Shown in pieces: positions 1 through 64,000 of a stretch of DNA of 64,000 bases. How positions within the stretch are numbered: the first letter of the stretch is position 1; every line of letters starts with the position of its first letter. Source of the DNA: Paenibacillus wynnii (GTDB lineage: Bacteria; Bacillota; Bacilli; Paenibacillales; Paenibacillaceae); NCBI RefSeq assembly GCF_000757885.1, contig NZ_JQCR01000002.1, positions 930,001-994,000 on the forward strand. Reading direction: 5' to 3'. The notes under the pieces were generated by a model. The model had not been told where the DNA came from. It searched no databases and saw only the letters and a program-made list of their open reading frames with translations. The position numbers and the translations under genes were made by a program.

Positions 1-1
1 C

Positions 2-376
2 CCTACTTCTCCCGACATCCTTCCTTTGCCTAAGCAAAAAAGCATTTATGTGGAGCAGTGCCTCCACTTTTTACATTCACATTATTGTGAGAATGTCACA
101 GTAGAGATGATGTCTTCCACGTTAAAGTTGGATCGCAAATACTTATCATCCCTTTTCAAAAAATCCATCGGTCTCCCGCCGCAGCAGTATTTATTGAACT
201 TCCGCATAGCCAAGGCTTGCGATCTGCTTGCAGAAACTCAGTGCACGATTGGTGAAATTGCCCACTCTGTTGGATATCAGGATGCGCTTCTCTTTTCACG
301 GATGTTCAAGAAGGTAAAGGGTTGTTCACCGAAGGAATATCGATTTAGGCAGATCAATAATGACATTGTTCTATAA
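2..376 (+). CDS. AraC-family transcriptional regulator, C-terminal part (cut by window edge)
   Basis: The frame is open to the first bases of the window, so the N-terminus and any sensor domain lie outside. The visible 125 residues contain a complete AraC-type DNA-binding domain with two helix-turn-helix units. The second ends with the family signature around 'IAHSVGYQDALLFSRMFKK' and 'GCSPKEYR'. AraC proteins of this type activate carbohydrate or stress genes. The next gene on the same strand is an aldo/keto reductase 180 bases downstream, but a possible terminator lies between them, so co-regulation is only a guess. Family assignment is secure; the regulon is unknown. Confidence 0.9.
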   Translation, partial: PTSPDILPLPKQKSIYVEQCLHFLHSHYCENVTVEMMSSTLKLDRKYLSSLFKKSIGLPPQQYLLNFRIAKACDLLAETQCTIGEIAHSVGYQDALLFSRMFKKVKGCSPKEYRFRQINNDIVL

Positions 377-447
377 ATCCCTTCCATACTGACATACGCA
401 TAAGTCCACTCTTTCGCTACAATTGAACGTGACACAGTTAAGTTAGG

Positions 448-501
448 AACCGCTTACGAAGCAGATAATCGAAGAAGCATTGTGTACCGAAAGCGGTTTT
501 G
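448..501 (+). terminator. Possible terminator after the AraC gene
   Basis: AACCGCTT is matched by AAGCGGTT about 34 bases later, followed by a short TTTT. The 8-bp stem is perfect but the loop is long and the T run short, so this is a weak call. Confidence 0.3.
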
Positions 502-557
502 ATGAGCAGAAATAGCTAATTGTCCAAGGCAACATAAAATTTTAGGAGGAACAATAA

Positions 558-1547
558 ATGTATAACGCCAGTCCTACCAGATACGACAGCATGACATATA
601 ACCGTTCAGGCAAGAGCGGCTTGCGCCTTCCGGCGATCTCACTCGGATTGTGGCATAATTTTGGAGGCAATGATGTATTTGAGAACGGAAGAGCCATGGT
701 AAGAAGAGCCTTCGATCTCGGAATAACTCATTTTGACCTAGCCAATAACTATGGTCCTCCAGCAGGCTCTGCAGAAGAGACCTTTGGACAAATTCTGACT
801 AAGGACTTCTCCGCACACCGCGATGAGATGATTATCTCCAGCAAAGCCGGATATTACATGTGGCCGGGACCTTACGGTGAATGGGGCTCCAAGAAGTATC
901 TGGTGTCCAGTATGGATCAAAGCTTGACACGTATGGGATTAGATTATGTCGACATTTTTTATCACCACCGTCCAGATCCAAACACACCTATCGAAGAGAC
1001 TATGGGAGCACTGGATTTGCTCGTACGTCAAGGTAAGGCGTTATATGTAGGGATCTCCAACTACAGTGCGGAGCAAACTCGTGAAGCTTCTAAAATTCTT
1101 CGCCAACTTGGAACTCCTTGCCTTATCCATCAGCCAAGCTATTCCATGTTCAATCGTTGGATTGAAGATGGCCTGCAAGATGTTCTTGCAGAAGAAGGTA
1201 TCGGCTCTATCGCCTTCTCTCCCCTTCAAAAAGGTATCCTGACAGACCGTTATCTGAACGGTATCGCTGCGGATTCCCGTGCGGCCGGACCTAGCGTGTT
1301 CCTGTCTGAGAAGGAAATTACAGAAGAGGTTATCGGTAAGGTACGGAAGTTGAATGATATTGCATCTGCACGTGGTCAGAAGATGTCCCAGTTGGCACTA
1401 TCATGGGTACTTCGTGGAGGCAAAGTAACCTCTGCCCTTATTGGTGCCAGCAAAGTAAGCCAAATTGAGGATGCTGTTGCTTCATTAAATGCACCAGAGC
1501 TCAGCACAGAAGAGCTGGAGCAAATCGAGAATATTCTGCGCGGATAA
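558..1547 (+). CDS. Aldo/keto reductase, YghZ-like (AKR14 type)
   Basis: A 329-residue NAD(P)H-dependent oxidoreductase with a TIM-barrel fold. The catalytic tetrad is visible as Asp in 'HFDLANNYG', Tyr in the same motif, Lys in 'SSKAG' and His in 'YHHRPD'. The nucleotide-binding end near 'LIGASKVSQIEDA' is intact. The whole chain resembles E. coli YghZ/GpmA, which reduces methylglyoxal and glyceraldehyde-3-phosphate. The start has an ideal AGGAGG 8 bases upstream. A strong hairpin follows the stop, so it appears monocistronic. Function is inferred from family; the true substrate cannot be read from sequence. Confidence 0.9.
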   Translation: MYNASPTRYDSMTYNRSGKSGLRLPAISLGLWHNFGGNDVFENGRAMVRRAFDLGITHFDLANNYGPPAGSAEETFGQILTKDFSAHRDEMIISSKAGYYMWPGPYGEWGSKKYLVSSMDQSLTRMGLDYVDIFYHHRPDPNTPIEETMGALDLLVRQGKALYVGISNYSAEQTREASKILRQLGTPCLIHQPSYSMFNRWIEDGLQDVLAEEGIGSIAFSPLQKGILTDRYLNGIAADSRAAGPSVFLSEKEITEEVIGKVRKLNDIASARGQKMSQLALSWVLRGGKVTSALIGASKVSQIEDAVASLNAPELSTEELEQIENILRG

Positions 1548-1570
1548 TCTGCTAGAACCTATAACATACA

Positions 1571-1624
1571 AAAGGCAACTGAGCCGAGTAGTTTACCACT
1601 ACCTCGTACTCATTTGCCTTTTTG
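1571..1624 (+). terminator. Nested hairpin terminator after the aldo/keto reductase
   Basis: AAAGGCAA pairs with TTGCCTTT at the outside, and CGAG-GTAGT pairs with its complement inside around a TTACC loop. A T run follows. This is a long near-perfect stem. Confidence 0.8.
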
Positions 1625-1733
1625 TTATGTTCAATAGTAAAACTCTTCTATATTTGCGTAAATGCGTAGGTTTCTATACCCTATTCCCTGTTTTTAGACA
1701 ATATCTTACTTATTTCCTCAAAAAAACCGATAT

Positions 1734-1761
1734 TTGAAATAGACTGTATTTTTTATATAGT
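1734..1761 (+). promoter_or_regulatory. SigA-type promoter for the S-layer-homology protein
   Basis: TTGAAA and TATAGT are separated by 16 bases, about 25 bases before a GGGAGG ribosome site. Spacing and position fit a housekeeping promoter. Confidence 0.55.
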
Positions 1762-1810
1762 GCTTTAATAGCTAAAAGAAAGTAGGGAGGTTTAAGTATT
1801 TACTTGTTAC

Positions 1811-4756
1811 TTGTTAACTACTAAACGAAATGAGGCTGGTGTTGTAGTGAGGAAAAAGAATGGATTTAACAAGAAAACTCTAATAGTGCTTTTATGTATA
1901 TGTATGAATTTAGTATCTTTCGGCCAAGCCTTTGCTGCTACGGAAACTGCTAGCAAAGGAAATGATACTACAGGACACTGGGCAGAGAGCATTCTTAAAC
2001 AGTGGCAGGCAGAAGGTCTTCTTAATGGCTATGTAGATGGTTCTTTAAAACCCAACCTTAAGATTACCCGTGCAGAATTTGCAGTATTGATTAACAAATC
2101 CTTTGGCTTTACAAATGCAGGGGCCATTACCTTTAAGGACGTAAAACCTTCGGACTGGTTCTATAACGATATTGCTAAAGCAACATCTGCAGGATACATA
2201 ACCGGATATACAGACCAAACCTTCAAACCGAACCAACCGCTTACCCGTGAAGAGATGGCCGTTATAGTAGCCTCTTTACTGCAGCTCCAGAAATCTTCTG
2301 CTCCTGCTGCTTTTACAGATACAATTGCTGGCCACGAATGGAGCAAAGGTCAGATCAGTGCGGTAGTTGAGGCTGGAATTATGGTCGGATATGACCATAA
2401 ATTCAGACCACTGGCTAATGCCACAAGAGCAGAAGCTGTCAGCTTGCTGTCACGGGCTTTGAAACTAACTAAAAACCAGAATACAGTCGTTTATGACAAA
2501 GCTGGTAATTACGGCCCAGAGACAGGCGTAGCTACAGTCACGGGTTCCGTATATATTAACGCACCAGGAGTTGTCTTAAGCAACACTATAATTACAGGTG
2601 ACTTGCAAATAGGCGAAGGCGTTGGAAAAGGAGACGTAACCCTAAAGAACGTCACAGTTAAAGGAACAACAACTATATCCGGCGGCGGAAAAAATAGTAT
2701 TCATGTTGTTGATTCTGTCTTAGTAACCGTTATTGTGAACAAACAGGACGGGAGTATCCGCATTGTCACAGAAGGTAACAGCTCTGTGCAGCAGATCACT
2801 CTTCAATCCGGAGCTTTGCTGGAAGAGGGTGCTGGAACAGGCAGCGGCTTTGGTAATGTCAATCTTTCTGGGGTGATCCCGGCCAATGCACAGGTTTCAT
2901 TAGCTGGAACCTTTGAAACTGTTGATGTACTCGCAACTGCTATTCAGATCAATTTGACTTCAGGCTCAGTTCAGAATCTACAAGTAGCTCCTACTGCAGC
3001 TAATACTGGTATTGATATTAGTAGCGGTGCCAGACTTAACGCATTAATTCTTAATGCTATTTCAAGAATCACTGGACAAGGTACAATAGCTGCAGCTACA
3101 GTCAATGTCTCAGGCTCAACATTTGCCCAAACTCCTGGAAATTTAATACGGGGCAACAATGTTTCGGTAACTATTGGAGCACCCATCATTGGATCTGGAT
3201 CTGGATCTGGATCTGGTAGCAATCCGGACACAGTTACAGGCGTGGTGTATGGATTCGCGGGTAAAATTATCGACGTAAATAACCAACCATTATCTAACGC
3301 AACTATCCATTTCCGTAAAGGATTGGGAGTTACTACAGGAACAATTGACGGAACCGTAGTTACAGATGAAAACGGCAATTACTTTGCTAATCTCAGCCCT
3401 GGCATTTATACCGGTCAAATAGTTAAATCCGGTTTTATCACAACTTATGTAGTAGGCGTCTCATTGTCAACTCATAAAAATACTGGACAAGATGCTACTG
3501 CAATCAAGATCCCCGCTGCTGATGAAATCAGAATCGTCCTGACTTGGAACCTGAAACCGTGGGATGAAGACTCTCATTTAATCGGGCCCGCACCGAACGA
3601 CACTACATTCCATACATGGTACTCCGATAGAGAGTTTTATTACGATTACGTTCTATACGCGGATCTGGATCATGATGACACAAATTCTTATGGACCAGAA
3701 ACTACTACAATTCGTAAACGTGTAGATGGAGTTTACACCTTTTATATTGAGAATTTCAGCGGCAACGGAATTAACGATGCTGACACCCTTTCTGCTTCAG
3801 GCGGCAAAGTTGAAATTTATAACGGAGACAATTCAATTCCAGTTAAGATCTACAATGTTCCTGTCGGGGACAACAAGGATATGTTCTGGCATGTTTTTAA
3901 CATGACCGTAGATGGCAGTAACTTAACGTTTGAAGATAAGAACGTTCTAACAAGTAACAAACCTGGTATTGTCAATCATTTACCGAACTATGATGCCTTT
4001 AGTGTTGAGAACCACATAGGCGCAGAAGATGTTGTGAAGGTGAGTCAGCTTTCCGTAGGAGATATTATCTCTGTGTACACTGATGAAGTTGGTGGTACTC
4101 CTATCCAATCCGTTCCGATCCAAGCAGGAAAAGATACTGCCACTATTACAGGACTCAACTTTGGTGCACCAAGTACAACCATTTATATTTCCGTAACAAA
4201 CTCTAATGGACAAGAAAGTGTACGGAGAAGAATCCCAGTATTATCAGAGCAAGATTACACAGTGCTTACGACGACAATTGCTGGAGCTTTTTCTGATCAC
4301 GAGATACCTAGCACTTCAACTGTAGGAGAAGCTGTATACTTGGCTAATCCACTAGTACCACTGCCTTTAGACCTCGAGATTAAGGTTCTCGATCTAACCC
4401 CTATTTCTAGTGTAACGGATTCAGTCTATCTGTACTCGAATTACTCCAACGTTATATTTGAAGGTTATAACGGAACTAATGAATCTATCCAGTACAAAGT
4501 TAAGCTAGAACTAAGAAGTGGTTATGCAAACGTGATAAAAGAATTCATATTAACAGTCCCTACAGCATTCGCAGCATTACAGCAGACTATCGTTGAAGCC
4601 CAAGCATTGTCTGCCCATGTTACGAATGGAACGGATCTATTAACGCCCCTCACTAGGGCAGAAACCACTTTAGCTCAACCTAACTCAACAAACCAACAGT
4701 ATATAATGGCACTGCATGTATTAATTTCAGCAATGAGAGCCGCTACTACTCAATAA
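1811..4756 (+). CDS. S-layer-homology, beta-helix and YfaP-like surface protein
   Basis: A secreted protein of about 980 residues. A signal peptide (residues about 14-42, ending near 'GQAFA') is followed by three SLH domains at about 50-100, 107-158 and 168-218, which bind secondary wall polymer. Then comes a repetitive right-handed beta-helix-like stretch (about 235-465, e.g. 'SNTIITGDLQIGEG'). A Gly-Ser linker leads to a carboxypeptidase-regulatory-like domain (about 475-560), a DUF2135/YfaP-type domain from about 572 ('VLTWNLKPWDEDSH', 'DHDDTNSYGPE') and a C-terminal region I cannot assign. The start is uncertain: TTG at 1811 lies 20 bases past GGGAGG, while GTG at 1847 would put the start right at the signal peptide. 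A structural or adhesive envelope role is inferred. Confidence 0.85.
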   Translation: MLTTKRNEAGVVVRKKNGFNKKTLIVLLCICMNLVSFGQAFAATETASKGNDTTGHWAESILKQWQAEGLLNGYVDGSLKPNLKITRAEFAVLINKSFGFTNAGAITFKDVKPSDWFYNDIAKATSAGYITGYTDQTFKPNQPLTREEMAVIVASLLQLQKSSAPAAFTDTIAGHEWSKGQISAVVEAGIMVGYDHKFRPLANATRAEAVSLLSRALKLTKNQNTVVYDKAGNYGPETGVATVTGSVYINAPGVVLSNTIITGDLQIGEGVGKGDVTLKNVTVKGTTTISGGGKNSIHVVDSVLVTVIVNKQDGSIRIVTEGNSSVQQITLQSGALLEEGAGTGSGFGNVNLSGVIPANAQVSLAGTFETVDVLATAIQINLTSGSVQNLQVAPTAANTGIDISSGARLNALILNAISRITGQGTIAAATVNVSGSTFAQTPGNLIRGNNVSVTIGAPIIGSGSGSGSGSNPDTVTGVVYGFAGKIIDVNNQPLSNATIHFRKGLGVTTGTIDGTVVTDENGNYFANLSPGIYTGQIVKSGFITTYVVGVSLSTHKNTGQDATAIKIPAADEIRIVLTWNLKPWDEDSHLIGPAPNDTTFHTWYSDREFYYDYVLYADLDHDDTNSYGPETTTIRKRVDGVYTFYIENFSGNGINDADTLSASGGKVEIYNGDNSIPVKIYNVPVGDNKDMFWHVFNMTVDGSNLTFEDKNVLTSNKPGIVNHLPNYDAFSVENHIGAEDVVKVSQLSVGDIISVYTDEVGGTPIQSVPIQAGKDTATITGLNFGAPSTTIYISVTNSNGQESVRRRIPVLSEQDYTVLTTTIAGAFSDHEIPSTSTVGEAVYLANPLVPLPLDLEIKVLDLTPISSVTDSVYLYSNYSNVIFEGYNGTNESIQYKVKLELRSGYANVIKEFILTVPTAFAALQQTIVEAQALSAHVTNGTDLLTPLTRAETTLAQPNSTNQQYIMALHVLISAMRAATTQ
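3191..3216 (+). repeat. GGATCT hexanucleotide repeat encoding a Gly-Ser linker
   Basis: Four tandem copies of GGATCT, the last one imperfect, encode the Gly-Ser hinge between the beta-helix and the carboxypeptidase-regulatory-like domain. The unit is in frame, so copy-number changes would only alter linker length. Confidence 0.8.
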
Positions 4757-4775
4757 ATAACCACTATCTTCACAA

Positions 4776-4817
4776 AAACTAGCAAGCCTCCAACAATGAG
4801 GGCTTGCTAGTTTTTTT
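4776..4817. terminator. Bidirectional terminator between the SLH protein and cotF-like gene
   Basis: AAACTAGCAAGCC pairs with GGCTTGCTAGTTT around a short loop, followed by a T run on the plus strand and preceded by an A run. It can serve both convergent genes. Confidence 0.85.
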
Positions 4818-4885
4818 GTATATTAGAAATATTCAAACGTCTAGTGATAGACAATTGCGATTAAATGTTGGTAAACTCCTATCTT

Positions 4886-5422
4886 TTACAGTGTGAGCGC
4901 CTTGTTGGCATTGTTCACATCATTGGATAGCAGCTTAGGAAGATCATAGGAAGGATAAATTCCACGTTCATGCAGAAAGTGAAATACTCTTCCATGGAGG
5001 AGTATCGCGGTGTTCAATTGTTTCTGCAAGGTATCTCTAAGCCGTGGGGTTGCCGTTTCGGTTATGGCTATTGAGTAATTGCGAACAGAAGTTTTCACGA
5101 AAATTAATAGATGGACGCCGTAGAAGGCCGTCATATCCATGCTCATGTTTCCGGCTCGTGTTCCCTGAGGAGCCAATGGGTAATATTGCAGCAGCTCTCT
5201 TAAATTCTGCTCTACACTTCTAATAGTCTCTAAATATAAAGCGTGAAGCTGAGGATCTTTAACGTCATGATGGGACATTTTCAGATGCATTAATGAATTG
5301 CTTTGGAATGCCGTTAATTCGTGCAGCTCCATAGTCTCATGCCAAGCCAAGTGTTGTTGTTGCTGGTGGTGTTGTTGCTGGTGTTGCTGTTGCTGGTGTT
5401 GCTGCGTTTGATAAGTAGACAA
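4886..5422 (-). CDS. CotF-family spore coat protein with Gln/His-rich N-terminus
   Basis: A 178-residue protein. Residues 7-23 are almost only Gln and His. From about residue 28 it matches the ferritin-like helical CotF coat-protein family ('HELTAFQSNSLMHLKM', later 'GRVFHFLHERGIYPSYD'). These proteins are deposited in the endospore coat. The start is TTG: a CCTCCT complement (AGGAGG) lies 8 bases upstream and no ATG is available nearby. The Gln/His tract is encoded by near-perfect CAN-type triplet repeats and may vary in length. Family assignment is good; the place in the coat is unknown. Confidence 0.85.
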   Translation of the reverse strand: MSTYQTQQHQQQQHQQQHHQQQQHLAWHETMELHELTAFQSNSLMHLKMSHHDVKDPQLHALYLETIRSVEQNLRELLQYYPLAPQGTRAGNMSMDMTAFYGVHLLIFVKTSVRNYSIAITETATPRLRDTLQKQLNTAILLHGRVFHFLHERGIYPSYDLPKLLSNDVNNANKALTL

Positions 5423-5524
5423 TCAAAATCCCTCCTAAATAGGTATGCGTTAGCCTATTCCAATGAGGCATCAGAGGTGCTACCCCTTTTGTGTTATGAT
5501 TTAAATTAAAGGAGATGGGAGATA

Positions 5525-5923
5525 ATGAAAGTTCAACTGGAAGGTATTACCTTGCTTACGAACGATGTATCCCGATTGGCACATTTTTACCGGGATGTGA
5601 TGGGTTTCCAATGTGTGGTCGATGAGAGCCATTACGCGGAATTCCAGAACGAAGGCGTGCGGCTTGCCATTTGTTTGAATGCATTGATGGCAGACAATAC
5701 GAATAATCATCATTCGTTTATCGAGGAGCGAAAGGGACAGGCCGTCGAACTGAATTTCCAGCTGGAATCGCCGGAACAAGTCCATCAGGTATACGATGAT
5801 CTCGTCCGAAAGGGAGCCACCCCGATTACTTCCCCTCAATTAAAGTCATGGGGACACACAACCGGTTTTTTTGCAGATCCGGACGGCAACATTCATTCCC
5901 TCTTTGCGGTCAATCCACTATAG
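5525..5923 (+). CDS. VOC-family (glyoxalase/bleomycin-resistance fold) protein
   Basis: A 132-residue single-domain protein of the vicinal oxygen chelate superfamily. The paired beta-alpha-beta-beta-beta modules are recognisable from 'LTNDVSRLAHFYRDVMGF' and 'GFFADPDGNIHSLF', the second giving the typical metal-binding Glu/His region. AAAGGAGATGG precedes the ATG. Members act as glyoxalases, dioxygenases or antibiotic-binding proteins, and the sequence does not settle which. It is divergent from the cotF-like gene and convergent with the sugar transporter cluster. Confidence 0.85.
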   Translation: MKVQLEGITLLTNDVSRLAHFYRDVMGFQCVVDESHYAEFQNEGVRLAICLNALMADNTNNHHSFIEERKGQAVELNFQLESPEQVHQVYDDLVRKGATPITSPQLKSWGHTTGFFADPDGNIHSLFAVNPL

Positions 5924-5976
5924 AGTGCCGAAGAATCTACTCTTATCTATCTGATGGTAATATACCAAAGTTTGCT

Positions 5977-6030
5977 CAAAAAAAGACAGTCAATGACTTC
6001 AGTTTAAAAGTCGTTGACTGTCTTTTTATT
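5977..6030. terminator. Bidirectional terminator, VOC gene / sugar ABC operon
   Basis: AAAAAGACAGTCAA-GACTT pairs with AAGTC-TTGACTGTCTTTTT. A and T runs on both sides make it usable from both directions; it lies 12 bases from the end of the permease gene. Confidence 0.85.
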
Positions 6031-6041
6031 AAGCTATTTTG

Positions 6042-6884
6042 CTACCCTTTAACTGCGGACCCAACGGTGAGCGCATTCTCGACCTGTTCACTGAACAACA
6101 TGTAGATCAACACGGTTGGTAGACTGGCAATCGTCATCGCGGCTCCCATTGCCCCCCAATTGGTCGTGAATTGTCCCTGGAAGAACAGAAGTCCCAGCGG
6201 CAGCGTCTTCAAGCTTTCTTTGGTAATCAGAATAACAGCCATAGTAAACTCATTCCATGAATTCAGGAATATAAAAATGACCATAGTCGCGAGCGCAGGT
6301 TTTATAATCGGCAGCATGATACTGAAGAATGTCCGATAGATGCTTGCACCATCAATACAAGCCGACTCTTCCAAATCAACGGGAATGCTGCGGAAGAAGC
6401 CATAAAATACTATAGAAGTGAAAGACAGGTTAAAGGCGATATAGGGTATTATCAGGGCTCCATACGTATTGGCGATATGGAAATCTCGAACGAGAATAGC
6501 CAGTGGAATCATAATGACCTGGATCGGTATGAACATGCCGATCATCATATAAGTGTGTGCAATCCCCCGAAAACGCCACTGCAGTCTTGCTGCCGCAAAG
6601 GAGAACATTACTGACAGCGTAATCGCCCCAATGACGGTGGCAATCGCTACAATTAAGCTGTTGGAGAAATAGACCGGAACATTGTATTTGGACCAAGCAT
6701 CCACGTAATTCTCAAACCGTAGGTGAGTTGGAAACCCAAACGGATTAGATACGAAGATCTCATCATTATTTTTGAGAGAGTAAAAGATCATCCATACCAA
6801 TGGATATACGGATAATAGAGCGTATAACCACATGAAACAGGCGACAGGCCAGTTATTGTTAAGCAGCTTCTTAAACCGGGTCAT
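6042..6884 (-). CDS. Sugar ABC transporter permease, MalG type
   Basis: A 280-residue inner-membrane component of a carbohydrate ABC importer with six predicted membrane spans. The cytoplasmic EAA loop that docks the ATPase is clear ('DLEESACIDGASIYRTF', then 'IMLPIIKPAL'). The start chosen is the ATG giving 'MTRFKKLLNN', with AAGGAAG 10 bases upstream; the frame extends further upstream only by overlapping the preceding permease. It follows that permease by 16 bases and ends the operon. No ATPase gene is present here, so it probably shares a general MsmX-like ATPase encoded elsewhere, as related Gram-positive systems do. Confidence 0.92.
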   Translation of the reverse strand: MTRFKKLLNNNWPVACFMWLYALLSVYPLVWMIFYSLKNNDEIFVSNPFGFPTHLRFENYVDAWSKYNVPVYFSNSLIVAIATVIGAITLSVMFSFAAARLQWRFRGIAHTYMMIGMFIPIQVIMIPLAILVRDFHIANTYGALIIPYIAFNLSFTSIVFYGFFRSIPVDLEESACIDGASIYRTFFSIMLPIIKPALATMVIFIFLNSWNEFTMAVILITKESLKTLPLGLLFFQGQFTTNWGAMGAAMTIASLPTVLIYMLFSEQVENALTVGSAVKG

Positions 6885-6900
6885 ACTTGTACACTTCCTT

Positions 6901-7782
6901 TTAGTAGGAGATTCGTTCCCTGGCAACCAGGCGGTTGATGATAAGTGTTGCAAGCAGGCATTCAATGACTAATATAGCTGCTGCTGCGCTGCCATATCCG
7001 AACTCTCCTATACGGAAAGCAGAGCGGTACATCAGGTAGGTAAGCGTGTAGGTTGAAGTCCCTGGCCCGCCGCTGGTCATGATATACATATTCGCAAAGG
7101 CATTAAGCCCCCCTGTAACTGCAAAGACCAGACAGAATTTATAGGTTTCAGCCATCATAGGGATGGTGATTTTGACAATCGCCTGAAGTTTAGTTGCACC
7201 ATCAATACGAGCGGCCTCCATATATTGCTCCGGTACGGATTTCGCACCTGCAAGCAGTAGAGCAAAATGATAGCCCATGTACTGCCAGGCATTGACGAAA
7301 GCGATAGCGACAATAGCCGATTTCCCACTCGACAACCAGTCTTGATGATATTGAATTCCCAACATGTCGAACAGCTTGTTCATCAATCCATATTCACTAT
7401 TATAGATAGACAGCCATAATTGACAGACCACAGTGATCGATAGAACTACTGGAATAAAAAAGCTTATTCTAAGAATTTTGCGGCCTTTAAAAGATACATC
7501 CGATACAGCAAATGCCAGAATGGAACCGATCCCGATCTGGGTCACTGTAATGATCGCAGCAAAGATAAGTCCATTATAAAGAGCGGTATGGAATACACTG
7601 TCATTCAACAGTTCTTTATAATTATCAAACCAGATAAAGGTTCCCGCTGAGAGCCCATCCCACTCGAACATACTGCGAAAGAAGGTTTGCATAATCGGGT
7701 AAAACACCATAATTGTATACAAAAGGAGCGCGGGCAGCGTGAATATAGCAATCGCTGTCTTATTGCCCAAATATTTTCTCAT
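6901..7782 (-). CDS. Sugar ABC transporter permease, MalF type
   Basis: A 293-residue permease with an N-terminal span at about residues 10-32 and five further hydrophobic segments. The EAA motif is 'EQYMEAARIDGATKLQA' followed by 'KITIPMM'. It pairs with the MalG-type permease downstream to form the membrane channel. It is separated from the upstream binding-protein gene by about 100 bases holding a stable hairpin, which may lower permease expression relative to the binding protein. The substrate is not evident. Confidence 0.92.
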   Translation of the reverse strand: MRKYLGNKTAIAIFTLPALLLYTIMVFYPIMQTFFRSMFEWDGLSAGTFIWFDNYKELLNDSVFHTALYNGLIFAAIITVTQIGIGSILAFAVSDVSFKGRKILRISFFIPVVLSITVVCQLWLSIYNSEYGLMNKLFDMLGIQYHQDWLSSGKSAIVAIAFVNAWQYMGYHFALLLAGAKSVPEQYMEAARIDGATKLQAIVKITIPMMAETYKFCLVFAVTGGLNAFANMYIMTSGGPGTSTYTLTYLMYRSAFRIGEFGYGSAAAAILVIECLLATLIINRLVARERISY

Positions 7783-7835
7783 GTCATCACATCCCCTGCG
7801 AATCTATCCGTGCCTCTTATGTGGCTTATAAATCA

Positions 7836-7875
7836 GATAGAACTCACCCGAGCGTTATCTTGAGCGAGTTCTATC
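7836..7875 (-). other. Intergenic hairpin between binding-protein and permease genes
   Basis: GATAGAACTC and GAGTTCTATC form a perfect 10-bp stem without a T run on the minus strand. Such hairpins commonly protect the upstream mRNA or partly attenuate; here it would favour the binding-protein message. Confidence 0.6.
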
Positions 7876-7886
7876 CTCCGTTGCTG

Positions 7887-9233
7887 TTATTTAGCCTGTG
7901 GAACTGCCTTTGTTACATCTTTAATAAATTGTTCTACCGAATAGTCACCAGTCATCAAGCTTTGAGTAGCATCTTCAATCGCTGCCTTGAATTTAGCATC
8001 AGACAAGCCCCAAGCAAACGCGGTAGTGCTGGTAATTTTCTCGATATCTTCAGAAAGCTGTTTCATCATCGGCGGATATTCCTTTACAACCGGTATCTCT
8101 ACCTTCGTTGCTACAATTGGGTTACCGCGTTGTGTATATTTGTACTCTGCATACTTAAGAGAAAGGAAAGCTGCAACCTTTGCTGTAAGCTCAGGATCTT
8201 TTGTATCCGGATTGACGGCATAACCTCCAGGACCACCGCCACCGATAAAGGCATATTTGTTCTTCTCATAGGAAGCTGCATCCACACCAGGGAAGTACAT
8301 CCATCCTACTTTATCTCCAAGCTTCTCTGTGGAGGTAGCAATTTCCCACTGTCCATTGAGGAACATGGCGGCCTTGCCTTCATAGAACAACGATGCTGCT
8401 TGGTCATAGTTCAGGTTAGTAGCCCCTTTAGGGAGCAGGCCTGCTTTTACCAGTTCGATTATTTTCTCCGCTGCTTGTTTGTAGGCTGGGTCACTTGGAC
8501 TTGCTTGACCTTTATCCAACTTCACAATACCTGCTGGATCTTCTCGGGTAACGAACATATCGTAGAGAGCAACCGTTGGCCATTTTTCTTTGGCAAATAA
8601 GGCGAGTGGTGTTACACCTACTGTATTTAAGCCTTTTACAGCTGTCATCAACTCATCATAGGTAGTTGGAACTTTAATGTTGTTTTTCTCGAAAATTTCC
8701 TTGTTATAGTAGAGGAGCATGAATTCATTCCCTGCATACGGGAAGGCATACACATGACCATCATCAGCCGTTAATGTATTCATTGTGCTGCTGAACATTT
8801 TGTCTTTAAAGCCATAAAGATCGGTGTATTGATCCAACTCAAGGATATTACCGGATTTTTTGAAAGTATTAATAATGTCTACTCCCGCTTGGTAGATATC
8901 TGGCAGATTTCCGGTTGCCGCATAGGTTTTGAGCTTCTGTCCATCATCCTGAGCCTGTACTTCCAGCTCCAATTCCACATTTGGCATCTCTTTCTTCAGT
9001 TCTGCCACGGCGTAATCATACGGGAGCTTCGTATCATCATCAGAATATTGGGCATATATGCGAAGTTTTACATTTTCTTGCGGTGCCACTGTCGCTTCTT
9101 CCTTAACCACTGTATTTGTAGCGGCGGTCGTATTACTTGCCTCGTTGACTGTGTTGTTATTCGATCCACAAGCGCTTACAACAATCAAGCTTAGACTTAC
9201 AAATGCTGCTGCTGCCATTTTTATCTTTCTCAC
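7887..9233 (-). CDS. Sugar ABC transporter substrate-binding lipoprotein
   Basis: A 448-residue family 1 extracellular solute-binding protein. The lipoprotein signal peptide is plain, with a hydrophobic stretch followed by 'SLIVVSAC' and the lipidated Cys near residue 22, then an Asn/Thr-rich tether. The mature part has the typical sugar-binding pattern ('LPDIYQAGVD', 'AAMFLNGQWEIA', 'GGGPGGYAVNP'). The start is GTG with AAGGGGG about 9 bases upstream. It is the first structural gene after the YesM/YesN two-component pair, suggesting that system senses or controls uptake of this substrate. An oligosaccharide substrate is likely but not proven. Confidence 0.92.
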   Translation of the reverse strand: MRKIKMAAAAFVSLSLIVVSACGSNNNTVNEASNTTAATNTVVKEEATVAPQENVKLRIYAQYSDDDTKLPYDYAVAELKKEMPNVELELEVQAQDDGQKLKTYAATGNLPDIYQAGVDIINTFKKSGNILELDQYTDLYGFKDKMFSSTMNTLTADDGHVYAFPYAGNEFMLLYYNKEIFEKNNIKVPTTYDELMTAVKGLNTVGVTPLALFAKEKWPTVALYDMFVTREDPAGIVKLDKGQASPSDPAYKQAAEKIIELVKAGLLPKGATNLNYDQAASLFYEGKAAMFLNGQWEIATSTEKLGDKVGWMYFPGVDAASYEKNKYAFIGGGGPGGYAVNPDTKDPELTAKVAAFLSLKYAEYKYTQRGNPIVATKVEIPVVKEYPPMMKQLSEDIEKITSTTAFAWGLSDAKFKAAIEDATQSLMTGDYSVEQFIKDVTKAVPQAK

Positions 9234-9341
9234 TTCGTAACCCCCTTCAAGATCTCTTACTACCCTGAGTATAGAGAGAATAACCGCGGATGATAATGCA
9301 AAAACTGCGTGCTTCTGGTACTATCTGCGTATGAAAAAACA

Positions 9342-10931
9342 CTAACCGCGGCTCTTCTCATATTCACTGGGTGAATACCCGTAAAATTTCTTGAAGCTTT
9401 TGCTAAAATAACTCGCATCACTATATCCCACCCTCTCCGCGATATCGGATAAGCGTATTCCGCCCCGTCCAAGCAGCTCCTTCGCTTTCATCATTCGATA
9501 TTGGGTGACATAGTCGCTAACCGTCATACCGAATTCCTTTTTATATACAGCTCGAAGGTAGCTTGCGTTAATAAATACATGCTGCGCCACATGCTCAAGC
9601 TGAAGCTCTGAGTTTGCATAACTTTGTTCAATGTAAGTTTTGGCGGATTGGGCTATCTTTGAAGCTCTAGTATTCTTGTACTGCCCTGTATATCGGATGG
9701 CTCTGTCAAATAATTGCTTAATCCACTCGAAGGTCATTTCGGCGGATTCAAACTTGCGAATTTCACTATAAGGGAAAAAGTTCTCTCCAAAGCAATCTTC
9801 TATGGGATGCCCCGCTTCGGTAATATAGGAAAGATTCACAGCAATCAGACCCATACAAATGACATACACATAATCAATGGATAACCGTCTTTCTCGGGTA
9901 GATTCAAATACACCATCCAGAATTTGCTGCACCCTTTCCGCATTCCGCATTCGAAGCCCGATCAGTAATTCTTCGTTAACCTCAACAGGGTAAAAAGCTT
10001 GCTTCCCGCTCTCTGTCAAGGTAGAACTGTAGGCGATGACCCGGTCATGCCCGAGCACAAATTTGTTCTGCAGCGCTTCAAGGGCTTCCTTGTAAGAGCT
10101 TGAAATCCCCTTAAATCCCCCTTTACTGCGACCCACTCCAATAGTGATGGTAAAGTTCAAGTGTTTCTTAATTAACGAACCCAGCTTCTTATACCCTTCC
10201 AAGGAGGGAGTGATCTCCGTTTGAGCATTCGAGTGTTCGACTAGGCATACAATTCGACCTTCAGGCCCGTTAAAAATATTATAATTCCAGCCCTCTTCGA
10301 GAGCTTCATTCAGGATATTGGTGACAGCGTATTTCATCAGGAGTCGTTCACTAACTTTCTCCCACTTGCGGTCGACATGATCGATCTCGATACAAGCGAC
10401 GATAAAACAAGGGTTTTGAATAAAAATATCAAATTGACTTAGGCGTTTGAGTACATCCGCATCGGTCACATTATATTCATTGCTAATCAGCTGATTAAGG
10501 AAACTTTCCTTCATCATCCGGTTATTTTCCTTGAGCGTAAGGTTCTCTACCTGAACTTTCCTGTATTCTCTCTGCAGCTTCAAAAGGGTCAGCATCAGCT
10601 CATCCTTGGAGAACGGCTTCAGAATATAATCCTCCACACCTAGCTTGAGCGCCCTCCTTGCATATTCAAATTCATTGTGGCCCGTAATAAGTACCACATT
10701 CATCTCAGGATACTGATCTTTCAGCTTCTCGGTTAACTCCAGCCCATCCATGAAAGGCATCGTTATGTCGACCAACGCAATATCCACCGGTTGCTCCATA
10801 CAGAGCCTTAGCGCCTCGATTCCATTCTTCGCCTCCACAACTAGTTCAAAGCCAAGCATCTCCCAGTCCAGCGCCCCACGTAGATAATCACGAAATATAA
10901 CCTCGTCATCCACAATCATTACTTTTTGCAA
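9342..10931 (-). CDS. YesN-type response regulator (receiver plus AraC DNA-binding domain)
   Basis: A 529-residue protein. Residues 1-120 are a receiver domain with the acidic pair Asp8-Asp9, phosphoacceptor Asp55 in 'LVDITMPFMDG' and a Lys near 'LKPFSKDE'. A long central linker follows, then an AraC-type double helix-turn-helix from about 425 ending 'GYSDASYFSKSFKKFYGYSP'. The start is TTG with AGGAGG 8 bases upstream, only 12 bases after the kinase stop codon, so translation is probably coupled. It likely activates the sugar ABC genes immediately downstream on receiving phosphate from the YesM-type kinase. Confidence 0.92.
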   Translation of the reverse strand: MQKVMIVDDEVIFRDYLRGALDWEMLGFELVVEAKNGIEALRLCMEQPVDIALVDITMPFMDGLELTEKLKDQYPEMNVVLITGHNEFEYARRALKLGVEDYILKPFSKDELMLTLLKLQREYRKVQVENLTLKENNRMMKESFLNQLISNEYNVTDADVLKRLSQFDIFIQNPCFIVACIEIDHVDRKWEKVSERLLMKYAVTNILNEALEEGWNYNIFNGPEGRIVCLVEHSNAQTEITPSLEGYKKLGSLIKKHLNFTITIGVGRSKGGFKGISSSYKEALEALQNKFVLGHDRVIAYSSTLTESGKQAFYPVEVNEELLIGLRMRNAERVQQILDGVFESTRERRLSIDYVYVICMGLIAVNLSYITEAGHPIEDCFGENFFPYSEIRKFESAEMTFEWIKQLFDRAIRYTGQYKNTRASKIAQSAKTYIEQSYANSELQLEHVAQHVFINASYLRAVYKKEFGMTVSDYVTQYRMMKAKELLGRGGIRLSDIAERVGYSDASYFSKSFKKFYGYSPSEYEKSRG

Positions 10932-10943
10932 TATAAAAACCTC

Positions 10944-12737
10944 CTAACGGGTCTGATAAGGCAGCTCAATTGAGACTTCTGTGCCAAGTCCAAGAATACT
11001 AGTGATATGTAGACCATATTCCTCGCCAAAATAGAGCCTGATTCGTTCATGGACGCTATTGAGACCGTAGCCAACTTGATTTTCTTGATCCTTAATTGCA
11101 GTTGTCAACGTTTGCAAGCGTTCAGGCAATATGCCTGCTCCGTCATCCTTTACCTTCAGAATGACCTTGTCACCTTCTCGCCACCCGACAATAATCAGCG
11201 CTCCGAAGGATTCCTTTGTCTTCAATCCATGATAAATCGCATTTTCCACCAGCGGCTGAAGCGTAAGCTTAGGGATAATACAGGAGAGAATCTCCGGCTG
11301 AATATCAATGGTGAAGTCAAATACATCAGAATAGCGAATCCGTTGAATTGATAAATAATCCCGAACGTTGCTAAGCTCATCCTCGAGAGTAATCTGATCT
11401 TTTCCGTTGCTAAGTGCTACTCTGTAGAAGTCGGCAAGGGCCTTCGTGGTCCGCTGTACATCTCTTGCCCTCCCCATCTCTGACAGCGTATAAATAACGT
11501 CCAGGGTATTGTACAGAAAATGCGGCCTCATTTGAGCGTGAATCAGTGCTAGCTCATACTCGCGTTTCTTTCTCTGTTCCGCGCTAATATTCTGGAGCAG
11601 CTCCTTTATCCTTTGCATCATCATATTAAAGCCAGACGCCAGTATCCCGATTTCATCTCTTGATGTGATTTCCAGCTGATTATCCAGGTTGCCTTCATTC
11701 ACATGCTTCATTTGCCTAGAGAGACTAATAATTGGCTTGGCAATCCATTGGGACAACACCCCTGCACCCAGAATCGCAAACAATGAGCAGATGAATCCAA
11801 TGAAGATAATTAATCGGGTGATCATGATCGTGTCCTGCGTTAAGCGATTGTAAGGCACTATAGAGATCAGCTTCCAACCCAGCTTTTTAATATCCGTGCT
11901 TACCAGCAGCATTTTGCCTCCAGGAGAGGGCTGAATCACATTGGGCTGTTCCGGTCCAAGTACCCAATCTTTCATTTCACCGTTTGGTAATGGATGAAGA
12001 ACCTTGTTCGTTTCGAGGGCCGATACCACAAGACCGTTCGAATCCGAAATTATATAAGAACCCGCTTGTGTAGACCCGATATTACGGTAAATGGCTGATA
12101 ATGCACTCTCACGCATATTTAGAATGAGATAACCTTGCTGCTCACCTGTATTAATGTTAACAATCCGCTTACCCAGCGTAAGTACGGGCTGCTCCGTACT
12201 GGTCACCAAGTATTCCCGCCGTTCCATCGGAAACCAGATATTAGACCCATTGGTATGCTCCAACCGTTTCAGAATCCGATTCCCGGCTACAAGCACCCCG
12301 TTGCTTTCCATAGCGAGATTGGAGCCGTACACCACATTATTATTATCTATAAAAGCCGCGGACTCCACGTCCGGGAATACGAGCAGTGCATAACTTAGCT
12401 GGTTTGTGATTTGCGTATACAACTGTAAGTCAGATATTTCTCCATCCTTCGTAAAACGTTCTTCAAAAATAACCTTATTTAAATTCAGCGTCAGCATATT
12501 TGCCGCACTCTCCGTGTTCGTGAGCATGCCATTGATGAGTGTAATGATTAAGGTGGAGTTGTCCGAGACGCTTTTGACCGTTTTTTTGACAATAGCCTCT
12601 GTATAGACATGGTAAGAAACAAAACCCAGAATACATAAAGGTATGATAACGACAGGCATATAGATAAACATAATCTTCTTACGAATCAACTGATTTCGGA
12701 ACCACTCCGTTATTTGTAAACGCTTTAGTAATTGCAT
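10944..12737 (-). CDS. YesM-type sensor histidine kinase
   Basis: About 597 residues. A first membrane span lies at about 22-45, an extracytoplasmic Cache-like sensor region spans to about 295, and a second span is at about 300-325. Then come a HAMP domain, a His_kinase domain with the phosphoacceptor His406 in 'QMRPHFLYNTLD', and an HATPase_c domain ('PLVENAIYHGL', 'VKDDGAGI', 'GYGLNSVHERI'). The start is the second ATG of the frame because GGAGGG lies between the two, 7 bases before the second. It is the first gene of the YesM-YesN-transporter array. Confidence 0.92.
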   Translation of the reverse strand: MQLLKRLQITEWFRNQLIRKKIMFIYMPVVIIPLCILGFVSYHVYTEAIVKKTVKSVSDNSTLIITLINGMLTNTESAANMLTLNLNKVIFEERFTKDGEISDLQLYTQITNQLSYALLVFPDVESAAFIDNNNVVYGSNLAMESNGVLVAGNRILKRLEHTNGSNIWFPMERREYLVTSTEQPVLTLGKRIVNINTGEQQGYLILNMRESALSAIYRNIGSTQAGSYIISDSNGLVVSALETNKVLHPLPNGEMKDWVLGPEQPNVIQPSPGGKMLLVSTDIKKLGWKLISIVPYNRLTQDTIMITRLIIFIGFICSLFAILGAGVLSQWIAKPIISLSRQMKHVNEGNLDNQLEITSRDEIGILASGFNMMMQRIKELLQNISAEQRKKREYELALIHAQMRPHFLYNTLDVIYTLSEMGRARDVQRTTKALADFYRVALSNGKDQITLEDELSNVRDYLSIQRIRYSDVFDFTIDIQPEILSCIIPKLTLQPLVENAIYHGLKTKESFGALIIVGWREGDKVILKVKDDGAGILPERLQTLTTAIKDQENQVGYGLNSVHERIRLYFGEEYGLHITSILGLGTEVSIELPYQTR

Positions 12738-12788
12738 TCTAAGACCCTCCATTTAAACAGCATTTACTTATTCTAAACGAACGGAACA

Positions 12789-12842
12789 TAAAAACAAGAG
12801 GCCTATCTCAAGTTCAATGAACTCTAGACAGATCTCTTGTTT
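12789..12842 (-). terminator. Terminator after the amt / alpha-CTD-like operon
   Basis: On the minus strand ACAAGAG and CTCTTGT enclose an imperfect stem containing AGTTCA/TGAACT, followed by TTTTT. It lies about 50 bases past the small alpha-CTD-like gene. Confidence 0.7.
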
Positions 12843-12890
12843 CCATTAAATCCATATAACGGAGGGTGAATTCAACTTCGTCCTCTTTGT

Positions 12891-13100
12891 TTAAGTTTCC
12901 TCTTTGAACGAAAGCCCCTTAACCATAAGCGCCTGCCGAAGCTGTTCCATGGCCTTGGGTCCCATGCCATGCAGCTTCATAACCTCAGCTTCACTTAGCT
13001 TGGTCAGCTGTTCTAATCGTAAATAGCCGGCTCCCAATAGCGCCCGCTTGGCCGGTTTGGCCAGCTTCTCTGGAAGGTCACCTTGCGGTCCACTGATCAA
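12891..13100 (-). CDS. Small RNA-polymerase-alpha-CTD-like (helix-hairpin-helix) protein
   Basis: A 69-residue protein made almost wholly of one helical DNA-binding-type domain resembling the C-terminal domain of RNA polymerase alpha ('PAKRALLGAGYLRLEQLTKL', then 'LHGMGPKAMEQLRQAL'). No other domain is present. The TTG start overlaps the amt stop as TTGA, with a GGGGG stretch just upstream, so translation appears coupled to amt. A regulatory or DNA-binding role is possible, but nothing in the sequence ties it to nitrogen control beyond position. The domain likeness is clear; the function is unknown. Confidence 0.75.
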   Translation of the reverse strand: MISGPQGDLPEKLAKPAKRALLGAGYLRLEQLTKLSEAEVMKLHGMGPKAMEQLRQALMVKGLSFKEET

Positions 13101-14380
13101 TCCCCCGACCCCGTTTTCAGAAACAAGGATGGATCCATTCCCGGTTGGTCACTGAATCTTTCCAGTTCATTATAAGCCGGAATGCCATGCATAGCCATAT
13201 CCAGTCCCTCTTCTTCTTCCACCTCATCAACGCGGAGGCCCACAGTCGCGTTAATCAGCTTAGCAGCACCGTAGCTGAGTGCAAAGCCCCATACTACTAC
13301 CACGACTACACCCAGGAGCTGAACACCCAACAGATGAAACTGTCCTGTGGTCAGGAGTCCATCTTTTGTATCCAATAGACCCACGGCCAAGGCTCCGAAA
13401 GAACCGTTAACCCCGTGAACCGCGACTGCACCCACCGGATCATCTACCTGCAGCTTATCAATCGCGAGTGTTCCCCAGATCACAAGAAGACCTGCAATCA
13501 GTCCTATTAAAATTGAAGAGTAAGGTGTTACAAAAGCACAACCCGCTGTTATTGCAACAAGTCCAGCCAACGCCCCGTTCATAGTCATACTCGGATCCGC
13601 CTTGCCATAACGGAACATGGTGTAGATCATGGCGGAAGTTCCACCCGCAGCAGCGGCCAGCATCGTATTCAAAGCGATAAGCGAAAGATTAACATCAGAG
13701 GCATTCAAAGTACTTCCGGCATTAAATCCAAACCACCCGAACCATAGTATAAAAGTTCCAGCGGAGGCAAGCGGGATATTACTTGGAGCAAATACATTCA
13801 CATCTCCGTCTGTATTGAAGCGCCCGCGGCGAGGACCCAATACTTTAGCAAAGGCTAATGCGGCAGAGCCTCCGAGAGCATGAATGGCTGCAGAGCCTGC
13901 AAAGTCTTTCATCCCCAACTGAGCAAGCCATCCATCAGGATTCCACACCCAGTGACCGGAGATTGGATATAATATCGCTGCTACAAAAACAGCAATCAGG
14001 ATATAGGCCTTAAAAGACATCCGCTCAGCGACAGCCCCTGATATGATCGAGATTGCCGCAATAGCGAACCCGATTTGAAACAGAACATAAGCAGATAAAG
14101 GAAGATTAAAATCGATATGTAAAGACTGTGAAGCTCCCCAAAAGTTGAAGCTAATGAGTCCACCATAGTCTTTTCCGAACATAACTCCAAACCCTATCAA
14201 GAAGAAAGCCAAAACACCCACGGTAAGATCGACAAAAATTTTCATGGTTACATTCACTGCGTTCTTCGTGCGAACAAATCCCGCTTCAAGCAGGCTAAAG
14301 CCGCCTTCCATAAACAAAACCATTGCAGCAGCAATGACTACCCAAATCGTATTTAATGCGACATCTGTTCCGGCATTCAT
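13097..14380 (-). CDS. amt: Ammonium transporter (Amt family)
   Basis: A 427-residue membrane protein with about eleven spans. Family marks are visible: 'MEGGFSLLEAGFVRTKN' in the first spans, the pore histidines in 'AIHALGGSAAL' and 'AVHGVNGSFGAL', and the cytoplasmic tail that docks PII. It carries ammonium into the cell. It has its own promoter with a GlnR/TnrA-type box and a terminator separating it from the upstream PII gene. GGGAGGG stands 7 bases before the ATG. Known as NrgA/AmtB in relatives. Confidence 0.95.
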   Translation of the reverse strand: MNAGTDVALNTIWVVIAAAMVLFMEGGFSLLEAGFVRTKNAVNVTMKIFVDLTVGVLAFFLIGFGVMFGKDYGGLISFNFWGASQSLHIDFNLPLSAYVLFQIGFAIAAISIISGAVAERMSFKAYILIAVFVAAILYPISGHWVWNPDGWLAQLGMKDFAGSAAIHALGGSAALAFAKVLGPRRGRFNTDGDVNVFAPSNIPLASAGTFILWFGWFGFNAGSTLNASDVNLSLIALNTMLAAAAGGTSAMIYTMFRYGKADPSMTMNGALAGLVAITAGCAFVTPYSSILIGLIAGLLVIWGTLAIDKLQVDDPVGAVAVHGVNGSFGALAVGLLDTKDGLLTTGQFHLLGVQLLGVVVVVVWGFALSYGAAKLINATVGLRVDEVEEEEGLDMAMHGIPAYNELERFSDQPGMDPSLFLKTGSGD

Positions 14381-14419
14381 GGTGTTACCCTCCCTGTTAC
14401 TTTATATAACATTACCAAT

Positions 14420-14446
14420 ATTATAAAGAGAGAGGTAAATTGTCAA
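14420..14446 (-). promoter_or_regulatory. Promoter of amt
   Basis: On the minus strand TTGACA and TATAAT are separated by 15 bases, slightly short of the usual 17. Short spacing is consistent with an activator-dependent promoter. Confidence 0.6.
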
Positions 14447-14453
14447 CATCAAA

Positions 14454-14470
14454 TGTTATGTTTGCTAACA
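14454..14470 (-). promoter_or_regulatory. GlnR/TnrA-type operator upstream of amt
   Basis: The 17-bp site TGTTAGCAAACATAACA exactly fits the consensus TGTNA-N7-TNACA. Its centre lies about 49 bases upstream of the expected transcription start, the usual position for activation of nitrogen genes by TnrA in B. subtilis. Paenibacilli generally use GlnR for both activation and repression, so GlnR is the likelier protein. Confidence 0.75.
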
Positions 14471-14471
14471 T

Positions 14472-14502
14472 AAAAAAGGAACAAAGCCTTGGCCCTGTTC
14501 CG
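14472..14502 (-). terminator. Terminator after the PII gene
   Basis: On the minus strand GGAACA and TGTTCC frame a short hairpin followed by TTTTTTA. The T run abuts the GlnR-type box of amt. Confidence 0.75.
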
Positions 14503-14539
14503 AATATTTGCATTATTTTATTTTGATTATCAGATTATT

Positions 14540-14887
14540 TTAGTTCAATTCGTCTATGGTTTCATCAGTTTTGCCTGTTCTAATATTGTACATTTCGAGC
14601 AAAGGCAGAACGAATATTTTACCATCGCCCATTTCCCCGGTCTGTGCTGTTTTGATAATGGTGTCAATGGTTTCTTGTACTTTAGCGTCGGAGACAACGA
14701 TTTCAACCTTAACTTTGTGATGCAAATTTACCGTGTAGGATTTCCCTCTATAAACTCCCGTAGTATTTTTCTGCTGGCCACGCCCTTGTGCCTGAGTAAC
14801 GGTGAAACCAGTTACCTCAATAACTCGAAGCGCATCGATTAGTTCTCTAAGCTTTTCGGGACGAATAATAGCTTCTACTTTTTTCAT
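14540..14887 (-). CDS. glnK: PII nitrogen regulatory protein (GlnK/GlnB type)
   Basis: A 115-residue PII protein. The T-loop is intact with Tyr51 in 'GVYRGKSYTV', and the B- and C-loop signatures 'TGEMGDGKIFVL' and 'IRTGKTDE' are present. PII proteins read 2-oxoglutarate and ATP/ADP and, in this setting, gate the Amt channel. It precedes amt on the same strand, but a terminator and a separate promoter lie between them, so the two can be expressed independently. The order is opposite to B. subtilis nrgA-nrgB. GGAGGATACAT precedes the ATG. Confidence 0.95.
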   Translation of the reverse strand: MKKVEAIIRPEKLRELIDALRVIEVTGFTVTQAQGRGQQKNTTGVYRGKSYTVNLHHKVKVEIVVSDAKVQETIDTIIKTAQTGEMGDGKIFVLPLLEMYNIRTGKTDETIDELN

Positions 14888-15210
14888 ATGTATCCTCCAA
14901 ATTAGTGTATCTCCACATAAACGAATTGTACCATAATATTTGCTCTCTACCTAGATCATAATGACCAGAGGATCTGATCTTTAAATAACTCTTCATATTT
15001 ATCTGTATAAGGAGATTACACCGATTACTATATAGATTGTACTTAGCCATACGGAAATTATTAGTACGACTCAACAGATTTGATTGTTCTCGAGTAACGG
15101 ATAATTACAAGTTTGTTTTAGATCCAGTTTGCTACCAGGAGTCTGAATCCGCGGAAATAAAGTTTAGAAAGAATATTTCCCTGTAAATCACATATAAAAC
15201 CTTGTAATCG

Positions 15211-15257
15211 GTAGCGTCAAGAAGTTTGTGTACGAGAGTAGAAGTATCTGCTCGGGT
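15211..15257 (+). repeat. 47-bp direct repeat, copy 1
   Basis: Begins GTAGCGTCAAGAAGTTTGTG and ends CTCGGGT. Copy 2 about 300 bases downstream has the same ends and differs at a few bases. The first part recalls insertion-sequence ends of the IS256 group, from memory only. Confidence 0.7.
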
Positions 15258-15307
15258 ATCCGCGACAAATACAGCAAATCGTCTACCTACATGGGTTTCA
15301 ATCTATA

Positions 15308-15500
15308 TAGTTGCACAACGTACACTTATATTTCTCACTTAGCACACTTTAGGGTGTTTAATTGCACTTTATACACTTATTTTTAGGTATTCCGGGGTTT
15401 AACCGGCATATTCATGTTTTTAGTTGCACAAAGTACATCTATTCATACATCCGGGCACTAAAAGCTAGAGATAAGTGTATAAAATACATCTATTTCACGG
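15308..15500 (+). repeat. Four degenerate short repeat units
   Basis: Units beginning near 15308, 15359, 15421 and 15474 share the pattern TTGCAC-AAA-GTACA followed by CTTAT or TCTAT. Spacing is about 50-60 bases. They lie between the two copies of the 47-bp repeat. Confidence 0.55.
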
Positions 15501-15517
15501 ACTACCTCCGAGTTTTA

Positions 15518-15565
15518 GTAGCGTCAAGAAGTTTGTGTAAGAGAGTAGAAAGTAGCTTCTCGGGT
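15518..15565 (+). repeat. 47-bp direct repeat, copy 2
   Basis: Same orientation as copy 1, one base longer, starting GTAGCGTCAAGAAGTTTGTG and ending CTCGGGT. Confidence 0.7.
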
Positions 15566-15690
15566 GTTTGTTAGTAGGTGTGGATGTTCTTTGGTCCGAA
15601 TCTCCGAAGCCGCGAATAACTCGTTCCGCAAAACATTCATTGTAGTCCATGACAAACTGTTATCAATTGGACTAACTATTATAAAGTTAC

Positions 15691-15719
15691 TTGACAATGT
15701 ATATTTAATGTATTATTAT
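15691..15719 (+). promoter_or_regulatory. Promoter of the FMN reductase gene
   Basis: TTGACA and TATTAT with exactly 17 bases between. It leaves a leader of about 135 bases before the start used here. Confidence 0.65.
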
Positions 15720-15862
15720 TAACCTATGTTAAGGAATCTTAATTTAAAGATATAAAGAACTTATCTTCTTAATAACTAAAGCTTGAAGAAACGAGAGGTG
15801 CAGTAATGGGGTTTTTAGACAAAGTATTGGGTAGAACTACAACTTCAGAGGAGGAAAAAACA

Positions 15863-16402
15863 ATGTCAAAGTTAAATATCGGAATTATCTTAGGAAGCAC
15901 ACGTCAAGGTCGTCTGAGCCCACAGGTTGGGGAATGGGTACTAGAAGTTGCTAATCAACGCGGGGATGCCAATTATGAAATCGTAGATATCGCAGACTTC
16001 AAGCTTCCATTACTGGGCGAAGTTGATGCTACACCACAAGCGACTGCTTGGAACGAGAAACTTGCCAGTCTGGACGGCTTCGTATTTATTGTCCAAGAAT
16101 ATAACCACAGTATTACGGCATCTTTGAAGAATGCCCTCGACTATGCACGTGATGCCTGGAACAATAAAGCAGCGGGTATCGTAAGTTATGGTTCCGTAGG
16201 CGGTGCCCGTGCAGCAGAACATCTTCGTGGAATTTTGGGTGAATTGTCTGTAGCTGACGTTCGTGTACATCCGGCGTTGTCACTGTTCACTGATTTTGAG
16301 AACGGTACTGTCTTTAAGCCAGCTGATCTACACCTCACCAATGTAAACGGCATGCTTGACCAAGTGGTGGCTTGGAGCGGAGCATTGAAGGTATTACGCT
16401 AA
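15863..16402 (+). CDS. NAD(P)H-dependent FMN reductase-like flavoprotein
   Basis: About 179 residues of flavodoxin-like fold. The FMN phosphate loop is 'GIILGSTRQGRLSPQVGEW' and the flavin contact region is 'IVQEYNHSITASLKNALDY'. Members reduce FMN, azo dyes, quinones or chromate. The start used gives 'MSKLNIG', the usual family N-terminus, and follows AGAGGAGG by 8 bases. An in-frame ATG at 15806 with a weaker AGAGGTG would add 19 residues ('MGFLDKVLGR') not expected in the family. A hairpin terminator follows, so it stands alone. The physiological substrate is unknown. Confidence 0.88.
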   Translation: MSKLNIGIILGSTRQGRLSPQVGEWVLEVANQRGDANYEIVDIADFKLPLLGEVDATPQATAWNEKLASLDGFVFIVQEYNHSITASLKNALDYARDAWNNKAAGIVSYGSVGGARAAEHLRGILGELSVADVRVHPALSLFTDFENGTVFKPADLHLTNVNGMLDQVVAWSGALKVLR

Positions 16403-16427
16403 TACTCGATCCAAACTTTTCAATATA

Positions 16428-16506
16428 AAAAGACACCCCTCATAGAAGACATTGGCTAAGCACCTTATGGTGTACCCGATGCAACTATGAGGGGTGTTTG
16501 TTTTCT
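16428..16506. terminator. Long hairpin terminator between FMN reductase and msrAB
   Basis: ACACCCCTCATAG pairs with CTATGAGGGGTGT across about 40 bases, and an inner CACC-TTAT-GGTG hairpin fills part of the loop. T-rich on the plus strand, A-rich on the other side. Confidence 0.75.
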
Positions 16507-17472
16507 TTAATCAAATAGATTCAGATAACGTTCCAACCCGCTCCGTTTCAGATCTTCCCTCGGAATAAACCGTAGAGACGCGGATTTCACTCGGTAGTGC
16601 AGCTTCTCGGCTTCAGGACCATCATAGAATAGGTGTCCGAGATGGGAATGGCTGAGCCGACTGCTCAGAGCCGTCAGGACTTGGCCGTTGCGTAAATCCG
16701 CCTCCTTGGTTATCAGGCCTTCTGCAATGGGCTTAGTAAAGCCGGGCCAGCCTGTTCTGGAATCGAATTTATCCCTTGAACTGAACAACGGCGTTCCGTC
16801 GACCACATCGACATAAATCCCTTCCCGGTCGTTGTCCCAATATTCATTCTGATACGGAGGCTCATCCCCCCTATTCTTTGTAACTTCATATTGCAGATCC
16901 GTCAGCCTCTCTCTCAGACGCCTCAAATCTTCTTTCGTATTCCAATGTTTCTCGGCAAAGTCGTCGCGTCCTGAACTCTTACGGTACATTTTATAATCAA
17001 ACGGATGGGTCTTATAATAATGCTGGTGAACCTCCTCTGCCGGGTAAAACGGCCCTGCTGGAAGGATTTCTGTAACAATGCGGCCCTTGAATCGTCGACT
17101 TGCCTGCAACGCCTGTCTCGAAGCCTCCGCCTGCCCCCGTTGTTCCTCGCTATGAACAAATATGGCTGTACGATAGGAATAACCGCGATCCATAAATTGC
17201 CCCGCATCATCCACCGGATTAATCTGCTGCCAATAGATATCTAGTAGGCGTTGATAGGGGAAAATGTCCTCTTGGTACGTAATCTGAACCGCCTCCAAGT
17301 GCCCGGTTGTTTCCGTACCTACTTCTTCATAAGTAGGATGTTCCGTATGTCCTCCCGTATACCCCGAAAGGACGGAGATAATGCCCGGCAGCTCATCAAA
17401 AGGCTTAACCATACACCAGAAGCAGCCGCCTGCAAAAGTGGCTAGTTGTTCCTTGGAGTTTTTCTCAATCAT
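16507..17472 (-). CDS. msrAB: Fused MsrA-MsrB methionine sulfoxide reductase with degenerate MsrB domain
   Basis: A 321-residue fusion. Residues about 10-165 are MsrA with the active-site 'GGCFWC' (Cys17, second Cys20), which reduces methionine-S-sulfoxide. Residues about 185-321 match MsrB along the whole domain ('QYEVTKNRGDEPPYQNEYWD', 'SHLGHLFYDGP', 'SASLRFIPRE'). However, the catalytic Cys of the usual 'RYCINS' motif is Arg294 ('HYRVKS') and the recycling Cys of 'CGWPSF' is Thr240 ('TGWPGF'). The MsrB half contains no cysteine at all, so it is probably not a methionine-R-sulfoxide reductase. MsrA activity should remain. GAGAGGAG lies about 9 bases before the ATG. Confidence 0.92.
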   Translation of the reverse strand: MIEKNSKEQLATFAGGCFWCMVKPFDELPGIISVLSGYTGGHTEHPTYEEVGTETTGHLEAVQITYQEDIFPYQRLLDIYWQQINPVDDAGQFMDRGYSYRTAIFVHSEEQRGQAEASRQALQASRRFKGRIVTEILPAGPFYPAEEVHQHYYKTHPFDYKMYRKSSGRDDFAEKHWNTKEDLRRLRERLTDLQYEVTKNRGDEPPYQNEYWDNDREGIYVDVVDGTPLFSSRDKFDSRTGWPGFTKPIAEGLITKEADLRNGQVLTALSSRLSHSHLGHLFYDGPEAEKLHYRVKSASLRFIPREDLKRSGLERYLNLFD

Positions 17473-17495
17473 CCCACCAATTCTCCTCTCGGACC

Positions 17496-17532
17496 CTAAA
17501 AAAGTGACCCCGCCAAAGTTTAGCGGGGTCGA
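17496..17532 (-). terminator. Terminator upstream of msrAB
   Basis: On the minus strand GACCCCGC and GCGGGGTC pair around nine bases, followed by TTTTTT. It would end transcripts coming from the small coiled-coil gene. Confidence 0.85.
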
Positions 17533-17667
17533 GTTATATTTTATAAGGGGGTTATGTGTTTAATATAAACCTCTTAGCTTAACGTAATATGAGAGTCTTA
17601 TGAAGATTAAATTAAATTCGTTAAAAGTATGATTTCAATTATCTATATAAGTTGAACTTAAGATTTT

Positions 17668-17830
17668 GCTACATTGGGTTTGGGTCGTAACTGCGGTGAA
17701 TGTTGAACTTCCAGCCGCTGTTGTCTCCAGATTTCTTGATTTGTACCGCTTTTCAGCGGATGAAATCCGGAGGCGGACGCTACCGCTCTTCCAGTTCCAA
17801 AATCCCCCTCCGTTACTTCAGTCCTTTTTG
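17668..17830. repeat. Dispersed repeat element, copy A
   Basis: A gene-free stretch that aligns in the same direction with 61703-61865. Shared blocks include TCTCCAGATTT, AAATCCGGAG and CGCTACCGCT. CTCC-GATTT and AAATC-GGAG are inverted to each other, so the element can fold into a hairpin. No plausible protein is encoded. Confidence 0.7.
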
Positions 17831-17857
17831 TTAGTTTATCAAGTTCAATTAATTCGT

Positions 17858-18043
17858 TTATTCCTCAAAATTGGCGAGTTCGCTTTCCAAGTCTTCGACT
17901 TTTAGGTTAGCCTCATCTACTTGCGTCTGGTTGCCAGCAAGCTCGGCTTGTTTTCTTTCTTCTTTGGCAGCCTGTATCTGAATCTCCAGATGGGTTATAT
18001 CTGAGGAGGCCAACAAGCGGGTAGAACGCTGTGAGTAAGTCAT
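17858..18043 (-). CDS. Small coiled-coil protein, function unknown
   Basis: 61 residues, charged and helical. The second half has a heptad-like pattern rich in Glu, Lys, Ala and Leu ('LEIQIQAAKEERKQAELAGN', then 'LKVEDLESELANFEE'). No membrane span, signal peptide or cysteine is present. The start used has GAGAGGAG about 9 bases upstream; an in-frame codon further up has no ribosome site. I do not recognise the family. It stands alone between the dispersed repeat and an AT-rich spacer. Confidence 0.65.
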   Translation of the reverse strand: MTYSQRSTRLLASSDITHLEIQIQAAKEERKQAELAGNQTQVDEANLKVEDLESELANFEE

Positions 18044-18297
18044 GATTTTTCTCCTCTCATTATTAAATATCTTAGCTATAAACAAGATTGTCTAAAAGTA
18101 CAGACAATCATATTTGGTTTAAATCAATTGATAGTACTATTCGTGGTGAAGCAAGTGCAGTATCTGTTAAAAAGTGATAGTATTTAGTTCCCTTATAAAT
18201 GAGACGTCATAAAATTTTCTTTTAATACATAGTTTACTAAAAAGGTATGCCCTGCCTATATTAATTTGTTTACAAATTCAAACTTATTATAGATTAC
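18044..18297. other. AT-rich spacer without visible gene
   Basis: I see no coding frame and no strong promoter or hairpin here. It marks the left edge of an AT-rich accessory stretch running to groEL. Confidence 0.5.
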
Positions 18298-18341
18298 TTA
18301 AAAAAAGCACGACCCTTATATTAATCGGGAAGTGCTTTCCT
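18298..18341 (-). terminator. Terminator after the nucleotidyltransferase gene
   Basis: On the minus strand AAGCAC and GTGCTT pair with a CC/GG extension inside, followed by TTTTTTA. It starts at the stop codon of the nucleotidyltransferase. Confidence 0.75.
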
Positions 18342-18342
18342 G

Positions 18343-19029
18343 TTAGCAAAATAAAAAATAATCTTCTTTTATTAATCTATTCGAACCATAGTGTTTATAT
18401 TCGGCTTTCACTAACGTTTCTACTGGATCATAAGTTTTCTCAGACCAATTTTTAATATAATTCATTACTTTATCAGAAAAGTGTAGTCCCCAATATTTAT
18501 GAATTATGAACGCTCTTACTATGTTGATTTCAGGTGTTGGATTTTTATCTACGTACTCATCCTCAAGTGTAATATCAAGAATTTTGTCTTTTATAGATTC
18601 TACGAATCTCTCAGCATCTATGTTGGAAGTATTAATATTGAGTGCTAAAGCATCAAAATTGTAAAAAGTACCTTTAGAGATATTTTCAAATTGGATATCT
18701 AAAATTTTTTCTTTAAAAGCCCAATTGTGGTTTATCCCCCAGATATCAAACTCAATACTATCAAGGTAAACCTTATATCCCCCAAACCTGTTTTTTTGGT
18801 ATCTAAAACTCTTTAATACATCATCAAAATCGGAGTCTATACTGTCTACTATAATATCAATATCTCGAGGGGTTCTAAAATATGTAAAATCCCTTACAGC
18901 ACCACCGACTAAAATCAGGTCTCCAAATTTATTTAAATTGTTAAATAAGATAGATACCTGGGTGTCCTCTTGTTTTAATCTACGAATCCCATCCAGAGTT
19001 AGTCTATGTATAAGAGAGGTAGCTATCAT
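18343..19029 (-). CDS. Pol-beta superfamily nucleotidyltransferase (CCA/poly(A)-polymerase head type)
   Basis: 228 residues. The N-terminal half has the nucleotidyltransferase core: 'GGAVRD' at residues 42-47, the metal-binding pair Asp56 and Asp58 in 'RDIDIIVD', and a third acidic residue near Asp95 ('IEFDIWG'). The rest is helical and unlike full CCA-adding enzymes, which are about twice as long; the RNA-binding body and tail are missing. It starts 13 bases after the dGTPase gene and shares its terminator, so the two form an operon. Composition is AT-rich relative to flanking core genes. A role in modifying RNA, nucleotides or a protein is possible; the partner dGTPase suggests phage defence, which is inference. 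Confidence 0.8.
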   Translation of the reverse strand: MIATSLIHRLTLDGIRRLKQEDTQVSILFNNLNKFGDLILVGGAVRDFTYFRTPRDIDIIVDSIDSDFDDVLKSFRYQKNRFGGYKVYLDSIEFDIWGINHNWAFKEKILDIQFENISKGTFYNFDALALNINTSNIDAERFVESIKDKILDITLEDEYVDKNPTPEINIVRAFIIHKYWGLHFSDKVMNYIKNWSEKTYDPVETLVKAEYKHYGSNRLIKEDYFLFC

Positions 19030-19042
19030 TTATCTTTCCTCC

Positions 19043-20482
19043 TTATAATTTAATCCCAGTTAACTTTCTATAGAGATCCAGCGCATAGGAATCAGTCATA
19101 CCACACACAAAATCAGTAACTAGTAGCAATCGGTCATACAAACTAGGTTCTCCACCGGTTTGCTCTGTAGGATATTTTTTCATTATATCTCTGTAGTTAT
19201 CTGATATCAATAAGTAAAGCTTTCCCTCTTCTGTTTTTGAGTTATTCCTTTCATCAGATACTACTGTACTTACGAACATTTCTAGTAATCCACGAATTAC
19301 TTTTCCTCCTGTGTATTCTCGCATTATAATTTCTTTATTATCAAATATAATGCCGGCTAAATCTGCAAATACTTTTCTTACATTGGCAGCGTCTGATACT
19401 TCAATAATTTCATCGTCAAATTCACCATTAAGAATAGCGTCGTGCCTTAATATAAATTCTTTAACAACTGATTTAATCATATAACCTTGTGCTTGGATTC
19501 TAATGCACTGAACTGCATTGTCTAACCTATCCTCTCGACCCTCATCAAGATTCTTATTATAAGTGCTGATGAATGAGTCGAGAATCGCTTTATCCTCTGC
19601 ACTACCCTCTTGCAAATGTCTTTTTAGTACATTCTCAATTGTATGGTAATCGAGGACCTTTTTCTTACAACCATCCTCAATATCTGCGGCTGAATAAGCA
19701 ATATCATCCGCAGCTTCCAATAGAAAAGTAACTGGATGTCTATGAGTATCAATACCTGTATGTTCTTTAACAGCTAAAAATCTTTTTTCTTCTGACTGTA
19801 GATACCCGAATTTTTTATAACTTACACCTAATCCCTTTTCTTTCCTATATTCCTTTTTCTTATTACCTTCAATAGACGACCTTGGGTACTTTAAGATACT
19901 AGCTAAAGTTGCTGCAGATAAATTATAACCATATTCATCTTTTAGATTATTCAGTTTTGATAGTAACCGGAATGTTTGAGCATTTCCTTCAAATCTTGTA
20001 AAATCAGAAGCTCTTTGTTCCCCCAGTTTTGCTTCAATAACTTTTCCTTCATTAGTATCAAACCAACTTTTAAAATACTTTTGAATTGCTGCTTCCCCAA
20101 AATGTCCATAAGGTGGATTCCCCAAATCATGTATAAGCCCTACAATCGCTAATAAAGCACTTATTTTACCCCGGTGCTCATCTTTCAGATCGCCCTTTCT
20201 AATAAGATTTTCTTCTACACTTACCCCAATGGAACGACCAATTGTTGAAACCTCATGCGAATGAGTTAATCTCGTTCTAACAAAGTCGCTATTATCTAAT
20301 GGGAAAACTTGTGCCTTATCCTGTAACCTCCGCACCGCAGAACTAAATATAAGACGTCCGTAGTCATCATCAAAATCATTACGAAGGTCATATTCATTAT
20401 ATTGAGTTCTATCCTTTACCATGCCATCTCTTAAACGTATTCCACTTAATAAACTATCCCAATTCATTTTAGTTTCACTCAA
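19043..20482 (-). CDS. HD-domain dNTP triphosphohydrolase (dGTPase-like)
   Basis: About 479 residues. HD metal ligands are visible as His74 ('RTRLTHSHEV'), His118-Asp119 ('LIHDLGNPPYGHFGE') and Asp in 'DDIAYSAADIEDG'. The N-terminal 'DYGRLIFSSAVRRLQDKAQV' is typical of dGTPases, which cleave dNTPs to nucleoside and triphosphate. Length fits the family (about 500). The start used is TTG ('MSETKMNWDS'), with AAAGGAG 9 bases upstream; the frame extends 44 codons further without a ribosome site. It leads a two-gene operon with a nucleotidyltransferase. Enzyme class is firm; the biological role (dNTP balance or antiviral dNTP depletion) is open. Confidence 0.88.
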   Translation of the reverse strand: MSETKMNWDSLLSGIRLRDGMVKDRTQYNEYDLRNDFDDDYGRLIFSSAVRRLQDKAQVFPLDNSDFVRTRLTHSHEVSTIGRSIGVSVEENLIRKGDLKDEHRGKISALLAIVGLIHDLGNPPYGHFGEAAIQKYFKSWFDTNEGKVIEAKLGEQRASDFTRFEGNAQTFRLLSKLNNLKDEYGYNLSAATLASILKYPRSSIEGNKKKEYRKEKGLGVSYKKFGYLQSEEKRFLAVKEHTGIDTHRHPVTFLLEAADDIAYSAADIEDGCKKKVLDYHTIENVLKRHLQEGSAEDKAILDSFISTYNKNLDEGREDRLDNAVQCIRIQAQGYMIKSVVKEFILRHDAILNGEFDDEIIEVSDAANVRKVFADLAGIIFDNKEIIMREYTGGKVIRGLLEMFVSTVVSDERNNSKTEEGKLYLLISDNYRDIMKKYPTEQTGGEPSLYDRLLLVTDFVCGMTDSYALDLYRKLTGIKL

Positions 20483-20811
20483 TTGATTATTCTCCTTTGA
20501 AATGTTGTCTATGAATATGTACAATTCGACAAAATAAGGAAGAATCCTTGAAGAATATAAAATATCTAGGAAGATTAACAAATCGAAGACCCTAGGCCAA
20601 TGCTTTATTAACAAACCATATAGTACAAGAGAATGCTTGCTTAACTACTAAAAGTATTATAGATGCCTTTATATGCTTGCGTTTATAGTTTGTATGAAAT
20701 ATAGGATCTAAATTTAAAACCTGAATTACCCCAAGTTTTTGTATATAAAGACGTTAACGGTAACATTTTTTTAGCAAAAACTGTAAATATATAAAAATCA
20801 TATCACTGTGC

Positions 20812-20847
20812 GGGCATGGAATCTGATTAATCCCATGCTCTTTTTTA
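20812..20847 (+). terminator. Orphan terminator-like hairpin
   Basis: GCATGG and CCATGC pair around a 13-base loop, followed by a T run. No intact plus-strand gene lies upstream, so it may be left from a lost gene. Confidence 0.5.
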
Positions 20848-21266
20848 TGTAGAAGTAACAATATAAGAGATGATTATGGGTTATATAAATCACTTAGTAA
20901 GGTTTAAGGTTACGTGGAACAGGCTCACCCGGTAACGTGGCGCTTCTCAACTTATGATAATTTACCAAGGAGGATCTACCTTCACATTACGATTCCACAA
21001 AGAGAAGAGGCCTCACAAAGTTCGGAGAACTCATGCGAAACCTCTGAAAAATATGTGTTTGTTACCTAAATGTTACCCTTAGTGAATATCTCTAAAATAC
21101 AACCTCGATACATATGGGATTTAGATAAATATTACATCATCATGCCGCCCTTCTTTCAGTCATCTTTTCACGGCTTCTTTAATCCTCTACAAAGGCTGAA
21201 ACAATCGTTTGTAGTTGTATTTAATGTATTAATCTTTTTATACCTTCCCTCGACTTTTGCGATTCC

Positions 21267-21284
21267 GTGATTTTTTCGTGATTT
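21267..21284. repeat. 18-bp repeat, left copy (possible attachment site)
   Basis: GTGATTTTTTCGTGATTT recurs with one change at 23456-23473, immediately after the integrase remnant, in the same orientation. The pair brackets about 2.2 kb of accessory DNA. Confidence 0.45.
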
Positions 21285-21475
21285 ATTTATGATTCATTTC
21301 AGACATTTATGATCGATATATAGTTTAAGACTTCGGTACCCTACCCGTCAATCTCAATACCTCTAGCTTCCGTCGCATATCAAGCTGTCACACACTATCT
21401 TGCGTCTGACTCGCTAGGCGTGAGTGGTTCAAATATATTAATATCTCCGTCCAATACAAAATGGTTCTGAAAACT

Positions 21476-21501
21476 CCGCTGCAAATTCCAGCGGTTTTTT
21501 T
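21476..21501 (+). terminator. Terminator-like hairpin after a tRNA-like fragment
   Basis: CCGCTG and CAGCGG pair around seven bases and are followed by seven T. It follows a sequence that looks like the 3' end of a tRNA or tmRNA. Confidence 0.7.
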
Positions 21502-21571
21502 GATAGTACATATTTCCTATTTCTGTTATTATGATTCCATCATCTAATATATAAAGGGAGTTAACAAACGA

Positions 21572-21760
21572 ATGTTTAAATTTAAGAAATCTTTTATATT
21601 TTTAGGCGTGCTGCTCCCTTTCCCTGCCATATCTTCTCTTTCCCACCTCCAAGATTAATGTGCTCTCCATTGGAGTTCCTAGTTTCCACTGAATATAATT
21701 ATGCTCAACAAGTTCCTGCGCCCTTCTCTGATCTTGGCTGGTGTCCGTCCGCTATAACCA
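21572..21760 (+). pseudogene. Remnant of a secreted (possibly SLH-domain) protein
   Basis: A frame of 28 codons (21572-21658) starts with an AAAGGGAG site and reads like the beginning of a signal peptide ('MFKFKKSFIFLGVLLPFP'), then stops. Shortly downstream another frame reads 'EYNYAQQVPAPFSDLG', resembling the first strand and helix of an SLH domain. The two pieces suggest a decayed exported protein. Low certainty; short matches could be chance. Confidence 0.35.
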
Positions 21761-21849
21761 AACACACGTTCTTTAGACAATGAAAAATAAAAGAGCCCAG
21801 AAACATCCTTGGCTCCTCATTATATATTTAAATATTTACAACTAATGTT

Positions 21850-22113
21850 TTACCTTTTTATCTTATTTCTTTTTGACCTTAGAAGTATTATACCGATAAT
21901 AATTACAGCTGAATAAATAAATAAACCATTTGGATTACTTTCACCACGATACAACTGTGTCAAAACACCTACCATTGCTAAAACAAGAACAACATAAATT
22001 AATTTATTCATTGCAGCTGCAGTACTTTTTTTAAAAATCTTTTTCGAGAGGAAGACTAGAATAAAAGTCAAAACTGAAATGTAAGTAATTATTATTGCAT
22101 AGGCTGATATCAT
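21850..22113 (-). CDS. Small three-span membrane protein, possible immunity partner
   Basis: 87 residues with three hydrophobic segments (about 3-22, 36-52 and 64-80), separated by basic loops ('SKKIFKKS', 'LRSKRNKIKR'), so the C-terminus is probably cytoplasmic. GGGGGGAG precedes the ATG by 4-5 bases. It follows the secreted protein gene by 43 bases on the same strand. Small basic multi-span proteins next to a secreted peptide often give self-protection, but no family match is recognised. Function is not assigned. Confidence 0.65.
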   Translation of the reverse strand: MISAYAIIITYISVLTFILVFLSKKIFKKSTAAAMNKLIYVVLVLAMVGVLTQLYRGESNPNGLFIYSAVIIIGIILLRSKRNKIKR

Positions 22114-22156
22114 TTATCTCCCCCCAATTTTCACTTGTGTTAAAATCCTTCAAATT

Positions 22157-22798
22157 TTATCCGTTTGTAGTTGATTCAAAGTAAGGTACTGGAAGCCAAT
22201 GAATATTTAAAGTAACACCCTTACCCTCGTTATGGTAACTCATTGAGTTCGCTATCATGGTCGCTCCTGTTGCTTCTATAAGAGCAACAACTGAACCAAG
22301 CCATGCAACTGGAATAAATGCGGCGATCCCAGCTAATAAAGTCGCTACGCTAGCAGTTTGTTGTAAGGAGTATACCATGTTTTTAGTCTCGGTATTATTA
22401 AAAGTAATTGCAACTCCCCACCAGTAGCTGTTTGAAAATACCAAGGTTGACATTTCACCTTTAGATGTTGTTGCAACCGACCCATTGACAGATAAATTAT
22501 TAAGCGCTTCGACTCCCTTAAGATACTGATTATATATATCGAGGGCAACCACATCTTTAGCTGCCGAATCAATGTGATACACACCTAATGCATCAACAGT
22601 AATGTATGGAGTCATATCTATTACGGAAGAAAGCACTCTAGCAGAGAATTCATCCTGCCCAAGTGGCAATGTTCTATCTGCTACATTAATCTCTTGAATT
22701 TCAGTGACCGGACCGGTAGAAGCAAGAACCGGCGAAGCAAAGAGCGACACTGCAAGAAAACCACTAACAACACCTGACCAAATCTTTTTCTTATTCAA
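22157..22798 (-). CDS. Secreted glycine/alanine-rich protein, bacteriocin-like, function unknown
   Basis: About 213 residues. An N-terminal signal peptide ('LNKKKIWSGVVSGFLAVSLF' region, cleavage near 'SPVLAS') is clear. The mature part has an aromatic motif 'NSYWWGVAITFNN', then a hydrophobic Gly/Ala-rich helical hairpin (about 140-185), and ends 'GKGVTLNIHWLPVPYF'. This order is like secreted antibacterial or pore-forming proteins seen beside small membrane proteins in Bacilli, but I cannot name the family. The start is TTG, with AGGAGG 7 bases upstream; the longer frame lacks a ribosome site. Codon use is AT-rich like the rest of the stretch. Confidence 0.7.
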   Translation of the reverse strand: MNKKKIWSGVVSGFLAVSLFASPVLASTGPVTEIQEINVADRTLPLGQDEFSARVLSSVIDMTPYITVDALGVYHIDSAAKDVVALDIYNQYLKGVEALNNLSVNGSVATTSKGEMSTLVFSNSYWWGVAITFNNTETKNMVYSLQQTASVATLLAGIAAFIPVAWLGSVVALIEATGATMIANSMSYHNEGKGVTLNIHWLPVPYFESTTNG

Positions 22799-22876
22799 AA
22801 TAATTCCTCCTGATGTTTCGATTTTTGATTCTACATTATGGTAATATATTCCACCGTAAAAATAAACACTTTTCAC

Positions 22877-23204
22877 TATATATACTAAAATTATCTATTT
22901 TATTGAATATAATTACTATATTCCCTTGAATATTTTATTTTAGTTAATTTGTCCCATTTTTTATATTTATTTTACTTTTCAGTTGATTTATGTTTACATT
23001 AGTTGTTAATTAAAAGCATATTATGTATAATATTGTCGATAATATTACTCTTCTATTTTTCTGTTAAAATATATCAAGTTCAAACTCAATCAAATAACAA
23101 ACTCTCAGTATCAGTAATTTTCAACAAAAAGCTCAGAGGTGTACTTATGAATAAAGGAATAAAGGACAACTTACGTGCGGCTGTTCTAAAGAAAGAACGT
23201 ATCG
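22877..23204. other. AT-rich spacer before the integrase remnant
   Basis: Very AT-rich. A short frame from 23146 ('MNKGIKDNLRAAVLKKERI') has AGAGGTG before its ATG and then runs into the integrase remnant in another frame. It may be a broken gene start; otherwise I see nothing here. Confidence 0.4.
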
Positions 23205-23459
23205 TTGTGTTTATATTTAAAGCACACAAACATTACAAAGCATGCAACGCCACATATCTTTCGACATACCCACATCAGCATGTTGACCGAAGCAGGAATA
23301 GACCTCATCAATATCATGAAACGGGCGGGGCATGACGACGCAAAGACCACCATGAAAATTTATACGCATGTCACAAACAAGATGAAAAAGGATAATGCCC
23401 TAAAGGTGAAAATTCACTTTGGGAGCCTTCTCAATCTCGAAAATCCGCAAGGAATGTGA
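23205..23459 (+). pseudogene. Tyrosine recombinase (integrase) C-terminal remnant
   Basis: About 75 codons match the end of a phage-type integrase: 'TPHIFRHTHISMLTEAGI' (Arg and His of the catalytic set), 'IMKRAGHDDAKTTMKIYTHV' (second His and the nucleophile Tyr), then a charged tail. The N-terminal and core-binding domains and the first catalytic Arg are missing, so it cannot be active. It lies between the AT-rich accessory stretch and the groEL terminator, as expected for the scar of a past integration. Confidence 0.8.
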
Positions 23460-23473
23460 TTTTTACGTGATTT
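23456..23473. repeat. 18-bp repeat, right copy
   Basis: GTGATTTTTACGTGATTT, one base different from the left copy at 21267. It overlaps the stop codon of the integrase remnant. Confidence 0.45.
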
Positions 23474-23483
23474 TAGTCAAAAT

Positions 23484-23532
23484 AAAAACCCTTGTAAGGC
23501 CTGTAATACTAGGCCTATCAAGGGTTTTTTTT
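23484..23532. terminator. Terminator of groESL
   Basis: AAAACCCTTG and CAAGGGTTTT enclose a second stem AGGCCT/AGGCCT. A and T runs on both sides. It ends 9 bases from the groEL stop codon. Confidence 0.85.
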
Positions 23533-23540
23533 GAAACTTA

Positions 23541-25184
<1,644 letters not shown>

Positions 25185-25238
25185 CTAAAGTTTTGTGAGC
25201 GTTAAGTAATTGGGTTACTACTTATGAGAATCTTGTGC

Positions 25239-25520
25239 TTAGCCCAAGATCGCGTGAATGTCGCTTTCTTTCATAATCAAATATTCTTTACCTTCATACT
25301 TCACTTCTGTTCCAGCATACTTGGAGAAAAGAACGCGATCGCCTTCTTTAACTTCCAAAGGTACACGAACTCCATCCTTCAATGCTCCGCTTCCTACGGC
25401 AATAACTTTACCTTCTTGCGGCTTTTCCTTTGAAGAGTCTGGAAGTACGATTCCGAAAGAAGTAGTTTCCTCCGCTTCGCTCGCTTCTACTAATACGCGT
25501 TCACCTAAAGGTTTGATCAT
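25239..25520 (-). CDS. groES: Co-chaperonin GroES (Hsp10)
   Basis: 93 residues of typical GroES: '[17 protein letters not shown]', the mobile loop '[20 protein letters not shown]', and the C-terminal '[14 protein letters not shown]'. It caps the GroEL ring. AGGAGG stands about 8 bases before the ATG. It is the first gene of the groESL operon, with a SigA-type promoter and CIRCE operator about 145-210 bases upstream. Confidence 0.99.
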
Positions 25521-25664
25521 GAAAAAATAGCCTCCTTTGAATTATGTTTTTTACCTTGAAAACAATAGTTAGGAATATCAAACGAATCGTTAGATTCACA
25601 GATATTCTCGAAAAATATGAATGTAGCGTAACATTCAGCGCCTGTTTCCATATTTTTCAGCACA

Positions 25665-25691
25665 TTAGCACTCGACAGCCTATAGTGCTAA
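25665..25691 (-). promoter_or_regulatory. CIRCE operator (HrcA binding site) of groESL
   Basis: TTAGCACTC-N9-TAGTGCTAA matches the CIRCE inverted repeat with one mismatch (consensus right arm GAGTGCTAA). It lies just downstream of the promoter, as expected for HrcA repression of heat-shock genes. Confidence 0.93.
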
Positions 25692-25702
25692 CAACAATTT
25701 TT

Positions 25703-25731
25703 ATGATACCCAACTTGAATGGGAATTTCAA
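25703..25731 (-). promoter_or_regulatory. SigA-type promoter of groESL
   Basis: On the minus strand TTGAAA and TATCAT are separated by exactly 17 bases, directly before the CIRCE element. Confidence 0.8.
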
Positions 25732-25839
25732 GTCCTTTTACACAAATCGCCCTCTTTTTCGGGAAAAATATGGTTTTGGGGCCTGTACAAGTCATACCTT
25801 CTTTCATTCTATCCACTCCGAAAAAAAATATGCCATAAA

Positions 25840-26901
25840 CTAAATATAATCCAGACTGTCCAGAATTTCCTTCAGACTGAGCTCTGCACACGCCATAGAT
25901 GTATCAGCCACACCATAATACATTTTGACAATATCACCTTCATTGATCGCTCCACAGGAGAAGACGACATCTCCAAAGAAACCATTCTTCTCATAACTCG
26001 CTTCCGGTTCCATAACCGGTTTATTCGATCGGGCGATCACTTTTGAGGGATCATTCAAATCAAGCAGCACGGCTCCCATACAATAGCGGTGATCAAGTGT
26101 CGCTCCATGATACAATTCCAACCAGCCTTTATCCGTCTTAAAAGGGACTGCTCCTCCACCGATTCTACCGCTATCCCACAATCCTTCCCGAAGGCCAAGG
26201 AGATGCTTATGATTTCCCCAGTATAAAAGATTATCGGATTCAGCGATCCAAATGTTCGGATCTCCGACACTCTTCATCGTAGGGCGGTGTAAAGCGTAAT
26301 ACTTGCCGTTTATTTTCTCAGGGAAAATGAGGACATCCTTGTTATCCGGTCCAAAAATCATTCCATGATGCTTCATTGTAACGAAATCGGTTGTCGAAAC
26401 CATGGACTCCCCAATACCCACTGGCGATACAACAGAGAAGTAAATATAATACGTATCTCCAATCTGCGTTACTCTCGGATCTTCGATTCCGAAAATCTCT
26501 TGAATGTTAGAAGGATATATAAACGGCTCATCATCCACAGTGAAGTGATGTCCATCATTACTTCTAGCAATACGGATATAGGACAATGAGGTCAGATATT
26601 CAAAATCGCCACTCTTTGTCTTATTCCGAATTACACGAGGATCTGAGAAGTCATATCGATCGTCATTTTTGCGAATCTTTATAAGATCCAATTCATTGGT
26701 TTCGGGATTATAGACTGGTGCCTTCACAATATTGGGATCCTCACTTATAGGACGCTCAGCTACACGCAGCAGCATCAGTACCTCACCTTTGTAAGTGGCG
26801 ATCCCCGCATTAAAAGCTTCAATCACTTCAAAGTCTTCCCGGTGCGGTTTCACATCAGAAGGAGTAATTAACGGATTCTCGGCGTATCTTTGTATATTCA
26901 T
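25840..26901 (-). CDS. Glycoside hydrolase family 130 (mannosyl-glycan phosphorylase-like)
   Basis: About 353 residues of a five-bladed beta-propeller enzyme. The family pattern is visible: 'FNAGIATYKGEVLMLLR', 'DFSDPRVIRNK', 'FGIEDPRVTQIGDTYYIYFS' and 'SGRIGGGAVPF', then 'YHGAT'. GH130 enzymes are phosphorylases or hydrolases acting on beta-mannosides. The start used has AGAGGAG about 10 bases upstream; the longer frame runs back into tatC. It follows tatC by 16 bases, but a functional link to Tat export is not apparent, and no signal peptide is present. The substrate is not determined. Confidence 0.88.
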   Translation of the reverse strand: MNIQRYAENPLITPSDVKPHREDFEVIEAFNAGIATYKGEVLMLLRVAERPISEDPNIVKAPVYNPETNELDLIKIRKNDDRYDFSDPRVIRNKTKSGDFEYLTSLSYIRIARSNDGHHFTVDDEPFIYPSNIQEIFGIEDPRVTQIGDTYYIYFSVVSPVGIGESMVSTTDFVTMKHHGMIFGPDNKDVLIFPEKINGKYYALHRPTMKSVGDPNIWIAESDNLLYWGNHKHLLGLREGLWDSGRIGGGAVPFKTDKGWLELYHGATLDHRYCMGAVLLDLNDPSKVIARSNKPVMEPEASYEKNGFFGDVVFSCGAINEGDIVKMYYGVADTSMACAELSLKEILDSLDYI

Positions 26902-26917
26902 TAACGTAAACTCCTCT

Positions 26918-27688
26918 TTATCTTGATTTAGGCTGAGTATAACGCGACTCCCGCTCCGCATCCGCAGAAAGCTGCTTACGATACACGATTGCCGATAAAA
27001 ACACACTGAATTCGTACAGCACCAGCAGCGGAATCGTGACTAAAAAGTCCGAAATGAAGTCAGGCGGAGTAATGACCACCGCAATGAAGACAAGTGCAAA
27101 GTAAGCATATCTACGCATTTTACGCAGACGCAGCGGGTTAAGAACACGCAGCTTAGTTAAGAACATAACGAGCAAGGGTAGCTCAAACAAGATCGCCAAC
27201 GGTATGACCAAACTGAACATAAAGCTGAAGTACTGCGTGATGCCGTATGTCTCTGCAAGACCCATACTTCGAGTAATGGAGATGGTAAAGGAGAGTGCCA
27301 TTGGAAAAATAACATAATAAGCAAAAGCGATACCGAGGACAAAAAGTATGAATACATAAGGGACATAACGCAGGGTTGCTGATCGTTCCTCCGGACGCAA
27401 TCCCGGACTTATAAACGCCCACAGCTGATAGACGATAAACGGTATGGATAACACAAGGGATACCGTCATCGCAATTTTCATATACATTCCAATCCCATCC
27501 CAAAACGAAAAAGCATGCAAGACGAAGCCTTGGGCAATATCCGCGCTGATCAGATAATTATAAATGGGTCTCGCACAGAACAGTCCGCCCACAAGTCCTG
27601 CTACAAATACAAGCAGCACATAGATGATTCTTTTGCGCAGTTCGGTGAGATGATCAACCACCGACATTCCTTCCGATTCCAGAGACAT
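26918..27688 (-). CDS. tatC: Twin-arginine translocase subunit TatC
   Basis: A 256-residue protein with six membrane spans. The N-terminal 'SVVDHLTELRKRIIYVLL' holds the conserved Glu region that binds Tat signal peptides, and 'FISPGLRPEERS' is the first cytoplasmic loop. It forms the receptor of the Tat pathway, which exports folded proteins. It lies downstream of tatA on the same strand, with a terminator in between, so partial readthrough or its own promoter is required. The ribosome site is modest (GGTGG), so the ATG could be used weakly. Confidence 0.96.
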   Translation of the reverse strand: MSLESEGMSVVDHLTELRKRIIYVLLVFVAGLVGGLFCARPIYNYLISADIAQGFVLHAFSFWDGIGMYMKIAMTVSLVLSIPFIVYQLWAFISPGLRPEERSATLRYVPYVFILFVLGIAFAYYVIFPMALSFTISITRSMGLAETYGITQYFSFMFSLVIPLAILFELPLLVMFLTKLRVLNPLRLRKMRRYAYFALVFIAVVITPPDFISDFLVTIPLLVLYEFSVFLSAIVYRKQLSADAERESRYTQPKSR

Positions 27689-27739
27689 GCAGCCACCATC
27701 CCATTTCAGCTATAAAGTTCATATTGGCTTTTTAAAGCG

Positions 27740-27789
27740 CAAAAAAGGGAGTGTCCCATAAGTCTTTGCGACTTACAGGATAGCCCCCT
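27740..27789 (-). terminator. Terminator between tatA and tatC
   Basis: On the minus strand GGGG...CCTGTAAGTC pairs with GACTTA-GG...CTCCC, followed by TTTTTT. It would set tatA above tatC in expression. Confidence 0.7.
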
Positions 27790-27804
27790 GTGTTCGTTAT
27801 ACTA

Positions 27805-28044
27805 TTATTCCGGCAAGCGTCTGTCCTGCGGAAGTTCTGCAGAAACGTTCTGCGGGGCAGCCGCAACAGGAGCTTCTTTCTTATTAGTCGATTCCGCATC
27901 GCCCATAACGTCACGCGCACCTTCCTTGAACTCACGGAAAGTCCGTCCAACCGCACGGCCAAGCTCGGGAAGTTTATTAGGACCAAAAAGCAGCAGCGCC
28001 AATATGACTAACAAAATAATTCCTGGTGTACCTATATTCGGCAT
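27805..28044 (-). CDS. tatA: Twin-arginine translocase subunit TatA
   Basis: 79 residues: one N-terminal membrane helix ('GTPGIILLVILALLLFGP'), the hinge 'NKLPELGRAVG', and an amphipathic helix ('RTFREFKEGARDV') followed by a disordered tail. This is the pore-forming element of the Tat system. AGGAGGG lies 8 bases before the ATG. A single TatA plus TatC without TatB is normal in Bacilli. Confidence 0.95.
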   Translation of the reverse strand: MPNIGTPGIILLVILALLLFGPNKLPELGRAVGRTFREFKEGARDVMGDAESTNKKEAPVAAAPQNVSAELPQDRRLPE

Positions 28045-28204
28045 AGTTATCCCTCCTTGTTACTGTTAACCGTTCACGATATCGTTCTAACAATTCAATG
28101 ATACCATAACTTATGTCACACATGCATCTCTTATCTATGACGAATGCTGTAACGAATGTAGTAACAGGGAGAGCTGCCGCAAGGCTTATTTTGAACAGAG
28201 GTAT

Positions 28205-28690
28205 TTATTGACGAAATTGGCCTGTGACCATTAAAAGTGCTTCAGGCAGTTGATCCATTATGGCCGCCAGATTCTCGTGAACACCTTTGGGAGTACCGGG
28301 CAAATTGACTATAAGTGTACGTCCGCGAATACCGCAGATCCCGCGAAACAACATTACACTCCGATTTTTCTGCATAACAGTACTTCGCATGGCTTCCGAA
28401 AGTCCAGGAACCTCCCGCTCAATTACACGCCGGGTTGCTTCGGGGGTTACATCACGTATCGCCAGATCTGTACCTCCGGTTGTTAGTACCAGGTCGGCCT
28501 GAAAATAATCTGTTAATTCGATTAATGCCGCGATAATCTCATCCTGCTCATCGGGTACGATTCTGTATTCAACAATCTCGCCCCCAAGCTCCTCCTCAAC
28601 CAGTTCCCTGATGACCTGGGCGCTCGTATCTTCACGTTCACCTCTAGCCCCTTTATCGCTAGCTGTCAGGATTGCTGTCTTCCACGCCAT
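28205..28690 (-). CDS. MogA/MoaB-family molybdenum cofactor protein
   Basis: 161 residues of the MogA/MoaB fold, which adenylates molybdopterin before molybdenum insertion. The signature 'LTTGGTDLAIRDVTPEA' (molybdopterin-binding loop) and 'IVNLPGTPKGVHENL' are intact. GAGAGGAAGG precedes the ATG. It follows moaC by 43 bases and completes a three-gene set with a folate enzyme. MogA rather than MoaB is a guess; the family does not separate cleanly by sequence. Confidence 0.92.
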   Translation of the reverse strand: MAWKTAILTASDKGARGEREDTSAQVIRELVEEELGGEIVEYRIVPDEQDEIIAALIELTDYFQADLVLTTGGTDLAIRDVTPEATRRVIEREVPGLSEAMRSTVMQKNRSVMLFRGICGIRGRTLIVNLPGTPKGVHENLAAIMDQLPEALLMVTGQFRQ

Positions 28691-28733
28691 AGGTTCGACC
28701 TTCCTCTCTATGTACTTTGTAATGCTTCAGGAA

Positions 28734-29210
28734 TTATCCTTCTTCCCGCTCGTAATCCCCATTCTTGCCGCCACTCTTGGAGACGAGCATCGTCGGTCCA
28801 ATAATCATGTCCTTCTGCAGTGCCTTGCACATGTCATACACGGTTAATGCACAAGCGGAAACAGCGGTCAGCGCCTCCATCTCCACACCTGTCTTCCCCG
28901 TAGTCTTGACTGTTGCTTCTATATATAGTTCATCTTTGTTGTTATCGGAAAAGCGGATATCAATACCCGTAAGCGGTAATGGATGGCACATGGGTATCCA
29001 GTCTGCCGTCTTCTTGGCCGCCATAATTCCGGCAACCTGAGCAACGGCAAGGACATCCCCTTTACCAATAGAGCCTTCCTTAATGGCCTTGAATGTCTCT
29101 GGAGACATCTTGACCTGACTTACTGCGGAAGCCGTCCGAATGGTAATTTCCTTGTCGCTCACATCAACCATTCTTGCTCTTCCTTGCTCGTTGAAATGTG
29201 TCAGCTTCAA
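28734..29210 (-). CDS. moaC: Cyclic pyranopterin monophosphate synthase MoaC
   Basis: 158 residues. MoaC, with MoaA, makes cyclic pyranopterin monophosphate from GTP, the first step of molybdenum cofactor synthesis. Signatures: '[16 protein letters not shown]', '[11 protein letters not shown]', '[20 protein letters not shown]' and '[10 protein letters not shown]'. The start is TTG with GGGAGGAG 8 bases upstream, inside the end of the preceding gene; the gap is only 2 bases, so translation is coupled to the cyclo-ligase. Confidence 0.97.
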
Positions 29211-29212
29211 CC

Positions 29213-29842
29213 CTAATTCTCCTCCCGACAGTCTAGTATGCCATCCTCTGTAATTAGAAAATCCATGAAGGCATCATGAATATCCATTGGCACTTTCTCT
29301 ACCAGCTGCATACCGTAGGCTAGTCCAATCCAAATTGGAGGTTTCTCCGCATCCAGAATGACAGACTCCCAGGTCGCCCGTAAACGGTCATAGTAGCCCC
29401 GCCCATAACCGAGCCTTCCACCCCGCTTGTCAAAAGCGAGTCCAGGTACAAATACAATGGATGGCAAAGAATGAAGTGTTGAATCGGTTTCCTCGGGAAC
29501 AATCGGTTCCGGGATCCCGTAGGCCCCGGGGGCCATCTCGTTCCAGGAGTGAACCCGATGTACAGCCATTGTCCCGCTGCCAGGAAGCACACGGGGTAAG
29601 TACACTTCCCACTGCTCCTCCCAAGCCTTGCCGATCATAGGCCGGGTATCCAGTTCGGAACGAAAGGCAACATAGGTCATAAGAGAAGCTGCATGATTCA
29701 TCTGCAGAAACTTCCAAGCATGACCGCAGACCAGCGAGGAGAAGTACTCTCTCTGGTCGGGGGATAACCTGTCCCGGGCAACTGCCTTCTGACGGCGAAG
29801 TTCCTGTTTTTCTTCGGCGAGGATAACATCGTGGCCTGACAT
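29213..29842 (-). CDS. 5-formyltetrahydrofolate cyclo-ligase
   Basis: About 209 residues. This ATP-dependent enzyme converts 5-formyl-THF to 5,10-methenyl-THF. The family signature '[14 protein letters not shown]' is clear, as are the N-terminal basic '[14 protein letters not shown]' and the mid-domain 'VFVPGLAFD'. The start is the ATG giving 'MSGHDVIL', 6-7 bases after GAGGAGGAGG; an upstream in-frame ATG has that same ribosome site within its codons. It opens the operon with moaC and the MogA-like gene. Confidence 0.93.
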
Positions 29843-30027
29843 CAGCGGCCTCCTCCTCTTTTCCATCCCTAATCTTGTTGGTACATTCAGTTTACCACTC
29901 TTGTCCCCGGTTCGCCAAGATAGCTTAGATACGTTATCTCACCCACCAGTTGCAAGCTCTCGCGTAGAAAACGCTTTTCATGTAAACTAAAGTAATAAAA
30001 AAATGCATGGGTGGAGGTTTCATTGTT

Positions 30028-31983
30028 ATGCTTCTTCAAGCGACAGGTATTACGAAATCATACGGTATAACAAGCATACTAGACGGCATCAGCCTGCAAG
30101 TAAATGAAAAGGAAAGAGTCGGTCTCGTGGGTGTTAACGGAGCCGGCAAATCTACATTCCTACAAATTCTAGCCGGAGAAATGTCTTATGACGGCGGACA
30201 AATTCATAAATCAAAAGAAACTACCATTGGTTACTTGGCCCAGAACAGCGGATTGCAATCCGAGCGCAGCATCCAAGAAGAGATGTTGGCTGTATTTGCT
30301 CCTCTTATCGAAGCGGAGGGTGAACTGCGTCGGCTGGAGCAGCAAATTGCTGATCCGCGGCTTGCGGAGGATCCGAAGCGTTATGAAGAGCTGCTCGAAA
30401 AGTACGCTCAGCGTTCAGATTGGTTCAAGGATCATGGCGGCTACGAAATGAATACACGTATTCGGAGTATTCTCCACGGCATGGGCTTTGGGGATTTTGC
30501 TCCGGACACACCGATTTCCACATTAAGCGGCGGTCAGAAGACTAGACTCGCACTCGCCCGCATTTTGCTTCAGGCGCCCGATCTTCTGTTGTTGGATGAG
30601 CCTACCAACCATTTAGATATCGCAACACTTACTTGGCTAGAGGATTATTTAAGAGGTTATGCGGGTGGAATTCTGGTCGTATCCCATGACCGGTATTTTC
30701 TAGACCGTCTTGTCACTACCATTGTTGAGATCGAACGGCATCAATCCCAGCGCTATACCGGAAATTACTCACGATATATGGAGCTCAAAGCTGCCGAGTA
30801 CGAAATCAGACTGAAGCAATACGATAAACAGCAGGATGAAATTTCTCGTATGGAGGATTTCGTTCAGCGTAATATTGTGCGGGCCTCAACGACAAAACGG
30901 GCACAGAGCCGGCGTAAAGCCTTAGAGAAAATGGACCGGTTGGACAAACCTATGGGTGATCTGAAAAAAGCCAATTTTTCCTTTGAGCCTGATTTCATGT
31001 CCGGTAAAGAGGTATTACAGGTTCGTGACGCCGCAGTCGCCTTTGTGGAGGGAGAGCCCTTGTTCACAGGCGCATCCTTTGAACTTCGACGCGGTGAAAC
31101 AGCTGCACTTATTGGTCCTAACGGAATCGGGAAGTCTACCTTGCTGCAATGTCTAATCGGGAGCCGGGAGCCTTCTGCCGGAATCGTGAACTGGGGGGCC
31201 AAGGTAAAGATTGGTTACTATGATCAAGAGCAGACCCGCCTCAACCCTCGTAATACCGTTCTTGAAGAGCTATGGAGCGAATATCCGATGCTGGAGGAAG
31301 CTAGGATTAGAACCATTCTCGGCAACTTCCTGTTCAGCGGTGAGGACGTTCTGAAAAGGATTGCGGCATTAAGCGGCGGTGAAAAAGCGCGGGTAGCCCT
31401 CTCCAAGCTCATGCTTCGCGGTGCAAACATGCTTATTCTCGATGAACCTACCAACCATTTGGATTTGGTCAGCCGGGAAGTGCTTGAGGCCGCATTGATG
31501 GATTTTGAAGGCACTTTGCTATTCATATCCCATGACCGGTATTTCCTTAACAAAATGGCCGAGCGTGTATTAGAGCTTCATCCTAGCGGTATAGATCCTT
31601 ATCTTGGGAACTACGATGATTATGTCGATAAAAAACGCGAGCTTGAGGAAATTGCCAAAGAAGCAGCAGAGCAAGCATCCGCAGGTGCCTCGAAAAATAT
31701 CGGAAAAGATAGTGCCGTAGTTGTAGAAAAAGGAACTTCAACCTCCTTTGAAGCGGATAAACAGGCCAAACGCGAGGAACGTAACCGCCAGCGGCGTATT
31801 GCAGAACTGGAAGAAAACATATCCTCCTTGGAAGAGGAAATTGCCGGTATAGAGAATGAAATGACGAAGCCGGAGGTTTATCAGGATTATATGGCGCTGC
31901 AGGAGCATGAACAGGATTTAAAAACCAAAAAAGAGCGGCTGGCAGGATATTTTAGCGAATGGGAAATTCTAGCTGACGAATAG
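30028..31983 (+). CDS. ydiF: ABC-F ATPase, YdiF-like
   Basis: About 651 residues with two ABC ATPase domains and no membrane spans. Domain 1 has Walker A 'GVNGAGKST', signature 'LSGGQKTRLALARILL' and Walker B 'LLLLDEPTNHLD'. The interdomain linker is rich in charged helix, and domain 2 has 'GPNGIGKST', 'LSGGEKARVALSKLML' and 'MLILDEPTNHLD'. A coiled coil of about 80 residues ends the chain. ABC-F proteins act on the ribosome E-site, as translation factors or antibiotic protectors. Position beside moaC and the tsa genes matches B. subtilis ydiF. The start is the ATG giving 'MLLQATG', 10 bases after GGAGG. Confidence 0.93.
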   Translation: MLLQATGITKSYGITSILDGISLQVNEKERVGLVGVNGAGKSTFLQILAGEMSYDGGQIHKSKETTIGYLAQNSGLQSERSIQEEMLAVFAPLIEAEGELRRLEQQIADPRLAEDPKRYEELLEKYAQRSDWFKDHGGYEMNTRIRSILHGMGFGDFAPDTPISTLSGGQKTRLALARILLQAPDLLLLDEPTNHLDIATLTWLEDYLRGYAGGILVVSHDRYFLDRLVTTIVEIERHQSQRYTGNYSRYMELKAAEYEIRLKQYDKQQDEISRMEDFVQRNIVRASTTKRAQSRRKALEKMDRLDKPMGDLKKANFSFEPDFMSGKEVLQVRDAAVAFVEGEPLFTGASFELRRGETAALIGPNGIGKSTLLQCLIGSREPSAGIVNWGAKVKIGYYDQEQTRLNPRNTVLEELWSEYPMLEEARIRTILGNFLFSGEDVLKRIAALSGGEKARVALSKLMLRGANMLILDEPTNHLDLVSREVLEAALMDFEGTLLFISHDRYFLNKMAERVLELHPSGIDPYLGNYDDYVDKKRELEEIAKEAAEQASAGASKNIGKDSAVVVEKGTSTSFEADKQAKREERNRQRRIAELEENISSLEEEIAGIENEMTKPEVYQDYMALQEHEQDLKTKKERLAGYFSEWEILADE

Positions 31984-32081
31984 TGTAAATTACAAAAAAA
32001 AATATTTTTCAACTGTTCTGGTTTTGTTCATAAATACTTATCCACAGCTGTATCCCCAGATTCGGTGTATAACTATCTCCC

Positions 32082-32109
32082 TAAAAAGGCCCTTTGGGCC
32101 TTTTTTTAG
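32082..32109 (+). terminator. Terminator of ydiF
   Basis: AAAAAGGCCC-TTTG-GGGCCTTTTTTT, a compact strong hairpin about 100 bases past the stop codon. Confidence 0.9.
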
Positions 32110-32195
32110 GCATTAAATCGCTATTTGTGTTGTCAATGATTTTTTATCCACCGAATTATCCACATTATCCACAATTTCCACAAGTTATCACATTA

Positions 32196-32233
32196 ATAAA
32201 AGCCCCCATTTTGAGGATCCAAAAAAGGGGCGA
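32196..32233 (-). terminator. Probable terminator of leuA
   Basis: On the minus strand GCCCC and GGGGGC pair across about 20 bases and are followed by TTTTATT. It lies within the DnaA-box cluster. Confidence 0.6.
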
Positions 32234-32395
32234 TAATGCTGGTTTTACACGCTTTTTACACAATTATAGAAGAAGTTGTGGATAACTTTGTCCACATCTT
32301 GACAAAAGGCGCGTCGGCTCAAAATCTCTACTTTTTAAGCCTAAAATCAAGCTTCGGTTTCCTTATTTAGTAAAGCCGTGAATTTGTAGGTAGTA

Positions 32396-33931
32396 CTAAT
32401 CAGAGAGGGTGCTGAGCAAAGCAGAGTTACAAGCAGCGATATAAGCAATTCCAGCAGCCATTACAATGTCCTGATGGGTGGCTGTTCCTCTAAATTTCAT
32501 CCCTTCCCACTCCACCATTACAGCTGCCTCCGCCTGAGCATTCTCCCCGCTTCCAAGGGAGTGGAGTTCCAGACCAGTAAATTCGATATTCTCAGATATC
32601 CCTTGCCCAATCGCAGCGATCACGGCCTCAAGTGGCCCGTCTCCCATACTGGTATGTGACGATTCCTTACCGCTTTTCAAGTGACGAACGGTGACCGCTG
32701 CAATTCGACGCGGTGCGCTTCCGGCCAAGACCTGCACATCACCCAGATCGTAGACCTGTGCCTGCTGACCTGTGGTGCTGCTTACCATTCGCAGCAGTTG
32801 GTCATCACTGACGACCTTTTGACGATCTGCTGTTTCCTTAAAAGATTCATACAGCGTCTCCAGTTCTTGAGGGTCCAGAGTGATTCCGTATTTTGCAGCA
32901 CGATCCTTTAATGCATGTCTTCCAGAATGCTTGCCCAGAATAATCATACTTCTTGGAATACCCAAGCGCTCAGGATCCATAATCTCATACGTACTGCGAT
33001 CCTTCAGTAATCCATCCTGATGAATTCCGGATTCATGCTGAAAGGCGTTTCGGCCTACAACCGGTTTGTTATAAGCAATAGGAAAATGCATGGCTCCGCT
33101 AACCAACCGGGAGACGTCATATAACCTATCCAGAACAATTCCCGTCTCAGCACCAAGAACATCCCCGCGTGTCTCCAGCGCCATCACCAGTTCCTCTAAG
33201 GCACAGTTACCCGTACGTTCCCCGACACCATTGACGGTTACTTCAATTTGTGTCGCTCCACCCTCAATCGCAGCCAGACTATTCGCAACAGCAAGACCCA
33301 AATCGTTATGACAATGCGCACTATAGCTTACTCTTTCCCCACCTCGCGCACCCAGTCTTACCCTGCGAAACATCTCACCGTATTCTCCCGGCAATGCATA
33401 ACCCACTGTATCCGGCAGATTAATGATAGTAGCCCCTTCTTCGATCACCGCTTCGACCATCTCAATCAAATCATCAATTCCGGTTCGTGCTGCATCCATA
33501 GCTGTAAATTCCACTACCTCAGAGAATTGGCGGGCATACGCGGTCATTTCTCTTGCAGCGGCTACAACCTCAGTTCTGCTCTTACGCAGCTGATGGCGTA
33601 GATGAATGTCGGAGGACGAGATAAACAAATGAATACGCCGACGTTCAGCATCGCGTGTAGCTCTCACAGCCGCATCAATATCCCCTTTAACCGCGCGGGC
33701 AAAACCGCAAATTTCCACATTCCGGATCTTACGAGAAATCGTCTCCACGGCTGCGAAATCACCGGGGCTCGATACCGGGAACCCGGGTTCCAACACATCA
33801 ACACCCAGATCCGCCAGTTTAACGGCAAGCAGTATCTTTTGCTCGGGAGTAAGACTTGCACCTGGAGCCTGTTCACCATCACGCAATGTGGTATCAAAGA
33901 TTTGGATACGTTTCTTTACCGGAATAATCAT
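32396..33931 (-). CDS. leuA: 2-isopropylmalate synthase
   Basis: 511 residues. LeuA joins acetyl-CoA to 2-oxoisovalerate, the first step of leucine synthesis. Catalytic motifs are 'IFDTTLRDGEQAPGASL' near the N-terminus and 'YSAHCHNDLGLAVAN' (metal-binding His), then 'GVGERTGNCALEELVMAL'. The C-terminal third is the leucine-feedback domain ('GDVQVLAGS', 'TGLELHSLGSG'). The start follows AGGAGG by 7 bases. It stands alone here, without other leu genes, behind two tandem leucine T-boxes. Closely related homologues make homocitrate or citramalate, but the T-box codon favours leucine. Confidence 0.92.
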   Translation of the reverse strand: MIIPVKKRIQIFDTTLRDGEQAPGASLTPEQKILLAVKLADLGVDVLEPGFPVSSPGDFAAVETISRKIRNVEICGFARAVKGDIDAAVRATRDAERRRIHLFISSSDIHLRHQLRKSRTEVVAAAREMTAYARQFSEVVEFTAMDAARTGIDDLIEMVEAVIEEGATIINLPDTVGYALPGEYGEMFRRVRLGARGGERVSYSAHCHNDLGLAVANSLAAIEGGATQIEVTVNGVGERTGNCALEELVMALETRGDVLGAETGIVLDRLYDVSRLVSGAMHFPIAYNKPVVGRNAFQHESGIHQDGLLKDRSTYEIMDPERLGIPRSMIILGKHSGRHALKDRAAKYGITLDPQELETLYESFKETADRQKVVSDDQLLRMVSSTTGQQAQVYDLGDVQVLAGSAPRRIAAVTVRHLKSGKESSHTSMGDGPLEAVIAAIGQGISENIEFTGLELHSLGSGENAQAEAAVMVEWEGMKFRGTATHQDIVMAAGIAYIAACNSALLSTLSD

Positions 33932-33984
33932 GGAAATTCCTCCTAAAGTTTTTTTATATGGTTCTGAAGGATACGTATTAAAAA

Positions 33985-34265
33985 CGCAAAAACCCGCCAT
34001 CTCTTATAAAAGAGACGACGGGTTTCCCCTCCGCGGTACCACTCTTTTTGACGCATAGGCAATCATCACCCAGCTGCGTCCAGCTCTACTTCACTAACCC
34101 CCGTACCGAAGTACCAGAATAAGCGAAGGTCCTGTAACGGAGACATCCGTAACAGCGTACTTAATCCTTCCGCTGTTCCGCTCCCGGGCGAGCTTCAAAA
34201 GCTGCGATGTCTGCGTCGCACCCTCCCGCAGCTCTCTGGTCATCGCGTTTCTTTTTACTACTCCC
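33985..34265 (-). promoter_or_regulatory. T-box riboswitch (leucine), copy proximal to leuA
   Basis: The leader RNA has the T-box AGAGTGGTACCGCGG (34031-34045) pairing region, then a terminator in which AACCCGTCGTCTC pairs with the complementary arm and ends in TTTTT. Upstream, GAGAGCTGCGG and GGGTGCGAC match stem I, and GAAG-CTC-GCCCGGGAGC places the specifier codon CTC (34190-34192) in the usual context. Uncharged leucyl-tRNA would favour the antiterminator and expression of leuA. Confidence 0.9.
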
Positions 34266-34286
34266 GTTCATAGCGTTATATATACA

Positions 34287-34627
34287 CAAAAAAGCCTGCC
34301 ATCTCATTCAAGAGACGACAGGCTGTTAACCATCGCGGTACCACTCTTGTTGATATCAAGTTTCTGCATTACTTATGCAGTCCAAGACACCCACTCTACC
34401 AGCCACGCAACTTTCAAGGAATCATTCATCCTCTCCACTCACATGACAACCCTCTTACGGAGGTGACCCGTAATCGTGTACTTGGATCCGTTACATGCGA
34501 TCCTTATTCCACCATTCCACTCACGGACGAGTTCAGGTTCCCTTCGACTACGTCGCACCACCCCGCAGCTCTCTTATCCCGGATTGCCCTAATGCTTCCG
34601 ATCATTGCGTTTGTCTTTTCTTTAATT
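34287..34627 (-). promoter_or_regulatory. T-box riboswitch (leucine), copy distal to leuA
   Basis: A second complete leader. Stem I has GAGAGCTGCGG and GGTGGTGCGACG, the specifier context GAA-CTC-GTCCGTGAGT (CTC at 34529-34531), the T-box AGAGTGGTACCGCGATGG (34331-34347), and a terminator with GCCTGTCGTCTC and its complement followed by TTTTTTG. It stands directly before the proximal copy in the same transcript, so the two act in series. Confidence 0.9.
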
Positions 34628-34633
34628 GACAAG

Positions 34634-34663
34634 ATTATACTCGGGTTCTGCAACAATAGTCAA
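34634..34663 (-). promoter_or_regulatory. Promoter of the T-box-leuA transcript
   Basis: On the minus strand TTGACT and TATAAT are separated by 18 bases, starting just past the tsaD stop codon and about 7 bases before the T-box leader. Confidence 0.7.
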
Positions 34664-34668
34664 TAGGC

Positions 34669-35721
34669 TTAAACAGACCACTTCTCCAATGAAAAGCCGG
34701 GATCAGCCACCATATCCAGCGGAGTACCGCCGTCATGAGTCCATTTCACATAAGCCGCAGCACCTATCATTGCCGCATTATCCGTACAATATATCGGTGG
34801 GGGGATGATAAGCTCTATCCCCTCCAGCTTACAGCGAGCCATAAGCGCCGCGCGCAACCCCCCATTGGCAGCAACACCACCACACAGCAGAAGTTGTTTG
34901 GCACCAGTCGACCGTACAGCACGGATGGCCTTCTCTACAAGTACTTCAACAACCGATTCTTGAAAACCGCGGGCAATCGCAGCCACGTCAGGCGTCAGAC
35001 CTTTCATCTTGCTCTGATTCACTACATTCAGGACAGCCGATTTCAGGCCGCTGAAGCTGAAGTCATAGGAATCCGGCTCCAGCCAGGCACGCGGCAGGGT
35101 GACTGCCTCAGATGCTTCTCGAGCCAGACGGTCCACATGTGGACCGCCCGGATAAGGAAAACCTAACGCCCGGGCAACCTTATCGTAGGCTTCACCCACA
35201 GCATCATCCCGGGTACGGCCGATTATACGGAACTTACCTTCCTGCTCCATATGAACCAGCTCGGTATGTCCACCGGACACAACCAGTGTCATACAGGGAT
35301 ATTTTAATTCTGCCACAAGCCGGTTAGCATAAATATGACCGGCTATATGGTGTGTACCGATTAGAGGTTTACCCCAAGCCAGCGCAAGACTCTTCGCGGC
35401 TACCACTCCTACAAGTAAAGCCCCTACTAAACCAGGACCTTGAGTTACAGCAATAGCGGCTAACTGGTGCGGCTGGATGCCGGCAGCAGCCATTGCCTCT
35501 TCTATGATCAGCGTAATAACCTCCACATGCTTACGGGAGGCTACCTCAGGCACAACTCCACCGAAGGCTCGGTGGGTTTCTATCTGGCTGGAAATGATAT
35601 TGGACAGCACCTCACTGCCGTCCTTAACGACTGCGACGGCTGTCTCATCACAACTGGTCTCAATCGCCAATATATATACAGCTTGAGTAGCTCCCTTTTC
35701 CATATCCTTGTCAATCTCCAT
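34669..35721 (-). CDS. tsaD: tRNA threonylcarbamoyladenosine transferase TsaD
   Basis: 350 residues. TsaD moves the threonylcarbamoyl group onto A37 of ANN-decoding tRNAs. Signatures: 'ILAIETSCDETAVAVV', the metal-binding 'THHIAGHIYANRL', 'TLVVSGGHTELV', 'YDFSFSGLKSAVLN' and 'CGGVAANGGLRA', with the last Asp in 'CTDNAAMIGAAAY'. Two bases separate it from rimI, so it is coupled. The four-gene order tsaE-tsaB-rimI-tsaD is that of B. subtilis ydiBCDE. Also called Gcp. Confidence 0.98.
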   Translation of the reverse strand: MEIDKDMEKGATQAVYILAIETSCDETAVAVVKDGSEVLSNIISSQIETHRAFGGVVPEVASRKHVEVITLIIEEAMAAAGIQPHQLAAIAVTQGPGLVGALLVGVVAAKSLALAWGKPLIGTHHIAGHIYANRLVAELKYPCMTLVVSGGHTELVHMEQEGKFRIIGRTRDDAVGEAYDKVARALGFPYPGGPHVDRLAREASEAVTLPRAWLEPDSYDFSFSGLKSAVLNVVNQSKMKGLTPDVAAIARGFQESVVEVLVEKAIRAVRSTGAKQLLLCGGVAANGGLRAALMARCKLEGIELIIPPPIYCTDNAAMIGAAAYVKWTHDGGTPLDMVADPGFSLEKWSV

Positions 35722-35723
35722 TC

Positions 35724-36242
35724 CTATTCCACGCTTCCTTCCCTAACCCTTTCTTCCTCGTAAGCCGGCAGATCGGCCCACATAATCAGTGCGTCCTCAC
35801 GGTTATCGGAGTAATATCCCTTACGCGTGCCGGCGGACCGGAAGCCTTTTTTGCGATATAAATTCTGGGCGATCTGGTTCGATACCCTTACTTCCAGGGT
35901 TATAGATTTCATACCGAGGTATGAGGCCGTTTTCATTAGCTCATCCAGCAGCTCTTCTCCCCACTTCCGCCCCCGAAAAGCTTCAAGCACAGCAATGTTC
36001 GTGACATGCGCCTCATCCACAATAGCCCACAAACCTGCGTACCCAATAATTTGAGCTTGATGTTCCATAACCATATATTTAGCAAAATGATTATGCGTCA
36101 GTTCGTTCCGGAACGCTTCTTCGGTCCACGGCATTGTAAAAGCTTCCCGCTCGATAATCATAATATTGGGAATATCTTCTACCCTCATCAGCCGAAATAC
36201 AAGCCGGTCACTTTGCTCCCTAACTGCATCCGCTTCCGTCAT
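35724..36242 (-). CDS. rimI: Ribosomal-protein-alanine N-acetyltransferase RimI-like
   Basis: 172 residues with a GNAT fold. The acetyl-CoA loop is 'FRGRKWGEELLDELM', and the C-terminal 'QNLYRKKGFRSAGTRKGYY' plus 'DALIMW' are typical of RimI. Members acetylate the N-terminal alanine of ribosomal protein S18 in enterobacteria; the Bacillus role is less clear. It lies between tsaB and tsaD, with a 3-base gap to tsaB and 2 to tsaD. The ribosome site GGAGG is 13 bases upstream, a bit far. Confidence 0.93.
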   Translation of the reverse strand: MTEADAVREQSDRLVFRLMRVEDIPNIMIIEREAFTMPWTEEAFRNELTHNHFAKYMVMEHQAQIIGYAGLWAIVDEAHVTNIAVLEAFRGRKWGEELLDELMKTASYLGMKSITLEVRVSNQIAQNLYRKKGFRSAGTRKGYYSDNREDALIMWADLPAYEEERVREGSVE

Positions 36243-36245
36243 CTT

Positions 36246-37046
36246 TTATTTCGAGCCTCCTTGGGTGCTTTTACGCAGATTAGCTTCCGCTTCGGAAAGC
36301 TGTGTATAGTTAGGAATCAGGCTATGCATGTCATCACTCCCGTGAGAATGCTGTTCTTCACCCAGAAATCCCGTCCAGCGGCCTTCAAGCTCATAGGGCA
36401 CCGCACAAGTGTCGGTTATTCCTCTAAGCGGTTCAAGTGATTCATCACTCGCATGCAGTGAGGTCTCCCCTACGAACCAAAGGCAGCGCGGCTTATTACC
36501 TTCGGCTTCAGCCTGCTGTAGAAGTTGTACTAATTGCTGAACCCAATCCTGCATTAAACGGATGGCATCGGGGGCAAGCCTCTCTGGGCTAACCGTTCCT
36601 TTAGAAGCAAATAAAGCCGTATAGGCTTGACCTCTGCGGGCATCCAGCAGGGGAATAATCCAATCCGGAGCGTGATGATCATCAACAGCATCCTCCGAAC
36701 TCTTCATGAAGCCACCCCAAGCCAGCGCTTGGAGACTAGAGACGCCGACCACAGGAATATTCCAAGCCCAAGCCAATGTCTTCGCCGCACTAACAGCAAT
36801 ACGTGTGCCTGTATAAGAACCGGGTCCTACTCCAACGGAAATACCAGCGAGTGAACTCCCCTGTGTTCCCGAGGCCTGCAAAGCCTGTTCTATAATCGGC
36901 AGCAAATGAACAGAATGATTCCGCTCCCCGGAAGCATTAATCTCATGCACCACTCTATTGTTCTCCGTAACGGCTACACCAAGTGTTGCCGTGGAGGTAT
37001 CCAACGCCAAAAACCGCTTACGCGGCTCCTTCTTTTCAATCGTCAT
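36246..37046 (-). CDS. tsaB: t6A-synthesis scaffold protein TsaB
   Basis: About 266 residues of the ASKHA-fold partner of TsaD. It has 'RFLALDTSTATLGVAV' and 'VGVGPGSYTGTRIAVSAAK', the usual TsaB marks, and lacks the metal-binding HxxxH of TsaD. It bridges TsaD and TsaE in the t6A complex. The start used comes one base after the tsaE stop, with a GGGG stretch upstream; an ATG five codons earlier would overlap tsaE. Confidence 0.96.
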   Translation of the reverse strand: MTIEKKEPRKRFLALDTSTATLGVAVTENNRVVHEINASGERNHSVHLLPIIEQALQASGTQGSSLAGISVGVGPGSYTGTRIAVSAAKTLAWAWNIPVVGVSSLQALAWGGFMKSSEDAVDDHHAPDWIIPLLDARRGQAYTALFASKGTVSPERLAPDAIRLMQDWVQQLVQLLQQAEAEGNKPRCLWFVGETSLHASDESLEPLRGITDTCAVPYELEGRWTGFLGEEQHSHGSDDMHSLIPNYTQLSEAEANLRKSTQGGSK

Positions 37047-37047
37047 C

Positions 37048-37533
37048 TTACTTAACCCCATTCTGGATCAGATTGCGGCAAACGGCCTCATAGGGCTCCC
37101 CGAATCCGGTCACCGTGATCACACGCTCTCCCAATCCAACCGTCTCTATATAGATGTGCAAGTGCCGCGGAGGCAATAACTCTGTAATGATACTGCTCCA
37201 TTCTACCAGGCAAACCCCTTGTCCATAAAAATACTCATCCAGCCCAAGTTCATCTGCCTCCTGAATCGAAAGCCGATAAACATCCATATGGTAGAGCGGC
37301 AGGTTTCCTGAATACTCCTTAATAATTGTAAAAGTAGGACTGTTAACGATGCCCTGTACCCCCAAATGGCGGGCAAATCCTTGCGAAAATGCTGTTTTCC
37401 CTGCTCCCAAGTCTCCATCCAATCCAATGACAGTACCTGCCATAGAAGCAGCCGCAATGGCGCCTGCCAATCGCTCAGTATCCTCCAGACTGTAAGAACG
37501 GTAAGTGAAAACCGTCTCGGTTATATTGTCCAC
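37048..37533 (-). CDS. tsaE: t6A-synthesis ATPase TsaE
   Basis: 161 residues. The P-loop is 'LDGDLGAGKTAFSQGFA', and 'NSPTFTIIKEY' (switch region), 'LYHMDVYRL' and 'CLVEWSSII' match TsaE. This ATPase is needed for TsaBD turnover. The start is GTG, with AAAGGTGG 7 bases before it. First gene of the operon tsaE-tsaB-rimI-tsaD. Confidence 0.97.
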   Translation of the reverse strand: MDNITETVFTYRSYSLEDTERLAGAIAAASMAGTVIGLDGDLGAGKTAFSQGFARHLGVQGIVNSPTFTIIKEYSGNLPLYHMDVYRLSIQEADELGLDEYFYGQGVCLVEWSSIITELLPPRHLHIYIETVGLGERVITVTGFGEPYEAVCRNLIQNGVK

Positions 37534-37648
37534 TCAACAACCACCTTTTTCTTATACCCTCCGAATTTCAATACCTTTTATTATATCGGATATGATTACT
37601 CTACCGCAACAATTGTCGGATGCTGATTCCTTATGTACTGTATACAAA

Positions 37649-37686
37649 CAAAAAAACCCATGTGTGATATTCCCGCACAAGGGCTT
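37649..37686 (-). terminator. Terminator after the sspH-like gene
   Basis: On the minus strand GCCC-GTG pairs with CAC-GGG around a loop, followed by TTTTTTT. It lies about 30 bases past the sspH-like stop codon. Confidence 0.7.
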
Positions 37687-37713
37687 TAAATGGAATTTAT
37701 GTTACTTTATGAA

Positions 37714-37899
37714 TTAGTGATCTTGTTCCTCTAGCCGTTCCACACCTACTGTGTGCGTATTGGTAGGTCGGGATCCGACCTGAACGGTAGCCATCTTATT
37801 CGTAACATCCACTTCCTCAATCCATACCGGTTCTCCGTCTAAATGAACGGCAATCATATCCTTGGATGCAAAAATATCCTGTGCGCGCTGAACATCCAT
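37714..37899 (-). CDS. sspH: SspH-family small acid-soluble spore protein
   Basis: 61 residues matching the SspH family: 'MDVQRAQDIFASKDMIAVHL', 'GEPVWIEEVDVTNKMATVQV', ending with 'HTVGVERLEEQDH'. These minor SASPs are made in the forespore under SigF/SigG. AGGGGGACAGGG precedes the ATG. It lies 32 bases after a 56-codon gene on the same strand, and both sit behind a SigF/SigG-like promoter. Confidence 0.88.
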   Translation of the reverse strand: MDVQRAQDIFASKDMIAVHLDGEPVWIEEVDVTNKMATVQVGSRPTNTHTVGVERLEEQDH

Positions 37900-37931
37900 T
37901 ACCCTGTCCCCCTTCCATCGGTCGTTGAAGT

Positions 37932-38102
37932 CTATTCGTTCGCTTCCATCTCGGAGAGATCCCCTAAGGTCCCCTCCGGATCTAGGTCATTCGTTTCCAT
38001 ATCCGATTCAAAATCTTCCGAAAGAGAGGTTACGGCCTCCCAATCCACTACAACAGCCGGGATAACGCCCTCACCTAAGGTTTCGCTTAATCGATGATCC
38101 AC
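37932..38102 (-). CDS. Small acidic protein of unknown function, forespore-type promoter
   Basis: 56 residues, starting with GTG 6 bases after GGAGG ('MDHRLSETLGEGVIPAVVVD' onward), strongly acidic in the second half (many Asp and Glu, 'DFESDMETNDLDPEG'). No domain is recognised. It is the first gene of a two-gene unit with sspH. The strong ribosome site, open frame and promoter position argue it is real. Role unknown; spore-specific expression is likely. Confidence 0.65.
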   Translation of the reverse strand: MDHRLSETLGEGVIPAVVVDWEAVTSLSEDFESDMETNDLDPEGTLGDLSEMEANE

Positions 38103-38144
38103 AATATTCCTCCGTTAAAACTGATTTCGTTTTTGTGCTTAGCT

Positions 38145-38174
38145 TATTTTCCCCCCATGCTTTACAAAAAATGC
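38145..38174 (-). promoter_or_regulatory. SigF/SigG-like promoter for the 56-aa gene and sspH
   Basis: On the minus strand GCATT and GGGGAAAATA are separated by 15 bases. The second element fits the SigF -10 pattern GGNRANAMTR at every position. SigF and SigG share targets. Confidence 0.55.
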
Positions 38175-38201
38175 ATCCGGCTAGAAAAATGCCTTTCGCT
38201 T

Positions 38202-38208
38202 CATACTA
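38202..38208 (+). promoter_or_regulatory. SigG-like -10 element before ku
   Basis: CATACTA is an exact SigG -10, about 30 bases before the ku start. No good -35 (TGAATA-like) stands at the right distance, so this is tentative. In B. subtilis the ku/ligD genes are expressed in the forespore. Confidence 0.35.
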
Positions 38209-38236
38209 AGCATAAAAATTGTAGGAGGTATCAGCC

Positions 38237-39166
38237 ATGCATACCGTCTGGAAAGGGGCTATAAGCTTCGGACTTGTTCATGTGCCCGTTAAAATGTTCT
38301 CGGCTACGGAAGACAAAGACATTTCATTACGTTATATCCATAAGGAATGCGGAAGTCCATTGTCCTATGTACGCAAATGCCCTGTCTGTGATAAAGAGGT
38401 CGCCTGGGAAGAAATCGGCAAGGGATATGAATATGAGAAAGGGAAGTTCATTACATTCGATAAAGAAGAAATTAATCAGCTTACAGAGGAAAGCACCAAG
38501 AATATTACCATCTTGGACTTTGTAGACTTGACTGAGATTGACCCGATGTATTTTCAGAAAACCTATTATTTATCTCCAGACCAAGCAGGGACTAATGCAT
38601 ACCGTCTTCTTATGGAAGCTATGAGACAAACCGGTAAAATCGGCATTGCCAAAATATCCATCCGCTCTAAAAGCAGTCTGGCAGCCATCAGAGTTCTGGA
38701 GGAATGCCTGGCGATCGAGACCATTTATTATCCTGATGAGATTCGCCCGGTATCCCAAGTCCCCAACCTGCCTGAAGCGGCAGCTGTGAACGATAAGGAG
38801 CTGGATATGGCCAAGATTCTTATCTCTCAATTGTCCACTCCTTTCGAGCCTGCCAAATATACCGATGATTACCGTCAGCGGATGCTTGATCTAATATCCC
38901 ACAAGATAGCAGGAGAGGAATTCCATATTGTACCTGCACGCCAGGCGACTAATGTAATCGACCTGATGGCAGCTTTACAGGCCAGTATAGAGGCAGTACA
39001 ACACATCCCTTCAGACCCCGGGACTGCGACTGCACCGAAATCCCGCAAGGCTGCGGCGGGCGGCAAGAAGGCAGCGCCGAAAGCAAAATCAGATAAGGCA
39101 GAAGCTCCTGTTATCACACCCAAGCCCAAGCGGCGAAGTGCCAAGAGTAAAGAAACCGTGTCTTAG
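38237..39166 (+). CDS. ku: Bacterial Ku protein (NHEJ end-binding)
   Basis: 309 residues. Bacterial Ku forms a homodimeric ring on broken DNA ends and recruits the ligase. The Ku core is complete ('MHTVWKGAISFGLVHVPVKM', 'IHKECGSPLSYVRKCPVCDK', 'FDKEEINQL', 'YYLSPDQAGTNAY'). After residue about 255 it has a basic Lys/Ala-rich tail ('RKAAAGGKKAAPKAKSDK'), which in other species aids DNA binding. AGGAGG lies 8 bases before the ATG. It heads a three-gene operon with a ligase and a polymerase. Confidence 0.96.
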   Translation: MHTVWKGAISFGLVHVPVKMFSATEDKDISLRYIHKECGSPLSYVRKCPVCDKEVAWEEIGKGYEYEKGKFITFDKEEINQLTEESTKNITILDFVDLTEIDPMYFQKTYYLSPDQAGTNAYRLLMEAMRQTGKIGIAKISIRSKSSLAAIRVLEECLAIETIYYPDEIRPVSQVPNLPEAAAVNDKELDMAKILISQLSTPFEPAKYTDDYRQRMLDLISHKIAGEEFHIVPARQATNVIDLMAALQASIEAVQHIPSDPGTATAPKSRKAAAGGKKAAPKAKSDKAEAPVITPKPKRRSAKSKETVS

Positions 39167-39178
39167 GAGGATCGGCTA

Positions 39179-40129
39179 ATGAAATTTTCTCCTATTATAC
39201 CTTTTGAGCCGATCCTTACGAATCAGCTTCCCGTTGGAGATACATGGATTGCCCAGATCAAATGGGATGGCGTTCGAATGCTGTCCTATTATGACGGGGT
39301 TAACACGGAATTGATTAACCGCCGGGGGAATCGCAGAACCCCACAATACCCGGAACTTACCGACATCAAGGCTTACTGCAAGGCTGACTCGGTTATTCTA
39401 GATGGAGAAATTATTGCACTAAGCAACGGAAAGCCCTCCTTCCAAGAGGTCATGAGGCGTGACAGCTTAAGGAAAGAGGCCGCTATCCGCGTAGCTAAGA
39501 ATGAGATTCAGGTTATTTATATGGTATTCGATATTCTATATTGCAATGGGGCTTGGACACTCAACCAGCCCTTATCGAGTCGTCAGGCACTACTCAAGGA
39601 AATACTTATCCCACATCCGCATGTTCAGATGGTCCCAAGCTATACGAATCCGGAAGAACTTTGGGCTTCAGCCCAATCCCATGAATTAGAAGGAATTATG
39701 TGTAAAGACATTTCTAGCACCTACACTCCAGGCGGAAAAGACAAACGCTGGCAGAAGCGAAAAATCATCTCCGACGTCACAGCCGTAGCCGGAGGCGTTA
39801 CCTTTCGAGATGGACGAGTTAACGCCTTTCTGCTGGGTCTGTATGACGAAGAAGGGAAATTGCAATATATCGGCCATGCAGGTTCTGGAAAGTTAAAAAT
39901 GGAGGACTGGCGCCAGTTGACTAACCAAGCCCTTAAGCTTGCTGTTCCAACCATGCCCTTCACCAATCTCCCGCAGCGCTATACAGGAGCTTTCTGGATC
40001 TCCCCTCAATTGGTCTTTAAGGTTCATTTTCTGGAATGGAATCCTTCCGGTACGCTTCGCCATCCGGTGATTCAGGCTTCAGTGGATATTCCACCTCAGG
40101 AATGCAGATTAAAGGGGCAAAAAAACTAG
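39179..40129 (+). CDS. ATP-dependent DNA ligase (LigD ligase domain as a separate protein)
   Basis: 316 residues. The lysine that carries AMP is Lys28 in 'IKWDGVR' (motif I), with 'INRRGNRRT' (Ia/III) and 'VILDGEIIALS' downstream, then an OB-fold part ('GGVTFRDGRVNAFLLGLYDE'). It is the size of the catalytic core alone, with no polymerase or phosphoesterase domain. It follows ku by 12 bases (TAGGAGGATCGGCTAATG), so the two are coupled. In B. subtilis, ligase and polymerase form one protein, LigD. Confidence 0.93.
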   Translation: MKFSPIIPFEPILTNQLPVGDTWIAQIKWDGVRMLSYYDGVNTELINRRGNRRTPQYPELTDIKAYCKADSVILDGEIIALSNGKPSFQEVMRRDSLRKEAAIRVAKNEIQVIYMVFDILYCNGAWTLNQPLSSRQALLKEILIPHPHVQMVPSYTNPEELWASAQSHELEGIMCKDISSTYTPGGKDKRWQKRKIISDVTAVAGGVTFRDGRVNAFLLGLYDEEGKLQYIGHAGSGKLKMEDWRQLTNQALKLAVPTMPFTNLPQRYTGAFWISPQLVFKVHFLEWNPSGTLRHPVIQASVDIPPQECRLKGQKN

Positions 40130-40145
40130 AAAGGAGGACATTTAT

Positions 40146-41030
40146 ATGCCAGTATCCGTCAAAGGCTCCATCACCATACACGGCCAAACTTTATCCATCA
40201 CCAATCCAGATAAGCTACTCTGGCCCGAGCGCGGCATCACAAAACGAATCTATTTGGAAAAGCTTGCCGCTTTATCCCCGTATCTGCTCCGCTATTGCCA
40301 GAAACGGTTGCTGACGGTCATCCGCTATCCCCATGGTGTAGGGGGAATGTCTTTTTATCAAAAAAATGCGCCCGATCCCTTGCCTCCTTTCGTTCAAACC
40401 TATACTCAAGACAACATCACTTACATTGTGCTTGGAGGTTTGCCTGAACTGCTCTGGCTTGGCAATCTGGCCGCACTGGAATTCCACCCCTCCTTGCACT
40501 ATATCGGCAGTGACCTACCCTGCGAATGGATGATTGATCTGGACCCTACTCTTGAGGTCGAACCCCGTATCATGGAAGCTGCATCTATTGTAGGTCGCGT
40601 GCTCAGTTCACTTGGATTAATCTCCGTACCGAAGACTTCCGGAGCCACCGGTGTTCAAATTATAATTCCCGTTAAACCGGGTGTCACCTTTTTGGAGCTT
40701 CGAAAAATCGGTCATTTTGTTGGACGTTTTGTCACCGAAAAACACCCGGGGCTATTCACGCTGGAACGTTTGAAGAAAGATCGCGGGGATAAGATTTATT
40801 TTGACTATCTTCAACATTTCGGGGGAAAAACTTTGGCTGCTCCCTATACCCCGCGCGCTCGTCCGCTGGCAACAGTATCTACACCTCTTACCTGGGCGGA
40901 GGTTGATCAGGATGTAACCCCTACTGACTTCCATCTGCTGAATATTGAAGAACGGCTGAGCCGCTTAGGGGATCTGATTGAGAATGTGGCTCCACAGCCT
41001 GTAGAGGATATTATCAAACAGCTAAAGTAA
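40146..41030 (+). CDS. LigD-type polymerase/primase domain protein (NHEJ)
   Basis: 294 residues of the archaeo-eukaryotic primase-like polymerase. 'PDKLLWPERGITK' is the usual start of the LigD polymerase domain, and 'CEWMIDLDPT' holds the metal-binding DxD. 'SGATGVQIIIPV' and 'KKDRGDKIYFDYLQHFGGKT' follow. It fills gaps and adds nucleotides during end joining. It begins 16 bases after the ligase, with its own AAGGAGGA. The split from the ligase is the striking point. Confidence 0.92.
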   Translation: MPVSVKGSITIHGQTLSITNPDKLLWPERGITKRIYLEKLAALSPYLLRYCQKRLLTVIRYPHGVGGMSFYQKNAPDPLPPFVQTYTQDNITYIVLGGLPELLWLGNLAALEFHPSLHYIGSDLPCEWMIDLDPTLEVEPRIMEAASIVGRVLSSLGLISVPKTSGATGVQIIIPVKPGVTFLELRKIGHFVGRFVTEKHPGLFTLERLKKDRGDKIYFDYLQHFGGKTLAAPYTPRARPLATVSTPLTWAEVDQDVTPTDFHLLNIEERLSRLGDLIENVAPQPVEDIIKQLK

Positions 41031-41072
41031 GATAAGCCCGCAGCATTCACACATGCTGTGGGCTTATCTTAC
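41027..41072. terminator. Hairpin at the end of the NHEJ operon
   Basis: TAAGATAAGCCC-CAGCAT pairs with ATGCTG-GGGCTTATCTTA; the stem begins inside the stop codon of the polymerase gene. There is no strong T run, so termination efficiency is uncertain. Confidence 0.6.
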
Positions 41073-41134
41073 GTCCTAACTTAGAACGGAAATATTATAT
41101 ATGAGAATACGACCTTCAGGAATCCCCCTGCCGG

Positions 41135-42043
41135 CTAATGGATGGCTTTTTTCTTAAAGCGCCCACCCTTAACATCATGGATATTACCGATAGCAACAAA
41201 TGCCTCCGTATCCCAATCCTCAACGATAGCTTTAAGCTTCGCTTCTTCCAGACGGGTGATGACTACAAAGATGACCTTCTTGTTGTCGCCCGAAAATCCG
41301 CCTTCACCCTCAAGATAAGTAACTCCACGTCCTAAACGTTCGGTCAGTGCCTCTCCGATATCACGGAATTTATCACTGATAATCCAGACTGACTTCGATT
41401 GATCCAATCCTTCAAGCGTTATATCAATCAATTTAAAAGCTATATAATAAGCAATAAGTGAGAACATGGCATTATTCCAGCCAAATACAAAACCTGCTCC
41501 TGACAATATAAATAAGTTAAAGAACATAACGACCTCTCCTACAGAGAAGGGAAGCTTCTTCGAGACCAGAATAGCCACAATTTCCGTACCATCCAGCGAT
41601 CCTCCATAACGCACCACAAGTCCAACACCCACTCCGAGAATCACGCCCCCAAATACAGCAGCGAGCAGCGGCTCAACCGTTATAGGATCCACAGGGTGCA
41701 GAAGTTGAGTACCGATAGACATGAGCACAACAGCAAACAAAGTGGATAAAGCGAATGTCTTGCCAATTTGCTTATAACCGATGATTAAAAACGGAAGGTT
41801 CAGTAAGGTTAGTAAAAGACCGAGGGGAATATTAAAAATATGTGAAAGCATAATGGAAATACCGGTGATTCCACCATCAATTAATTGATTGGGAACGAGG
41901 AAAATCTCAAGTGCAACGGACATCATAGACGCTCCGATAATGATCATTACGATCCTCTGAGCCAATTTAGCTGTTTTAAAAGCCCCGGATTTTCGCGGTT
42001 TATTGTACTCCTTTTTTGTAACCATTTGTTGGCTTACATTCAT
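41135..42043 (-). CDS. YitT-family membrane protein
   Basis: 302 residues. Five or six hydrophobic spans ('VMIIIGASMMSVALEIF', 'GITGISIMLSHIFNIPLG') are followed by a cytoplasmic DUF2179 domain ('GRGVTYLEGEGGFSGDNKKV', 'VITRLEEAKLKAIV'). Family members are widespread in Bacillales. AGGGGGAG precedes the ATG. The transported solute or role is unknown. Confidence 0.88.
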   Translation of the reverse strand: MNVSQQMVTKKEYNKPRKSGAFKTAKLAQRIVMIIIGASMMSVALEIFLVPNQLIDGGITGISIMLSHIFNIPLGLLLTLLNLPFLIIGYKQIGKTFALSTLFAVVLMSIGTQLLHPVDPITVEPLLAAVFGGVILGVGVGLVVRYGGSLDGTEIVAILVSKKLPFSVGEVVMFFNLFILSGAGFVFGWNNAMFSLIAYYIAFKLIDITLEGLDQSKSVWIISDKFRDIGEALTERLGRGVTYLEGEGGFSGDNKKVIFVVITRLEEAKLKAIVEDWDTEAFVAIGNIHDVKGGRFKKKAIH

Positions 42044-42135
42044 AGAACTCCCCCTAAAATTACAGTATAGTTTTTTTTATATACTTTATTATATCATAAT
42101 GAACCTCATTTCATGAAGGAATGCTAACTATCTTC

Positions 42136-43566
42136 TCATAACATCGGGGACAACAATCTACTCAGATTTTCTCTCAGTTTAACTAAACGGCCGCGCTTTT
42201 TAAAAAGTTCCGGGTCTATCAAGTCCGAATGCTCCAGATCTTCCTGGTATTTAGCGGTAATCTTAGCAATGCTATCTGGAGACAGTAATACTGCAGAACA
42301 TTCAAAATTAGTGTAGAGACTTCTCATATCCAGATTTGGGCCACCTACGGACACTAAAAGATCATCCACAATGATGATTTTTGCATGTATAAACCCGCCT
42401 CGATATTTATAGAACTTTACACCTGCATCCTGTAAATCCTCAACGTAGGACAGTGTAGCCTGATATACAAATTCCACATCAGGTTTACCGGGAATCATGA
42501 TCATTACTTCCACCCCGCGGAGCCGTGCAGTTTTAAGAGCCCGAATAATGGGGGAATCGGGAATAAAATAGGGCGTGGTAATCCAGATACGGCGCTTGGC
42601 TGCACACAGCGAGGCAAAACAGATCTCCTCTGATGCATCCACATCCTCATCAGGACCGCTTATAACGATTTTAACGGCTTCTGTACCTTGGCAGGGGTGA
42701 ACAGGAAACAAGCGTGGATGACTAAGCCGCTCACCGGAAGCAAGTCTCCAATCCTTAAGGAATACAAATTGCAAATAATAGACGCAGTCCCCCTCCAGCT
42801 GTAGGTGAGTATCTCTCCAACTCCCTATTCCGGTAGCCTTTAATAAATAATCATCTCCCACATTCATCCCCCCGGTAAAGCCGATGAGACCGTCAACGAT
42901 TAGAATCTTGCGGTGATTCCGGTAATTTAAACGGCGCTCCATGAAACTCAAAAGTGGTGGGAGAAAGAAGTGGAATTCCACCCCCCCACTCTTCAATTGC
43001 TTAATAAACTTCCGGCTTAACTTTAAACTGCCAGTACCATCGCATAGAAGCCGTACCTTTACACCCTGCCGTGCCTTTCGAATCAGAAGCTCCTGAAACC
43101 GCTCACCGATAATATCCGAATTAAAGGTATAAAATTCCAAATGTATGTGCTCTTGTGCCGACTCCATGGCTTCAAGCATGGCATCAAACGCTTCATGACC
43201 CTCAAATAAAAAACGACTCTGGTTTTTTCCTGTAATTGGACCTTTAGGCAAATGAGAGAGCAGTTGAAGCAAATCCATCTGGTTGTTAAAAGCCGGATTT
43301 CCGCTATCCTCCGGATTTTCCACCACGAGACATCTATTTTTTACATGTTCTCTTAACTCTCGCAACAAGGGGACTTTCCGCTTATTTATTTGTTGGATCT
43401 GCCTATAATCACGACCAAGATAGTAATAGAACAGCAGCCCCAGTGGGGGACAGCATAACAAAATAAACAACCAGGCGACGGTTCTTTGCGGATGACGGAA
43501 CTCCAGAAGTAAAATAACAGCCATTTGGATATAAAAAAGACAGAAAATAATCGCGACAATCTTCAT
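42136..43566 (-). CDS. cls: Cardiolipin synthase (phospholipase D family)
   Basis: 476 residues. Two N-terminal membrane spans (about 3-22 and 32-50), then two HKD motifs: 'NHRKILIVDGLIGFTGG' and 'HAKIIIVDDLLVSVGG'. It joins two phosphatidylglycerol molecules into cardiolipin. Length and domain order match ClsA/YwnE types. The gene stands apart from yitT by about 90 bases. No unusual feature is seen. Confidence 0.94.
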   Translation of the reverse strand: MKIVAIIFCLFYIQMAVILLLEFRHPQRTVAWLFILLCCPPLGLLFYYYLGRDYRQIQQINKRKVPLLRELREHVKNRCLVVENPEDSGNPAFNNQMDLLQLLSHLPKGPITGKNQSRFLFEGHEAFDAMLEAMESAQEHIHLEFYTFNSDIIGERFQELLIRKARQGVKVRLLCDGTGSLKLSRKFIKQLKSGGVEFHFFLPPLLSFMERRLNYRNHRKILIVDGLIGFTGGMNVGDDYLLKATGIGSWRDTHLQLEGDCVYYLQFVFLKDWRLASGERLSHPRLFPVHPCQGTEAVKIVISGPDEDVDASEEICFASLCAAKRRIWITTPYFIPDSPIIRALKTARLRGVEVMIMIPGKPDVEFVYQATLSYVEDLQDAGVKFYKYRGGFIHAKIIIVDDLLVSVGGPNLDMRSLYTNFECSAVLLSPDSIAKITAKYQEDLEHSDLIDPELFKKRGRLVKLRENLSRLLSPML

Positions 43567-43788
43567 ACTCTCAACTCCCCCCTGTGTGACCGGGTACTAT
43601 TAGTAATAACCTGTATGCATACTCTATTGGTTTTGCCGAGATTCCCTTCCTTTATTCAAGCAACCTTTGTCATGTTCCTCAATATCACTGAATACATAGA
43701 GTAGTAAGAGAAAACGGATGAGCCCTTATGTTAAAAATAATTACACTAGCAACTCTAGCGGTTCTCGAAACCGCAGGAAGGAGTCGTC

Positions 43789-44847
43789 ATGAAGAGTCAG
43801 CCCGATCATAATCAGATTACGCTGCTCGTCGTCCGGGATGCCGGGCGCCCCGTCAGACAGCTTCGGATTTCGAAGCCCCTGGCCTTTGCCATTCCCGCCG
43901 TAGCTGCGCTCTCCATCTCCAGCTTGGTCACTTCCATGCACTATCATTCTTCCCAATCCATCGCCCAGCTGGAGGCAGAAGCTGCAGCTCTCTCACTTCA
44001 TAATCTACGTATGGAAATACAGGTCGCTGACAAAGAGGAGGCGCTGCAGCAGCTGCAAATGGAGGTAACTGATCTCTCCGAAGAGGCAGACAGTATTAAA
44101 GACAAACTGAAAAGTGTGAGTGAGTTGGAACAGCAGCTGCAAAGTCTAATTCAGAAACAGAACAGTACAGACTCAGATTCTAAAAAGAACAACAACGCAA
44201 CGACGAGCTCAAGCTCCGGGGTCACAAACCATGCAGCTAAGTTATCCTCCAGCCCTCAGGTTGGCGGTGAGTTCATCGCAGTATACAATAGCGAAGCTGT
44301 AAATCTGGTGCAGGAAACTAAAGATGACTTTGCCGAAATACGCAGTATCTTAGAAGAAATGGTTAACAGTATACCTGTTACTATCTCACAAGCGAAAAAG
44401 GCAGATACTCTGCAAGCGAAAAAAATAACCACTTCTCAATCCAAGTTGGCATCCGCCGTGATGTGGCCCACCCTTTCTAAAGTCATCACTTCGAGCTTCG
44501 GCTATCGAACTGATCCGTTCAAGGGATCCTCCGCCTTCCACTCCGGTATTGATATTGCCGGCGATATTGGCGACCCTGTATTTTCAGCTCAGGACGGGGA
44601 GGTTATAACGGTAGATCAAATGGGTGCACGTGGGAAATACATCGTTACCAAGCATAGTAATGGATTAGAAACCTGGTACATGCACCTCAACAGCATGAAA
44701 GTTTCTCCCGGTGATAAGGTGGTTAAAGGACAGCAGATTGGAGGGCTGGGCAGTACAGGCCGCAGTACAGGCCCTCATCTCCACTTTCAGGTCGTTAAAC
44801 AGAACAAACCCGTTAACCCATTGGGTTATATACAGCAGGATTCATAG
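43789..44847 (+). CDS. M23-family (LytM) peptidase with membrane anchor and coiled coil
   Basis: 352 residues. A short cytoplasmic part, one membrane span at about 30-46 ('PLAFAIPAVAALSISSLV'), a long coiled coil (about 57-120), a Ser/Thr-rich stretch, and a C-terminal M23 domain. Zn-binding residues are intact: 'HSGIDIAGDIG' (His, Asp) and 'GPHLHFQV' (HxH). It should cut peptidoglycan crossbridges outside the membrane. A bactofilin follows closely, as in several bacteria where this pair shapes the wall. AGGAAGGAG precedes the ATG. Confidence 0.92.
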   Translation: MKSQPDHNQITLLVVRDAGRPVRQLRISKPLAFAIPAVAALSISSLVTSMHYHSSQSIAQLEAEAAALSLHNLRMEIQVADKEEALQQLQMEVTDLSEEADSIKDKLKSVSELEQQLQSLIQKQNSTDSDSKKNNNATTSSSSGVTNHAAKLSSSPQVGGEFIAVYNSEAVNLVQETKDDFAEIRSILEEMVNSIPVTISQAKKADTLQAKKITTSQSKLASAVMWPTLSKVITSSFGYRTDPFKGSSAFHSGIDIAGDIGDPVFSAQDGEVITVDQMGARGKYIVTKHSNGLETWYMHLNSMKVSPGDKVVKGQQIGGLGSTGRSTGPHLHFQVVKQNKPVNPLGYIQQDS

Positions 44848-44889
44848 GGTACAATGCAGAGCAATATGGAAAGTATAGGAGGACTAAAT

Positions 44890-45339
44890 ATGTGGAAACA
44901 GAGGCAGCAGCGTTCCCCTTTCAAATCGACGGACACACTGATCGGACATGGAGGAACTCTCGAGGGTAAGGTTCATTGTGATACGAACTTGCGGGTTGAA
45001 GGGTCTTTTAGCGGTGAAATTCATTGCAGTGGGACCGTTACTGTCGGGGAACAAGGAACTGTTCATGCAAGCATTGTCGCAGAGGAAATTATTATAGCTG
45101 GAAAAGTCTTCGGAGATATCACAGCAGAACGCCAAATCCTCTTGTTGGGCAATGGACAGATTTATGGAAACATCACCTCGAGTGCCCTTTCCATTGTGGA
45201 GGGCGGGCTGCTGAACGGCTCTGTGTCCATGACAGAACAACCCGCCCAGAACAAGACGGGCGGGTTAGATATTGATACCAACAGGAACAAGAAGAATAAA
45301 CGTGCGCCTAAACAGCAGGGCTCTCGAGAAGCAGGTTAA
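44890..45339 (+). CDS. Bactofilin (polymer-forming cytoskeletal protein)
   Basis: About 149 residues. A short N-terminal tail, then a repetitive beta-helix domain ('LIGHGGTLEGKVHCDTNL', 'GSFSGEIHCSGTVTVG', 'GKVFGDITAERQILLLG') and a basic disordered C-terminal tail. Bactofilins polymerise without nucleotide and tether wall enzymes. The start used has AGGAGG 7 bases upstream and gives 'MWKQRQQRS'; a longer frame begins at 44854. It follows the M23 peptidase by 42 bases. Confidence 0.9.
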   Translation: MWKQRQQRSPFKSTDTLIGHGGTLEGKVHCDTNLRVEGSFSGEIHCSGTVTVGEQGTVHASIVAEEIIIAGKVFGDITAERQILLLGNGQIYGNITSSALSIVEGGLLNGSVSMTEQPAQNKTGGLDIDTNRNKKNKRAPKQQGSREAG

Positions 45340-45361
45340 GGGAGTGCATATCTTTTAACTC

Positions 45362-46147
45362 TTAGGTGGAGACATCCCTTTTACGGAAGACTAACCAAGA
45401 AACCAACAGGAATAAAACATAATAAACGGCAAGTACGGCTACTGCAAACCCAAAGGACACTCCACCCGGACCTGTCTTGGATACTAGATACCCCTGTAAA
45501 TCCATGTGGGAGAATATTAAATACTTTGCCCACTCGTAACGCTCCGGACTAAAGATCGAGATAAAAATATTCTTGGCAAACATAATAAATAACGATAAGC
45601 CGATAGCTAAACCGCTAGCCCTAAATACGGTGGATACCATAAAAGCAATTGCGGCGGTCAGGAACAGCACAATGTATTGACACAAGATAATCAAAAAAGT
45701 ATATTCGGCCGGACTCCAGCTTGCAGCAGTTGCCATTCCTTCACCGGTAGAAGAGGAGAATATAGCTGAAGATGCGAAACCGAAGGCGATGAGTACCCCG
45801 GTGCTTAGCAAACTGAATAACACCACTGAAATATATTTAGACAATAATATCTTGGAGCGGCTCCACGGGCGAATCAACAGCAGCTTGATCGTCCCCCAGG
45901 TAAATTCGCCCGCAACGGAGTCGGATGCTACAACTACGGTAAATATCGTATTCAGGAAGAAAGCGATACTTATAGTGATTTGAAAGCTTCCCCATAACTC
46001 GATGGATGAGTCGTTTCCGCTTGTGTAATAGATCAACACCGGAAACAATGCACTCATGACGGCTAGAATAATTAGCATAATCCATGTGCGGACACGACTA
46101 TAAATTTTGATATTCTCATTATGTATGAGAGCAGCGAACTCACCCAA
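45362..46147 (-). CDS. ABC-2 type transporter permease
   Basis: About 261 residues with six hydrophobic spans ('WIMLIILAVMSALFPVLIYY', 'ISIAFFLNTIFTVVVAS', 'GVLIAFGFASSAIF'). A conserved 'TWGTIKLLLIRPWSRSKILL' loop follows span 2. It pairs with the ATPase upstream to make an exporter. The start is TTG with GGAGG 8 bases upstream, overlapping the ATPase end by 8 bases; no closer ATG exists. Substrate unknown; similar pairs export antibiotics, bacitracin-like peptides or lipids. Confidence 0.86.
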   Translation of the reverse strand: MGEFAALIHNENIKIYSRVRTWIMLIILAVMSALFPVLIYYTSGNDSSIELWGSFQITISIAFFLNTIFTVVVASDSVAGEFTWGTIKLLLIRPWSRSKILLSKYISVVLFSLLSTGVLIAFGFASSAIFSSSTGEGMATAASWSPAEYTFLIILCQYIVLFLTAAIAFMVSTVFRASGLAIGLSLFIMFAKNIFISIFSPERYEWAKYLIFSHMDLQGYLVSKTGPGGVSFGFAVAVLAVYYVLFLLVSWLVFRKRDVST

Positions 46148-47066
46148 TGCCTTCACCTCCAGTGATCTCCAAGAATTGATCCTCGAGCGAACGGGAAAGC
46201 ATCTTGATACTGTAGACCTTAATTCCGCCCGATACCAACCTTGCATTTATTTCTGCTATTTCCTCACGGGTCGCCTCAACTACAAGTCCTCCGCTTTTTA
46301 ATGTTCCACTGCCAATCAGTTCCTGCGCAGCTTCAGCATTATCAACCTCGAATAAGGTTTCACCCATCGGTATCGTTGCATTGCCCACTGCCTTAAGCTG
46401 TTTCACATCCACCAGCCGGCCATTCTGGATAATAGCTATTCGGTCACACATTAGTTCCATCTCGGACAGGAGATGACTGGAGACGAATACCGTGGTCCCT
46501 TCCTCTTGGCAAAGACGGCGCAAATAATCCCGAAGCTCACGGATCCCCTGCGGATCGAGGCCATTCGTCGGTTCATCAAGAATAAGCAGCTTTGGTCGGT
46601 GCAGCAGCGCTTGCGCCACACCTAATCGCTGACGCATTCCAAGCGAATAAGTCTTAACCCTATCGTTGATTCTTTTCCCAAGCCCGACAAGCTCTACTAC
46701 CTCATCAATCCGCTGCTTCGTGATACCCGGCACCATCCGTGCATATTGGCGTAGATTCTGATACCCTGTCAAGAACTTATACATTTCAGGATTCTCAACA
46801 ATAGCACCGATGTTTGCGATAGCCTCTTCGAACTCATGTTTAATACTTCGGCCGCAAATCAGAATATCCCCGCGGCTAATTGAGATCAAACCTACCATCA
46901 TACGGATTGTGGTAGTTTTACCTGCCCCATTCGGACCCAGAAAGCCAAATATTTGACCAGGCGGAATGTCCAACGTAAGGTCCCCAACCAGCGTTTTAGA
47001 GCCTATTTTTTTGGTGACTCCCTGCAAGCGGGCTACAGGCTCCAGCTCATCTGTCGTTTTAATCAT
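46140..47066 (-). CDS. ABC transporter ATP-binding protein
   Basis: 308 residues. Walker A 'GFLGPNGAGKTTTIRMM', Q-loop region 'IGAIVENPEMYKFLTG', signature 'YSLGMRQRLGVAQALL', Walker B 'LLILDEPTNGLDP', and H-loop 'VFVSSHLLSEME'. The C-terminal 85 residues are typical of drug or lantibiotic export ATPases. The start used has AAGGAAG 8 bases upstream. It overlaps the permease gene. Confidence 0.93.
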   Translation of the reverse strand: MIKTTDELEPVARLQGVTKKIGSKTLVGDLTLDIPPGQIFGFLGPNGAGKTTTIRMMVGLISISRGDILICGRSIKHEFEEAIANIGAIVENPEMYKFLTGYQNLRQYARMVPGITKQRIDEVVELVGLGKRINDRVKTYSLGMRQRLGVAQALLHRPKLLILDEPTNGLDPQGIRELRDYLRRLCQEEGTTVFVSSHLLSEMELMCDRIAIIQNGRLVDVKQLKAVGNATIPMGETLFEVDNAEAAQELIGSGTLKSGGLVVEATREEIAEINARLVSGGIKVYSIKMLSRSLEDQFLEITGGEGIG

Positions 47067-47140
47067 AAGTCTCACTTCCTTTCTCTTAGCAGTTTACCAC
47101 ATTTACCCTTTTTACCAAAACTGGAATATACATATAATCT

Positions 47141-47192
47141 CAAAAAAAGGGATCGACCCCCTCCCGTTGTGGAAGAAGATCGAGTCCCTCTT
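47141..47192 (-). terminator. Terminator of the glutamate synthase gene
   Basis: On the minus strand AGGGACTCGATC pairs with GTCGATCCCT across a GC-rich loop, followed by TTTTTTT. Confidence 0.7.
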
Positions 47193-47235
47193 ACATGATT
47201 CTCAAGTCATATGATGATTTCAGCTATCTCTTCTA

Positions 47236-50200
47236 TTATCCGCCAACACGGGCTAGTTCACGCATGTTTGCTTCAAAAGCTGCCATTAATGCAGCCTCAC
47301 CCGTTAATCCCGCATCTTCAACCTTCTGAATATGCTGCATCATCCGCTTGTAATCCTTAGGAATTACGCGAGCAAACTTCGGAAGATGCTCTTCCCATTG
47401 ATCCAGCATACGTTGTCCGACCACACTGCCAGTGAGCTCCGTATGTTGTACAATCAGACCGCGAAGTTCTTGAATCTCCGCTTGCTCCTCCACACGCTCA
47501 AGTAATACCATCTCCAGATTGCAGCGTTTAACAAAACTATTATCCGCATCGTAGACGTAAGCGATACCGCCTGACATTCCCGCTGCGAAGTTTCGCCCGG
47601 TTCCGCCCAGTACAACTACGCGTCCACCCGTCATATATTCACAACCATGGTCGCCAACGCCTTCTACAACCACATTAGCACCGGAGTTACGAACCGCAAA
47701 GCGTTCGCCAGCGATTCCGCTGATGTAAGCCTCACCGCCAGTAGCTCCATAAAGCGCAGTGTTACCGATGATAATGTTATCTTCAGCAGCAAAGGTCGCT
47801 TTCGAAGAAGGCTTCAAGATCAACTTACCACCCGATAGTCCTTTTCCGACATAGTCATTAGAGTCACCCTCGACCGTAATTGTGATGCCCTTAGGTACGA
47901 ATGCTCCAAGACTCTGTCCAGCCGAACCTGTGAAGTTAAGTCGAATGGTATCGTCCGGCAATCCGGCAGCGCCGTATTTGCGTGTTAATTCACTTCCCAA
48001 AATGGTTCCGACCGCACGGTTGACGTTCGTAATCGGTAAGGAAACTTCTACTGGAGTTCCTGATTCTAATGCTGGAGCTGCCAGTTCAAGCAATTGGCTC
48101 ATATCCAATGTTTCTTCCAGCGCGTGATTCTGACGTTTGCTGCGGAAGCGTGTGCTTCCCTCAGCCAAGTGTGGTGTGTGCAACAGACTGGAAAGGTCTA
48201 CACCCTTTTTCTTCCAGTGAGTAGATACTATGGAAGCGTCCAGGCAATCTGTACGTCCCACCATTTCCTCAATAGTGCGGAAGCCCAGACTAGCCATGAT
48301 CTCACGTAAGTCCTGCGCCACAAAAGTCATAAAGTTAACCACATGCTGTGGGTCGCCCGCAAAATTCTTGCGAAGCTCAGGATTCTGCGTTGCTACTCCA
48401 ACCGGACAAGTATCCATCTGACAGACACGCATCATGATACAGCCTACAGCGACAAGCGGTGCAGTAGAGAATCCATACTCTTCGGCTCCCAGCAAGATTG
48501 CGACTGCCAAATCACGTCCGCTAAGCATTTTTCCGTCCGTTTCCAGAGTAACCCGGTCACGGAGATTGTTCAGCATCAGCGTCTGATGAGTCTCAGCCAG
48601 ACCCAGTTCCCAAGGAAGGCCCGCATGACGGATAGAGTTCATCGGAGATGCCCCTGTTCCTCCATCGTATCCGCTAATCAGGATGATATCCGCACGACCC
48701 TTGGCCACACCGGCTGCAATCGTACCGACACCAACCTCAGATACCAGCTTTACATTAATATTTGCACGTGGATTAGCATTCTTCAGATCATAGATCAGCT
48801 CTGCCAAATCCTCGATAGAGTAAATATCATGATGCGGAGGAGGTGAGATCAAACCTACACCTGCTGTGGAGCCGCGTACTTCAGCAACCCAAGGATAGAC
48901 CTTACGTCCCGGTAACTGCCCGCCTTCACCAGGCTTCGCACCCTGAGCCATCTTAATCTGTATTTCATCCGCATTCACCAGATAATTCGAGGTTACCCCA
49001 AAGCGTCCGGAAGCTACCTGTTTGATCGCACTGCGGCGTGAATCTCCGTTGCTGTCCGGAATGAAGCGTGCTGGATCTTCGCCGCCTTCACCGGTATTGC
49101 TCTTGCCGCCAATACGGTTCATAGCGATAGCCAGCGTCTCATGGGCTTCCTTACTAATTGAACCGAAAGACATCGCGCCGGTCTTAAAGCGTTTCATTAT
49201 GGACTCTGCCGGTTCGACTTCCTCAAGCGGGACTGGTGCATTTTCAGGCTTGAATTGCAGCAAGGATCGAATCGTTAAATGCTTCTCGTTCTCACCCTGA
49301 ACGAGTGCAGCGAACTTCTTGTACGTAGCGAAATCTCCGCTGCGCACCGCGTGCTGAAGCAAATGAATGGTTTGCGGGTTGAAGAGATGCTCTTCACCGT
49401 CGCTGCGCCATTGGTATTCACCGCCGGAATCCAGCACTTTATCATTGCCGTCTTTATCCGTAAAGGCGCGGTTGTGCGTAAAGAGGACTTCTGCCGCCAC
49501 TTCTTCAAGACCGATACCGCCAATTCGGGAAGGTGTCCATGTGAAGTAACGATCAACAAATGCTGAATTGAGGCCTACTGCTTCGAATATTTGTGCTCCG
49601 CGATAGGACTGAATGGTCGAGATCCCCATCTTGGATAGTATTTTAACTACGCTCTTAGTCGCAGCTTTGATATAGTTCTTCACGGCCTTCTCGTGGGAAA
49701 TTCCCCGTAGTAGACCTTGATTGATCATGTCGTCCAAGCTTTCAAAGGCCAGATATGGATTCACAGCACTCACTCCATAGCCTAGCAGGACTGCGTAATG
49801 ATGAACTTCACGCGGTTCACCAGACTCCAGCAAAATGCTCACTTTGGTCCGGGTACCTTGACGAATCAAATGGTGATGCAGGCTCGACACGGCCAGCAGC
49901 GCTGGAATCGCAGCATTCTCGCGGTCTACACCACGGTCTGACAGAATGAGAATGTTATGACCCTTGCCAATAACCCGGTCAGCAGCCTCGCACAAACGGT
50001 CAATCGCAATTTTCATTCCTTCTGCACCCAGCTCAGCCGGGAAAAGAATTGGAATGGACATGGACTTGAAGCCTGCACGGCGTACATGACGAATCTTGGC
50101 AAAATCTTCATTAGAAAGGATAGGTGTATTCAACGAGATCTGACGGCAGCTCTCCGGTTCAGGTTTGAGCAGGTTGCGCTCAGGCCCGATCGTTGTTGTT

Positions 50201-51834
50201 GTAGAAGTAACCAACTCTTCACGAATAGCATCAATCGGTGGATTGGTTACTTGGGCGAACATTTGTTTAAAGTAGTTGTACAAACGCTGCGGACGGTCCG
50301 ACAGCACAGCCAGAGGTGAATCATAGCCCATAGAGCCAATAGCTTCTTGACCAGTGGATGCCATAGGCTCTAGCACTTTACGCAAATCTTCAAAAGTATA
50401 TCCGAACGATTGCTGCAACTGCTGTACATTATCATGCTTAGGATTCGGAAGCTCAGGTGCATCCGGAAGTTCGTCAAGACTGATTAAATGCTCATCCAAC
50501 CACTGGCGGTAAGGCTGCTCGGAAGCAATCGATGCTTTGACCTCTTCATCCGAGATAATGCGGCCTTCTTTAGTATCAACCAAGAGCATACGGCCCGGTC
50601 TCAAACGGTCCTTGTAAAGGATGTTCTCAGGGGCGATATCCAAAACACCTGCTTCGGAGGAGAGAATAATCAAATCATCTTTAGTAACATAATAACGTGA
50701 AGGACGCAGGCCGTTACGGTCAAGAATGGCCCCGATTTGAACACCGTCGGTAAAGCCCATTGCAGCGGGGCCATCCCAAGGTTCCATTAAAGTACTGTGG
50801 TATTCATAGAAATCCTTCTTCTTCTGATCCATGCTGTCATGGTTGCTCCAAGGCTCTGGAACCATCATCATGGCTACCTGCGGCAAGGAACGGCCAGCCA
50901 GATACAGGAATTCGAACGTATTGTCAAACATTGCTGTATCCGAACCATCCGGGTTAATAACCGGTTTAATCTTGGCCAAGTCTTCTCCGAACACTTCGCT
51001 CTTGAATAGGGACTGACGGGCATGCATCCAGTTCACATTACCGCGAAGGGTATTGATTTCACCATTATGAATCATGAAGCGATAAGGATGCGCACGCTCC
51101 CAGCTAGGGAACGTATTCGTGCTGAAACGGGAATGCACGAGCGCAATCGCTGATTCCAAATTCTCATTCTGCAGATCAATATAGAACTGTCCTACCTGGG
51201 CAGTCGTTAACATGCCTTTATATACGATTTTGCGGCAAGATAAGCTTGGGAGATAAAAGGACTCGCCTTCCTCCACCCCGCTGTAGCGAATAGCCAGCTC
51301 GGCACGCTTGCGGATAATAAACAGTTTGCGTTCGAAAGCAAGATCATCGGTGATATTCAGTGAACGTCCGATAAATACCTGACGTACATAAGGCTTTGCA
51401 GCTTTAGCTGTTTTGCCCAACATTTCATCAAAGGTAGGTACGTCACGGTAGCCAAGCAATTCCTGGCCCTCTTCGGCAATAATGTCGTTTAATTGGGCTT
51501 CATGGCGAGCACGGATCTCTTCGTTGTGAGACAAAAAGATCATACCCACACCATATTGACCTTGCTCCGGCAGCTCAAAGCCAATAGCCTTGGCCTCTGC
51601 AGCAAAGAATTTATGCGGAATTTGTAGCATAATACCTGCTCCGTCACCGGAGTTAGGTTCGCTTCCTTGGCCTCCACGGTGCTCCATATTAAAGAGCATA
51701 GTCAAAGCATTGCTTACAATATCATGGGAGGGCTTACCTTTAATATGGGCAACAAAACCCATTCCGCATGCATCTTTTTCGAACTGAGGATCATAAAGGC
51801 CCTGTTTAGGGGGCAGTTCAGTGTGTCTCATCAT
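47236..51834 (-). CDS. gltB: Glutamate synthase, large (alpha) subunit
   Basis: 1532 residues. It converts glutamine and 2-oxoglutarate to two glutamates. The N-terminal class II amidotransferase follows a short propeptide; Cys23 in '[14 protein letters not shown]' is the nucleophile after processing. The central and FMN-binding domains contain '[15 protein letters not shown]' and the 3Fe-4S cluster motif '[19 protein letters not shown]'. The C-terminal beta-helix has repeated Gly patterns ('[20 protein letters not shown]'). The start follows AAAGG by 6 bases, giving 'MMRHTEL'. The small subunit gene gltD is not next to it. A TATAAT lies about 110 bases upstream. Confidence 0.96.
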
Positions 51835-52173
51835 ACGCAACCTTTCTATTATAAAGTAGGACATTATCACCGGAAATATACAAAATATTGCAAAAGGAAA
51901 ATTTCTTGGGCTTGTATCAAAACCTTAATAATTATTCATAGAGATTCATTATATTATTTTATCATCGACCTTACATGAGCGCAATTTAAACTTTTTTATG
52001 ATGTTGATTAACATTTGCTTTTGCGACACAGCTTTAGTGGGTAAAAGCGTAAATAATCTTTGCAATGCATAAATATACACAAAAAACGAATAAGTAGTTA
52101 TGCGTTGAAAGCGTTTTATCTTATTTAAGCCCCGTGATTTGATATCAAGAAAAGGTTTTCTAATCCTTTATAC
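51835..52173. other. Upstream region of gltB without a gene
   Basis: AT-rich. On the minus strand a TATAAT stands at 51946-51951, but I find no good -35, which would fit an activator-dependent promoter. ATGTT-N4-AACAT at 52001-52014 is a short dyad. No reading frame is convincing. Confidence 0.45.
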
Positions 52174-52203
52174 TAAAAAAGCGCCTCCTGAAGGAGGCGC
52201 TTA
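52174..52203. terminator. Terminator after the YhgE/Pip gene
   Basis: AAGCGCCTCCT-GA-AGGAGGCGCTT with A and T runs on both sides; a perfect 11-bp stem. Confidence 0.9.
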
Positions 52204-52236
52204 AACTATTCTAAAATTCTACTAAATTCGACCTCA

Positions 52237-54591
52237 TTATACAGTCAAAACTTGTTCACTTTTCATTACTGCTTCATTTTCGAGGTCACGAGTCATGAAG
52301 TAGGCGAACGTAAAGGCCAAGAAGACCAGCCCGTATATTGCGAGCGTTCCTGCATCTCTCCACATAACACTGTAATCGCCTGTTGAAATTACAGCTTTGA
52401 AACCTCTGACACTATAAGTCATTGGCAGCAGCGGGTTGAAGAATTTCATCCAGTTCGGAATCAGCTCCAGCGGGAAGGTTCCGGCACTTGTTGTCAATTG
52501 GAAAATAAGAATAACGATGGCAACAAATCGTCCGGGTTGGTCAAGCCAAGTAACGATCGCTTGAATGACCCACATGAAGGACAAACTGGTTATAAAAGTG
52601 AAGGCCAGGAACAGGGGGACATTGTGAACTTCCAGCCCCAGTCCGTACAAGAGAACGAATGCAGCTAGTAATGACTGCAAAAGGCTCATCATCGAGAAGG
52701 AAAGTGTACGGCTGATAAAGCGGTTGAAGCGGCTGGCTCCAACGACTTCGGATTCACGCATAGGAATTACGAGCGTGCAGATCAGTGCACCTACGAACAA
52801 TCCAAGGGACAGGAAATATGGGGCGAAGCCTGTGCCGTAATTCGGTACTTCATTTACTTTATGTTCTTCAATTTCCACGGGCTGAGCAAACATCTGCACC
52901 ATTGAATCGCTTTTGTTAACTGCACTTGTCTGTTCAGCAGCGTCGCCAAGCTTTGTTGCCAACTCGTTCGAGCCTGATTTCAGCTCATCCATACCGTTCT
53001 TGAGCTCACCCGCCCCGTTAGCCAGCTTCTTGGAGCCATCTGCTACAGTGCTGATACCACTCCCAAGCTGATCCACACCGCTTAGGAGTTTTGAAGTGCC
53101 TGCTTCCAGCGCCTTGCCACCGTCAGCCAGCTTAGTGCCGCCTGCCGCAGCCTCGTTGAGCTTGCTGCCAAACTCGGTCATACCAGCGGCCAGCTTGCTG
53201 CCGCCTGCTTCCAGCGCTGTTGCGCCTACGGCCAGCTTCTGCTGACCTTCCAGCAGTTGAGTACTGCCGGCGTTAAGTTGCTGTGCCCCGTCATGCAGCT
53301 GGGATACACCCGCATCCAACTGCTGAGAGCCGGTATACAGCTGAGTTGCACCCTGCAGCAGCTGCTCCTGTCCGCTATGCAGCGCAGTTGCCCCTTGCAA
53401 TAGCTGTTGCTGGCTTTGCAGCAGTTGCTCATTGCCTGCTGCAACAGTCTTGCTTGCTGCCAAAAGCTTTTGCATATCTGGACTGGCTGCCAGCTGAGGA
53501 TTGGATTGAGCCAGTTGCTGCAAACCTTGGGCTACAGCTTTTGCACCCTCGGTTACCTTCACACTGCCGTCTGCTGATGCTTTAATACCCGCTTCAAGTT
53601 TGGCACTTCCATCTACGGAAGAAGTTAATCCTGCTTCCAGCTTGACGCTTCCTTCCACAACAGAATGCGTTCCGTCTTGAAGCTTCACTGTGCCATCTAC
53701 CGCAGATTGTGTCCCGGCCTGCAGCTTCACGGTACCTGCTACAGTCTGCTGCAATCCATTACTTAACTGCTTGCTACCGTCTGCAGTCTGTTGTACGCCA
53801 TCCTTTAGCTGCTGATGCGCTACGGACAGCTTCTGCAAACCATCAGCTAAGGTAGTGGTACCGGATTCCATTGCTACTGCACCTGTATTTAGATCCGCAA
53901 CACCTTTAGTGAGTGGTTCTACACCACTGAGAAGTTTGCCTGTGCCATCCGTTAATAGAAGAAGATTGTCCTCCAGCTTAACGGCACCGTCATCAAGCTT
54001 ACTTGCACCATCAGCAATCTTTGTAGCGCCGTCTCCTGCCTCACCCAGTCCACTTGCGATCTCAGTGAATTTATCGAATACAGAATTGGTATAAGCTTCT
54101 GTTACCTTGGCCGAAACTTTGGTCTTAATCTCTTTCACGGCTGAACCGCCGATTTGACCCGCCAGGAAGTTGTATCCTTCATTAGGTTCAAATATAATTT
54201 TGGCCGGTTGCGGTTCCGCATCCAGCAGCGTTGTTGCTTTGGCCGAGAAGTCTTCCGGAACGACTATCGCCATATAATAAGTATTGTCCTTAAGCCCTGC
54301 TTCCGCCTTCTCACGTGAGACGAATTCCCACTGGAAGCCATCCGTTTTCTTCAGCTCATTTAACAGATCACTCCCGGCAGTCAGCTGCTTCCCTTCATAA
54401 AGGGCACCTTTATCTTGGTTGACAACAGCAACAGGCAGCTCATTCATCTTACCGTATGGATCCCAGAAAGCCTTCAGGAATAGCCCGCTGTACAATACCG
54501 GTATAAAGAGGACTACAAACATCGGTATTAGCACCTTTGGGTTTTTAAGAGCCGCACCCAGGTCTTTCATAAATACGGATAATGATTTCAT
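52237..54591 (-). CDS. YhgE/Pip-family membrane protein with long heptad-repeat region
   Basis: 784 residues. An N-terminal span ('LIPMFVVLFIPVLYSGLF'), an extracellular domain ('PVAVVNQDKGALYEGKQL'), then about 350 residues of near-repetitive Gly-rich helical repeats of the form 'LxxGxxxLxxG' ('AGTQSAVDGTVKLQDGTHSV'), and a C-terminal ABC-2-like membrane domain with five or six spans. The family includes the phage-infection protein Pip and YueB, a phage SPP1 receptor, and EsaA of type VII secretion. It lies 246 bases downstream of a TetR regulator on the same strand. Function here is not known. Confidence 0.9.
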   Translation of the reverse strand: MKSLSVFMKDLGAALKNPKVLIPMFVVLFIPVLYSGLFLKAFWDPYGKMNELPVAVVNQDKGALYEGKQLTAGSDLLNELKKTDGFQWEFVSREKAEAGLKDNTYYMAIVVPEDFSAKATTLLDAEPQPAKIIFEPNEGYNFLAGQIGGSAVKEIKTKVSAKVTEAYTNSVFDKFTEIASGLGEAGDGATKIADGASKLDDGAVKLEDNLLLLTDGTGKLLSGVEPLTKGVADLNTGAVAMESGTTTLADGLQKLSVAHQQLKDGVQQTADGSKQLSNGLQQTVAGTVKLQAGTQSAVDGTVKLQDGTHSVVEGSVKLEAGLTSSVDGSAKLEAGIKASADGSVKVTEGAKAVAQGLQQLAQSNPQLAASPDMQKLLAASKTVAAGNEQLLQSQQQLLQGATALHSGQEQLLQGATQLYTGSQQLDAGVSQLHDGAQQLNAGSTQLLEGQQKLAVGATALEAGGSKLAAGMTEFGSKLNEAAAGGTKLADGGKALEAGTSKLLSGVDQLGSGISTVADGSKKLANGAGELKNGMDELKSGSNELATKLGDAAEQTSAVNKSDSMVQMFAQPVEIEEHKVNEVPNYGTGFAPYFLSLGLFVGALICTLVIPMRESEVVGASRFNRFISRTLSFSMMSLLQSLLAAFVLLYGLGLEVHNVPLFLAFTFITSLSFMWVIQAIVTWLDQPGRFVAIVILIFQLTTSAGTFPLELIPNWMKFFNPLLPMTYSVRGFKAVISTGDYSVMWRDAGTLAIYGLVFLAFTFAYFMTRDLENEAVMKSEQVLTV

Positions 54592-54703
54592 TCTGGTTCT
54601 CTCCTTATCATCTCTTTATATACTCTTACTGTGAAAACAAATTGCAATACAGCAGAACACCAAATGACCATTTTCCCCAATCAGTCAATTAACTTTACAA
54701 GAA

Positions 54704-54742
54704 GAAACGGCTTTGCCGTCCTTAATGGACGGTACCCGTTTC
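54704..54742. other. Strong hairpin between the TetR gene and the YhgE gene
   Basis: GAAACGG-CCGTCC pairs with GGACGG-CCGTTTC. There is no clean T run on the minus strand, so it may be a weak terminator, mRNA stabiliser or operator. Confidence 0.55.
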
Positions 54743-54837
54743 GGCATGTTATTATTGACTTTTTTTCCCTTTGAGGTAATATAATCCCGTTATAGGGAAA
54801 GCTGATACCATGTTACTCCATACCTATTAGCCTGTTA

Positions 54838-55413
54838 TTACTTTGCCAATCCCTCAGCCAAAAATAAATGAAAATAGGATTTGATTTGTTCTTTATCCAG
54901 GGGTGTGTGCAGTTTGTTCAGATCAGTGGTCAGCACAATATATAATTTGAACATTACAACCGATACGATTTTGGGGTCACATGGCTTGATTTCCCCTTGC
55001 CGAATCGCGTGTTCCACCTCACGCTCCAAATATTCCAATACCACATTCTCGATTTTGTTGAGACCTTCGCCGGCCTGAGGTGTTCCGAACTCACGATTCT
55101 CCTGGGAAAGCTTTATGAACAACTCATGCTCGCTTCGAAATTCTAACAGGGCATCTAGAACACGGTGCAAATTATCAAAAAAAGGCTTATCACGCCTGAT
55201 CTCCCGCTCGGCAATAATCTTCATCTCAATCACAACATCGCGCAGAATCTCATCAAACAACTGCTCCTTATTGGTGAAAAAGGTGTAAATAGTACCTTTC
55301 CCAACATTTGCAATTTTTGCGACCTGATCCATTGTGGTTGCTTTATACCCAAACAATGAAAAGGATTTGGTCGCAGCCTGAAGCACCTGCTGCCTTCGAT
55401 CTACCACAGCCAC
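54838..55413 (-). CDS. TetR-family transcriptional regulator
   Basis: 191 residues. The N-terminal helix-turn-helix is typical ('FSLFGYKATTMDQVAKIANV', 'GKGTIYTFFTNKEQLFDEIL'), and the C-terminal ligand-binding domain is all helical. It likely represses its own gene and the YhgE/Pip gene 246 bases downstream. An inverted repeat TGACCG-N11-CGGTCA about 45 bases upstream is a candidate operator. A start with no strong ribosome site but the normal N-terminus for the family is used. Confidence 0.9.
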   Translation of the reverse strand: MAVVDRRQQVLQAATKSFSLFGYKATTMDQVAKIANVGKGTIYTFFTNKEQLFDEILRDVVIEMKIIAEREIRRDKPFFDNLHRVLDALLEFRSEHELFIKLSQENREFGTPQAGEGLNKIENVVLEYLEREVEHAIRQGEIKPCDPKIVSVVMFKLYIVLTTDLNKLHTPLDKEQIKSYFHLFLAEGLAK

Positions 55414-55457
55414 TCGTACACTTCCTTTCTACAGAACATACGTCGTCACCGGAATTT

Positions 55458-55480
55458 TGACCGTTTTACCAATCCGGTCA
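55458..55480. promoter_or_regulatory. Candidate operator of the TetR regulator
   Basis: TGACCG and CGGTCA are perfect inverted arms 11 bases apart, with a further GGTCA just right (55484). Position upstream of the tetR start suits autoregulation. Confidence 0.5.
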
Positions 55481-55673
55481 CTTGGTCAATAATTAGTCTA
55501 CTACTTATGCTTCTTGTTTGCAATACCTCTTTGTAAATCTTTTTTTTAATTTATTGCAGTGTTTTTACTTTCTATTTACGTCTAATTTGTATAATGTGGG
55601 AAGAGTAAGCACTTATTTCGTATATAATATAAAGTGAATTCGCAATTCTATTGATAAGGAAACAGGTGAACTT

Positions 55674-56855
55674 ATGCGAAAGAAAAGAGTACTGCTGTTT
55701 TCAGAAGGCTTCGGGACGGGCCACACAGGGGCAGCCTATGCTCTCGCCGAAGGTATAAAGCTGCTGAACCCGGATGTCCAATGCAGAGTAATTGAGCTGG
55801 GTAAATTTCTTAACCCTACAGTTGCTCCATGGATTCTTTCCGCCTACAGAAAAACAGTCAGCAGCCAGCCTAAGCTGGTCGGCATGATGTATAAGACACA
55901 ATATCATAAATCACTGAACCGGTTGACCAAGCTGGCGCTTCACCGGATTTTTTATACACATGCCTCACAGGTCATTGATCAGCTTAAGCCCGATTTAATT
56001 ATCTGTACTCATCCAATCCCTGCCGCAGTCATCTCCCGATTGAAGCGACGCGGATTAGATGTGCCGCTCTATACGCTGATTACAGACTATGATGCGCATG
56101 GCAGTTGGGTCAATGCAGAGGTGAACCGCTATCTAGTCTCCACCTCACGAGTTAAGTCCATTCTCACCGGACGGGGAATATCTCCGGAACTTGTGACCGT
56201 GACTGGTATTCCTGTGCATCCTAAGTTCTGGGAGCGTTCGAACAAAACGCAGCTGCGCAAGGAGCTGGGTCTTGCCGATATTCCCACCGTGCTTATTATG
56301 GGCGGAGGATGGGGCCTGATGTTCGGTAAAGATGTTATGAACTCGCTCACGGCCAGGGTAGATGATATTCAACTTATTTTTTGTATGGGAAGCAATAACA
56401 AACGTGTTGCTAAAATGCGAAGCAATCCCTTGTTCCGTCATCCGAATGTAAAAATTCTGGGCTACAGCAGTGAGATCAACAAGCTTATGGATGCGTCGGA
56501 CCTCCTTATTACCAAACCCGGAGGTATGACATGCACAGAGGGCCAGGCCAAGGGAATTCCAATGCTTTTCTACAAGGCTATTCCAGGCCAGGAGGAGAAG
56601 AACTGCCAGTATTTTGTCGAACTTGGGTTGGCAGAAGTGCTCGATTCAGCCGTAGTGGATAAATGGTACACTATGATGCTTCGTGAATATGCGGCTTTAG
56701 AGGAACAGCGAAAACGGCGCCTCGCTCCGGATCGGCATCAACCGGGTCACTGCGCTTCTACCGTGCTTGAAATGCTTGGTAATCCCGTCACTTCAACCGA
56801 ATCCAGATCTCAGCGGGCTCAGAGCCGAAATGAAGAAGCTGCAATTGTTACCTAA
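55674..56855 (+). CDS. UgtP-like diacylglycerol glucosyltransferase (MGDG-synthase type)
   Basis: 393 residues of GT-B fold, family GT28. The N-terminal 'FSEGFGTGHTGAAYALAEGI' is the lipid-side motif and 'LITKPGGMTCTEGQAKGIPM' is the nucleotide-sugar motif. Relatives put glucose on diacylglycerol to make glycolipids and the lipoteichoic-acid anchor. AGGTGA precedes the ATG. A clear terminator follows, and the IS605-type element is inserted just after that. The exact sugar and acceptor are inferred. Confidence 0.88.
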   Translation: MRKKRVLLFSEGFGTGHTGAAYALAEGIKLLNPDVQCRVIELGKFLNPTVAPWILSAYRKTVSSQPKLVGMMYKTQYHKSLNRLTKLALHRIFYTHASQVIDQLKPDLIICTHPIPAAVISRLKRRGLDVPLYTLITDYDAHGSWVNAEVNRYLVSTSRVKSILTGRGISPELVTVTGIPVHPKFWERSNKTQLRKELGLADIPTVLIMGGGWGLMFGKDVMNSLTARVDDIQLIFCMGSNNKRVAKMRSNPLFRHPNVKILGYSSEINKLMDASDLLITKPGGMTCTEGQAKGIPMLFYKAIPGQEEKNCQYFVELGLAEVLDSAVVDKWYTMMLREYAALEEQRKRRLAPDRHQPGHCASTVLEMLGNPVTSTESRSQRAQSRNEEAAIVT

Positions 56856-56860
56856 AAGAA

Positions 56861-56903
56861 ATAGGCAGGCCCGAAGAACAATCCCGGGTCTGCCTATTTT
56901 TTA
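56861..56903 (+). terminator. Terminator of the glucosyltransferase gene
   Basis: AATAGGCAG-CCCG pairs with CGGG-CTGCCTATT, followed by a T run. Confidence 0.9.
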
Positions 56904-57018
56904 TCAATAAAGCCAAGAACACCCCTACCTCTATAGGTTGGGGATGAATCGGCGGTTTAAGGAACCGAACATATGTGCTAATATATCCCTATAACTCTTT
57001 TGAAAGAGGATGTGTGGC

Positions 57019-58140
57019 ATGCTGTCATCGGATCAAGATTCTGGTACACAAAAACGTGTCCATAAAGCTTATAAGTACCGAATCTATCCGACAAAGGAAC
57101 AACAGCAACTCATCCATCAGATGTTTGGCTGTTGCCGTTTTGTGTTCAATCATTTCTTGGGACTATGGAACAATACCTATGCGACAACTGGAAAGGGCTT
57201 ATCCTACAACACTTGTGCCACACAACTTCCTGCTCTCAAAGGGCAATTTGAGTGGCTCAAAACGGTGGATAGTATTGCCTTGCAATCCGCCGTTCGACAC
57301 GTAGCAGATAGCTTTGATCGGTTCTTTAAAAAACAGAATCAGGCTCCACGGTTTAAAAGCCGTAAGCATCCCGTGCAAAGCTATACTACGAAACAGACCA
57401 ACGGCAACATTGCAATGAAAGAAAACAAACTTAAGCTCCCGAAGCTCGGTTGGGTTCGGTTTGCCAACTCCCGAGCCTTAGAGGGACGAATCCTTTCTGC
57501 CACCGTTCGAAGAAATGCGGCTGGCAAGTATTTTGCATCCATTGTCTGTGAGGTTGACATACATCCCCTGCCGCAGAACAACAAGGAGATTGGCATAGAC
57601 CTTGGACTCAAGGAGTTTGCGGTCTGCTCCGATGGAATACGTGAGGCCAATCCAAAGTGGTTTCGCCACTACGAGAAGAAGTTAGCCTTCTGGCAACGCC
57701 GCATGGCTCGTCGCACGAAAGGTGGCTCCAATTGGTTTAAAGCCAAGCAGAAGGTTGCCCAAATCCACGAGAAGATTGCGAACGGTCGCCATGATTTTTT
57801 GCACCAACTCACCACCAGGCTGATCCGTGAAAACCAAACGATCAGTATTGAAAATCTTCGTGTTGCGAATATGCTCAAAAATCATAAGTTGGCGAAATCG
57901 ATTGCCGATGCATCCTGGAGCGAGTTTAAACGCCAAATTACATACAAGGCGAGTTGGTACGGGCGGACGATTAAGATGGCTGACACCTTCGCACCCACCA
58001 GCCAAACTTGTCATGTGTGCGGCTTCATCAACCAAGAAGTGAAAAACCTTTCGGTGAGGCAGTGGACCTGTCCATCTTGTGATGCACTTCATGATCGGGA
58101 TGAGAATGCTGCACACAACATCATACAAATGTCTAAATAG
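57019..58140 (+). CDS. tnpB: IS200/IS605-family TnpB (RNA-guided nuclease-type transposon protein)
   Basis: About 373 residues, apparently intact. The RuvC-like acidic residues are Asp in '[12 protein letters not shown]', Glu in '[11 protein letters not shown]' and Asp in '[11 protein letters not shown]'; a CxxC...CxxC zinc ribbon ('CHVCG', 'CPSC') lies before the last. The N-terminal helix-turn-helix '[20 protein letters not shown]' is typical. TnpB cuts DNA guided by an RNA from the element's right end. The start used follows AAAGAGG by 9 bases; an ATG directly after the ribosome site is three codons longer. Confidence 0.92.
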
Positions 58141-58281
58141 TAGGATACATTCAACTGTGGGAACCACAGGGATCGCTTGGGATTCGATTTTCCATGTTGG
58201 GAAATAGAATTATCATAACTCTGCTTCATTGGAAGCACTACCCAAGAATCCTCCACCTCTACAGGTGGCGGGAGTGTTCAA
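58141..58281 (+). ncRNA. Predicted right-end RNA (omegaRNA) of the TnpB element
   Basis: The sequence between the tnpB stop and the right end is expected to make the guide RNA scaffold, ending in the right-end hairpin, with the guide taken from DNA just past the element (58282 on, the end of the hydrolase gene). Location is from family knowledge; the structure was not folded. Confidence 0.45.
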
Positions 58282-58961
58282 ACTTCTATACTTTCCCCTG
58301 GAAGCAGCGGGAAGCCCACAATTCCTTCTTGTTGCAAACGATCACAGAAATCAGCACCATCCTGAGCAATAGCAGGGAACGTATTATAGTGCAGTGGAAT
58401 AACCTTCTCCGCCCGCAGCCAGCGCGCAGCCAACAGCGCATCATCAGGACCCATCGTCAGCATATCCCCAATAGGAAGTGCCGAAATATCAATGGCATTT
58501 CTTTCTCCTATCAGTCTCAAATCTCCGAATAGGGCTGTATCCCCGGCGTGATACAAAGTTTTGCCGCCCATGGTCAATAAGATTCCTGCTGCCTGTCCGG
58601 TATAGATCCAAGTGTCCCCATCCTGAAAGGAAGATGAATGAATGGCTGGAGTATACTTAACTGTAATTCCTGAATAGGTATGGGATCCACCGATGTTCAT
58701 ATGCTTGACTTGTGCCCCTTTAATTCTGCAATATTCCGCAAGCTCAAATACCGCAAAGATAGGACAATTGTTGTTTTTAGAGATTTCTATGGCATCTCCC
58801 AGGTGATCCGAATGGCCATGGGTAAGTAGAACGGCATCTACCTTAATTTCTTCCGGTGAAATCCCGGATTTCGGGTTACCTGACAAAAAAGGGTCCATGA
58901 TTACCGCTGCATCTGAAGATTCGACAAGCAATGCGGAGTGTCCGTAATACGTTATTTTCAT
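58278..58961 (-). CDS. UPF0173 metal-dependent hydrolase (metallo-beta-lactamase fold)
   Basis: About 227 residues. Metal-binding motif 'LLTHGHSDHLGDAIEI' (HxHxDH), with further ligands at 'PAIHSSSF' and 'LYHAGDTALFGD', and 'VIPLHYNTFP'. The family is annotated UPF0173. GGAGGTGG precedes the ATG by about 11 bases. The TnpB element has inserted exactly at the stop codon, so the coding sequence stays complete, ending '...PGESIEV'. Activity is unknown. Confidence 0.9.
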   Translation of the reverse strand: MKITYYGHSALLVESSDAAVIMDPFLSGNPKSGISPEEIKVDAVLLTHGHSDHLGDAIEISKNNNCPIFAVFELAEYCRIKGAQVKHMNIGGSHTYSGITVKYTPAIHSSSFQDGDTWIYTGQAAGILLTMGGKTLYHAGDTALFGDLRLIGERNAIDISALPIGDMLTMGPDDALLAARWLRAEKVIPLHYNTFPAIAQDGADFCDRLQQEGIVGFPLLPGESIEV

Positions 58962-59019
58962 AAGCTCTGATTCCACCTCCGGTTTATATAGTTAGTTTAC
59001 CCTATATCCCGAGAATGAA

Positions 59020-59883
59020 CTATTTATAGAAGGTATGATTTCCAATGGTTTTGGCATATTTCTGGGTGTGATGCACGGTAAGGTCTTGGGCAAGCTTCAA
59101 CGAGAGAAAAAAGTAAGTATCATCTTCAACCTTTTTAACTCCGGAAAGCGCCGCATTGACAGCATTAATACTATCCTGATTAGGCTTTACACGTTTAAGA
59201 CGCCCATTGGCTACAGGACTGAATTGGCTTTTCTGATAAATCACTTCTTTAATTGTGTCTGGGAAATTGGCTGACCGCAGCCTATTCAGAACAACGTTGG
59301 CTACTGCCACTTTGCCCTGGTACGGTTCGCCTTCTGCCTCTGCCATTACTATTTTCTGCAGCAGAAGCATATCTTCCTCGGATACCGCGTATTGCCAGGT
59401 CGCCTTATCCTGCAATTCCTGGCTTAATAGCTCCGTCCGTGTGAAGAATAAGATAGTGGGGGGATGTTGCTGAGATGCTGTGACCTTTTTGCTTACGGCC
59501 TGAATCCCCTTTGCAGGAGGAATTATGATTACAGCAGCCTTCACCGGTACAACTGAAGGGGCTGGTCTGCTCTTGGTTATGAAATCCCCGGCATTGATCC
59601 ACTCCGCTTTCCCTACTGTTTTCCATGAGGAGTTAAAGGGAACTGCCGCTAATCTATCTAATTTCGTGAGAACTTCGTTCCCCGTCCTCTTTGGATCTTC
59701 TTTTTCTATCAAAGTCAACGGCGAGTTAGCCGTCAGTCCCGAGGATTGCAGTTTCACCAATTGTATTCTGTTCTGCTTTTCCCCCGAGACTATCCCTTCA
59801 TTCATTAAAACTATTGCAGAGAAGCACACTAGAATAACGCCAAGCAGCAGCGCAATATAGCGGCTTTGTTTAAATATCAACAT
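59020..59883 (-). CDS. SleB/CwlJ-type cell wall hydrolase with membrane anchor
   Basis: 287 residues. An N-terminal hydrophobic segment (about 8-28, 'YIALLLGVILVCFSAIVLM'), a linker, and a C-terminal Hydrolase_2 domain ('IVMAEAEGEPYQGKVAVANV', 'NFPDTIKEVIYQKSQFSPV') with the catalytic Glu near the start of that motif. SleB/CwlJ proteins open the cortex at germination, but related domains also act in growing cells. No peptidoglycan-binding domain is present. Confidence 0.88.
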   Translation of the reverse strand: MLIFKQSRYIALLLGVILVCFSAIVLMNEGIVSGEKQNRIQLVKLQSSGLTANSPLTLIEKEDPKRTGNEVLTKLDRLAAVPFNSSWKTVGKAEWINAGDFITKSRPAPSVVPVKAAVIIIPPAKGIQAVSKKVTASQQHPPTILFFTRTELLSQELQDKATWQYAVSEEDMLLLQKIVMAEAEGEPYQGKVAVANVVLNRLRSANFPDTIKEVIYQKSQFSPVANGRLKRVKPNQDSINAVNAALSGVKKVEDDTYFFLSLKLAQDLTVHHTQKYAKTIGNHTFYK

Positions 59884-59958
59884 ATAATTCCTCCTATCAG
59901 CACATTCCTCTTCTATGTAACCGAAAATGGGAGGTTTGAAAACATGTATGTCGATTTT

Positions 59959-60564
59959 CTAAAAAAATGAAATTTTTTCAACCACCTCATACATTGGACT
60001 TTTGTTCATTCGGGTAACAAATATAACCATGGAATCAACGGTCCAGGGCACATCTTCGATGCCTTCATCCGCACCTGGTTCCGTGTTCTGTAATGCTTGA
60101 AGAAGCCCCGAGCTGTAAGGACGCTCTCCCTTATATTTCCGTGCTAAAGTGATATGGGGACTGTATTTCCGTTCTTCACCAATAAAGCCCAGAGGAAGGG
60201 TTGCAGAGGTTACAGCTTGTTGCAACTTGTGCAGCGGCATTAAATCACCGGTAATTCCACACCAGAGAACGCGTGGGGAAGAGGACGGCCCGAACGTGCC
60301 CCATTGTTGTACTGACAATTTAAAAGGAGTGAATCCTGCGGTTGCGGCTTTTAGAGCGTCAATTAAAGCCGGAATTTTTCCAGGTGCAGTATCTCCTAGG
60401 AATTGTAGAGTAATATGGTAATCCTCAGCATGTACCCATTTGGAAAACTCCAGCTCAGAAGCCAATCTCCCGCAGCGTTGACCCAAGGCTGCACGAAGCT
60501 CTTCGGGTAACCGGATTGCAATAAACAACCTTTCGGAGTCTTTATCTATCCCTCTTTGTTCCAT
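59959..60564 (-). CDS. thpR: RNA 2',3'-cyclic phosphodiesterase ThpR (2'-5' RNA ligase family)
   Basis: About 201 residues of the 2H phosphoesterase superfamily. The two HxTx motifs are 'EDYHITLQFLGDT' and 'YSPHITLARKYKG', each giving a catalytic His and Thr. ThpR opens 2',3'-cyclic phosphates, and the reverse reaction ligates 2'-5' RNA in vitro. AAAGGTG lies 8 bases before the ATG used; an ATG two codons earlier is too close to it. Neighbours give no clue to the substrate RNA. Confidence 0.9.
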   Translation of the reverse strand: MEQRGIDKDSERLFIAIRLPEELRAALGQRCGRLASELEFSKWVHAEDYHITLQFLGDTAPGKIPALIDALKAATAGFTPFKLSVQQWGTFGPSSSPRVLWCGITGDLMPLHKLQQAVTSATLPLGFIGEERKYSPHITLARKYKGERPYSSGLLQALQNTEPGADEGIEDVPWTVDSMVIFVTRMNKSPMYEVVEKISFF

Positions 60565-60655
60565 CGCCATTTCACCTTTTTCCGCAGATTTGATATCCTT
60601 ATTACATAAACTTTATAATTTCATCTTTCCCACAACAACCAGGGGGGACACCTAT

Positions 60656-61612
60656 TTGACTAAATTAATTGTTTGTTTTCATACTTTGACACCACAAGAG
60701 CAACAGAATATCCGGGAAAATGCCCCCGGGTATACCTTAGTACAGTGCGATCCTAAGAGTCCTGATTTACAGCTGCTTGGCCAAGCGGAAATTGTAATGG
60801 GTTGGGCCAAAGGCATCGCGGATACAATGCTTGCTCCAAGTTCACCGCTGCGATGGGTGCAGACTTGGTCCGCTGGGATTGACAGGTTACCGCTTCAACG
60901 ATTTCAAGAACACGGCATTTTTTTGACGAACGCCAGCGGAGTGCATGCCGAGCCGATCTCTGCGGTGATTTTTGGGTATATGCTGATGTTTACGCGCAAC
61001 CTGCACACAGCCATCCGTAATCAAGAGGCTCACCACTGGGGATCAGACGGCAGCGAAAGCGAGTTGACGGATAAAACAGCGGTTATTGTAGGAACAGGTG
61101 CCATAGGAAGCGAAACCGCAAGAATTGCCAAGGCTTTTCGCATGAAGACTGTTGGTGTCAGCCGCTCCGGTTCCGCCCTGCCTGATTTTGATAGGATGTA
61201 TACCACAGATCACTTACTGGAAGCCGTTCGTGAAGGAAGCTTTGTTATTAACACACTACCATCAACGGACGAGACCCGTAATCTATTTAATAAATCAGTT
61301 TTCGCCTCCTTTAAACAGGACTCCTACTATATCAATATTGGGCGGGGTGATACTACTAATACCACGGATCTGATGGATGCCTTGAACAGCGGGCAGCTCC
61401 GCGGAGCAGGTCTGGATGTATTTGAGACCGAGCCGCTGCCGCATGATCATCCTCTATGGGATATGAAGCAAGTTATCATCACTCCGCATCGCGCCGGGAA
61501 TACCGATCGATATTCCGAGCGGGTGGTTGATATTTTTGTGGAGAATATAAATTCTTATATTCGTGAAGGCTCACCTTCACGCAATGTTGTAGATTATAAT
61601 CGGCAATATTAG
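60656..61612 (+). CDS. D-2-hydroxyacid dehydrogenase
   Basis: About 318 residues. NAD-binding 'VIVGTGAIGSETARIAKAF' (GxGxxG) and the catalytic triad Arg in 'INIGRGD', Glu in 'DVFETEPLP' and His in 'ITPHRAGN'. It reduces a 2-keto acid to a D-2-hydroxyacid. The start is TTG with GGGGGG 8 bases upstream; a longer frame begins at 60590 without a site. It is divergent from thpR. Substrate cannot be named. Confidence 0.87.
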   Translation: MTKLIVCFHTLTPQEQQNIRENAPGYTLVQCDPKSPDLQLLGQAEIVMGWAKGIADTMLAPSSPLRWVQTWSAGIDRLPLQRFQEHGIFLTNASGVHAEPISAVIFGYMLMFTRNLHTAIRNQEAHHWGSDGSESELTDKTAVIVGTGAIGSETARIAKAFRMKTVGVSRSGSALPDFDRMYTTDHLLEAVREGSFVINTLPSTDETRNLFNKSVFASFKQDSYYINIGRGDTTNTTDLMDALNSGQLRGAGLDVFETEPLPHDHPLWDMKQVIITPHRAGNTDRYSERVVDIFVENINSYIREGSPSRNVVDYNRQY

Positions 61613-62018
61613 CAGTCTCAAGCTTCTTTAGAACAAAGAAGGGGCTGTCCCATAAGCCATGAAATTGCTGCTAGGGACGGCACCGCTGTTTTTGAGTCGG
61701 ATTGACTTGTGCACTTGGTGTGGACGCTGCGCGAACGGACCGTTGCTACAATCGCTGTGCTCTCCAGATTTTATTTATTTCCCTTAGCGGTAAAAATCCG
61801 GAGAGCAAGGCGACCGCTACCGCTTTTCCGCAATCAGTCCGTCCTCTCCGCTGCTTTGAGCAGAAAAAGTTTTCTACAATCTTCTTTAAAATCACAAAAA
61901 GAAATCGCCCCTTTGGTAAAATGGAGGTACCACCCAACCAAAATCGAGGCGAATGCCAATCGCTACACCTTTGTGTGGGGCAAAGCGGTCAGCAATTTTA
62001 TATTATAATTTATTCCAT
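61613..62018. other. Non-coding stretch with dispersed repeat and possible insertion-sequence scar
   Basis: The reading frames here do not resemble proteins. Besides copy B of the dispersed repeat, GGGGCTGTCCCATAAGCC (61641) and TAAAATGGAGGTACCACCC (61916) look like ends or leader of a lost insertion element; this is from memory only. Confidence 0.4.
61703..61865. repeat. Dispersed repeat element, copy B
   Basis: Matches copy A near 17.7 kb in the same orientation, including CTCTCCAGATTT, AAAATCCGGAG and CGCTACCGCTTTTCC. The inverted arms CTCC-GATTTT and AAAATC-GGAG are longer and cleaner than in copy A. Confidence 0.7.
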
Positions 62019-63794
62019 TTACAGTTGAAACCGCGATACCGATTCCTTTAGTTCGATGGATAGCGACTTTAAGTATTCCATACCCGAGGCCACTTCTCCG
62101 GTAGCATGAAGCTGCTGATGAGCCGAGGCTGAGGTTTCCTCAACGGCTGCCGCTGACTGTTGGGACAAGGCGGAAATATGGTGACTGAACTCGTTCATAG
62201 ATTCACTGGACTGATGCATGCGCTCCAGGTCATTACCGACTTCAATAATCGTCTCCGCCATTACGTTAACGGATCTGTTAATTTCGGCCAGCGCTTCCCC
62301 GGTCTCCATGATTTGACGGCTACCTTCCTCAGTCTTACGGACTCCATTCTGCAAATGGTTAACTACGGCTTTAGAGTCATGCTGTATTCCTTGCGTAATT
62401 CCTGTGATCTCAGAAACGGTTCGCTGAACATCCTCCGAAAGCTTGCGCACCTCCATGGCAACCACTGCAAAGCCGCGACCGCTATCGCCTGCTCGAGCCG
62501 CCTCAATAGCCGCATTAATCGCCAGCAGATGGGTTTGTTCAGAGATCGATCGGATCGACCCAACCAGACGGAAAATCCCCTCATTCTTACGATTGAGCTC
62601 AGCTAAAGTCTCCATGGACTGAGATACAACCTCAGCAATTTGCCCCATCTGAGCCACAGAGCTTTCCATCAGGGCGCTTCCTCTATCTCCTTTTTGCAAT
62701 ACCTGCTGCGAATGTTGCGACAGCTCTGTACCTCTGCCTGAAGCAGCCTCGATCAAGTCATTTAGTTCCTCCAACGCCCTGGTAGCATCTACTGCGGCTT
62801 CTGCCTGACTGCTTGCGCCTTGGGCCAACTCCTCCATGGTGGAAGCGATCTGACTGCCTCCCTCCTTCGTTTCCAGAATAGATTGAACCAGTATCTCACT
62901 ATGCTCCCCGATAATGTTGGATACCTCTCTGATCCGGTTAACGATATCATGCAGGGCTCTATTCATTCCGTTGACCGTTTTTGCCAATACCCCAATTTCA
63001 TCAAGGTTAGGAATAAAGGTGTCCTCCACCGTCAAGTCTCCATCTGCAATTTTACGAAGATGTCCTGTAACTCTTAGCAGTGGATTAATCATCGTTCGAC
63101 GGAAGTACATATTAATAAGCGCAATAATAATTAGAACAATAACAATAGCAATACCTATCATAATAAGCGAAGAACGGAAGATGCTTACCGATAGCTCTCC
63201 CTTTGCTTCAGCCTCTTTCTGACTGAGCTTCACAAAGTCCTCCAAATCTACCTTCATAGCATTAAAGGCAATGATCCCCTTATTGGAAACTTCCAACGCT
63301 AATTCCTTATCATCTGATGAACTCAGAGTAATAACATGATTATTAATGGTCATGTATTCATCCCATTTGCGGTTCATAGATTTGAACTGCTCCTGCTGCT
63401 TAGGCTCCCGAATGGATTGTTTATAACTATCTATTGCTTCGGAAACCTTGCGAATATACTCGTTCCGCTCCTCGTCCAGTTTCTTCTTACTTGCCTGGTC
63501 AGAACTCTGAATATGCTGCAAACTCAAAGCCATAATATGCTCCGTATAATAATTCACATCGTGAATATGTTCTAGTGCAGGCATTGTCTTTTTAATAATA
63601 TCCGAGGTATTCTTCTGCATGCCATACGTTTGAAAAAGAGCATTTAAACCCATGACCAAAACAAGAAATGCCAGTATGCCGTAACTGGCAGCGATTTTGT
63701 AGCCAATACTTTTGTTATTGACGGTTATGGCTTCCTTAAACTTTTCTTTCGAGAATCCAGACATTGCATTTTTGAGTTTTGATCCTAGTTCCAT
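62019..63794 (-). CDS. Methyl-accepting chemotaxis protein
   Basis: About 591 residues. Two membrane spans (about 36-55 and 208-230), a helical extracellular four-helix-bundle-like sensor between them, a HAMP domain ('RVTGHLRKIADGDLTVEDTF') and a long cytoplasmic helix with the signalling tip 'SEQTHLLAINAAIEAARAGD'. Glu/Gln methylation sites are expected in the coiled coil. The start used follows AGGAGG by 10 bases. The ligand is unknown. Confidence 0.94.
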   Translation of the reverse strand: MELGSKLKNAMSGFSKEKFKEAITVNNKSIGYKIAASYGILAFLVLVMGLNALFQTYGMQKNTSDIIKKTMPALEHIHDVNYYTEHIMALSLQHIQSSDQASKKKLDEERNEYIRKVSEAIDSYKQSIREPKQQEQFKSMNRKWDEYMTINNHVITLSSSDDKELALEVSNKGIIAFNAMKVDLEDFVKLSQKEAEAKGELSVSIFRSSLIMIGIAIVIVLIIIALINMYFRRTMINPLLRVTGHLRKIADGDLTVEDTFIPNLDEIGVLAKTVNGMNRALHDIVNRIREVSNIIGEHSEILVQSILETKEGGSQIASTMEELAQGASSQAEAAVDATRALEELNDLIEAASGRGTELSQHSQQVLQKGDRGSALMESSVAQMGQIAEVVSQSMETLAELNRKNEGIFRLVGSIRSISEQTHLLAINAAIEAARAGDSGRGFAVVAMEVRKLSEDVQRTVSEITGITQGIQHDSKAVVNHLQNGVRKTEEGSRQIMETGEALAEINRSVNVMAETIIEVGNDLERMHQSSESMNEFSHHISALSQQSAAAVEETSASAHQQLHATGEVASGMEYLKSLSIELKESVSRFQL

Positions 63795-63869
63795 CTGTGC
63801 TGCGCCTCCTAAGCCGATTAAAAACAAAGTCGTTTACATTATTTTCATTTCAGTTTCATAAAAGGGCAT

Positions 63870-63906
63870 AAAAAAACGCCCCCTCCTATATTTCGGCAGG
63901 CAGCGT
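63870..63906 (-). terminator. Terminator of the gene at the window end
   Basis: On the minus strand GC-GCCTGCC pairs with GGAGGGGGC, followed by TTTTTTT. Confidence 0.65.
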
Positions 63907-63934
63907 CCAGAACTTTAATCAAATCTCTAACGGC

Positions 63935-64000
63935 TTAATCTAAATCATAAATCGAGCCTACCTTCAGCCCATATAGCTCGTTGTATATCTTCTCGGCAAA
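63935..64000 (-). CDS. C-terminal end of a gene cut by the window edge
   Basis: The frame is open from the last base of the window to a TAA, ending 'FAEKIYNELYGLKVGSIYDL' plus Asp. A terminator follows 30 bases later, which supports a real gene end. Too short to name. Confidence 0.55.
   Translation of the reverse strand, partial: FAEKIYNELYGLKVGSIYDLD

Follow-up and report, generated by a model that had tools for sequence, protein, structure and literature searches.

The window, a stretch of 64,000 nucleotides (64 kb) from Paenibacillus wynnii, contains a cluster of DnaA boxes in the gap between two convergent genes. On one side lies ydiF (30007–31983, + strand), which encodes an ABC-F type ATPase (PF00005 twice, PF12848 and PF16326), and on the other leuA (32396–33931, − strand), of the 2-isopropylmalate synthase type (PF00682, PF22617 and PF08502). 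Beyond leuA, which here and in many relatives separates the cluster from it, is the Pfam-assigned gene tsaD (gcp; 34669–35721, − strand), the 3′ end of which anchors the cluster in other families. The gap itself, 31984–32395, is non-coding as originally predicted, with ydiF ending at 31983 and leuA at 32396; a 63-residue ORF at 32094–32285 was discarded as a gene, being merely an entry of a mechanical ORF listing. The cluster spans approximately 260 bp, and its first box lies 55 bp past the ydiF stop codon.

The boxes are arranged in three modules, A, B and C; agreement is given below as the percentage of identical letters among 34 genus sequences. Module A consists of an exact DnaA box, TTATCCACA (A1, 32038–32046, + strand, 95%), and, 12 bp past it, the slot A2 (32050–32058, + strand, 78%), which reads GTATCCCCA with two mismatches in the window and TTATCCCCA or CTATCCACA in several relatives. 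Module B begins 106 bp past A1 with the one-mismatch box B1 (TTATCCACC, 32144–32152, + strand, 96%), followed 12 bp further on by the exact box B2 (32156–32164, + strand, 94%) and, at a step of 9 bp, by the exact box B3 (32165–32173, + strand, 99%); the adjoining weak box B4 (ATTTCCACA, two mismatches, 32174–32182, + strand) is poorly conserved (73%). In module C the exact box C1 (32277–32285, − strand, 97%), 112 bp past B3, is divergent across 2 bp from the one-mismatch box C2 (TTGTCCACA, 32288–32296, + strand, 95%). A weak slot, C0 (TTTTACACA, two mismatches, 32254–32262, + strand), lies 23 bp ahead of C1, and its offset carries TTATTCACA or TTATACACA in some relatives. The three two-mismatch sites were read from the sequence. 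The original prediction had named four exact boxes, two of them directly adjacent, and this is correct, B2 and B3 abutting exactly; its count of at least four close variants holds when two-mismatch sites are included, but by a one-mismatch count there are two only. The spacers contain terminator-like elements: between modules A and B, an inverted repeat followed by a run of T (32083–32107, + strand), which was read from the sequence but not called by the terminator scan, is a probable ydiF terminator, and a hairpin found by the scan between modules B and C (32203–32217, − strand) is probably that of leuA. The scan also calls C1/C2 as a terminator-like hairpin; nevertheless a terminator palindrome was rejected as a full explanation of the cluster, because most of the boxes are direct repeats.

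Apart from these four, no exact TTATCCACA box is found in the whole 64-kb window, while shuffled versions of the window contain on average 0.64 exact boxes, and none of 100 shuffles reaches four. Genome-wide, exact boxes show no overall excess (77 versus 73 for the reversed pattern). Four of them fall within 248 bp in the ydiF–leuA gap; a Poisson model predicts about 1e-6 clusters of this kind in the entire genome, for an interval length picked post hoc. The site has the highest exact-box density of the 5.99-Mb genome, with 4 boxes per 330 bp versus 3 in the best oriC window, contigs 1 and 3 having been compared by eye. It is located at 0.962 Mb on contig C2 and dnaA at about 2.018–2.020 Mb on the same contig, a distance of about 1.06 Mb or 17.6% of the genome, in agreement with the earlier claim that dnaA and dnaN are not nearby. 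As dnaA is not in the vicinity, and dnaA/dnaN do not adjoin the cluster, an oriC or second origin was rejected. With several boxes in a few hundred bp outside oriC, the cluster has the composition of a B. subtilis-type DnaA-box cluster (DBC) such as gcp–ydiF, and it also has the position of one, past the 3′ ends of both ydiF and tsaD (gcp), with leuA intervening before tsaD.

A search for the boxes in related genomes bears out their conservation, and the refuting outcome named with the prediction, a lack of conservation in relatives, was not observed. The cluster is present in all 34 genus genomes (among them that of P. wynnii) in which the ydiF 3′ flank is intact, three others having been left out for contig breaks or incompleteness. 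The A1–B1 spacing is 105–107 bp in 33 of the 34, and the B3–C1 spacing is 112–113 bp in 32 and 101–102 bp, approximately one helical turn shorter, in the other two. The abutting pair, with at most one mismatch per box, is found in 33 of the 34 and C2 within one mismatch in 29, and the six best boxes agree with the window in 94–99% of their letters versus 54% for the remainder of the gap. Two named Paenibacillus records (L248 and L256) share this layout. Over 60 genomes, again including that of P. wynnii, the abutting pair with one mismatch allowed occurs in 53, versus a single match of the reversed control. Exact abutting pairs number 29 in these genomes, of which 27 lie at the ydiF/tsaD locus, as compared by eye, one elsewhere (G058) and one on a separate short contig (G029). 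In the order outside the genus, the fetched stretches of 21 of 23 genomes contain a dense cluster, G038 and G053 being without; eight of the 23, with tsaD absent from the stretch, were scored over its whole length, and the stretch of G043, which has no ydiF match, was centred on its own pair match.

The scope implied by the original prediction, the genus Paenibacillus, is too narrow, as tsaD-anchored surveys of other families reveal the cluster 3′ of tsaD in many of them; a site confined to Paenibacillus was therefore rejected. Within 330 bp each exact box counted 2 and each one-mismatch box 1, and a cluster was called dense from a score of 5, both scoring and cut-off having been set after the first families were inspected; the search of named genomes came later, with the same score. 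Of 189 genomes, 138 have a dense cluster 3′ of tsaD; when the sequence is reversed, none of the 189 does. The class sample contributes 67 positives of 90 (158 genomes outside the genus, of which 90 have tsaD within the fetched stretch) and, beyond the class, the phylum sample adds 52 of 78; the other 21 genomes are those of the order and genus. The phylum sample represents 78 of 144 non-class genomes, 40 of them mostly from the higher-identity half and 38 spread over the rest. One locus (L043), at a contig edge, was dropped. At least one positive is present in 71 of 99 families, and 28 have none. With cut-offs of 4, 6 and 7 the counts among the 189 become 143, 122 and 104, the reversed sequence giving 0 each time. 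The terms genus, class and phylum denote degrees of kinship here; Bacilli and Bacillota are names deduced from the named genomes.

In the named set 32 of 80 genomes are positive, versus 0 of 80 when the sequence is reversed and 1 of 80 when the upstream flank is scored instead; eight of the 80 loci have less than 600 bp of 3′ flank and were counted as misses. The positives include Bacillus, Planococcus, Lysinibacillus, Halobacillus, Brevibacillus, Kroppenstedtia, Saccharibacillus and Paenibacillus, as well as a Clostridiaceae MAG, Thermincola and Thermovorax. A score of 4 is reached by Macrococcus, a Mollicutes MAG and isolate 0.1xD8-71. Scores of 3 or less are found for, among others, Streptococcus suis, Shouchella, Marinococcus, Bavariicoccus, Alkalibacterium and Soehngenia, three Erysipelotrichaceae and two Tenericutes MAGs, a Selenomonadaceae MAG and all nine records titled as Chloroflexi, Atribacteria, Coriobacteriia or Solincola. 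Jeotgalicoccus meleagridis (L231) has a dense cluster 2456–2594 bp past the end of its tsaD match; Streptococcus suis and Bavariicoccus have none. In other families the cluster lies anywhere between tens of bp and several kb away from ydiF, but mostly at the 3′ end of tsaD, directly so in relatives that lack an intervening leuA, and its first box is within 300 bp of the end of the tsaD match in 59 of the 71 family representatives. Across families, tsaD is thus a firmer anchor of the cluster than either ydiF or leuA. Its distribution suggests an old site common to Bacilli and clostridial lineages, and not a local oddity.

The boxes of these clusters are regularly spaced. In 170 clusters from the unnamed and named sets, same-strand steps below 20 bp are mainly of 9 bp (157) and 12 bp (109). 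At 30 dnaA loci of cluster-bearing genomes, several of them cut by contig ends, a single 9-bp step and thirteen 12-bp steps are observed, so that the oriC regions of these genomes, although they likewise contain clusters of the same 9-mer, differ from the tsaD site in box steps (one of 9 bp in 30 loci versus 157 in 170 clusters) as well as in the dnaA/dnaN genes, which the tsaD site lacks. Longer same-strand distances peak near 21, 32, 43, 53, 64, 75, 86 and 98 bp, with an extra peak at 89 bp that fits less well. Over the 71 family representatives the Rayleigh statistic R is 0.44 near 10.9 bp, versus a maximum of 0.14 in 500 random placements of boxes, a null model that ignores shared ancestry; the use of one top-scoring representative per family lessens this ancestry effect but does not remove it. 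A weaker peak is found at the dnaA loci (0.24 at 10.5 bp, n=258), and phasing is therefore not exclusive to the tsaD-linked site. One box strand, antiparallel to tsaD, dominates in 68 of the 71 representatives, and the box-9-box-12-box triple of the window recurs in 15 of them, its own family included, ten lying outside the class. In all nine genomes that have both loci on one large contig, the cluster is 10–21% of the chromosome or main contig away from dnaA.

The DnaA-binding site near gcp in B. subtilis that the prediction mentions does exist: the table of regions bound by DnaA in vitro lists gcp/ydiF as region 4. There it has 10 sites, a summit at 627955 on the 4.2-Mb chromosome and an apparent Kd of 0.15 µM with ATP and 0.33 µM with ADP, and at 55 nM DnaA 16-fold more of its DNA is recovered with ATP (PMC4447404). 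Removal of six B. subtilis clusters outside oriC leads to early initiation, which is partially relieved when one is restored, according to PMC5295017 and PMC13220808; the former also describes the B. subtilis clusters as being without a significant role in replication initiation. The B. subtilis gcp–ydiF cluster (Smith and Grossman 2015) resembles that of P. wynnii in lying where tsaD (gcp) and ydiF end, in its many boxes and in its origin-proximal location, but only in P. wynnii is leuA placed between cluster and tsaD. The box steps also differ, being 22, 9, 42 and 12 bp in a Bacillus record of the named set (L207) versus 12 and 9 bp in the window. DnaA binding has been shown for the B. subtilis cluster and is predicted for the Paenibacillus site. 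Conservation is far wider and more structured than the original prediction supposed. A literature search found no earlier report of conservation beside tsaD across Bacillota, although one may exist, most of the subscription papers, including Okumura 2012, lying beyond the search. Okumura 2012 is reportedly the source of the six-cluster deletion result. The gcp–ydiF cluster is presumably one of its six, which is consistent with the list of regions bound in vitro.

Based on this analogy, and on the boxes, their conservation, layout and distance from dnaA, the ydiF–leuA cluster is probably the counterpart of the B. subtilis gcp–ydiF cluster and an ancient site of cooperative DnaA assembly that delays initiation. 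ATP-DnaA would assemble cooperatively on the three phased modules, about 106 and 112 bp apart, which have their boxes mostly on one strand and lie inside a convergent gap from which no gene reads. In this way the site would hold DnaA away from oriC and help to block early re-initiation. Its origin-proximal location implies that it would be doubled soon after initiation, and hence take up DnaA. By analogy with B. subtilis we infer a role in replication control, which agrees with the original prediction. That 71 of 99 families have the cluster by tsaD, with a preferred spacing and phase, indicates that selection has preserved such a site. This singles out one of the B. subtilis clusters to be studied first, and phase as the feature to break.

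Plain titration fits badly with the observation that an approximately tenfold excess of DnaA gave no over-initiation in B. subtilis (PMC13220808), and a single strand, a preferred phase and steps of 9 and 12 bp are demanded by a defined complex and not by titration, which leaves room for a role like that of datA. The phased array would then act catalytically, forcing ATP-DnaA into a complex that stimulates ATP hydrolysis and so inactivates DnaA. We regard this as unlikely, even though the dominant strand and the same-strand spacing near 9, 12, 21, 32, 43, 53, 64, 75 and 86 bp exceed the needs of a plain sink and the B. subtilis site prefers ATP-DnaA (PMC4447404). Phase matters at E. coli DARS2, where a 5-bp shift of the Fis sites causes considerable inhibition and a 10-bp shift a moderate one (PMC4245941). 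PMC13220808 calls the existence of B. subtilis regulators of the DnaA-ADP/ATP balance unknown, but also reports an IHF homologue and the datA and DARS loci to be absent from B. subtilis, and phasing could serve cooperative binding alone. The E. coli datA locus, likened here by description and not by sequence, is a DnaA-box cluster away from oriC that controls initiation negatively (PMC5295017), but it stimulates DnaA-ATP hydrolysis with the help of IHF, which B. subtilis is reported to lack (PMC13220808). DARS1 and DARS2, also compared by description, share with the site a few DnaA boxes in a fixed geometry and a position-sensitive complex; they differ in raising ATP-DnaA and in their three-box core, which promotes nucleotide exchange, and DARS2 has IHF and Fis sites (PMC4245941). 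In an extended proposal, which is a doubtful conjecture, Bacillota would have their counterpart of datA in the tsaD-linked cluster. This would be an ancestral one-strand array, phased with the helix, that forms an inactivating complex with ATP-DnaA, was kept beside tsaD from Bacilli to clostridial lineages and was relocated in some lineages that lost the tsaD copy.

At some chromosomal sites DnaA acts as a transcription factor (PMC4447404), and the terminator-like repeats inside the cluster would suit a function in which bound DnaA acts on transcription of ydiF, leuA and tsaD or insulates the convergent transcripts. Such a function is very unlikely, as the site is flanked by the 3′ ends of convergent genes, promoter-like matches in the region are near chance (3 versus a mean of 1.6 in shuffles), and relatives keep the cluster although they differ in its distance to ydiF and in whether leuA is present. 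Still less probable is a role of the array in marking or folding the chromosome, for instance through bridges to oriC or to regions under Soj/Spo0J control. The origin-proximal position in nine of nine genomes would be compatible with this, as would the occurrence of a Soj relative in 39 of 39 cluster-positive genomes, the six Soj-less genomes among the 80 of this test all being cluster-negative; however, 35 of the 41 cluster-negative genomes also have Soj, which renders the association weak and in line with ancestry, and a Soj link was dropped as confounded. A sporulation link was dropped on the same grounds, since Spo0A passes the cut-off in 38 of the 39 genomes with the cluster and also in 33 of the 41 without it. 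A chance or compositional accident, with which the lack of a genome-wide excess would agree, has a negligible probability: it was rejected on the basis of the shuffles, the expected number of clusters per genome and the conservation relative to the reversed control. Our preferred reading remains cooperative DnaA assembly.

The scores below 5 at tsaD in 51 of the 189 genomes indicate that the cluster is dispensable at this position. At least one of the misses, G335, is false and due to a short fetched flank, tsaD and an abutting pair being 2.8 kb apart on one contig (L392). An abutting pair with one mismatch allowed is present somewhere in 19 of 41 cluster-negative genomes, versus 0 for the reversed control; two of these pairs are at dnaA, one is in the tsaD region of G335 and the others are unplaced. 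The two at dnaA are abutting 9-bp pairs in genomes of family f25 (L383 in G217 and L384 in G111), the tested genomes of which lack the tsaD cluster; this resembles a transfer of the signature to oriC. Box groups with 12-9 or 13-9 steps occur at other loci (L387, L389 and L398) in genomes without a tsaD cluster and may represent relocation or a second cluster.

Smaller groups of boxes are also found elsewhere. An identical 29-bp stretch with two exact boxes 20 bp apart occurs away from the ydiF locus in four genus genomes (G031:C1:6477492, G015:C9:844, G028:C1:7179588 and G034:C1:1194176), and this recurrent pair may belong to oriC or to another cluster. A smaller second group, with two exact and two one-mismatch boxes on one strand, is located at L077:1061–1176 (G000:C2, about 1344560–1344675), where it adjoins a sequence that resembles the end of a 5S rRNA gene.
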